Virus record (IMG/VR): IMGVR_UViG_3300044858_004878
Coordinates: 1 to 28,911 of that record
Direction: 5' to 3' (one strand)
DNA: 28,911 nucleotides
Source: a virus
The notes beneath the pieces are model-generated. The model saw only the letters and a program-made list of their open reading frames with translations, did no database searches and had not been told where the DNA came from. Each line of letters begins with the position of its first letter. Position 1 is the stretch's first letter. Positions 1-28,911 of this stretch are shown piece by piece. The position numbers and the translations under genes were made by a program.

Positions 1-216
1 AATTTAGGTAATGATGTTACCGAAGAGGAGCGCGAGGAAGCTGCTCCGACAATCATCGCTGCCGTGGTCATGTCGCAAGTTGCCCAGAACGCTGTGGCTG
101 CTGCGGCTCGTGCTGGCGCATCGTCCCCATCTGGTGGCGGCGGTGGCGGCGGTGGTGGCGGTGGGTCATCTGATAAGCGAACTGGCGGCGGGCGCTCTCA
201 TCGCCGCAATAGATAA
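1..216 (+). CDS. C-terminal fragment of unidentified protein with glycine run
   Basis: The frame is open from base 1 and stops with TAA at 214-216, so only the last 71 residues are present and the start lies left of the window. The fragment has an acidic stretch (TEEEREEAAP), an alanine/valine-rich segment that is probably helical, a run of ten glycines and a basic, arginine-rich tail ending in HRRNR. The stop overlaps the ribosome binding site (AAGGAG) of the next gene, so the two are probably co-transcribed. I do not recognise a family. The glycine run suggests a flexible linker and the basic tail could contact nucleic acid or membrane, but both are guesses. Confidence 0.7.
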   Translation, partial: NLGNDVTEEEREEAAPTIIAAVVMSQVAQNAVAAAARAGASSPSGGGGGGGGGGGSSDKRTGGGRSHRRNR

Positions 217-224
217 GGAGTTTT

Positions 225-506
225 ATGGACGCACTTAAGGATATCTATCTAGCCGTCTGGTGGACGGTAAGCGCATGGCCAAAGAAGGTCAAGAAGCGCC
301 TGTCTGGAATCGGCGAAGCCGTTAGAGACCTCTTGCCAAAAGTAATCAATGAGCTCGTGTCACAGTCGTGGACAGTCTTCGGACTGCTCGTTGGTTGGAT
401 TGTTCTCCCAGATGGCGATACGCGCAACTTTGTCGGCATCATGCTGCTCTGGCTGTGTGTTGCCTGGCTTGTGACAATGCCACTGCGCATCTCGCGCGAG
501 GACTGA
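225..506 (+). CDS. Small membrane protein, two predicted membrane segments
   Basis: This 93-residue protein starts at ATG 225, eight bases after the stop of the upstream gene, with a strong AAGGAG ribosome binding site at 216-221. A basic, amphipathic first half (residues about 16-45, rich in lysine and arginine) is followed by two hydrophobic stretches at about residues 47-62 and 70-87, separated by a short polar PDGDTRN turn, and a charged end (RISRED). That pattern fits a small inner-membrane hairpin protein. Its gene converges on the lysis and FmdB-like genes of the minus strand, ending at the base before the FmdB-like stop codon. It could be a second holin or another lysis helper, but no family signature was recognised. 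Confidence 0.75.
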   Translation: MDALKDIYLAVWWTVSAWPKKVKKRLSGIGEAVRDLLPKVINELVSQSWTVFGLLVGWIVLPDGDTRNFVGIMLLWLCVAWLVTMPLRISRED

Positions 507-710
507 TCAGCCGATAACGACGTCGGTGTTCTGAGGGATCTTCTCCTGCCATGCCCAGCCTGATCCCTTGTAGACGATTTTTGGCGATGAAAAGTTCATG
601 CGCATCTCACCCTTGCACTTTTCGCAAAAGACCTTTGAGTCATCAGACATAGGGCGCACAACCTCAGTCGTAAGGTCGCATGGATCACACTTAAAATCGT
701 AGGCTGGCAT
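507..710 (-). CDS. FmdB-type zinc ribbon protein
   Basis: This 67-residue protein begins MPAYDFKC and has two CxxC knuckles, C8/C11 and C29/C32, the layout of the FmdB-like zinc ribbon family, whose members start with a short aromatic strand before the first CxxC and are common small proteins of phages and bacteria. Their role is not settled; zinc-dependent nucleic acid or protein binding is the usual suggestion. It is the last gene of the minus-strand late block, downstream of the holin-like gene, but a terminator hairpin separates them. An extended -10 element lies so close to the ATG that the transcript would begin at the start codon. There is no convincing ribosome binding site, which fits leaderless expression. 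Confidence 0.82.
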   Translation of the reverse strand: MPAYDFKCDPCDLTTEVVRPMSDDSKVFCEKCKGEMRMNFSSPKIVYKGSGWAWQEKIPQNTDVVIG

Positions 711-716
711 ATGTCC

Positions 717-725
717 AGTATAGCA
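717..725 (-). promoter_or_regulatory. Extended -10 promoter, predicted leaderless start
   Basis: On the minus strand the sequence TGCTATACT (725 to 717) is an extended -10 element. Six bases separate it from the ATG at 710, so transcription is expected to begin at or next to the A of the start codon. No -35 box is visible because the upstream DNA is the terminator stem. It would restart transcription for the FmdB-like gene just after the terminator. Confidence 0.5.
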
Positions 726-752
726 AAAGACCCGCCCCGAAGGGCGGGTCTT
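725..752 (-). terminator. Intrinsic terminator after the lysis genes
   Basis: A perfect 11-bp GC-rich stem (727-737 with 742-752) closes a four-base loop. Read on the minus strand the stem ends in a short T run (TTTT, 728-725). It lies 14 bp after the stop of the holin-like gene, where the late lysis transcript should end. The mirror T run on the plus strand is shorter, so the minus direction is preferred. Confidence 0.85.
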
Positions 753-766
753 CTGTTACCTACCGA

Positions 767-1150
767 TTACTTGGTCGGTTCGGAATCGTCAAACGCTTCG
801 TTGGCAAGGCTGCCAGTGAGCTCGTCGGCAATCCCATCGCCGTCGGTGTCAAGGGCGCTTCCCTGGATCTGGTTTACCGCGTCCTGATCAGCGCGAGCCT
901 GCTTCGCCTTGCCGACGCCAAACTTGGCATCCTCAGGGTTAAGGGCTCGGACAATAACCTGCAAGCAGGCTGCCAGACCGGCGGAAAGGACCATTCGGAA
1001 GTCGCCACCGCTGATGTCGAGCAGTGGGATTCCAAGTCCAAGGGCTACTGCAATGCTGGTTGCCAAGAAGGCACGACCAGCCTCTAGGAGCATCTCGTCA
1101 ATGCCCGTGTTGTTGGCGATCCACTTAATTCCGTTGATGATTGATGCCAT
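767..1150 (-). CDS. Probable holin, two membrane segments, acidic C-terminus
   Basis: This 127-residue protein starts at ATG 1150 behind a strong AAGGAG site, nine bases after the endolysin stop. Two hydrophobic segments (residues about 25-46 and 54-70) lie close together and are followed by NPEDAKFGVGK, an arrangement like the small holins of actinobacteriophages. Holins oligomerise in the inner membrane and release or activate the endolysin at a set time. The position directly behind the endolysin, before a strong terminator, supports the call. The C-terminus is unusual: soluble, acidic, with DTDGDGIADEL, which resembles a calcium-binding loop of thrombospondin type 3 or dockerin repeats. 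Experimental holin activity cannot be read from sequence, so an unrelated membrane protein remains possible. Confidence 0.72.
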   Translation of the reverse strand: MASIINGIKWIANNTGIDEMLLEAGRAFLATSIAVALGLGIPLLDISGGDFRMVLSAGLAACLQVIVRALNPEDAKFGVGKAKQARADQDAVNQIQGSALDTDGDGIADELTGSLANEAFDDSEPTK

Positions 1151-1159
1151 GTTTTCTCC

Positions 1160-1858
1160 TTACTTCTTTACGCCCGTGCCGCCGCAAGCTGGGCATGGGA
1201 CTGGTTTTACTGCTGGTGCAGGTGTTGCAGCAACTGCAGGAGCAGAGATTATAATAACATGCTGGTGAGGCGCGCCATTGTGCTGCTTGCTTACACGCTT
1301 TGAATCAGCAATCTGCTTCAACTGGGCTTCCGTCACGATCACGCCAAACTGCTCCTTGCCCTTGCCCGAACGGGTTGGGCACGCCCACTGCCATCCAAGC
1401 TCTGGGTCAAAAGCAGCAGCGGTCATGTGGCCGTAGCCATTCTTGATGTGACTGTTGTCCTTCTTTGACCAATAAGCAGCCCACCTGCTGTGCCAGCTTG
1501 ATACCTGCAGTCCCTCTGGGTAGCCAATTGGCTGCTGAACCCAGACGATAAGACCAGCGCCAGCCTTTGCAGAACTGACCACATCGTCCCACGACTTCGC
1601 GAAACGAGCGTTAGCGCCAAGCACCTTAGAGGTCTTAATCAAGTCCCCAAGAGACGAGCCGTTGTCGGACACGCCCTGCTTGTCCTTGTGCCCGGTTGCC
1701 TTCTCCTTGGCGGCAATACCTTCAGCCGCAGAGAAGTCCTTGGTGTACTTGAATGCCCACGAAACAGCCGCAGCCACGCTGGACGGGCCGCAGTCATCAA
1801 GGATGCCGCCCTTCTCTTCGTGGTCAAGCTGGGACTTTACGCGGAAATGCGTTGCCAT
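1160..1858 (-). CDS. Endolysin-like cysteine peptidase (C39-like fold)
   Basis: This 232-residue protein probably cuts peptide bonds of the host cell wall at lysis. Residues about 1-175 look like a papain/C39-type peptidase: the DDCGPSS motif holds the likely nucleophile C23, and NGYGHMTAAAFDP supplies a likely H144 and D151. A flexible alanine/proline linker (about 206-221) leads to a short tail with CPACGGTG, a single DnaJ-type CxxCxGxG zinc motif, which may pair with another copy or bind the wall. There is no signal peptide, so a holin is needed, and the holin-like gene follows nine bases later. The start ATG at 1858 has a clear GGAGG site, and a TATAAT box lies upstream in the short gap after the hub gene. 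A structural peptidase is the alternative. Confidence 0.72.
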   Translation of the reverse strand: MATHFRVKSQLDHEEKGGILDDCGPSSVAAAVSWAFKYTKDFSAAEGIAAKEKATGHKDKQGVSDNGSSLGDLIKTSKVLGANARFAKSWDDVVSSAKAGAGLIVWVQQPIGYPEGLQVSSWHSRWAAYWSKKDNSHIKNGYGHMTAAAFDPELGWQWACPTRSGKGKEQFGVIVTEAQLKQIADSKRVSKQHNGAPHQHVIIISAPAVAATPAPAVKPVPCPACGGTGVKK

Positions 1859-1892
1859 TGGTACCTCCGTATAGGTCTAGTGTTGACAAGCA

Positions 1893-1921
1893 ATTATAGC
1901 TTGAGGTTAAAGCCTAGTCTT
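1893..1921 (-). promoter_or_regulatory. Promoter for lysis genes (TATAAT)
   Basis: A perfect -10 hexamer TATAAT is read on the minus strand from 1898 to 1893, with a weak -35-like AAGACT 17 bp upstream (1921-1916). Transcription would begin near 1886, about 28 bases before the endolysin ATG. The 61-bp gap between the hub gene stop and the endolysin start contains little else, so separate timing of the lysis genes is plausible. Confidence 0.55.
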
Positions 1922-4900
1922 ATGTCTCTAGTTCTGCGATGCGTGCCTCAAGGGCTTCAATCCTCTGGACTGCATCCTGTAGCGAAACCATTGCAGCAAT
2001 GTATATCTGCTGCCAGTCAATGGTCTCTGGGTAGTTTTCAATATCCGGCGCAACGACTGCACTTGGAATTGCCTCTTTCAGCTGCTCTATCGCTAGTCCG
2101 TACTGCACCTGTTCTGAGACCTCATCATAAATTGGGAATTGCGCAATAAGTTTTTCAGCGTCATATTGGTATCTAATGAAATTCAACGCAGAAAACTGCT
2201 GGGGAGTCAAATAATTTTCTGCTGGCTCTATATTCTTTTTTACTGACGCATATGATGCGGTTGTAGACCTTCTAAATCGGTATACACCAGATACAAGCTC
2301 AACGAACATAACCCCAGTTACGGTGTTTGGATTTGAAGTCGTTGTTGCAGCTGGTACTTCAGTGTATTGGAAGTGGTTGGTTGAACCAGTTGTTTGAATG
2401 ATTGCTCCACAGCTTATATTTCCAAGCGCACTTATGCCGCTGCTAAATGTTGCCGACCCAGTAACATCAATCCCCCCAGTACTTACAGTAAGCAACCCAT
2501 CAACGTTAAGCGGAACCTCGCTAACGATACGACTGGTTGCCGTACTTGCGCGAAGCCTTCCTCGGTTTGTTGTACCGTCGTAGAAATTTATTCCACCCTG
2601 AATATCAAGAGTTGTTCGGCCACTTATTGTTGTGTTTCCAGAGCTGTTGATATTAATTCTGGCATCAAGGGTTGACCCATTCCAGAAACCCATAGTAAGT
2701 GCCTGCCCACTTGGAACAGCGATATCTCCCTTATCTGCTGGCTTGCTAATCAATATCCCTGGCAAAGATGTTGTTCCGCTAACCCCAACCGATGTGAGTG
2801 CTGCACCAGTTGCCGTCATTGCGCCAGCAGAGGTTACGGAGAAAAGCGCTCCAGTGCCAGTGCTTGATGTTGCGCCGGCAAATATTGCAGTTGATCCTGT
2901 TGAAAGACCAACAAAGTTGCTTCCAGACCCAGCGTGCAACCTGTCGTCTCCAACCGTTGTCGCGGTCCAGCCAGCAATAGTTCCTGATGTAGCAGTGACA
3001 GATCCAGTAATTGTTGCGCTAGATGCCGTGAGCGCGCCACCGCTTGTGACAGAGAAGGTGCCAGAGCCTGCATTAATTGCAATAGATGTAAGCGTGCCAG
3101 TCGTGATGTCGCTGGCATTAAGATTTGTAACATTAATGATTCCCGCATCAATTGTTCCAGCCGTTAATCGGTCGGCAGAAATAGATACCTGACCGTCTGC
3201 CGACACATCAATTGCGTCTACAGCAGCACGAGTCCAGTAGTAGTCAAAGAGGTTGGTTCCTACTTTTCCGTTTCGGTAAAGCTTTCCATCATTCTCGGCA
3301 TAAACAAGTTGACCGAGTGGGTATTGAGTTTCAACGCTTCCTGGGGTTCCGGTAAGGGTGTAAGAAACCGTTTCAACCAAGAACCCGCCACCGACACGAT
3401 AAATCGTTGCTATACCACCAGAAAGGCTGAGAGAGTTAGTTCCTGTTTTTGTGATTGTGAATGTTGTGGAGGTTGCGTAGGTTGCTGCGTAGTACCCATC
3501 AGGGACGTCGCCGCTATTTGCACCAGTAACGCCTTTGATGTGGACTACATAGACCTCCCCAGACCCGGTTGTCATCCCGTGCCCGCCGGTAATCGTTACT
3601 GTTGCCGTTGTGGACGCACCACTCGCAAGGGTTGCAATATTTTTTGCATAACCATTATAGTGATCAACACTGTCAACAATTTTGGGGATATTTAGCCCAA
3701 GCCCGTCATAGGCGTCAGTAAAATCCGCTCCGCCCGGTGCAGTTGGAGTGAGGGTGGTAGTTTCAGCAGAATACTCAGTAAGCACTGGAGCAGCGCCAGA
3801 GACGTCAACGGCGGCAACCTTGTAGACATACCCAGTTGATGCCGTAACTGTCGTGTCGGTAAATGATGGTACGGCTGTGTCTGGTGCAAGTGGGTTTTGT
3901 GCAGTGAGGATCGCCTCCCCAGTGCTCGCCTTGACCCAGTTATCTCCAGCGTCCCCGCTGCGAAGAACAACGAATCCGCCGAAAGAAGCCCCGCTTAATA
4001 CGCTTTGCGGGTATTCCCACGAGATGTCAATTTTCTCCGACCCCGCATCACCAGACGGCGACGCTGGGGTGACGATGCCGCCTTCAGTTGGATAGCCTGG
4101 GTATGGGCTTGGCGGTGGCGAGAAGTATGCGGCATCCCCAGTAATTTCCTTGAGCCTTCGCTCAACAAGGTACATGGTGGAGCGCTGGAACGACATGTCA
4201 CCACCCAGTTGCACCCGATAGAACACCTCTTGACCAATGAGGTATCCGACCTGTCGGCGGACAACGAGGGCCTCTGCAATTCCCAACTCGTTCCAGATGA
4301 ATGGAATAACATCCCCAACGTTCAGTGGTCCAGAGATGTGTTCAAACTCAAACGAGCGCAGGGAGATACCGCGCTCCTTGAAGTATTGCTGTGCGGTGAG
4401 CATTGCGGTTGTTTCGTCTGTTGCATCTAGCTCAACGATTGAGGCTTCAATCCTCTTTCCGCCAGCAGACCAAACGCCCTGAACGAAGTCATAGGTGTTG
4501 CGGTATGCGGTGACCTGCCTTGCCCCAGTAAGCGGATCTTCTACCGTGTATGGGGCGTAGACATAGATTCTGTTAGACGCCTCGCCAGACTCCTCTGGGG
4601 CGCTAGGATTCTCAAAGTCTCGGAGGTCAATGCTTCCGCTTGTCAGACCGTTGTAGTAGGACTCATCCTCGGCTACTCGATCGCTAAAGCCAAAGGCTCC
4701 CGTGAGCTTGATCGCCTGGATATCCGTGTAGTAGACGCTATGCGAGCTTGCAAACGATTCGTGATGCAGCACTGGAGTCATCTGGGTTGCCGTTGCGGGA
4801 ACCTGAATTAGACCGTAGTTTCGGCTCCACTCATTGTTTGGGCTATCCACTTTGCATATATCGTATCCATGAGAGTTGCCGACAAACGTACCGCCAGAGT

Positions 4901-6653
4901 CATAGAACTTGACATGAAGATGTGCCTTGTTATAGTGCTCCGCCTTTGTTCTCCAAGAGAAGAAATACCTCTCCCCAGCAGTGACTGCAATCCTGTTTGT
5001 GCTTGCGAGCTCTGCGTCCTGATGGTCGTTGCCGACGTAATAGACGCTATTACCGACACCGTATGGGCCAGTGGCTCCAGTTGTGTCTACTGAATATGAG
5101 CCAACCGACCAACCAGAGCCTGCGGTGATTGCAATAGAGCCACCCGTGAGATTCAGCGCATTAGAAGTTGCTGCAGTAAACGTAAATGTGGTTGAGGAGG
5201 TGACGGTAATTGTGTAGGTGTTGCCGTTTACGTCAGCCGCATTAGTGCCAGTAGCCCCAGAGACCGTGACCGAATACCCAGTGTAAAGACCATGCGGGTA
5301 GGCAGTGGTTGCCGTCTTTGCCGTTGATGCTGAGCTTGTAATCTTTGAGACACTGACAGTCTTGTTGGCATCAAAGAGACCATTGGTGATTAGGTCGCTC
5401 AGCGCCTTGCTCTTTACGTTCAGTGGGATCGTGAGGTTTCCGCCGCCATCAAGTGTCCCTGCGCCAAGGTAGAACACACCGTTTCCACGCTCTACCGCAT
5501 ATTGCAGGTTCCTTGAAAGGGTTCCGCCCTTCATTGGGGTTGGAGTGATTTCACCAGCGCAGGCAGCAGTTCCTGTCGCTGCACCAGAGGTAATCGTTCC
5601 GCTCGTAATTGTCGTGTAGGTAAAGGTGGTGTCAGTTGGGACTGACGCAATAACAAATGACCCGTTTAGATCCGCGAAGCCAGACGGGCCGTTGGTCAGG
5701 GCAATGGTCACGACGCGATCTTGACCAAAGCCATGGGGTAGTGGCGTTGTAATAGTTGCTGTCGTGGTTGTGCGGGCTGCATTGCTAACCGCCCGAGTGA
5801 TGTCTGGGTTGCGCGGGCTCCAGCGCCAATCAGGATTCAGATCGGTAATATTTCCTGCAATGGTGGAAACGCGAGAGTCCAACTGGGGCGCGTTGGCCGT
5901 AGTCATGAACCCCGGCACGCTGACCGCTCCAGTTACTGCAGCGCTTGCGCTATCCGCCACATTGGAATACTGCTGGAATCTAAGCTTGTAGGTGCTCCCC
6001 TCTGACGCGATGCCAGTAATCTTGTGCACACCGTCGTAGGTATCGTCGCTAATGTTTACGACGATGGTGTCACCGATCTCAAGGTTTCGGCTATACGGGG
6101 CACCAACTGAGATTGAGCTGACGGTGATCGCCGCCAGACCCGCAGTCCTCTCAGCAAAGCTCGGGGTAAACGTGTACGTGCCGCTAGTGATGGTCTGCTT
6201 GATGGTTGAGTTTGCAAGCGGCGTGAACTCAAGGGCAACAGCCTCATCAAGGAGCGCGGTATAGTCCACCGCGTCAATGGAGCCAACAATGGCACCGCCA
6301 TCTCGGTTCTCGGAAACCCTTGTGACAACCCCGCCCCAAAGGATGGTGTGCGGGCTCGTGGATACGTCGCGAATCTGGATTTCTGTCCTAGAGGGGATAT
6401 CGAGGTGGTAGAACTGATCGTCTATGGCGTTTTGGATCTTGATGGCCTCTGTCGCCCCTGTGTACGATGCCCAGTTCGTGGTGCTGACGGGCATGATGCT
6501 GTAGATGTTTGCCCGCATTGTTGAGGCATTGCCCTGATCGTTCTGCTCCCACTCAAGGGAGTCAAACTCAACATGCTTGCTGAAGTCATAGAACGCTGTT
6601 TGACTGGAGGCAGCAGGAAGCCGGGGCTGGATGTATACGCGAATTTCAGCCAT
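1920..6653 (-). CDS. Tail hub/fibre protein with FnIII and S74-type chaperone end
   Basis: This 1,577-residue protein should sit at the tail tip and bind the host. Residues 1-150 and about 700-830 resemble a tail hub, split by inserted modules. Three modules share a pattern with HG, VNG-like and TTFT motifs (about 290-365, 440-510, 1010-1090); a weaker one lies near 165-225. Residues about 505-655 look like a carbohydrate-binding jelly roll. A fibronectin type III domain spans about 865-970. Low-complexity fibre repeats rich in TAGTI, ATITG and GNIS follow (1150-1430). The C-terminus (about 1465-1577) matches the intramolecular chaperone/peptidase S74 plan: SVKKNIEP with S1470 and K1472/K1473, GLAIEQLKEAIP, and a final coiled coil. 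The gene starts inside the tape-measure stop (TAATG), with GGGAGG upstream, so translation is coupled. Confidence 0.87.
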   Translation of the reverse strand: MAEIRVYIQPRLPAASSQTAFYDFSKHVEFDSLEWEQNDQGNASTMRANIYSIMPVSTTNWASYTGATEAIKIQNAIDDQFYHLDIPSRTEIQIRDVSTSPHTILWGGVVTRVSENRDGGAIVGSIDAVDYTALLDEAVALEFTPLANSTIKQTITSGTYTFTPSFAERTAGLAAITVSSISVGAPYSRNLEIGDTIVVNISDDTYDGVHKITGIASEGSTYKLRFQQYSNVADSASAAVTGAVSVPGFMTTANAPQLDSRVSTIAGNITDLNPDWRWSPRNPDITRAVSNAARTTTTATITTPLPHGFGQDRVVTIALTNGPSGFADLNGSFVIASVPTDTTFTYTTITSGTITSGAATGTAACAGEITPTPMKGGTLSRNLQYAVERGNGVFYLGAGTLDGGGNLTIPLNVKSKALSDLITNGLFDANKTVSVSKITSSASTAKTATTAYPHGLYTGYSVTVSGATGTNAADVNGNTYTITVTSSTTFTFTAATSNALNLTGGSIAITAGSGWSVGSYSVDTTGATGPYGVGNSVYYVGNDHQDAELASTNRIAVTAGERYFFSWRTKAEHYNKAHLHVKFYDSGGTFVGNSHGYDICKVDSPNNEWSRNYGLIQVPATATQMTPVLHHESFASSHSVYYTDIQAIKLTGAFGFSDRVAEDESYYNGLTSGSIDLRDFENPSAPEESGEASNRIYVYAPYTVEDPLTGARQVTAYRNTYDFVQGVWSAGGKRIEASIVELDATDETTAMLTAQQYFKERGISLRSFEFEHISGPLNVGDVIPFIWNELGIAEALVVRRQVGYLIGQEVFYRVQLGGDMSFQRSTMYLVERRLKEITGDAAYFSPPPSPYPGYPTEGGIVTPASPSGDAGSEKIDISWEYPQSVLSGASFGGFVVLRSGDAGDNWVKASTGEAILTAQNPLAPDTAVPSFTDTTVTASTGYVYKVAAVDVSGAAPVLTEYSAETTTLTPTAPGGADFTDAYDGLGLNIPKIVDSVDHYNGYAKNIATLASGASTTATVTITGGHGMTTGSGEVYVVHIKGVTGANSGDVPDGYYAATYATSTTFTITKTGTNSLSLSGGIATIYRVGGGFLVETVSYTLTGTPGSVETQYPLGQLVYAENDGKLYRNGKVGTNLFDYYWTRAAVDAIDVSADGQVSISADRLTAGTIDAGIINVTNLNASDITTGTLTSIAINAGSGTFSVTSGGALTASSATITGSVTATSGTIAGWTATTVGDDRLHAGSGSNFVGLSTGSTAIFAGATSSTGTGALFSVTSAGAMTATGAALTSVGVSGTTSLPGILISKPADKGDIAVPSGQALTMGFWNGSTLDARININSSGNTTISGRTTLDIQGGINFYDGTTNRGRLRASTATSRIVSEVPLNVDGLLTVSTGGIDVTGSATFSSGISALGNISCGAIIQTTGSTNHFQYTEVPAATTTSNPNTVTGVMFVELVSGVYRFRRSTTASYASVKKNIEPAENYLTPQQFSALNFIRYQYDAEKLIAQFPIYDEVSEQVQYGLAIEQLKEAIPSAVVAPDIENYPETIDWQQIYIAAMVSLQDAVQRIEALEARIAELET

Positions 6654-9600
6654 TAGAGCCTCCCGCCCTCAGTCCTAAACTGGCTTGCCTGAACTCTTGA
6701 GATTTCCAGCGCAAGCTTCCTAATGTCATTTTCGTTCCTGATTACAGGGTTGTTGACGTTAATTGTAACATTTGAACCAGCCTGATCAGGGCGACCGGTG
6801 AGCATTGACATCAAGCGGGACGAGACGCTGTTGTTTAGCACAAGGCCGCTGCTGCGTGGCAGGAACAACTCTGGACCGCCCTCACCGACAAGATATGGGT
6901 TCCCCCCCATCGCCATGCCACCGCGGCGGAGACCATAGTTCCTAAGGCTCTGACGAACCTTATCAAGCTGATCCTCAAACCCTGCGTTATTTCCAACAAG
7001 TCCAGAGAGTTTATTGATCTTTGGATCAACTACCTTTTTAATTGCAAGGAACTTATCCCTGCCATACATTGTCGTGCCGGCCATTAGGCGCGCCCGGACC
7101 TGCTCAATAAGAGTTTTTTGTCCCTCTTCGGTTGTGCGTTTTGCTGGTTCTTTTGGCGCCGCTGGCGTGCCGCTGCCGCCAGCCGCGATATCTTTAATCT
7201 TTTCCGCCAGAACAGAAATTTTCTTAAAGTGCTCAAGCATATTGTCGTAAATGCTATTGAAAGCACCGTCTAGAGAGACCTTAAGGCTTTGCCCCCAAGT
7301 AATTACTGGAAGAGTTGGATTTGAAAGGGCGCCCATGAATCCCGCAAACGATTTATCCGTTGCGTCTCTTGCGATGCCAATCTGGGCGTTGAGCAAGGCA
7401 AACTGCTCATCCATCTTCTCTTTTGTGACACCGAAGTTCGTTTCCAGATCGGCAACAAGGGAATCGGTCGCTTCCTTCAGCTTTTGGGTACGTGTTTCCT
7501 CGCTGAAGTTTGGATTTGCCATGATGGCCGCAACACGCTCGTTATAAACCTCAAAACGGCGCTCCATCTCCCCGAGAATCAGCGACTGACCAGCCTCAAT
7601 GTCCCGAAGCTTTGCATCGGTTTGCTTCTGGGCTACTGCCCACTGGTTGGAGCCGGTAGCCTGATCAAGGGCGAGCTCCAGACCAGACATCTGCGAGTCG
7701 CGGATGTCGGTTTCGTATTGAGCCTGTGCCTTTCTAAGATTTACCGCCCTCTGGAGGGGGTCAACACTTGCGTCGTACTGCTGGAGGGTTGCAAGGCCAA
7801 GGTCGTATTCAATCTCGGCGTTCTTACGAATAAGCTCAAGCTCTCGTCGTCGTTCTTTTTCAAGCTTTAGTCGCTGGGTAACCGCCGCAAGATTAATCTT
7901 GCCCTCGGTTCGGTCCTTTTCTTGCAAAGGAGCAATTGCGTCAAGGATGTCGGCATATTCTTCAAAAGACTTCGTTGTTCCAGTAATGGTCTCAAAGTTT
8001 GTGAAGAGCATCTCCTGCTGGATGCGCAAGACATCCTCAAGCTCTAGAGCCTCATCAACCAATCCGGTAAATGGGTTGATCCTTGCAATGTTTGTATCAA
8101 GAAGCGACTGAAGCGTTTTCGTGGCAAGGTCCTGAAGGGCAGATTGGGTTGCCTGAAGCTTCTGCTGGGCCTGCCCGAGAAGTCTGTTGTACTTCTCTTG
8201 CAACTTATTTTTGCGTGCCTGAGCAGCCTCCGACGCCTTCTCCCGAGCGACCAGAAGATCCATCTCCTCTTTGGTTGCCTTATCAATTTTGTCCTGTTCT
8301 TCCCTCTCCTTTAGTGCGGCAAGCCCAGCACCCTCTCGGATAAACTTGTATCGGAGCATGTTCTCGTTGCGCTCTTCGTCTTTCTGAGACTTGTAATTTC
8401 TTTCGTAATTGGATCGGTCTTGAACAATTTCAGTTGCGGTTCTCTTCGGTGCCTCTGGTCCCTTCTTGTTGAGGCCAAACTTTTCTCGCATCTCCTCAAA
8501 GCCAGCCTGCATAATTTTTGCAGATGCAACCTGAGGAATGTCTTGATTTATTGAATTCAGACCATTTGCAACAGCGGCAGCAGCGATCCCAATTGCTGCA
8601 GCGAATGCAATCAATAGTGCGGTTGGACCCAAACTGAATGCGGCACCAAGACTTACAATTGCTGGCGCAAGACCAGAAAGGTTAGCAACAAGGGCCCCGC
8701 CGCCAAGGTTAGTAAGAAGCGTTCCAAATTTCAGGGCAACGCCAGCGAGTCCACTCTTTATCGCGGCTAGTACGCTCCCAGGGAACAACTGCTTGAGAAC
8801 GCCAAATCCCATCAGAGCAGAGGAGACGGCTTGCACAACTGATGTAATCTCTTGCGGTGCACCCGCCATCTCGGCAAGGCTCGCAGCAATTGTGCCGGCT
8901 AGTCCAATCCCCATAGCGTTGTTTCCAACGCCGCCCATAAATGATCCAAATCTACTGGTTGGCGCAGGGCCAGCTCCAAGTTGGGCTCGTGTTGGACCGT
9001 AGGGAACGACTCCAAGTTGATCCCGTGTCGGACCGTAGGGGACTAATGCGGTGCTGGCTGCCTGAGCCTTTGCAGAGGCAATTGCCGCCTCTCTACCAAA
9101 TATTCGCATTTGAACTGCGGCTCGCATAATTGCAATTGCAACACTTTGGAATCCTGAAACAATCTTGCTATAAGCAAACCTGGTCACAAGTGCAACGACT
9201 AGGGCGGCAATCAGTGGTGCAAGCGGCTTAATAACTTTTAGCAGGCCAGCTACTGCCTGTACAACAAGATGTATAAATGGTGCAGCAATTTTAAACGCAA
9301 CGATCAGGCCAGAAATAATGTATTGCGCGACAAATGCGCCAACATCACCAAGGGCTGGAATCAGATCTTCCTTGATACTGTTGATAAGTGGAGTAATTGA
9401 ACGGACAAGACCGTTAATAGCATCCGCAAAGCCAAGGAAGTTGACAATGTATGCCTGGCGAAGTGCGCCAAGGGCAAATATAATTCCCATAATCGCGGTA
9501 AGCATTGGGTTTGATCTCGCAAACCCAAGGAGGCTGGCGAACGCAACGCTGGTTGTAATAATGCTTCTTGTCATATCATTCTGAAGCAGGTCAGTTATGA

Positions 9601-11707
9601 CAATTATTCCATCACGAAGCGTGCTCAGCACATCCCCGCCGTTAATGCCAAGGCTGGAGAACTGGGCCTTTACGCCACCAAAGGCACCGCCCACATCTGA
9701 AACGATCTTACCGACAATGCTGCTAACTCGACGAACAAGCTTAAATAGGTCATCGGTAATTCCTTGGACTATCGGCTGGAAGCTCTTGGCAATCTCTGCT
9801 GCCTCTGGGCCTTGGAAAAATTGACCAAGGTCATAAAGCTGCTTGACTAGGTCTTTGTAGAACGGCTCAAATGCAGTGGCAACAAGGCTCTGCGAGGTGT
9901 CTGCAAGGGTTGACCACGCACCGACGAATGTCCTTGAGAAGTCCTTCATCCCGCCGCCGAAGTCCCTCTTGAGCCCCTTAATAATTGCCCTGGAGGCGGC
10001 CTCTCCCGAGATCTCTCCGTTAGTCGTAAGCCTGCGAACGGTTTCAATGGTGTTGTTGGAAAGATCATCGTAAAGCTCTTTATGTTGTTCTTTTACGTCC
10101 TCCCTTTGACCGCTGCCATTTTTGGTAATTTCCAACTTCAACTGGTCGGCGATGTATTGGTATCCGCCGATTCCGGCGTTTGCCAATTGCATCATGTCGT
10201 TCTGGTAGACGCGACCAGCTTGCTTCATCTGGCCAAGGGCGTAGGTGATCCTCTGGAACTCCAGTGCGCCGCCACCAAGTGCCGATACGGCATCTCCGAT
10301 TGCAACTACAGCGCCGTCAAATCCGCTTTCTGTTGCGTTTGATTTATACAGAACCTCATCAAGGCCGAATCCGAACGCGCGCATGCGCAGGGTCGCCTGG
10401 GCAAGTTCTTGAAATCGGAATGGCGTGACGTTGGCAAAATCTCGGATTGTTTCAACAACACCAGCAGCAGCAGCATCAGCGCTTTCGTAGCCCATTTTGA
10501 GGTATTCAACCTCTTTGGTCATATCACCAAATCCGCGCGCAATCTCTACTTGCTGTGCTTGGTTTGCAAAGAGCCTATTGAAGCCTACTTGTGTTCGCTC
10601 CAACATTTGGTTGAAGCCGATGATTCCGCCGGTGAGGTGGTGGAATCCCTCTTGAAGCTTGCCTGCAACACCCTGAAGGATTGAGAAGCTTGTTGCCATT
10701 ACGGCAACCTGCTTTACCTGGCCAAGGAAAGAGTCTCCAGCCCTTGCGGCACCAAGAAAACCTGTTGCAGTTTTCTGTGCGGATCTTGAGACATTGTCTA
10801 GGGATTGACCGGCTTGAGCGAAGCCCCTTGCATATTTAGGGTTACTGGCTGCCTCCATGCGGCGAAGCATTTGATGAAGTGCAGCAGCGGCTTTTGGCGC
10901 AGCCCTCATCTCCTTCATCAACTGGTCAATCACCTTGCCGGTGCTTGCGGCAACCGACTTCTCTCCAGTGACTACTTGCTTCTTGGCCTCAGCCAAGCCC
11001 TTCATCGCAACGGCAGTTTCTTTTGCCGCCGATGCTTCTCTAGCAAGTGATGTCGTGGCACGATCAGTGACGTCAGCGATTGCTGGGATCGCAGTCGGTC
11101 GTCGGGCTCTGGAAACCAGCGGACCTTGACCAAGCAAGGCCTGTGCCCGAATTGCTGGAACTGCTGGTGCTACTGGTAGCTTGGTTTCGCGAAGTGCTGC
11201 CTTTAGGTCTTTTGCTGCAGCCACTTCTTCGCGAATTGCGGCAGACCGAGCAATTCCAAGCTCCGCAGAAAGTTTTTCTGCCTTGCCAGTGGATGCCGCA
11301 GCCTGGTCAATCGCACGAATGCGCGTCTTTGAAAGGTTTTCAATAAGCGTCTCAAATGCACCGGCATTCTTTCCGGCAGCACGCAAGGACTTATCATCAA
11401 GACCAGCGGACTTAAGGACGGCATCTGGGAGACCAAGCCCCTTAACCGCGGTGCCAATTGCTTGAATGGCTGGCTTGAGAGCCTTAGCCTGATCCTTGGT
11501 TGCCTCAAGACCCTTGGCTGAGTTGTAAGAGGACGCAATAAGGTCTTTAAACTGAATCGGAAGATTTGCCAGTCCGCGCATGGCACCAGCTGTTTTCTCA
11601 AGCGCGCCAAGCTGAAGTGCAAGTTTGTTGAGGCGCTGCGCGGCTGAGTCGCCACCCTCAACACCCACGCCTATGGTGACATTAGTTCTGATCTGTTCTT
11701 CAGCCAT
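6653..11707 (-). CDS. Tape measure protein
   Basis: This 1,684-residue protein sets tail length and fills the tail tube until DNA passage. By the usual ratio of about 1.5 angstrom per residue it predicts a tail near 250 nm (inference). An alanine-rich helical N-terminus leads into the conserved tape-measure domain (about residues 350-530, with NVTPFRFQELAQATLRM and NAGIGGYQYIADQL). Several long hydrophobic stretches follow (about 710-1040), then a charged coiled-coil region, and a typical glycine-rich end (MGGNPYLVGEGGPELFLP). A short tandem repeat, VPYGPTRxQLG twice, occurs in the middle. Its ATG lies within the last codons of the frameshifted chaperone frame, eight bases overlapping, and no strong ribosome binding site is seen, so translation may depend on coupling with the chaperone. 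Confidence 0.93.
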   Translation of the reverse strand: MAEEQIRTNVTIGVGVEGGDSAAQRLNKLALQLGALEKTAGAMRGLANLPIQFKDLIASSYNSAKGLEATKDQAKALKPAIQAIGTAVKGLGLPDAVLKSAGLDDKSLRAAGKNAGAFETLIENLSKTRIRAIDQAAASTGKAEKLSAELGIARSAAIREEVAAAKDLKAALRETKLPVAPAVPAIRAQALLGQGPLVSRARRPTAIPAIADVTDRATTSLAREASAAKETAVAMKGLAEAKKQVVTGEKSVAASTGKVIDQLMKEMRAAPKAAAALHQMLRRMEAASNPKYARGFAQAGQSLDNVSRSAQKTATGFLGAARAGDSFLGQVKQVAVMATSFSILQGVAGKLQEGFHHLTGGIIGFNQMLERTQVGFNRLFANQAQQVEIARGFGDMTKEVEYLKMGYESADAAAAGVVETIRDFANVTPFRFQELAQATLRMRAFGFGLDEVLYKSNATESGFDGAVVAIGDAVSALGGGALEFQRITYALGQMKQAGRVYQNDMMQLANAGIGGYQYIADQLKLEITKNGSGQREDVKEQHKELYDDLSNNTIETVRRLTTNGEISGEAASRAIIKGLKRDFGGGMKDFSRTFVGAWSTLADTSQSLVATAFEPFYKDLVKQLYDLGQFFQGPEAAEIAKSFQPIVQGITDDLFKLVRRVSSIVGKIVSDVGGAFGGVKAQFSSLGINGGDVLSTLRDGIIVITDLLQNDMTRSIITTSVAFASLLGFARSNPMLTAIMGIIFALGALRQAYIVNFLGFADAINGLVRSITPLINSIKEDLIPALGDVGAFVAQYIISGLIVAFKIAAPFIHLVVQAVAGLLKVIKPLAPLIAALVVALVTRFAYSKIVSGFQSVAIAIMRAAVQMRIFGREAAIASAKAQAASTALVPYGPTRDQLGVVPYGPTRAQLGAGPAPTSRFGSFMGGVGNNAMGIGLAGTIAASLAEMAGAPQEITSVVQAVSSALMGFGVLKQLFPGSVLAAIKSGLAGVALKFGTLLTNLGGGALVANLSGLAPAIVSLGAAFSLGPTALLIAFAAAIGIAAAAVANGLNSINQDIPQVASAKIMQAGFEEMREKFGLNKKGPEAPKRTATEIVQDRSNYERNYKSQKDEERNENMLRYKFIREGAGLAALKEREEQDKIDKATKEEMDLLVAREKASEAAQARKNKLQEKYNRLLGQAQQKLQATQSALQDLATKTLQSLLDTNIARINPFTGLVDEALELEDVLRIQQEMLFTNFETITGTTKSFEEYADILDAIAPLQEKDRTEGKINLAAVTQRLKLEKERRRELELIRKNAEIEYDLGLATLQQYDASVDPLQRAVNLRKAQAQYETDIRDSQMSGLELALDQATGSNQWAVAQKQTDAKLRDIEAGQSLILGEMERRFEVYNERVAAIMANPNFSEETRTQKLKEATDSLVADLETNFGVTKEKMDEQFALLNAQIGIARDATDKSFAGFMGALSNPTLPVITWGQSLKVSLDGAFNSIYDNMLEHFKKISVLAEKIKDIAAGGSGTPAAPKEPAKRTTEEGQKTLIEQVRARLMAGTTMYGRDKFLAIKKVVDPKINKLSGLVGNNAGFEDQLDKVRQSLRNYGLRRGGMAMGGNPYLVGEGGPELFLPRSSGLVLNNSVSSRLMSMLTGRPDQAGSNVTINVNNPVIRNENDIRKLALEISRVQASQFRTEGGRL
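8975..9046 (-). repeat. 36-bp tandem duplication inside the tape measure gene
   Basis: Two adjacent 36-bp units (8975-9010 and 9011-9046) differ at a few bases and encode two copies of a 12-residue unit, VPYGPTRxQLG plus one linker residue. The period is a multiple of three, so the frame is kept. It lies between a helical segment and the next hydrophobic region, where a short flexible linker is expected. Confidence 0.8.
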
Positions 11708-11978
11708 TATTTAGAAGTTCCGCCTTCGCTTTTGATGTTCCGAATTGGCTTACCATCTGATCAAGAGACTGTTTAGATCCAGTGCTTTGACCGCCAGATC
11801 CTGAGGAAGGCGACTTACTCGACCTCTGCATCTCTCGGTCTCGTTTTTCGGCGTACCCCGCGAAATCCGATAGCTGCGGAAGGGTGAGCTGGAGAAACTG
11901 TTCTGGTGTGAACCCAAAGGCGTCCGAATAGGACGCCGAGAGCTCACCCCAGTTTATGCTGCCCCAGTCGCTTCCTCT
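11700..11978 (-). CDS. T extension of tail assembly chaperone G-T (-1 frameshift product)
   Basis: This frame has no start of its own: it is reached when ribosomes on the G gene slip back one base at the GGGAAAA heptamer (11984-11978). After the slip it reads through WGELSASYSDAFGFTPEQFLQLTLPQLSDF in two blocks typical of phage T extensions (an aromatic-rich helix followed by an LTLPQL motif), then a charged and serine-rich tail, 92 residues in all, ending at TGA 11702-11700 inside the tape-measure start. Joined to the first 91 residues of G it gives a G-T protein of about 183 residues. In lambda, G and G-T hold the tape measure while tail tube subunits assemble. Position, slip site, overlapping frames and coding-like composition agree. 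Confidence 0.88.
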   Translation of the reverse strand, partial: RGSDWGSINWGELSASYSDAFGFTPEQFLQLTLPQLSDFAGYAEKRDREMQRSSKSPSSGSGGQSTGSKQSLDQMVSQFGTSKAKAELLNNG

Positions 11979-12250
11979 TTTCCCTGAGCGGCCTCGTCGC
12001 TTCCAAGAAGACCACTAGCCTTAAGAACCTTGTTGGTTTCCTCCTGCATTGTCAGGAGGTTGAATCGCTCCCCGACGTCGTTGAGCGTGATGCCTGGCTC
12101 TTCCTTCTTGAGCACAAGCCAGAGGATCTTGCGAATGACGACGAATCGAGCAAGGTCAATCACGTCAAGTGGACCAAACTCCGTCTCAAGCTCCGCAAGG
12201 TCGTTGAGATTGAGGGCTTTCTTACCCTTAAGTTCCGCGAGGTTTGACAT
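11954..12250 (-). CDS. Tail assembly chaperone G
   Basis: This 98-residue protein is the unshifted product of the gene between tail tube and tape measure, the invariant place of the G chaperone in siphophages. It is helical, with LNDLAELETEFGPLDVIDLARF and a hydrophobic core IRKILWLVLKKEE shown here in parts, then a short acidic tail AAQGKEEATGAA after the slip site. I chose ATG 12250 (MSNLAELKG) because GGGAG lies at the right distance upstream; a TTG 15 bases earlier would place the binding site inside the gene. The slippery heptamer GGGAAAA sits eight codons before its stop. A promoter lies about 85 bp upstream of this start, between it and the tail tube gene. Function is assigned mostly by position and the frameshift. 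Confidence 0.85.
   Translation of the reverse strand: MSNLAELKGKKALNLNDLAELETEFGPLDVIDLARFVVIRKILWLVLKKEEPGITLNDVGERFNLLTMQEETNKVLKASGLLGSDEAAQGKEEATGAA
11978..11984 (-). other. Programmed -1 frameshift slippery site GGGAAAA
   Basis: On the minus strand the heptamer reads G GGA AAA in the G frame (codons Gly-Lys), the canonical X XXY YYZ pattern and one base different from the lambda G-T site GGGAAAG. Both P-site and A-site tRNAs can re-pair after a one-base backward slip. The -1 frame then stays open for 92 codons up to the tape-measure start. Confidence 0.9.
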
Positions 12251-12333
12251 ATTTCTCCCTAGCAACCCGTGGCTGCTATTTACATCTATGCCCGACCAGA
12301 CGACACATGTCGTACTTTGGTGGGGGCGGGTAC

Positions 12334-12362
12334 ATTATACCCATATCTTTCCCCATTGTGAA
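12334..12362 (-). promoter_or_regulatory. Sigma-70-like promoter for the chaperone-tape measure-hub operon
   Basis: The minus strand carries TTCACA (12362-12357), a 17-bp spacer and a perfect TATAAT (12339-12334). Five of six -35 bases and all -10 bases match consensus. The predicted start is near 12327, giving a leader of about 77 bases before the G chaperone ATG. The leader contains a 12-bp palindrome, CGACACATGTCG read on the plus strand (12301-12312). Confidence 0.75.
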
Positions 12363-12376
12363 GACTGGGGGATCTA

Positions 12377-12432
12377 TGTGGGGTCGAGAGCCGAAGCCCC
12401 CGACCCCACAGATTAAAGCGCTAAGGCTTTAA
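12377..12432 (-). terminator. Tandem hairpins after the tail tube gene
   Basis: Directly after the tail tube stop is a 7-bp hairpin, TTAAAGC with GCTTTAA (12413-12419 with 12426-12432). Next is a 15-bp stem (12377-12391 with 12396-12410) closed by a UUCG loop when read on the minus strand. In that RNA all 15 pairs form, two as G-U; on the plus strand they would be A-C mismatches, so the structure belongs to the minus-strand transcript. No T run follows, so it may stop transcription weakly or protect the 3' end of the tail tube mRNA. Confidence 0.65.
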
Positions 12433-13041
12433 TTACGCCTCAATGAGGACGATGGTCGGCTCAGCCGTGCCACCAGTCGTCACGAGAAGCGAGGTGTCCA
12501 CAACCGCCATGAAGTCAACATCCTGAACGATGATGTCTTCTCGGGTGAACGGAATGTTAAGGCTCATCGTGTACGCCTTTGGCAAGTGGATCTTGACCGT
12601 CTTGGACGAGTCATCGGTCCGCTGGTGCGTAAAGCGCACGTAGAGTGGGCGTGGGAGACCGGCTCCTGCCGTGGTCGCCTGTCCCGAGCCGCCGTCAACG
12701 TCTGGATCAAACACGAACGAGCTTGGCTCGGACGTGCTGATGAACGAAGCGGTTCCGTTGCTATTGAAGAAGTTCTTGAGCGAGTTTACGTTAAGCTCAA
12801 CTTGACGCGCACGCGCCTCAACCTTACCACCGAAGTGTGCCTTCATGATAGGGAAGTTGAACTGACCGTAGAATTCGCGCTCCTGATAATTGATGTCAAA
12901 CTCGACATCTCCGGCGATCTGTCCGATGGAGAATACCGCGGTGTATCCGCCCGACGCAGAAGTAAAGTACGCTGAGGTACCCTTCGCGCGGCCGCTCACC
13001 CAGTAAGCCACCTCTAGTACGCCTGATCCAAGCGTAAGCAT
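12433..13041 (-). CDS. Major tail tube protein
   Basis: This 202-residue protein starts at ATG 13041 behind AAGGAG. It is rich in beta-strand patterns (for example YTAVFSIGQIAGDVEFDIN and MSLNIPFTREDIIVQDVDF taken in short parts), with few long helices, and ends in a hydrophobic strand. Its size, composition and place between the tail terminator and the G chaperone are those of the tail tube subunit, which stacks as hexamers around the tape measure to form the DNA conduit. It is the last gene before a pair of strong hairpins, so its mRNA may be more abundant than that of the distal tail genes, as needed for a subunit used in hundreds of copies. Identification rests on context more than on sequence similarity I can name. 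Confidence 0.8.
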   Translation of the reverse strand: MLTLGSGVLEVAYWVSGRAKGTSAYFTSASGGYTAVFSIGQIAGDVEFDINYQEREFYGQFNFPIMKAHFGGKVEARARQVELNVNSLKNFFNSNGTASFISTSEPSSFVFDPDVDGGSGQATTAGAGLPRPLYVRFTHQRTDDSSKTVKIHLPKAYTMSLNIPFTREDIIVQDVDFMAVVDTSLLVTTGGTAEPTIVLIEA

Positions 13042-13057
13042 TATTGTGCTCCTTGCG

Positions 13058-13462
13058 TTAAGATTTTATTAGGTTATATCGGATGATTCTCCGATATTCC
13101 AGTGCCTGATCGTCATACCCATCTGCCTCGTAAACCTTTTGACAGAGGTGCACTACGACCCCATTTGGACCCGAGAGCCGCTTTCGGTTAATCAACGTGT
13201 CCACCCTTGCCGAAATCGTATTAAGTTCAGTAGTACTGGTCCCACTGGAGATGAGAACGTCTACTGTTGGACGATCTATCGGAAGGCCAACATCCGCTGA
13301 GCCGCTAAGCACAGCTATCCGAATCGCCGGCAGATTGCTCTGTCCGACATGGTAAATGGGGTACACCTTCTTATCCGTGTTTGAACCGGAGAGCAACGTC
13401 TGGAGCGTGGCATCCCCGCCCAACGCGGTAAAGAACGATTCGTACACACCAACCATGTCCAT
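13058..13462 (-). CDS. Tail terminator / tail completion protein
   Basis: This 134-residue protein starts at ATG 13462, 97 bp from a divergent plus-strand gene. It begins with a helix (VYESFFTALGGDATLQTLL), then VYPIYHVGQSNLPAIRIAVLSG, the pattern of small tail-completion proteins related to the DUF3168/gp17 group: helix, YP, then a P-containing strand and a strand with STTELNTISARVD. Such proteins cap the tail tube and join it to the neck. The gene lies between neck genes (15407-17210, interrupted by a plus-strand island) and tail tube gene, as expected. The stop is 16 bp before the tail tube start. No good ribosome binding site precedes the ATG. Confidence 0.7.
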   Translation of the reverse strand: MDMVGVYESFFTALGGDATLQTLLSGSNTDKKVYPIYHVGQSNLPAIRIAVLSGSADVGLPIDRPTVDVLISSGTSTTELNTISARVDTLINRKRLSGPNGVVVHLCQKVYEADGYDDQALEYRRIIRYNLIKS

Positions 13463-13523
13463 ACTCTACGCGTATTTGTTAAGGGAGCCAATAGAGGCGC
13501 AATCTACGCAGTTCCACAACATA

Positions 13524-13552
13524 TAGACATTTATAGTCACTACTGTAACAAT
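13524..13552 (+). promoter_or_regulatory. Promoter of the first plus-strand island, predicted leaderless
   Basis: TAGACA (13524-13529), 17 bp, then AACAAT (13547-13552) preceded by TG and one base, an extended -10. The ATG at 13560 begins seven bases after the -10 box, where transcription should start, and there is no ribosome binding site. The ten bases CTGTAACAAT recur at 21834-21843 in the other large divergent region. Confidence 0.5.
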
Positions 13553-13559
13553 ATGCGGC

Positions 13560-13859
13560 ATGGCAGCAGCCAAGATCCCCAAAGACCTACGCGCCTCCCA
13601 AGAGGAGGACCTTGCGCTTTCCTATTGGAGGGGCCACATGGATGCAAAAATGGACGACCTGACCAGAAGGGTTAGCAGCATTGAGGGCAAGGTTAACAAC
13701 ATCCACGAAGATGTCCAAAAGATCGTGGTAAGCCTTGAGAAGAGGGACGCAGCCGACGGGCAGGTCAAGGGCATCCTTCGCTGGATAGCGCCAGACTCTG
13801 CAGCGGCTATTGCTATTATTGTGGCGGCTATTGCTATTGCCCTAAGGTTCGTTCCCTAA
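13560..13859 (+). CDS. Coiled-coil protein with C-terminal membrane anchor (XhlA-like)
   Basis: This 99-residue protein has a charged N-terminus, a helical coiled-coil segment (about residues 28-65, with the heptad-like DLTRRVSSIEGKVNNI), then a strongly hydrophobic C-terminal segment (about 78-96, rich in alanine and isoleucine) ending RFVP. The plan, coiled coil then one membrane anchor, is that of the haemolysin XhlA-like proteins found with phage lysis genes, which support membrane disruption. Here it is far from the endolysin and holin, opening a plus-strand island within the minus-strand block, so a lysis role is uncertain. It could instead anchor the following DNA-binding or phosphoesterase proteins at the membrane, or alter the host surface. 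Confidence 0.72.
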   Translation: MAAAKIPKDLRASQEEDLALSYWRGHMDAKMDDLTRRVSSIEGKVNNIHEDVQKIVVSLEKRDAADGQVKGILRWIAPDSAAAIAIIVAAIAIALRFVP

Positions 13860-13882
13860 CCCACATTTCCACACTATCATTG

Positions 13883-13912
13883 TGGACACCCAGCTGTTCT
13901 GTGTTGTATACT
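13883..13912 (+). promoter_or_regulatory. Promoter of the HTH-phosphoesterase pair
   Basis: TGGACA (13883-13888), an 18-bp spacer and TATACT (13907-13912) give a good sigma-70-like promoter. A short inverted repeat, CCACA/TGTGG (13870-13886), overlaps the -35 box. The predicted start is near 13919, giving a leader of about 52 bases. Confidence 0.6.
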
Positions 13913-13935
13913 GCTATCCGTTGGGGCAACTAGTG

Positions 13936-13957
13936 CCTACCCCGTAGCCGGGCTAGG
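13936..13957 (+). promoter_or_regulatory. Hairpin in the 5' leader of the small HTH-type gene
   Basis: CCTACCCC pairs with GGGCTAGG-type sequence across 13936-13957: nine-position arms with one C-C mismatch and a four-base loop (13945-13948). It ends three bases before the GGGAGG ribosome binding site (13961-13966). An upstream GGGG (13923-13926) could pair with CCCC (13940-13943) instead, so two exclusive folds are possible. No known riboswitch was recognised. Confidence 0.4.
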
Positions 13958-13970
13958 TCAGGGAGGTTAA

Positions 13971-14222
13971 ATGACAAGCAGGGCAACCGCTCTTGCTGAA
14001 CTGCAAAAGATGCAGTCGTTTAAACCGCGCGGAGCAAAGTGCACCGCAGGTCTTGTTTCAAGAGTCCTTGAGGGCAAGGACCGAGAGGCGCTCCTTGAGG
14101 CGCTCGCGGATAAAACCATTGACGCCAGCACGATCAGCGTATGGCTTGATCGCAAGGGTCACGAGGTGAGGCGACACACTGTTGCCCGCCACCGACGAGG
14201 GGAGTGTGTCTGCAGTGAGTGA
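13971..14222 (+). CDS. Small helical protein, putative HTH DNA-binding (terminase-small-like)
   Basis: This 83-residue protein starts at ATG 13971 behind GGGAGG. Two helices (LEGKDREALLEALADKT) lead to ASTISVWLDRKGHEVRRHTVARHRRGEC, a helix-turn-helix-like pattern in which a second helix carries several arginines and histidines; it ends in C-V-C. Small proteins with this closing pattern are common in phages of Actinobacteria, often beside packaging or DNA-processing genes and sometimes called terminase small subunits, but I cannot confirm that here. It overlaps the following phosphoesterase by eight bases (GTGAGTGA), so the two are translated together and may act together on DNA. Two cysteines and nearby histidines at the end could hold a metal. 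Confidence 0.65.
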   Translation: MTSRATALAELQKMQSFKPRGAKCTAGLVSRVLEGKDREALLEALADKTIDASTISVWLDRKGHEVRRHTVARHRRGECVCSE

Positions 14223-15423
14223 TCTAGACGAACTGAAAGCAATACAGTCAGAACGATTAGATGCAAAACGACCGAAAAGGCAGCACCCAGAGGGCTGGGA
14301 GCCAGGAATCACATGGAACGGAAATGAAGGAACCGTTACGACAAGTGGTGGTCCGCTTGATCAGGCGGCGGATTGGTCAGCAGTACTTAAGGTGTGGGGT
14401 CTTGATCCCGACCACTTTGAGGTTGTTGAGCCAATCCTTTTTAATGTTTGGGGTAACCCAGAGGGCGTTCCAAATCGCCAATGGAAGGGTAAGGTCGTTC
14501 GCAAAAGCGTAGAGCGCGGCGTTGACCTGAATGATCTTATTGATGAAATAAAAAAGCATAAGCCCGGAAAAGTCACAACATTTGATGGCGACACGGCACT
14601 TGTCGTGGGAATCTCAGACCTTCAGATGGGCAAAGGTGAAGGGGGCGGCTCCGAGGGCATCGTCTCTAGATTCCTAGCCGGAATTAATGAGGTTGAGAAT
14701 CGCTGGAAAGAGCTCGTGAAGACGGGCAGGAAGCTTGATAGGCTTGTGGTGCTTGGTCTCGGGGACCTCATTGAGTCTTGCGACGGCCACTACGCCATGC
14801 AAACCTTCCAGAACGATCTTGATCGGCGAGAGCAGGTTAAGGTCGTGCGACGACTTCTTGTCAAGGCACTAACCTCATGGGCGAAGATTGCCCCGAGGGT
14901 TGTGGTCGCTTCGGTTCCGGGGAACCACGGAGAGAACCGACGCAATGGAAAGGCATACACAACATTCAGCGACAACGACGATGTTGCGGTGTTTGAGCAG
15001 GTTGCAGAGATCCTTGCTGCCAACCCAGATGTGTATGGGAATGTGACTTTCATGTTCCCGCAGGACGAACTCACGCTAACAATGGATGTTCACGGCACAA
15101 TCCTTGGGCTCGCCCACGGGCATCAGGCCCGTCGGGGAGGCGCGGTATCAGCCGCAAAGATCAAGGCATGGTGGAAGGATCAGGCGTATGGAATGCAGAG
15201 GGTTGCAGACGCAACCATTCTGGTGACAGGCCACTACCACCATCTCTCGGTCCTTACTGAGGGGATCAGGACGCACATTCAGGCACCATCTCTTGATGGT
15301 GGCTCTCAGTGGTTTACTGAGACGGCTGGAGTGAAGTCTGCGCCTGGGCTTTTAACCTTTACGATAAGTAAGATTGGCTGGGATGACCTTCGGGTTCTTC
15401 CCTGCCTTACCGAGAACGCTTAG
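14215..15423 (+). CDS. Calcineurin-like metallophosphoesterase (DxQ variant)
   Basis: This 402-residue protein has the metal-binding motifs of calcineurin-like phosphoesterases in order: SDLQMG (D135, with Q137 where most members have histidine), GD (D184), GNH (N237, H238), HGH (301-303) and GHYHH (H340, H342). Members include Mre11/SbcD nucleases and many phage enzymes of unknown substrate; phosphodiester cleavage of DNA is the likely role given the HTH-type partner. The N-terminal 120 residues, with a tryptophan-rich segment, are outside the catalytic domain and may bind substrate. I chose GTG 14215, which overlaps the upstream stop and has GAGGGGAG ten bases before it; a TTG at 14182 is possible. 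The gene ends 17 bp inside the convergent neck gene. Confidence 0.85.
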   Translation: MSDLDELKAIQSERLDAKRPKRQHPEGWEPGITWNGNEGTVTTSGGPLDQAADWSAVLKVWGLDPDHFEVVEPILFNVWGNPEGVPNRQWKGKVVRKSVERGVDLNDLIDEIKKHKPGKVTTFDGDTALVVGISDLQMGKGEGGGSEGIVSRFLAGINEVENRWKELVKTGRKLDRLVVLGLGDLIESCDGHYAMQTFQNDLDRREQVKVVRRLLVKALTSWAKIAPRVVVASVPGNHGENRRNGKAYTTFSDNDDVAVFEQVAEILAANPDVYGNVTFMFPQDELTLTMDVHGTILGLAHGHQARRGGAVSAAKIKAWWKDQAYGMQRVADATILVTGHYHHLSVLTEGIRTHIQAPSLDGGSQWFTETAGVKSAPGLLTFTISKIGWDDLRVLPCLTENA

Positions 15424-15970
15424 CGCTTTCGGAAATGTGCCTCTGCAGCGCCTTGCCAAATAGGGAGGCAAGGTCGCTGCCGAGCGCACGGAGTGTCTTC
15501 TCTCTCTGGAAGCGCTCAATGCCCTCCTCAAAGAATCCATAGAGCTCTTCTGGGTATTTGAAATATGGTCGCCTGCTATATGGATCTATAGGATCGCCAC
15601 CGTACTGAACGCGCATCGTTCCATCCGAGTGAACCTCTTGCTGGTAGATGCTGTACGGAGCACCTTGCGTGGTCAACGACCGCTGAAGCAGCCCAGTCTT
15701 GACTGGGGTCCCCAGCCCAAAGCCAGCCTTTGATGTGCCGTCCTTCCCCCGTGGTCTTGTTTTCTTAAAGATCGTCCCAAGGCTTGTGCCGTACTTTGTG
15801 TAGTAAATTGCAGAGCGGATCATGTCAAAGCCCTGCGCCTGCACCTTCTTCAGGGAAGTTTTTGCAGAACGTGTCTCGCATGCCTTTGCCATGGCGCGAA
15901 GCAGCGCCATTGATTCATTGATTCCAGATATTCCAGAGCGGCTTCCCCTGCCAATTACCCTTGTTGCCAT
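15407..15970 (-). CDS. Neck protein, HK97 gp10-like
   Basis: This 187-residue basic protein lies third after the capsid-side connector genes, the usual place of the HK97 gp10-like (tail completion or neck) protein. It begins with an arginine- and serine-rich stretch, has a helix (ESMALLRAMAKACETRS), a central loop region with TPVKTGLLQRSL, a motif often seen in this family (V-x-T-G-x-L-x-x-S), and EYPEELYGFFEEGIERF-like acidic helix near the end. It probably joins the head-closure protein to the tail terminator. Its start ATG shares one base with the stop of the upstream gene (15970), so translation is coupled. Its end overlaps the convergent phosphoesterase gene by 17 bp. Confidence 0.72.
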   Translation of the reverse strand: MATRVIGRGSRSGISGINESMALLRAMAKACETRSAKTSLKKVQAQGFDMIRSAIYYTKYGTSLGTIFKKTRPRGKDGTSKAGFGLGTPVKTGLLQRSLTTQGAPYSIYQQEVHSDGTMRVQYGGDPIDPYSRRPYFKYPEELYGFFEEGIERFQREKTLRALGSDLASLFGKALQRHISESAKRSR

Positions 15971-16299
15971 TAACGCTCAGCTCGTTTCGCCTTTACAATC
16001 AGGTGATGCTTCAGGCTTTCCTGCTCAATCCCTATAACTTCAAATTCATAGCCGTCAGCAACAAGGCGGTCGGTCATTGAGGGTCGGTCGCCACCAGTAA
16101 GGAATGGCAGCCAGAACCTGTAAACCTGAAACTCAACAGGACCAGTCTGAACGTTTAGTTCTGTACCCTGCTGTTGCTGGTAATGACCCTTTTTAGTCCA
16201 AATGGTCGTGACGCTCACCGTTGGGGTGCCGTCTGCGGCGTGGCCAGTCTGACCCTCTCTTTTTAGCGTGATGTTTGTAACGAATCCTGGCAGCGCCAT
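15970..16299 (-). CDS. Head closure (stopper) protein
   Basis: This 109-residue protein is beta-rich: ITLKREG at the start, VTTIWTKKGHYQQQQG, FQVYRFWLPF, and DGYEFEVIGIEQESLKHHLIVKAKR at the end in short parts. That is the pattern of the small head-tail joining proteins (SPP1 gp16-like, HK97 gp8-like), whose last strands form a barrel and whose loop closes the DNA channel after packaging. It sits between the connector and the gp10-like gene and overlaps each by one base at stop-start junctions. Size fits the family. The assignment depends on context as well as on the strand pattern. Confidence 0.72.
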   Translation of the reverse strand: MALPGFVTNITLKREGQTGHAADGTPTVSVTTIWTKKGHYQQQQGTELNVQTGPVEFQVYRFWLPFLTGGDRPSMTDRLVADGYEFEVIGIEQESLKHHLIVKAKRAER

Positions 16300-17210
16300 T
16301 AGCGCACCGAGATAAACCGATAAGGATCAAGAATGGTGCAGGCTGCTGATGGCACCTGCAGGACACTTGCGCCGCTGGCTGGTTTATCTGAATACATTTC
16401 CATCTCCCCGACGCGAAGCCTAGAAAGACCGTTCAGCCCCTGCTTTGCGAGACTATCTCGAGCAATGAGGTCAACTGCGGTGATGGCAACGGCATCCTTG
16501 ATGTCGGTTGGCGTGTATTGGTGACCGTGGGTATATGTGATCTCTGCCACGGGCTCAATGAGCCCAAGGGCGACAATCGCCGGGAACAGCGAATACGTCA
16601 CATTTGCTAGGCTTGTAATCTCAACATAGCCACGGTCTGGATTGATGTAAATATCATTGACGGTAAATGCCGCATTTTGCTGGTTGCTAACGTAGACCCT
16701 AAAGGCAGCAACGGAGACAATCGGCTTTTCTCGCGGATATACGCGGCGACTTTTCTGGTTCCAAACGTGGCGCTCGGTTGTTTGTCGGTATTGGAAGGAA
16801 TAGCCGACGTATGCGTCAACAAGCCGAGAGGCTGTTCCGATGAATGAGTCCAGCGCCGCATCGGATAGGTCGGTCCCGGCGCCGTCCGTGAGGTCTCCGA
16901 GCTCGTAGTCGCGGAACTCCTCCGCTGTGAGGTATCCAAGCGTCTTGCCCCTGACAGTGGAGTAGGACCCAGCGGCACTCGTGCTGCTATTGATCAGGCG
17001 GTAGGTGTGGAAATAGCCCTCAGCAGCGCCTTCGTCGTCATATTGGTACTTACTTACTGTCGGTACAAGCGTAACGACCTGACCAAGGCTTGACCACGTG
17101 CCAGTCCTTGAGTCGGCGTCCGCCTTGGTGCTTGCCCTACCGATCTCAATCTTGTTATAAGATGCGATCTGGGTGGCGATGTCTGGTACTGGAATTGTGA
17201 CTCGGATCAT
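16299..17210 (-). CDS. Head-tail connector with N-terminal FnIII-like extension
   Basis: The C-terminal two thirds (about residues 95-303) resemble gp6/gp15-type adaptors that sit under the portal: GYLTAEEFRDYEL, helix DAALDSFIGTASRLVDAYVGY, a strand region with REKPIVSVAAFRVY, then ITYTHGHQYTPTDIKDAVAITAVDLI, the usual P-x-D-I-x-x-A helix. The first 90 residues add a beta domain with KYQYDDEGAAEGYFHTYRLIN, like a fibronectin-type fold, absent from minimal connectors. It may decorate the neck. ATG 17210 follows AGGAGG at a somewhat long spacing of 11 bases. Next upstream is the divergent glycosyltransferase, with only 83 bp between. Confidence 0.75.
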   Translation of the reverse strand: MIRVTIPVPDIATQIASYNKIEIGRASTKADADSRTGTWSSLGQVVTLVPTVSKYQYDDEGAAEGYFHTYRLINSSTSAAGSYSTVRGKTLGYLTAEEFRDYELGDLTDGAGTDLSDAALDSFIGTASRLVDAYVGYSFQYRQTTERHVWNQKSRRVYPREKPIVSVAAFRVYVSNQQNAAFTVNDIYINPDRGYVEITSLANVTYSLFPAIVALGLIEPVAEITYTHGHQYTPTDIKDAVAITAVDLIARDSLAKQGLNGLSRLRVGEMEMYSDKPASGASVLQVPSAACTILDPYRFISVR

Positions 17211-17266
17211 GTGCTGATTGTCCTCCTAACGGTCTTTTTAGTCTACCCCTATTTGATCTACGGCTG

Positions 17267-17275
17267 TGATACAAT
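17267..17275 (+). promoter_or_regulatory. Extended -10 promoter for the glycosyltransferase
   Basis: TGATACAAT (17267-17275) is a good extended -10 element; no -35 box is evident at standard spacing. The start would be near 17282, immediately before the AAGGAGGA ribosome binding site (17283-17290), so the leader is about 12 bases. Confidence 0.55.
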
Positions 17276-17293
17276 CTCACCCAAGGAGGACCC

Positions 17294-18160
17294 GTGGGAA
17301 AGAAAGCACGAGAGAACAGGGAGCGCCAAATCGCCGAGCAGAAGGCTGAGGGCGGGCAGGACTTGCCCAAAGTCTACGTGTCAACCCCCTCCCTTGACGG
17401 CAATATGTCGTGGGGATATACAAAGAGTGTACTTGACATTCAGCGAGCATGCTCTAAGTTTGGTCTAAAGTTTGCCTGGAGAGTTGTTTGGGGAAACTCA
17501 ATCCTGCCCCTAGCAAGAAACAAGATTGTCTCTCAGTTTATGTCTAGCGGATACGACTTCCTTGTCATGATTGACGGTGATATTGAGGTTGACGCGAAGG
17601 ACATCCTTGGCGCCGTGCTTAGCGGCAAACAGTTTGTTGGCATCCCGTGCTCCAAGCGCGCAATGGACTTCGGTCGGTTAAGGGACTTCACCCTTGCTGC
17701 TGGCAAGGATGTTCCGCCAGAGTACCTGTCATCTTATTTCTGTGCCCCAAACTTTATTGTTGGAGAGGACTCAACTGAGAATCTTGACGAAATTGCCAAG
17801 GATCTAAATCTTGTTCGGGCTGAAAAGATTGGCACCGGCTGCGTTGTGATCCATCGTTCTGTTTTTGAGAAGTTCCAAGAGAGCTTCCCGGGTCGGGTGT
17901 ATCTTGAGCCAGATGGGGTCGGCGAAGAGGCTAAGGCGAAAGCGCCAATCCAGACATTTGAATACTTCAGATACGCCCTAGACGATGAAGGGTTCTTTAT
18001 TGGGGAGGACTTCATGTTCTGCAACGACTGGATATCCATTGGGGGAGAGATCTGGCTCAAGGTTGATGCCATTACTCGCCACTACGGTACAACCCACTTC
18101 ACTTGGGATGCCGCGGCCTTACAGCCAGTTTCTAGGGCGATACCCGACGGCGGCGACTAG
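17294..18160 (+). CDS. GT-A fold glycosyltransferase
   Basis: This 288-residue protein has the features of family-2-like glycosyltransferases: after a charged N-terminus, YVSTPSLDG opens the nucleotide-sugar fold, LARNKIV (74-76 ARN) follows, and MIDGDIEV holds the DxD metal site (D94, D96). Later GTGCVVIHRSVFEKF and EDFMFCNDW resemble acceptor-side motifs; E-D in GEDF may serve as base. It should transfer a sugar from a nucleotide donor. Acceptor is unknown: capsid or tail protein, modified phage DNA base, or host surface glycan. It starts with GTG behind AAGGAGGA and its own promoter, is oriented against all neighbours, and its end overlaps the convergent small gene by 29 bp. That suggests an inserted accessory gene. 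Confidence 0.87.
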   Translation: MGKKARENRERQIAEQKAEGGQDLPKVYVSTPSLDGNMSWGYTKSVLDIQRACSKFGLKFAWRVVWGNSILPLARNKIVSQFMSSGYDFLVMIDGDIEVDAKDILGAVLSGKQFVGIPCSKRAMDFGRLRDFTLAAGKDVPPEYLSSYFCAPNFIVGEDSTENLDEIAKDLNLVRAEKIGTGCVVIHRSVFEKFQESFPGRVYLEPDGVGEEAKAKAPIQTFEYFRYALDDEGFFIGEDFMFCNDWISIGGEIWLKVDAITRHYGTTHFTWDAAALQPVSRAIPDGGD

Positions 18161-18368
18161 TCCTCTTACACCCTAGGTTGTAGGCTTCGCTAAGGTTCCT
18201 TCTGTGAACCATTGCAATACCCTCTTTGAAATTGTAAATGCTGCCGTCTGAGAATACGACGTTCCCCTCAAGCGGACCACGGACTTCCACCCTGTAAAAG
18301 GGGTCGTAATTCTCCGCAGCTCTCTGGGCAATCTTTTTTGCCAGATCGTAACCGTTGTCACCACTCAT
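18132..18368 (-). CDS. Small basic protein of unknown function
   Basis: This 78-residue protein starts at ATG 18368. It has an amphipathic helix (YDLAKKIAQRAAENYD), two or three beta strands (FYRVEVRGPLEGNVVFSDGSIYNF) and a strongly basic end (CKRTSRRRRVSP). I do not recognise a family. It lies between capsid and connector genes, where small head proteins such as decoration or completion proteins often occur, but a hairpin between it and the capsid gene suggests lower expression. There is no good ribosome binding site (only AAGAAG). Its last 29 bases overlap the convergent glycosyltransferase. The frame is coding-like and the size is plausible, but it is less certain than its neighbours. Confidence 0.62.
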   Translation of the reverse strand: MSGDNGYDLAKKIAQRAAENYDPFYRVEVRGPLEGNVVFSDGSIYNFKEGIAMVHRRNLSEAYNLGCKRTSRRRRVSP

Positions 18369-18385
18369 CTTCTTATGGTAACAGA

Positions 18386-18415
18386 AAGGGGACCGGGCTT
18401 TCGCCCGATCCCCTT
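18386..18415 (-). terminator. Hairpin terminator after the major capsid gene
   Basis: Arms 18386-18398 and 18403-18415 form a 13-bp stem with a GAAA loop on the minus strand. One pair is G-U in minus-strand RNA but C-A on the plus strand, so the signal belongs to the capsid transcript. Only TTTCTG follows, a poor T run; partial read-through to the connector genes is expected. Confidence 0.68.
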
Positions 18416-18422
18416 CCAGACC

Positions 18423-18440
18423 AATCGTCAGTTGACGATT
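18423..18440 (-). repeat. 8-bp inverted repeat at the capsid stop codon
   Basis: AATCGTCA, two bases, TGACGATT: perfect 8-bp arms that include part of the capsid stop codon. With the adjacent stem-loop it makes a tandem hairpin at the mRNA end, much like the pair behind the tail tube gene. Confidence 0.6.
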
Positions 18441-19677
18441 AGACGGTTACGCGAACCTTTGCGTTGAACTGCGGAGCCTTGTTCGCAAGACCGAACATCA
18501 CATACATGATGTAGAGCTTGGAAAGAGCACCGTTCACGCCCACTGGAATCTCCAGCGTCGTGATGCTGTCCGCGCCGAGGTACGGCATTGACCAGGTGTC
18601 CTCGTCAATGATGTACATATCGCGATAGTTCGCCGTCGTTGGCGAGGTGACCGTGTACGAGCCGATGGCATCGCCCGCGACCGCAAGGATCGGGAGTGCG
18701 CCAGCAGCCGTAACAACCTGACCAAACGTCGCGCCCGCAACCTCATCGGATGCTGGTGCGTTGTATCGGACAAGGCTCGTCAGCTCGTTTACAAGGCCAG
18801 CGTAGTCCGTTGGCGAGCAAACGATTGCTGATGGGTTACCACCATTGTCGAGAACTGAGGCAACAGCGCTGTTAATCGTGGCGAGATAGGCAGCAGTGCC
18901 CTTCGTCGCGATAATGCCCTGTCCAGCAGCCGAACCCAAGAGCTTGCGGAGACCGTCAAACCCGTTCGCGTCATACGCGCCGAGCTCAGTGGTCGCGCCT
19001 GCACCAGAGGTGACCGTGGCGTTGCCCTGGAAAACCTGCTTCTGAAGCTTGTGTGCGATGGCGGTTACGCCACCAGCAAGCTCAGCCGAGAGGCCGTTGA
19101 ACGGCGACCCGCCACCAGTGAGAGCGAACTGCTGCTTAAGCGTGATACCACGGCGGGTAGCAAGCACGGCAACGTTCGTCGTCTGGCGAGCGTAGGTGTT
19201 GTTGTCGTCCGTCACGGTGCCAGTCTCCGTCTGGAAGACTGCGTCGCCGTAGGCGGTCTGCTGGTTGAACGCGTGCACAAGGCCGTTTGCAGGCTCCTTG
19301 CGCAGTCGGTCAAACATTGGGAAGCGCTTTACAAACAGCGAATAAAGGATTGGCTCAAGGTCCTGTCGGATAAGAGCCGCGCCGCCGCTGCTGTCCAGAA
19401 GCTTAGAAATGTTTGGGTTCGCGGTTGCAAGTCGGTTAAGGATATCAGCCGAAGCCTGCTTCCCCGTCTCGCGACCAGCCTGAATGTCAAGTGCCTCGCC
19501 GAGCTCAGCGGTGCTCATCTTGCCGAACTTCTTGCGAAGTTCGCGCTGGACGGCATACGCCTCTGCGACGTCGAGATTGTCCTCAGCACCCGAGGTGCGT
19601 GAGACAATTGCGGTGTCGTTCAGGGATTCAAGTCCCTTGTGAACGTCCTGCAGCTTCTCGCGAAGTGTGTCGCTCAT
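18439..19677 (-). CDS. Major capsid protein, HK97 fold
   Basis: This 412-residue protein follows the protease/scaffold gene, the fixed place of the major capsid protein in HK97-type phages, and its length fits. Residues 1-100 are helical and charged (REKLQDVHKGLESL, VQRELRKKFGKM), like a delta domain removed by the protease. From about 100 come typical patterns: GGAALIRQDLEPILYSLFVKRFPMFD in parts, then VFQTETGTVTDDNNTYARQTTNVAVLATRRGIT (E-loop region), a spine helix with AIAHKLQKQVFQGN, and the P and A domains with SPTDYAGLVNELTSLVRYN. About 400 or more copies form the head. ATG 19677 is seven bases after the upstream stop, with AGGAG overlapping that stop. Two hairpins follow it. Confidence 0.92.
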   Translation of the reverse strand: MSDTLREKLQDVHKGLESLNDTAIVSRTSGAEDNLDVAEAYAVQRELRKKFGKMSTAELGEALDIQAGRETGKQASADILNRLATANPNISKLLDSSGGAALIRQDLEPILYSLFVKRFPMFDRLRKEPANGLVHAFNQQTAYGDAVFQTETGTVTDDNNTYARQTTNVAVLATRRGITLKQQFALTGGGSPFNGLSAELAGGVTAIAHKLQKQVFQGNATVTSGAGATTELGAYDANGFDGLRKLLGSAAGQGIIATKGTAAYLATINSAVASVLDNGGNPSAIVCSPTDYAGLVNELTSLVRYNAPASDEVAGATFGQVVTAAGALPILAVAGDAIGSYTVTSPTTANYRDMYIIDEDTWSMPYLGADSITTLEIPVGVNGALSKLYIMYVMFGLANKAPQFNAKVRVTV

Positions 19678-19683
19678 AATTTT

Positions 19684-20562
19684 TTACTCCTGTGCGTCAA
19701 GAAGACGCGCGATGAATGGGTCCAGCCACGGGGCCTTCTCTCCATTCGTGGACTTCGTATTTTCTACAGTTGCGTGCTTTCGGCCCATTGGGACATTGAT
19801 CAAACGACCAACGAGATCCAGAGCCTTGGCAAGTTCTCCCTCGACCTTGGCCTTGTCCGCAGCCAGTTCGGTTATCACGGACTTAACCGCAACAACCTCC
19901 TGCTGCGCAGCAATGGCTGCATCGAGCGCCGACTTGGCGATGGCAGCGACTTCCTCCAGAGAAGTAGCGGCAGCATCTTCGGCAACCACATCCGGGGCGG
20001 CTTCAACAGCGACCTCGGCAGGGGCTTCCTGAACGACCTCAAGGGTCACTTCAGTATCGGAAATTGGGGCCTCTTCCACCACGGGCTCGCCGTCCTTCTG
20101 GACGCCAAGACCGGAAAGGACCGCATCGCGATCCTCATCGGTGAGATCGGCAAGAATCCCGTTGATGCCGACAAGGACCTGATCACTTACGCCACTCTTG
20201 TAGCGTGAGCTCTTGTCCGAATCAGCCTCTGGCGCCTTGGGCGCATCATCAGGCTTCGGTGCAGGCGCTGGCTCAGGAGCCGGCGCTGGTGCTGGCGAGG
20301 GGGCGGGAGTTGGCTCTACAGCCTTCTCAACGATCTCTTCAGCAGTATCATTGGAGTTAGCAGAAGCAACAACCTCTTCAGGCGCTGCATCTTCTTCCTT
20401 CTCCTCTGCAACAGCAGTAGGAGCGGCAACATCGGCTGGCTTATCGCCTTCCGTGCTAACAGTTACGGTCACGCGGGTCTTCTTTTCCGCGTCAATGACC
20501 TCATCCGCAGTGGTGGTCTCAACGACCTCCCCGGCGACGAGATCCTTCTCGGTCTCGGACAT
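19684..20562 (-). CDS. Internal in-frame scaffold protein (alternative start)
   Basis: Within the protease gene, ATG 20562 (residue 378, MSETEKDLVAGEV) is preceded by GAGGAG with a spacing of six bases, a good ribosome binding site in a place where none is needed for the long product. The resulting 292-residue protein would hold only the acidic, proline-rich and coiled-coil scaffold segment, in line with lambda, where scaffold Nu3 is made from an in-frame start inside the protease gene C. It would be needed in many more copies than the protease. This is an inference from one strong site; the long form is certain to be open, the short form is not proven. Confidence 0.6.
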   Translation of the reverse strand: MSETEKDLVAGEVVETTTADEVIDAEKKTRVTVTVSTEGDKPADVAAPTAVAEEKEEDAAPEEVVASANSNDTAEEIVEKAVEPTPAPSPAPAPAPEPAPAPKPDDAPKAPEADSDKSSRYKSGVSDQVLVGINGILADLTDEDRDAVLSGLGVQKDGEPVVEEAPISDTEVTLEVVQEAPAEVAVEAAPDVVAEDAAATSLEEVAAIAKSALDAAIAAQQEVVAVKSVITELAADKAKVEGELAKALDLVGRLINVPMGRKHATVENTKSTNGEKAPWLDPFIARLLDAQE

Positions 20563-21693
20563 TTCTGTCTCCTCGTCTTCCTCCGCCTGTGCAGGCGGAT
20601 TGCTTCGGGTGAGTGCGCTGAACTTTACAGCTACATACACACCACTATCTTCCCAGTCTTCGCCGTGTGGGGCGTAGACGCAGACAACTGCCACCGGATC
20701 TTCCGGCGACGCCTCAACCGACTCTTCCGAGCCGGGGAGGGTGACGCTGCCACGGGTGATGATTTCTTCAACCTCACCGTAGGCAAGCTGACCACCAACA
20801 GACCAGTTGACGTAATCGCCAGTCTGGATTCCGTCTGGGGCAGCCTTCTGCGCGTCTTTATCAATATCCTCCGCAGGATTAAGCTTCTCAATCTTACGGA
20901 GCGTAGAAAACTTGTGACCGACAAGAGTGTCGGTCTCACGCCAGCCATTTCCCTGGGGGCGATAAATACGAATCAGCGCCGCTGGGTCTTCTGGGGTTGC
21001 GTTAATTCTGAATTCTGAATCTGGAACACCCAGGACACCCTCGCGCATGACATGCTCAATGCGACCCTGTGCAGATCCGCCGCTAGAATCCCAGCGAACG
21101 TAATCTCCTTCAGAGAGGTCCTCAGGTCCAGCCTTCTCGTTGATTTGAATCTCGCCAGACTGCTCTGCCTGCTTAAGGCTCTTGAGTGCATTCTGAAGAT
21201 ATGAGCGCTGATTGGCAGGGATGCCGACAACGGAGGTCTCAAGGAGCTTGACGCTCTCAATGACATAGGTGTCCTCGCCGCCGTCGCCCTTCTTCTTTGA
21301 GACCTTATCAACCTTGGCACCAATAGATAGGCCAAGCTTAACTCCGCGCTTAATCGCACGGTAGGTCTTCATTGCGAGGGGGTTTTCGTCTTCCCCGACT
21401 ACTCGGACATCAACGTCAAGATCGTAAACATCCTGACCCGACTCTTGGTCGTAGCGCTTGACAATCCGGGCGTCAGTGACTGATCCGAAGATGTCGTCTG
21501 GAACGTTGTAGTTGTGGTTCAGGAAGACAGTCATATTCTGCTTGGCTGTCTCCTCCATGGACTTCAATGCAGAGAGGGTCATCTCATCCCCGTGCAGGTC
21601 TCGGATGGTTGAGGACGTAGTGCCGAGCACGTGAAGTTCGCCGTTTTCGGCCGTATATGCCTTTAGGGCGCTGGTATAGAGCTTAAAGTCCAC
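19684..21693 (-). CDS. Prohead protease fused to two Tudor-like repeats and scaffold
   Basis: This 669-residue protein combines several head-assembly functions. Residues 1-175 are an HK97-type (S78/U35) prohead protease: VFLNHNYN with H60, KLGLSIGA with S123, then KLLETSVVGIPAN. Two similar modules follow (about 193-268 and 289-363), each starting GDYVxW and containing PEDPxAxxxxYxPxG and VxxKFSxL, like the Tudor-type domains seen in related phage proteases. The rest (378-669) is acidic and proline/alanine-rich, with a coiled coil near 585-640, as in scaffolds. It starts with GTG 21693 behind GGAGG. An internal ATG behind GAGGAG would yield the scaffold part alone. The protease would cut scaffold and capsid delta regions after assembly. 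Confidence 0.9.
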   Translation of the reverse strand: MDFKLYTSALKAYTAENGELHVLGTTSSTIRDLHGDEMTLSALKSMEETAKQNMTVFLNHNYNVPDDIFGSVTDARIVKRYDQESGQDVYDLDVDVRVVGEDENPLAMKTYRAIKRGVKLGLSIGAKVDKVSKKKGDGGEDTYVIESVKLLETSVVGIPANQRSYLQNALKSLKQAEQSGEIQINEKAGPEDLSEGDYVRWDSSGGSAQGRIEHVMREGVLGVPDSEFRINATPEDPAALIRIYRPQGNGWRETDTLVGHKFSTLRKIEKLNPAEDIDKDAQKAAPDGIQTGDYVNWSVGGQLAYGEVEEIITRGSVTLPGSEESVEASPEDPVAVVCVYAPHGEDWEDSGVYVAVKFSALTRSNPPAQAEEDEETEMSETEKDLVAGEVVETTTADEVIDAEKKTRVTVTVSTEGDKPADVAAPTAVAEEKEEDAAPEEVVASANSNDTAEEIVEKAVEPTPAPSPAPAPAPEPAPAPKPDDAPKAPEADSDKSSRYKSGVSDQVLVGINGILADLTDEDRDAVLSGLGVQKDGEPVVEEAPISDTEVTLEVVQEAPAEVAVEAAPDVVAEDAAATSLEEVAAIAKSALDAAIAAQQEVVAVKSVITELAADKAKVEGELAKALDLVGRLINVPMGRKHATVENTKSTNGEKAPWLDPFIARLLDAQE

Positions 21694-21746
21694 GGAGCCT
21701 CCAATGCTGCTATGACTTTACTTATAATTTACTAATAGTTTACCTG

Positions 21747-21780
21747 CGTCAAGAGGTGAGGTTTCTGCTCACTTTTGACG
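21747..21780. repeat. Inverted repeat in the divergent control region
   Basis: CGTCAAGAGGTGAG and CTCACTTTTGACG form arms of 13-14 bases with one extra base and one mismatch around a seven-base centre. The outer ends are TTGACG read outward on each strand, similar to -35 boxes. It may be an operator controlling the capsid operon on the minus strand. Confidence 0.55.
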
Positions 21781-21812
21781 ATTTTTGGCAGGTTTTCCGC
21801 CTAATACTACAG

Positions 21813-21866
21813 GATTGTAACATATCAAAATAGCTGTAACAATCTACGGGTAAGATTTCTTAACCC
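21813..21866. repeat. Second inverted repeat and small hairpin
   Basis: GATTGTAAC (21813-21821) and GTAACAATC (21836-21844) form 9-bp arms with one mismatch and a 14-base spacer. Next to it GGGTAAGA and TCTTAACCC (21848-21866) form a hairpin with a bulge. Both lie upstream of the plus-strand promoter. Confidence 0.5.
21815..21843 (+). promoter_or_regulatory. Possible upstream promoter sharing CTGTAACAAT
   Basis: TTGTAA (21815-21820), a 17-bp spacer and AACAAT (21838-21843) preceded by TG and one base. The same extended -10 sequence is found at 13543-13552. It overlaps the inverted repeat, so a regulator bound there would block it. Confidence 0.35.
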
Positions 21867-21870
21867 TAAC

Positions 21871-21900
21871 TCAACATAGCCTTAATATGCGTGGTATACT
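21871..21900 (+). promoter_or_regulatory. Extended -10 promoter, predicted leaderless start
   Basis: TGGTATACT (21892-21900) is an extended -10 with a weak -35, TCAACA (21871-21876), 18 bp upstream. Six bases separate the box from ATG 21907, so the transcript should begin at the start codon. No ribosome binding site is present. The layout is the same as at the FmdB-like gene. Confidence 0.55.
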
Positions 21901-21906
21901 ACTGCA

Positions 21907-22386
21907 ATGCTCCAATGCACGTTATGCAACGAGATTAACTATTCCGGCGACCAGATAAAGGATTTGGCCCGAGCGCTGATCCGACTCCAACGACAGATAC
22001 AGCCAGTAATTGAGTCATACGAGAGGGGCAGGCGGTCCCACCCCCGATGCGCATCCTGCGGCATCCTTGCTGGACCAGACCACCTTGTGACCGAAATGAT
22101 CCCAGAACCAATGATCCCAAGGGCAAGGGGCCAGAAGCGCTATAACGTCTGCCAGTGGTGCTACACCGACCTCCACAAGAGCCGTCAGAGCGTCCCGCAG
22201 CGCCGAAAGATCCAGCTGCGGGTTGATGAGATGCTCAAGGGCGAGGACGAGGAGACAGCAGACACAGATATTGACAGCATTATGCGGGCACTCCACAATG
22301 AGCTTGCCGTCTTTGGGCAACCCCAGGGGCACCATCGGCACGACGCGGACACAGAGGAAATGGAAGATGACGATACCAAGCGTTGA
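21907..22386 (+). CDS. Zinc-binding protein with three CxxC pairs
   Basis: This 159-residue protein opens the plus-strand block that includes the portal. It has three CxxC pairs (C4/C7, C48/C51, C82/C85) and histidines nearby (H45, H90), enough to bind one or two zinc ions, with a basic helix between the first two pairs. The C-terminal 60 residues are acidic (GEDEETADTD, EEMEDDD) and may be a flexible tail. The spacing does not match HNH nucleases, so a zinc-ribbon nucleic-acid or protein binder is more likely. It follows a predicted leaderless promoter. It overlaps the next small gene by 20 bp. No function is assigned. Confidence 0.78.
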   Translation: MLQCTLCNEINYSGDQIKDLARALIRLQRQIQPVIESYERGRRSHPRCASCGILAGPDHLVTEMIPEPMIPRARGQKRYNVCQWCYTDLHKSRQSVPQRRKIQLRVDEMLKGEDEETADTDIDSIMRALHNELAVFGQPQGHHRHDADTEEMEDDDTKR

Positions 22387-22591
22387 CTCCACCCTTGAGG
22401 TACAATTCACCGACGGCACATTCGTCGTCCCCGTGTGGTGGGCGAAGGCGCTTAACAAGAGAACGACTACTTATGTCAATGGGATACGTGTAGTGGACTG
22501 CTCCATTGACGAAATGCGTAAATTTGTCAATACTGACGCAGTAGAAACAATTTGGACCGATGCGGTCAGAAAACAGCGTAGCGGAAGGTAA
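22367..22591 (+). CDS. Small hypothetical protein before the portal
   Basis: This 74-residue protein starts at ATG 22367 (MTIPSVDSTLEVQF), with GAGGAAATGGAAG just upstream, and overlaps the preceding gene by 20 bp in another frame. The frame is open earlier, but codons there are shadowed by the zinc protein, so I use this start. It has strands LEVQFTDGTFVVPVWW and TTYVNGIRVVDC, then a helix (IDEMRKFVNTDAVETIW) and a basic end. No family was recognised. It ends two bases before the portal start and its end supplies the portal ribosome binding site, so it is probably coupled with the portal. Confidence 0.65.
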   Translation: MTIPSVDSTLEVQFTDGTFVVPVWWAKALNKRTTTYVNGIRVVDCSIDEMRKFVNTDAVETIWTDAVRKQRSGR

Positions 22592-22593
22592 TC

Positions 22594-24786
22594 ATGGCAG
22601 AACAGCGCTCCATTCTTCAGCGTCTCTTCGGCGGCGGAACGCAGCCAACAACGGAGAAGGCAACCCCGTCATTCGCACCTGACGCTGCCCCGTATGCTCG
22701 TGGCGCCCAGTCAATAAACACGATTGCCAAGATGAGCACGGAGCAATTGCGACGATGGTCAAGGAACAACCCTTGGATTCGCGCCGCCGTGAACCTCAGG
22801 CGACAGCAGATCAGCCGCGCAAAGTGGGACATCGTCACCACCGATGCTGGCGATAGCGCAAATCCACGAACCGTTCAGAAGTTGCGCGAGCTGTTCCGCC
22901 GACCAAATCCGAAGGGAGAGTCTTGGCGCTCATTTATTGAGCCAGTGATTGAGGACATTCTCGTTCTAGACCAAGGCGCAATTGAGATTGAAAAGAAAGT
23001 CGGATCTAGGGTCGGAGCAGATCCGGTTGCATACCTCTGGAACAAGGATGCTGCTCGCATTGCCTTTGATACCACCTGGGATGGCAGGGACGAAAGCAAG
23101 CCGCGATACTACGAACTTGACAGCGCTGGTCGGCAGGTTGCGATTTACAAGAACGATGAACTTATCGTTGTAATCGCGAACCCAGTGACATACAGCCCAA
23201 TTGGACTTTCTCCGCTTGAAGTTCTTGCTGAAACAATCGCTGCAGACCTAGATGCGGCGGCATATAACGCAAAAGCCGTTTCGCAGGCCGCGCCTCCCGG
23301 TGTTCTACATCTTGGAGAGGGCGTGCGACCAGATCAGGTTGACTCGTTCAAGGCATATTGGGAAGCAGAGGTTGCCGGCAAGAGCCAGATTGCTATAACT
23401 GGCGGCGGCAAGGGCATGCAGTGGCTTCCACTCGCTGCATCAAACCGCGACATGCAGTTCATGGAGTGGCAGGTCTACCTTGCCCGAAAGATTTGCGCCG
23501 TGTTTGCGGTTCAGCCGCAGGACATCGGCATTTCATTTGATGTGAACAAGAGCACATCAGAGACTGGCGCTGCATTCACCTACGACAACGGCATTGTTCC
23601 GCTCGCAGAGCTTATTGCCGAGTACCTAACTCGAGAGGTTGTTGCCAGATACGACACCGACCTTCGCTTTGTCTTTACCGAGATCGGGCGAACCGCGCAG
23701 CAGAACATTGCCGAATACAACAAGATGGCGCTTGGCGGACTTCCTTGGCTGCGAATCAACGATGCGCTCCGAGAGCGGGGTCAGGATGGCATCGGTGAGA
23801 TCGGCGATCAGATTCTCTTCCAGACACCAAAGGGATATGTTCCATCAGACCGCTACGCAGAGTACCTAGAGAAGGTTGTCTTTGGCACCGGCTCCGTTAA
23901 CGAGCCACCAAGCCCAGATGACTCGGACCTAGGAGGCATCCCAGATGGCGAAGATATGGAGCCAGATCCTGGGTCCAGCAACCCGCCAAATCAGAACCCG
24001 TCCGACCTTGAGAGCTCTCTCAAGCTGACCATTGAAATTGACGAGACCAAGTCGGCTGGAGATGAAATTATCATTTCAGACATTGACGGGGCGTTGACCT
24101 CATCGGACGGCACGGATCAGGTGAATGAGATTGTCGCGGATTACCTGCGACGAAAGTCTGACAGCCACAAGATCTTTATTGTGAGCGCAAGGTCTGTGAA
24201 GCGTCTGCAGGAAACACAGGAATGGCTTGAGGAGAACGACATTCCTTACGACGACATTCACCTCAGCGACTTCCCTGCTGGCTCTGGCCTCCAGTTTAGG
24301 AAGTACAAAATCTCTAAGATCCTCAAGGACAACGGTAAGGTGGTTGAAGCAATTGACGGAGACGCAGATGCGCGTGAAGCCTATCGTGCGCTCGGTGTTC
24401 AAAGCGTTCACGCCCCAGCCGATCTAGCGGACAAGCACGCTGCCGCAGATTACTCTGGCATAAGCCTGAATGTTCCTTCTGCAGTAAAGTCCGAAGCCAA
24501 GCGTGGTCTTGATTGGCGACGTGAATTCGGACGTGGCGGGATAGGCCCAGGTCAGACAACTGCAAGAATGCTTATTAGCAACACAATGACGATCCCCCGC
24601 GTTCGCAAGATGAGGGCATTCCTTGCTCGACATGAAGTAGACAAGCAGGGTGAGGGATTTAAGCCGGGACAGCCCGGGTTCCCTTCTGCTGGTCGCATTG
24701 CATGGGCGCTTTGGGGTGGAGACGCTGGTGTTGCTTGGTCAAATAAGATCATGCGCCAAGTTGAGGCCCGCGAGAAAAAGCGATAA
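22594..24786 (+). CDS. Portal protein fused to a HAD-like phosphatase and a conserved C-terminal domain
   Basis: Residues 1-430 are an HK97-type portal: RWSRNNPWIRAAVNLRRQQI near the start, AYLWNKDAARI, the NPVTYSPIGLSPLEVL segment and QPQDIGISFDVNKSTSE in parts. It forms the dodecameric DNA gate of the head. After an acidic proline-rich linker (435-475), residues about 485-615 form a HAD-like phosphatase with all four motifs: SDIDGAL (D496, D498), VSAR (S531), K572 or K575, and DGDADAREAYRALGV (D588, D592), most like the phosphatase half of Pnkp. Residues 632-730, with RGLDWRREFGRGG and FPSAGRIAWALWGGD, match a domain found at the ends of many phage head proteins. GGAAGG precedes ATG 22594. 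Length is nearly twice a usual portal. Confidence 0.9.
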   Translation: MAEQRSILQRLFGGGTQPTTEKATPSFAPDAAPYARGAQSINTIAKMSTEQLRRWSRNNPWIRAAVNLRRQQISRAKWDIVTTDAGDSANPRTVQKLRELFRRPNPKGESWRSFIEPVIEDILVLDQGAIEIEKKVGSRVGADPVAYLWNKDAARIAFDTTWDGRDESKPRYYELDSAGRQVAIYKNDELIVVIANPVTYSPIGLSPLEVLAETIAADLDAAAYNAKAVSQAAPPGVLHLGEGVRPDQVDSFKAYWEAEVAGKSQIAITGGGKGMQWLPLAASNRDMQFMEWQVYLARKICAVFAVQPQDIGISFDVNKSTSETGAAFTYDNGIVPLAELIAEYLTREVVARYDTDLRFVFTEIGRTAQQNIAEYNKMALGGLPWLRINDALRERGQDGIGEIGDQILFQTPKGYVPSDRYAEYLEKVVFGTGSVNEPPSPDDSDLGGIPDGEDMEPDPGSSNPPNQNPSDLESSLKLTIEIDETKSAGDEIIISDIDGALTSSDGTDQVNEIVADYLRRKSDSHKIFIVSARSVKRLQETQEWLEENDIPYDDIHLSDFPAGSGLQFRKYKISKILKDNGKVVEAIDGDADAREAYRALGVQSVHAPADLADKHAAADYSGISLNVPSAVKSEAKRGLDWRREFGRGGIGPGQTTARMLISNTMTIPRVRKMRAFLARHEVDKQGEGFKPGQPGFPSAGRIAWALWGGDAGVAWSNKIMRQVEAREKKR

Positions 24787-24886
24787 TCCGTGGTCGCCGA
24801 GAAGACGTATCACACACAGCCGTGCTACTGTCTTCCCTGCCGAGTGATGTCGGCTGAGAAAGTAAAGGAAAAGAAGGGAGGATCGG

Positions 24887-25369
24887 ATGAGTCACGATTA
24901 CTTCAAGGCGTACCGGGAGGGACACGAGTACAACGGGTACGTCGCCGACTACCTAAGAAGTAAGGGGATTGACTGCGAAGTCCCAGACCTAGAGATTGAA
25001 GAAGACCCGACTCGGTGGTCTAAGTTCACGCAAAACGAAAAAGACATCATCCTAGCCAATGGAGATGTTATTGAGGTTAAGTCAATTAACCAAAACTTCA
25101 CCGATGACCCATCCTCTTGGCCCCTAGAGAGAGCCATCGTTGACACCTATAGCGGATTCAACGGCAAAAGCAAGCGCCCAATCGCATATGTGTTTGTGAG
25201 CCAGAAAACCAAGAAGATGCTAGCAATGTCTGCTGAAAAACCAAGCGCGTGGTCTGTTGAGCGCAAGTTTGATAAGTATCGCCAGAAAGAGGACGACTTC
25301 TATTTCGCCCCAAAGAGCATGCTGCGACCAATGGACAAATTGGTGGAGTACCTACGGGGGCGACAGTGA
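24887..25369 (+). CDS. PD-(D/E)XK family nuclease
   Basis: This 160-residue protein has the nuclease signature EKDIILANGDVIEVKS: D53, then E63 and K65 in the ExK element, with an acidic residue (E14 in GHEYNGYVADYL) on the first helix. This is the core of PD-(D/E)XK endonucleases, which cut DNA with two metal ions. The rest has YVFVSQKTKKM as a strand and a long C-terminal helix. It may serve as a resolvase-like, restriction-like or recombination nuclease; the target is unknown. ATG 24887 has GGGAGG upstream, in a 100-bp gap after the portal. Its last codons overlap the GTG of the HNH gene (GTGA), so both nucleases are co-translated. Confidence 0.78.
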   Translation: MSHDYFKAYREGHEYNGYVADYLRSKGIDCEVPDLEIEEDPTRWSKFTQNEKDIILANGDVIEVKSINQNFTDDPSSWPLERAIVDTYSGFNGKSKRPIAYVFVSQKTKKMLAMSAEKPSAWSVERKFDKYRQKEDDFYFAPKSMLRPMDKLVEYLRGRQ

Positions 25370-25689
25370 AGCGATCCCAGATCAAAAGGAAGATTCGCCA
25401 CAAGGACCCAGTCACCCTTGCCGTCGCCCAAGAGGTCTTTAAAAGAGACGGAGGGTGTGTCGGACCAAAGATTGGCATGATGGGTCTCTGCGGTACGCAG
25501 TTCGGCCCGTCCGACAGGTTCGGGCTAGAGCTTGACCATGTCAACGGGTCTGGGCTGGGGAAGAGGGGTCCATCTATCCCGCAAAACCTAGTCTCCCTCT
25601 GCGGGCTTCACCATCGGATGAAGACGGAGCAGTCTAGGGTCTGGAGGCCCCTGCTTAACGAATACCTTCATAAGTTTTACGGTCAATAA
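25366..25689 (+). CDS. HNH endonuclease
   Basis: This 107-residue protein shows an HNH fold: C31 and C42 with C79 and H82/H83 can hold zinc, LDHVNG gives D57-H58 (metal and general base), N74 in PQNLVSLC is the central N, and H82 or H83 the last H. Small phage HNH proteins often assist terminase in DNA packaging or act as homing enzymes. The close coupling to a PD-(D/E)XK nuclease rather than to a terminase makes packaging less certain. It starts with GTG 25366, overlapping the upstream stop. A 28-bp palindrome begins 11 bp after its stop codon and may also act as its terminator. Confidence 0.85.
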   Translation: MKRSQIKRKIRHKDPVTLAVAQEVFKRDGGCVGPKIGMMGLCGTQFGPSDRFGLELDHVNGSGLGKRGPSIPQNLVSLCGLHHRMKTEQSRVWRPLLNEYLHKFYGQ

Positions 25690-25699
25690 CTAAAGACAC

Positions 25700-25727
25700 G
25701 GCTCCCCTTGACATGTCAATGGGAGCC
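25700..25727. promoter_or_regulatory. 28-bp palindromic operator over the -35 box
   Basis: Arms GGCTCCCCTTGACA and TGTCAATGGGAGCC match at 13 of 14 positions with no spacer. The centre, TTGACATGTCAA, is a perfect 12-bp palindrome that includes the -35 hexamer of the regulator promoter. TGTCAATG occurs again at 25738-25745, 24 bp downstream of the copy at 25714-25721. A dimer bound here would block polymerase. Confidence 0.7.
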
Positions 25728-25736
25728 ATATAGAAT
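25708..25736 (+). promoter_or_regulatory. Consensus sigma-70-like promoter
   Basis: TTGACA (25708-25713), 17 bp, TAGAAT (25731-25736). All six -35 bases and five of six -10 bases match consensus; it is the best promoter in the window. The start would be near 25743, 23 bases before the zinc/HTH regulator, with GGAAGGAG in the leader. Confidence 0.82.
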
Positions 25737-25765
25737 GTGTCAATGAAGATGGAAGGAGCGACCAA

Positions 25766-25993
25766 ATGGCGAATTGCGTGAATTGCGGAAAGCAGGTCAC
25801 GTCGCCTGAGGCTGCTCGGTGCTGGTGGTGCAACCACAAACACCGCTCCACTTCGGCTCTCGCGTCGCTTGAGGTCCGAGCGAAAGAGATCCAAAGACTT
25901 AAGGACTCTGGAATGACGATGGTAGAGATTTCAGGGAAGCTTGGAATCAGTCGCCAGCGCGCATATCAGATCCTTGAAAGGGTAAAGAAGTGA
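25766..25993 (+). CDS. Zinc-ribbon plus helix-turn-helix regulator
   Basis: This 75-residue protein joins a zinc ribbon (C4/C7 and C19/C22) to a helix-turn-helix: AKEIQRLKDSGMTMVEISGKLGISRQRAYQILERVKK, in short parts, is like sigma region 4 or LuxR/resolvase-type HTH segments. It should bind DNA as a small transcription regulator. It is the first gene behind the strongest promoter of the window, whose -35 box lies in a 28-bp palindrome, so autoregulation is a reasonable inference. ATG 25766 has GGAAGGAG upstream. Its stop overlaps the GTG of the next gene. Confidence 0.82.
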   Translation: MANCVNCGKQVTSPEAARCWWCNHKHRSTSALASLEVRAKEIQRLKDSGMTMVEISGKLGISRQRAYQILERVKK

Positions 25994-26277
25994 CAGAAAA
26001 CCGAGAGATTGAGTTGGAGCTTCGCGGCAGGTCCTGCTTTGTTGCCGCTCTTGAATCTCATGCGATTGCAACCACGCTTGGCGACAATCAGGCAAGCGAA
26101 AAGGAAAGCATTCTGCTTTCTGTGGTTGCGGATGCACACGAGCTCCTTGAGGCAGAGCTGACAGAGTCAGGGGAAATCATTGACTCCGAAGGTCGTCTCT
26201 GGGTTAATCGCGGCATCAGCCTCGCCTGCGAGGAGTGGCTCCGATCACCGGACGACATTAACACGGTAGGTGTCTAA
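25990..26277 (+). CDS. Hypothetical acidic protein
   Basis: This 95-residue protein starts at GTG 25990, overlapping the stop of the zinc/HTH gene (GTGA). It is acidic and mostly helical, with ALESHAIATTLGDN, then EKESILLSVVADAHELLEAELTESGE and a strand GRLWVNRGISLACEEWL, given here in parts. I do not recognise a family. It ends eight bases inside the next gene. Tight coupling suggests it acts with the two regulators on either side, but no function is evident. Confidence 0.65.
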   Translation: MTENREIELELRGRSCFVAALESHAIATTLGDNQASEKESILLSVVADAHELLEAELTESGEIIDSEGRLWVNRGISLACEEWLRSPDDINTVGV

Positions 26278-26548
26278 ACTTAGTGGGGAAAAGGGGAGAG
26301 AATGGCGCTTGATGCAGCGCGCGGCATGCGCACACATCTGGCAGATCATTGACGACTCTTGCATTCCACACGATGTCGTGGCAAAATACCTAGAGTGTCA
26401 CCCGCAGTACCTTCGGGACCTGCGGTTTGGGCATGTGAAGATGAGCCAGCCAATGAGGGCTAAGATTAGCGACTTCCTTGGGGTTCCCGAGGAAGAGTTG
26501 TTTAGGGAGTATCTGCTCAGAGCGGCAGAGCTCAAGAAGGGAAGGTAG
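26270..26548 (+). CDS. XRE-type helix-turn-helix protein
   Basis: This 92-residue protein starts at GTG 26270, overlapping the upstream stop by eight bases. After a basic helix, IIDDSCIPHDVVAKYLECHPQYLRDLRFGHVKMSQPMRAKISDFLGVPEEELF, in short parts, has the five-helix plan of Cro/cI-like domains: a recognition helix (PQYLRDLRFG), a turn, then the helix closing with LGVPEEELF, a typical end of this fold. It probably binds DNA or acts as a small repressor. Its N-terminus also has H and C residues that may be fortuitous. It belongs to the operon driven from the palindrome promoter. Confidence 0.7.
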   Translation: MSKLSGEKGREWRLMQRAACAHIWQIIDDSCIPHDVVAKYLECHPQYLRDLRFGHVKMSQPMRAKISDFLGVPEEELFREYLLRAAELKKGR

Positions 26549-26554
26549 GAAGAA

Positions 26555-27145
26555 ATGGTTTACGGAAATAACCCAGCGCCAGAGAAGCGCAAGGCATTCG
26601 CGGCAGACTACGTAGAAGTAGCGGACCGCATCAGGGCTTGGTATGAGGCGTATCCAAGCGGACGCATCGTCACCGAGATTGTTCAGATTACTGACAAGGT
26701 TGTAGTGGTTAAGGCTGCTGCATACCGGGGCGAGACACCAGACGAGCAGCCAGCAGGGGTTGGTCACTCGTCAATGAATATCCCAGGCAGCACGCCATAC
26801 ACGCGCGGTTCGGAGTTGGAGAACACCGAGACGAGCGCCGCTGGTCGAGCACTTGTGATGGCCGGTCTTCCCTCCAAGAAGGTTGCGTCTGGTGACGAGA
26901 TTCGCGCCAAGGCTGGAACTGCACCAAAGGCAGATCCAATCGTTGCTGCGGCTAAGGACATCTTTGGCGACATTGAAATCAAGGAGAGCCCGATTGTCAC
27001 CAACTGGCTTGATGCGATTGATGTTGCGAACGATGCCGCCGAACTACAGAGGGTTGGGCAGGATATCGCTGGTCTTGATTTGACCGAAAATGAGCGCGGG
27101 CTGCTTCAGAACGCTTGGAAGAACAAGCGCGCGAAGTTTGCCTGA
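26555..27145 (+). CDS. Probable single-strand annealing (Rad52/Erf-like) recombination protein
   Basis: The first 110 residues have a pattern shared by a group of phage recombination proteins: YVEVADRIRAWYEAYPSGRIVTEIV, in parts, a strand block with VVVKAAAYRG, GHSSMNIPGSTPYT, and the marker ELENTETSAAGRALVMAGL, recalling the ExxETSAxGRAL signature of Erf/Rad52-type annealing proteins. A linker and a helical tail (about 150-196) follow. It should bind single-stranded DNA and pair complementary strands. A RecB/Cas4-like nuclease gene starts within its stop (TGATG), the usual annealase-exonuclease pair. ATG 26555 has GGAAGG and GGAAG upstream. Family assignment is from motif memory, so a different DNA-metabolism role is possible. 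Confidence 0.62.
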   Translation: MVYGNNPAPEKRKAFAADYVEVADRIRAWYEAYPSGRIVTEIVQITDKVVVVKAAAYRGETPDEQPAGVGHSSMNIPGSTPYTRGSELENTETSAAGRALVMAGLPSKKVASGDEIRAKAGTAPKADPIVAAAKDIFGDIEIKESPIVTNWLDAIDVANDAAELQRVGQDIAGLDLTENERGLLQNAWKNKRAKFA

Positions 27146-28017
27146 TGGAGTTGATCCGTTACGAAGAGCGGCACCCAGAACATATCAGCGTTAGCGAGCT
27201 AAGAGAGTTTCTCTCTTGCCCGCTGCGCTGGTGGTACAAGTATCGCCTTGGTCTCTGGACTGATAAGACCACGCCATTCTTTGCGCTAGGAACCGCTGTC
27301 CACTCTGGCTTGCAACACTGGTACGAGCCAGTTGCTGGGGCAAAGAAGCAGGGTGATCTTGGCAAGGCATATGAGGCGTATAAGACAACCTATGCAATTG
27401 AATCTGCCAAGGTTGACTGGATGTCAGAGAAGGATGCGGACCCAATTGGTCAGCAGGCGATGGGTCAGGAGATGCTCCGCGCGGCACTCACCGAAGGTGA
27501 CCCTTGGGTCGCTCATGCGGTTGAGCGCACGATGTTTGCCGAGATTAAGCACAGCCGACTTGGCAAGTTGCCGATAAAGCTAAAGGCACAGGTGGACATG
27601 ATCACAACAACGAAGGATGTTGTTGAGCACAAGACCGCATCAAGGAAGTGGGAGGCGGGAAGGGAGCACGGAGACATTCAGGCAACCGCGTATGTTCTCG
27701 CTGTTCGCGAAAACTTTGATCATGACCCAGAAGTAACTTTTAACATCATCAGCAAGAGCGCGAAGTCGCCAAACGTTGATCGTAGGGTTACGCGCAGGGG
27801 GCAGGACTCCCTAGATAAACTCTACATCTCGGTGAGGGCGTTTCTTGACGCGCAGGAGAAAGGGGTCTATCCTAACCCTTCATCATGGGCGCACGCGACA
27901 TGTGAGTACAGGGAGATTTGTGATAAATGGGAAAGTCATCCGCAACTACTTCCAGAGCGAAAGATCCTAAAGACGATGGTTCCGGGGCTGCGCGAAGCGA
28001 GGAAAGTAAAGGAATAG
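27145..28017 (+). CDS. Cas4/RecB-like PD-(D/E)XK exonuclease
   Basis: This 290-residue protein has the full nuclease set: SVSELREFLSCPLRWWY (C25), LGTAVHSGLQHW (H53), KAQVDMI (D151), VVEHKTA (E161, K163) and QATAY (Q179, Y183). That is the Cas4/RecB-like exonuclease plan, with the cysteine pattern incomplete: C25, C253 and C259 remain, so a four-cysteine iron-sulfur cluster is doubtful unless another residue takes part. It would resect DNA ends for annealing by the protein encoded just upstream. I chose ATG 27145 inside the upstream stop (TGATG); an earlier in-frame ATG at 27115 lies in the upstream gene. A smaller gene begins within its last 91 bases. Confidence 0.87.
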   Translation: MELIRYEERHPEHISVSELREFLSCPLRWWYKYRLGLWTDKTTPFFALGTAVHSGLQHWYEPVAGAKKQGDLGKAYEAYKTTYAIESAKVDWMSEKDADPIGQQAMGQEMLRAALTEGDPWVAHAVERTMFAEIKHSRLGKLPIKLKAQVDMITTTKDVVEHKTASRKWEAGREHGDIQATAYVLAVRENFDHDPEVTFNIISKSAKSPNVDRRVTRRGQDSLDKLYISVRAFLDAQEKGVYPNPSSWAHATCEYREICDKWESHPQLLPERKILKTMVPGLREARKVKE

Positions 28018-28331
28018 CAGGGAAAACGCTGCCACAGTGGCTATCGCACGTGGTTTCAGTCGGCAATAAGTCTGGAGCCGTTGGAGATTTCCTTGCTGCT
28101 GTCAGCGGAAAGCCTCTCACCAAGGCGCAGTACGCCAGAATGGCAAAGATCTACAAGGAATACCCGCTTGGGATTGAGGATTTGATGTCAGTGATCTGCT
28201 ATGTGGCGATCAAGGACACAAAGGGCGACCAGTTGGACTATTTACAGAAAATTGTTGACAAAAAAAGAGGAAAGAAGAGGGAGAGCAATGATGAGCGAGG
28301 CTTCAGCCGTGATGAATACGTTGAATCCTGA
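27927..28331 (+). CDS. Small hypothetical protein, charged, overlapping the nuclease gene
   Basis: This 134-residue protein starts at ATG 27927 in another frame inside the nuclease gene; AGGGAG lies 11 bases upstream, a little far. The first 30 residues are low-complexity and charged. The middle (TLPQWLSHVVSVGNKSGAVGDFLAAVSGKPLTKAQYARMAKIYKEYP, in parts) has a helical plan with GKPLTKAQYARM, and the end is lysine- and arginine-rich. I do not recognise it. A later start is possible, because the first part lies entirely within the nuclease gene. It overlaps the DnaC-like gene by 44 bp. Helicase-loader genes often have such small DNA-binding partners, but no evidence ties it to that role. Confidence 0.6.
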   Translation: MGKSSATTSRAKDPKDDGSGAARSEESKGIAGKTLPQWLSHVVSVGNKSGAVGDFLAAVSGKPLTKAQYARMAKIYKEYPLGIEDLMSVICYVAIKDTKGDQLDYLQKIVDKKRGKKRESNDERGFSRDEYVES

Positions 28332-28911
28332 TACTGCGATGTACGAAAGCGGAGTTCTGACCAAATCTGGCGTACCAGAGAGGTATTTGCCGCACTCGTT
28401 TGACAATTTTTCCGTAACTGACAAAACGGCGAAGGCATATGAGGTCGCAACTGAGTGGGCAGCCCTGCAGAACCCGAAAGATCGTGGATTTGCACTGCTT
28501 GGGGCTCCTGGCGTAGGCAAAACACACCTTGCCGTTGCTGCAATGCGACAGATTGCACGGCTATGGGGGCTGCAGAGGCTCTCCGAGACCAGTGCGGAGA
28601 TCTATCGCGACCCAAAAACGATGGTTGAACAGAACATGCGCTTCATCAACGTGCCGATCTTCATGGATCAGCTGCGTGACAGCATTAAATACAGCGAAAG
28701 TAAGGCCCAGGACCTGTGGTCCTTTGCGCTTGAAAGGGCATCGGTGGTGGTTCTTGACGATTTCGGGAAAGAGAAGGCGACTGACTGGGTTACCGAGCGC
28801 CTCTATGTACTCATTGAGAGCCGATACCAGAACATGAAGTCCACCATTGTGACTTCCAACCTGACCCTTGACCAGCTTGATGACCTAGGATATGGTGCGT
28901 CAGTAAGTCGC
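28288..28911 (+). CDS. DnaC-like helicase loader ATPase (partial, runs off the end)
   Basis: From ATG 28288, behind GAGGGAG, the frame is open to the last base, giving 208 residues without a stop. It has an N-terminal helical part, Walker A GAPGVGKT (72-79), an AAA+ helix HLAVAAMRQ, Walker B VVVLDDFG (153-160), and a sensor segment STIVTSNL. This is the DnaC/IstB-type AAA+ ATPase that loads replicative helicase onto DNA. It opens the replication genes that presumably continue to the right. A helix-rich insertion of about 35 residues lies between the Walker motifs (SETSAEIYRDPKTMVEQNM). The start overlaps the previous gene by 44 bp. The C-terminus is missing from the window. Confidence 0.88.
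   Translation, partial: MMSEASAVMNTLNPDTAMYESGVLTKSGVPERYLPHSFDNFSVTDKTAKAYEVATEWAALQNPKDRGFALLGAPGVGKTHLAVAAMRQIARLWGLQRLSETSAEIYRDPKTMVEQNMRFINVPIFMDQLRDSIKYSESKAQDLWSFALERASVVVLDDFGKEKATDWVTERLYVLIESRYQNMKSTIVTSNLTLDQLDDLGYGASVSR

Follow-up and report, generated by a model that had tools for sequence, protein, structure and literature searches.

The 28-bp palindrome at 25700-25727 of the window (the whole stretch of 28,911 nucleotides analyzed here, an IMG/VR record of an uncultivated phage) is probably an operator for negative autoregulation, through which the 75-aa zinc-ribbon HTH protein (ZnR-HTH) encoded by the first gene of the downstream operon would occlude sigma at the -35 box. Judged by comparison of related phage sequences, support for the operator reading is good, and ZnR-HTH is the likely binder. 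The element itself is of an ordinary kind. The features of the region are as follows.

25366..25689, plus strand: HNH endonuclease-like gene, upstream (PHROG 333, E 0.0011); stops 10 bp short of the palindrome
25700..25727, no strand assigned: imperfect 28-bp palindrome GGCTCCCCTTGACATGTCAATGGGAGCC, 13/14 pairs
25708..25719, no strand assigned: candidate operator core TTGACATGTCAA, two TGTCAA half-sites back to back, the left half being the -35 box
25708..25713, plus strand: -35 box TTGACA, left half of the dyad core
25720..25725, plus strand: TGGGAG, right-hand extension of the candidate operator within the promoter spacer (conservation 0.90)
25731..25736, plus strand: -10 box TAGAAT (in relatives TATAAT, CATAAT, TACAAT, TAGACT, TAGGAT or TATGCT)
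25738..25745, plus strand: repeat of TGTCAATG where transcription is predicted to start, unconserved in relatives
25751..25758, plus strand: ribosome-binding site GGAAGGAG, predicted from sequence and followed by the ATG at 25766
25766..25993, plus strand: ZnR-HTH, 75-aa zinc-ribbon HTH protein, the proposed binder (Pfam HTH_23, 1.1e-5, above the cut-off)
25990..26277, plus strand: 95-aa protein with no assigned function; its start overlaps the preceding stop
26270..26548, plus strand: 92-aa XRE (Cro/C1-type) HTH protein, operon gene 3, assigned by fold and family matches

The original prediction described a 28-bp palindrome with 13 of 14 positions paired and a perfect 12-bp center that includes TTGACA, and exactly this was found at 25700-25727. 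The two arms, 14 nt each, meet with no gap and are complementary at 13 of 14 positions, and the central 12 bp (TTGACATGTCAA) pair perfectly; the layout is GGCTCCCC (left outer arm), TTGACA and TGTCAA (core), and TGGGAGCC (right outer arm). It is the best ungapped dyad of the whole window. Of 400 dinucleotide-preserving shuffles of the window, 3 yielded an ungapped dyad with 13 or more of 14 positions paired, which puts the chance of so good a dyad at about 1% for a window as a whole and far lower for the -35 box of a promoter. That some 1% of shuffled windows contain a dyad as good is the one point in favor of the palindrome being an accident in an ordinary promoter. This explanation is scarcely credible, because it is contradicted by the TGTCAA in the spacer, which a promoter does not need and which is nevertheless 99% conserved across lineages.

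The promoter, TTGACA-17-TAGAAT at 25708-25736, matches 11 of 12 consensus positions, and the right half of the dyad sits inside its spacer. The spacing between the -35 and -10 boxes is 17 bp in the relatives (18 in one). It had been called the strongest promoter in the window; the near-consensus match stands, but two further sites, at 4909 (plus strand) and 12362 (minus strand), match equally well at 11/12. The latter is a promoter-like sequence (TTCACA-17-TATAAT, 12362-12334) that heads a leftward gene (11954-12265), and a dyad with 15-bp arms is located just upstream of it, at 12377-12410. Two strong intergenic dyads with 4-nt loops, at 727-752 and 18386-18415, resemble terminators of converging units.

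ZnR-HTH is encoded on 30 IMG/VR contigs, and the dyad was found ahead of its gene on 29 of them, 27 with the exact core and 2 with one change (TTGACATGACAA). On the 30th contig, L007 (IMGVR_UViG_3300008114_002686), the -10 box and the ZnR-HTH gene are present, but the dyad, the -35 box and the end of the HNH gene are absent, owing to a natural deletion or to a chimeric assembly. When all viral contigs were scanned with the extended pattern CTNNNNTTGACATGTCAANGGNAG, 26 were found, all among the 30 that encode ZnR-HTH. All 13 records examined have a single copy of the core, and further copies of the palindrome, looked for elsewhere in the genome, were not found. Per-column majority across 12 lineages was 1.00 for TTGACA, 0.99 for TGTCAA and 0.90 for TGGGAG, compared with 0.72 for the left outer arm, 0.76 for the -10 box, 0.55 across the remaining spacer and 0.46-0.56 in the flanks. 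The dyad overlaps promoter elements, and its conservation exceeds what a promoter needs.

The lineages that keep the dyad are well diverged, their synonymous-site identity having drifted to 28-80%. The exact core is retained in L042 and L134, whose ZnR-HTH genes match the window at 9/27 and 16/31 four-fold sites, respectively, and the core is retained with one change in L135, where 7/25 four-fold sites match. Since the core was kept while four-fold sites drifted, the selected element is the 12-bp core plus TGGGAG and not the 28-bp stem. The full 28-bp length initially taken as the feature thus has to be given up, as the outer arms vary among relatives. The TGTCAATG repeat reported downstream of the -10 box is indeed present at 25738-25745, but it is kept only in near-identical phages, and the idea of a second operator copy at 25738 was rejected on the same observation.

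It had also been suggested that the palindrome forms a hairpin that might end the HNH transcript. Such an RNA element, whether a terminator or a processing hairpin, would agree with the fold predicted for this sequence in the window (-18.1 kcal/mol, z -3.4). However, there is no T-run (the plus-strand sequence after the stem is ATATAGAATG), no terminator was called at the site, Rfam gave no match, and the promoter's own transcript is predicted to begin only downstream of the hairpin. In the outer stem, pair 7 is broken in 7/12 lineages and pair 10 in 5/12, and none of the six inner pairs has a compensatory change in any of the 12; the loss of outer pairs together with the lack of covariation in the inner ones argues against an RNA stem. 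We therefore reject the terminator and regard any function as RNA as very improbable.

The operon encodes, in order, ZnR-HTH, the 95-aa protein, the XRE protein, a 196-aa protein of an unknown phage family, a PD-(D/E)XK nuclease (RecB/Cas4-like), a 134-aa protein and a DnaC-like helicase loader. Its first genes overlap start-to-stop, in the style of a coupled operon. The first product had been described as a zinc-ribbon HTH protein, and the 75-aa protein has a Pfam HTH_23 match (1.1e-5); the XRE gene, said to be four genes on, in fact comes third in the operon, two genes after the first. Farther upstream, the portal protein (22594-24786) has a HAD-like phosphatase/polynucleotide-kinase-like stretch at its C-terminus (residues ~480-608), fused to the end of the portal domain.

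A wider comparison was based on the nuclease family, which brought in 76 loci that were sorted into classes by the small genes of the operon: the window belongs to class A, class A′ consists of L118-L121, L130 and L180, and class B of L166-L177 and L182. In class C, no ZnR-HTH was detected within 4 kb of the nuclease gene, and the promoter-like sequences are different ones. Class A′ ZnR-HTH proteins share ~70% identity with that of the window, and the core is kept while the outer arms are lost. The class B proteins are remote and longer (35-41% identity), and a different conserved promoter motif, TTGACGATAC-NN-TYGT...ATACT, is found ahead of their gene, usually as the sole copy in the record. 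The exact core was present in both class A′ records checked and in 0/25 class B/C records. Nine one-mismatch palindromes in class B/C were inspected and dismissed; all are at other positions, most of them within reading frames, and none adjoins a ZnR-HTH gene. Cultivated relatives were not found, by DNA or by the 75-aa protein, among the phage records searched, and the only relative of the nuclease among cultivated phages was in halovirus HCTV-5 (26%). No relatives were found in the bacterial genomes searched, and TTGACATGTCAA was not found printed in the literature searched.

These classes bear on which protein the dyad serves. The dyad could be the operator of the 92-aa XRE (Cro/C1-like) protein, since dyads are typically bound by XRE proteins as dimers; this protein has a clear five-helix XRE HTH fold (matching C.BclI and ClgR with probability 1.00), its homologues match HTH_31/HTH_3, and its gene shares the operon in class A/A′ phages. 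However, XRE homologues are carried by class B and C phages without the exact dyad, and the recognition segment of XRE differs from group to group (HPQYLRDLR in class A, HPKYLDDMR in L135, NENYLRDLR in class A′) while the core dyad stays. Because XRE homologues occur in every class and the exact dyad only with A-type ZnR-HTH, the dyad follows the product of the first gene rather than XRE, and we consider the XRE protein an unlikely binder. Based on the same comparison, the dyad co-occurs with the adjacent gene for a predicted DNA-binding protein, ZnR-HTH; the linkage may be due in part to shared ancestry, class A/A′ phages all being related. A protein encoded outside the operon, either a host regulator or an activator that switches the promoter on from the -35 region, would be an equally good fit to a dyad placed over the -35 box of a near-consensus promoter, and the gene of an elsewhere-encoded factor could be missing from the incomplete records. 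We consider such a factor quite unlikely, given that the dyad is present where the operon's first gene is and that an activator is unnecessary for a consensus -35 box.

The candidate binder itself was modeled with AlphaFold (pLDDT 90), and the model has a three-helix HTH at residues 31-75. This HTH resembles KorB/ParB, sigma region 4 and DeoR-type domains; the structural matches are middling and indicate only a common arrangement. The recognition helix, SRQR[A/V/I]YQ, is invariant at all but one position in 18 sequences. It lines up, as SRQRxYQI, with TRERIRQI of region 4.2 of E. coli sigma70; the Sigma70_r4 match (0.0014, 18.5 bits) is below the curated cut-off of 24.1, and hhalign gave a probability of 35% for ZnR-HTH against E. 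coli RpoD. A stronger, albeit short, alignment (30 columns; hhalign 90%) was obtained with the HTH of the TipsytheTRex/L5 immunity repressor (TRQAVSW). In a PDB search with ZnR-HTH, other HTH proteins outranked the L5-type HTH. The L5-type likeness thus supports ZnR-HTH as the probable binder but is not specific. Class B ZnR-HTH has a near-identical recognition helix, yet its promoter does not contain the TGTCAA second half-site, so the helix alone leaves the site unexplained.

The loop that we propose would operate as follows. Early transcription is predicted to start at ~25743, and ZnR-HTH would accumulate from the first gene. It would then bind the dyad as two subunits, one per TGTCAA half-site, and the bound protein would keep sigma region 4 off the -35 box, so that the early operon would be shut down once enough ZnR-HTH had been made. 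Autoregulation and control by the XRE protein had been offered side by side; an operator with autoregulation is the part that holds, the core being constrained, single-copy and ahead of the ZnR-HTH gene, and XRE control is the less likely part. The 12 longer records, which are fragments, were searched for both main types of integrase and gave none; this fits a virulent phage, in which the loop would be used for timing rather than as a lysogeny switch.

A more speculative and rather doubtful extension is that a stand-alone ZnR-HTH with a sigma4/L5-repressor-like helix reads the -35 sequence itself, that these phages have duplicated the -35 box in inverted orientation, and that the class B sister phages, whose helix is almost identical, use TTGACGATAC-NN-TYGT instead. 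If true, it would point to a family of -35-box-mimic repressors in which the geometry of the site evolves. The system may be an example of a small -35-reading HTH turning repressor, and the differing promoter motifs of the sister groups offer a natural series on the joint change of operator and protein. A phage group with no cultivated member in the searched collection gains a short candidate operator and a 75-aa candidate regulator.

KorA/ArdK, Cro and the C-proteins are autoregulatory repressors with operators that overlap their own promoter. The arrangement proposed here is similar, in that a small HTH protein is made from an operon that it may itself control and the dyad is within its own promoter; ZnR-HTH, however, is a zinc ribbon joined to an HTH_23/sigma4-like helix trio and is neither XRE nor KorA. 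Sigma region 4.2 reads TTGACA, and the recognition helices of the two proteins (SRQRxYQI and TRERIRQI) would both read this sequence. In contrast to sigma70 region 4.2, ZnR-HTH is a stand-alone protein of 75 aa and is proposed to exclude sigma, not to act as one.

In the TipsytheTRex/L5 repressor, two residues at the start of the recognition helix, R45 and Q46, contact one guanine each, the sites are GGTGG[A/C]TGTCAAG, and the variable middle positions 8 and 9 have been assigned to K75 and D78 of the second domain (PMC9283540). In L5-type phages, Pleft, the promoter for early lytic transcription, has an operator (PMC6550527, PMC9283540). We counted 16 TGTCAAG in 22 kb of TipsytheTRex, all on the same strand. 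We infer that the L5-type HTH reads the CTTGACA/TGTCAAG end of the site; the dyad of the window is two ends of this type placed back to back. Both systems have a phage HTH whose recognition helix carries Arg-Gln at its start, and sites that contain TGTCAAG. They differ in the sites, which in cluster A phages (operators and stoperators) are asymmetric, 13 bp long and present in 20-30 copies oriented with transcription, whereas here the dyad is symmetric and occurs once per record. They also differ in the protein: the cluster A repressor (~183 aa) has HTH and Stoperator domains, whereas ZnR-HTH, with 75 aa and a zinc ribbon, has no room for a Stoperator domain, and only the HTH aligns.
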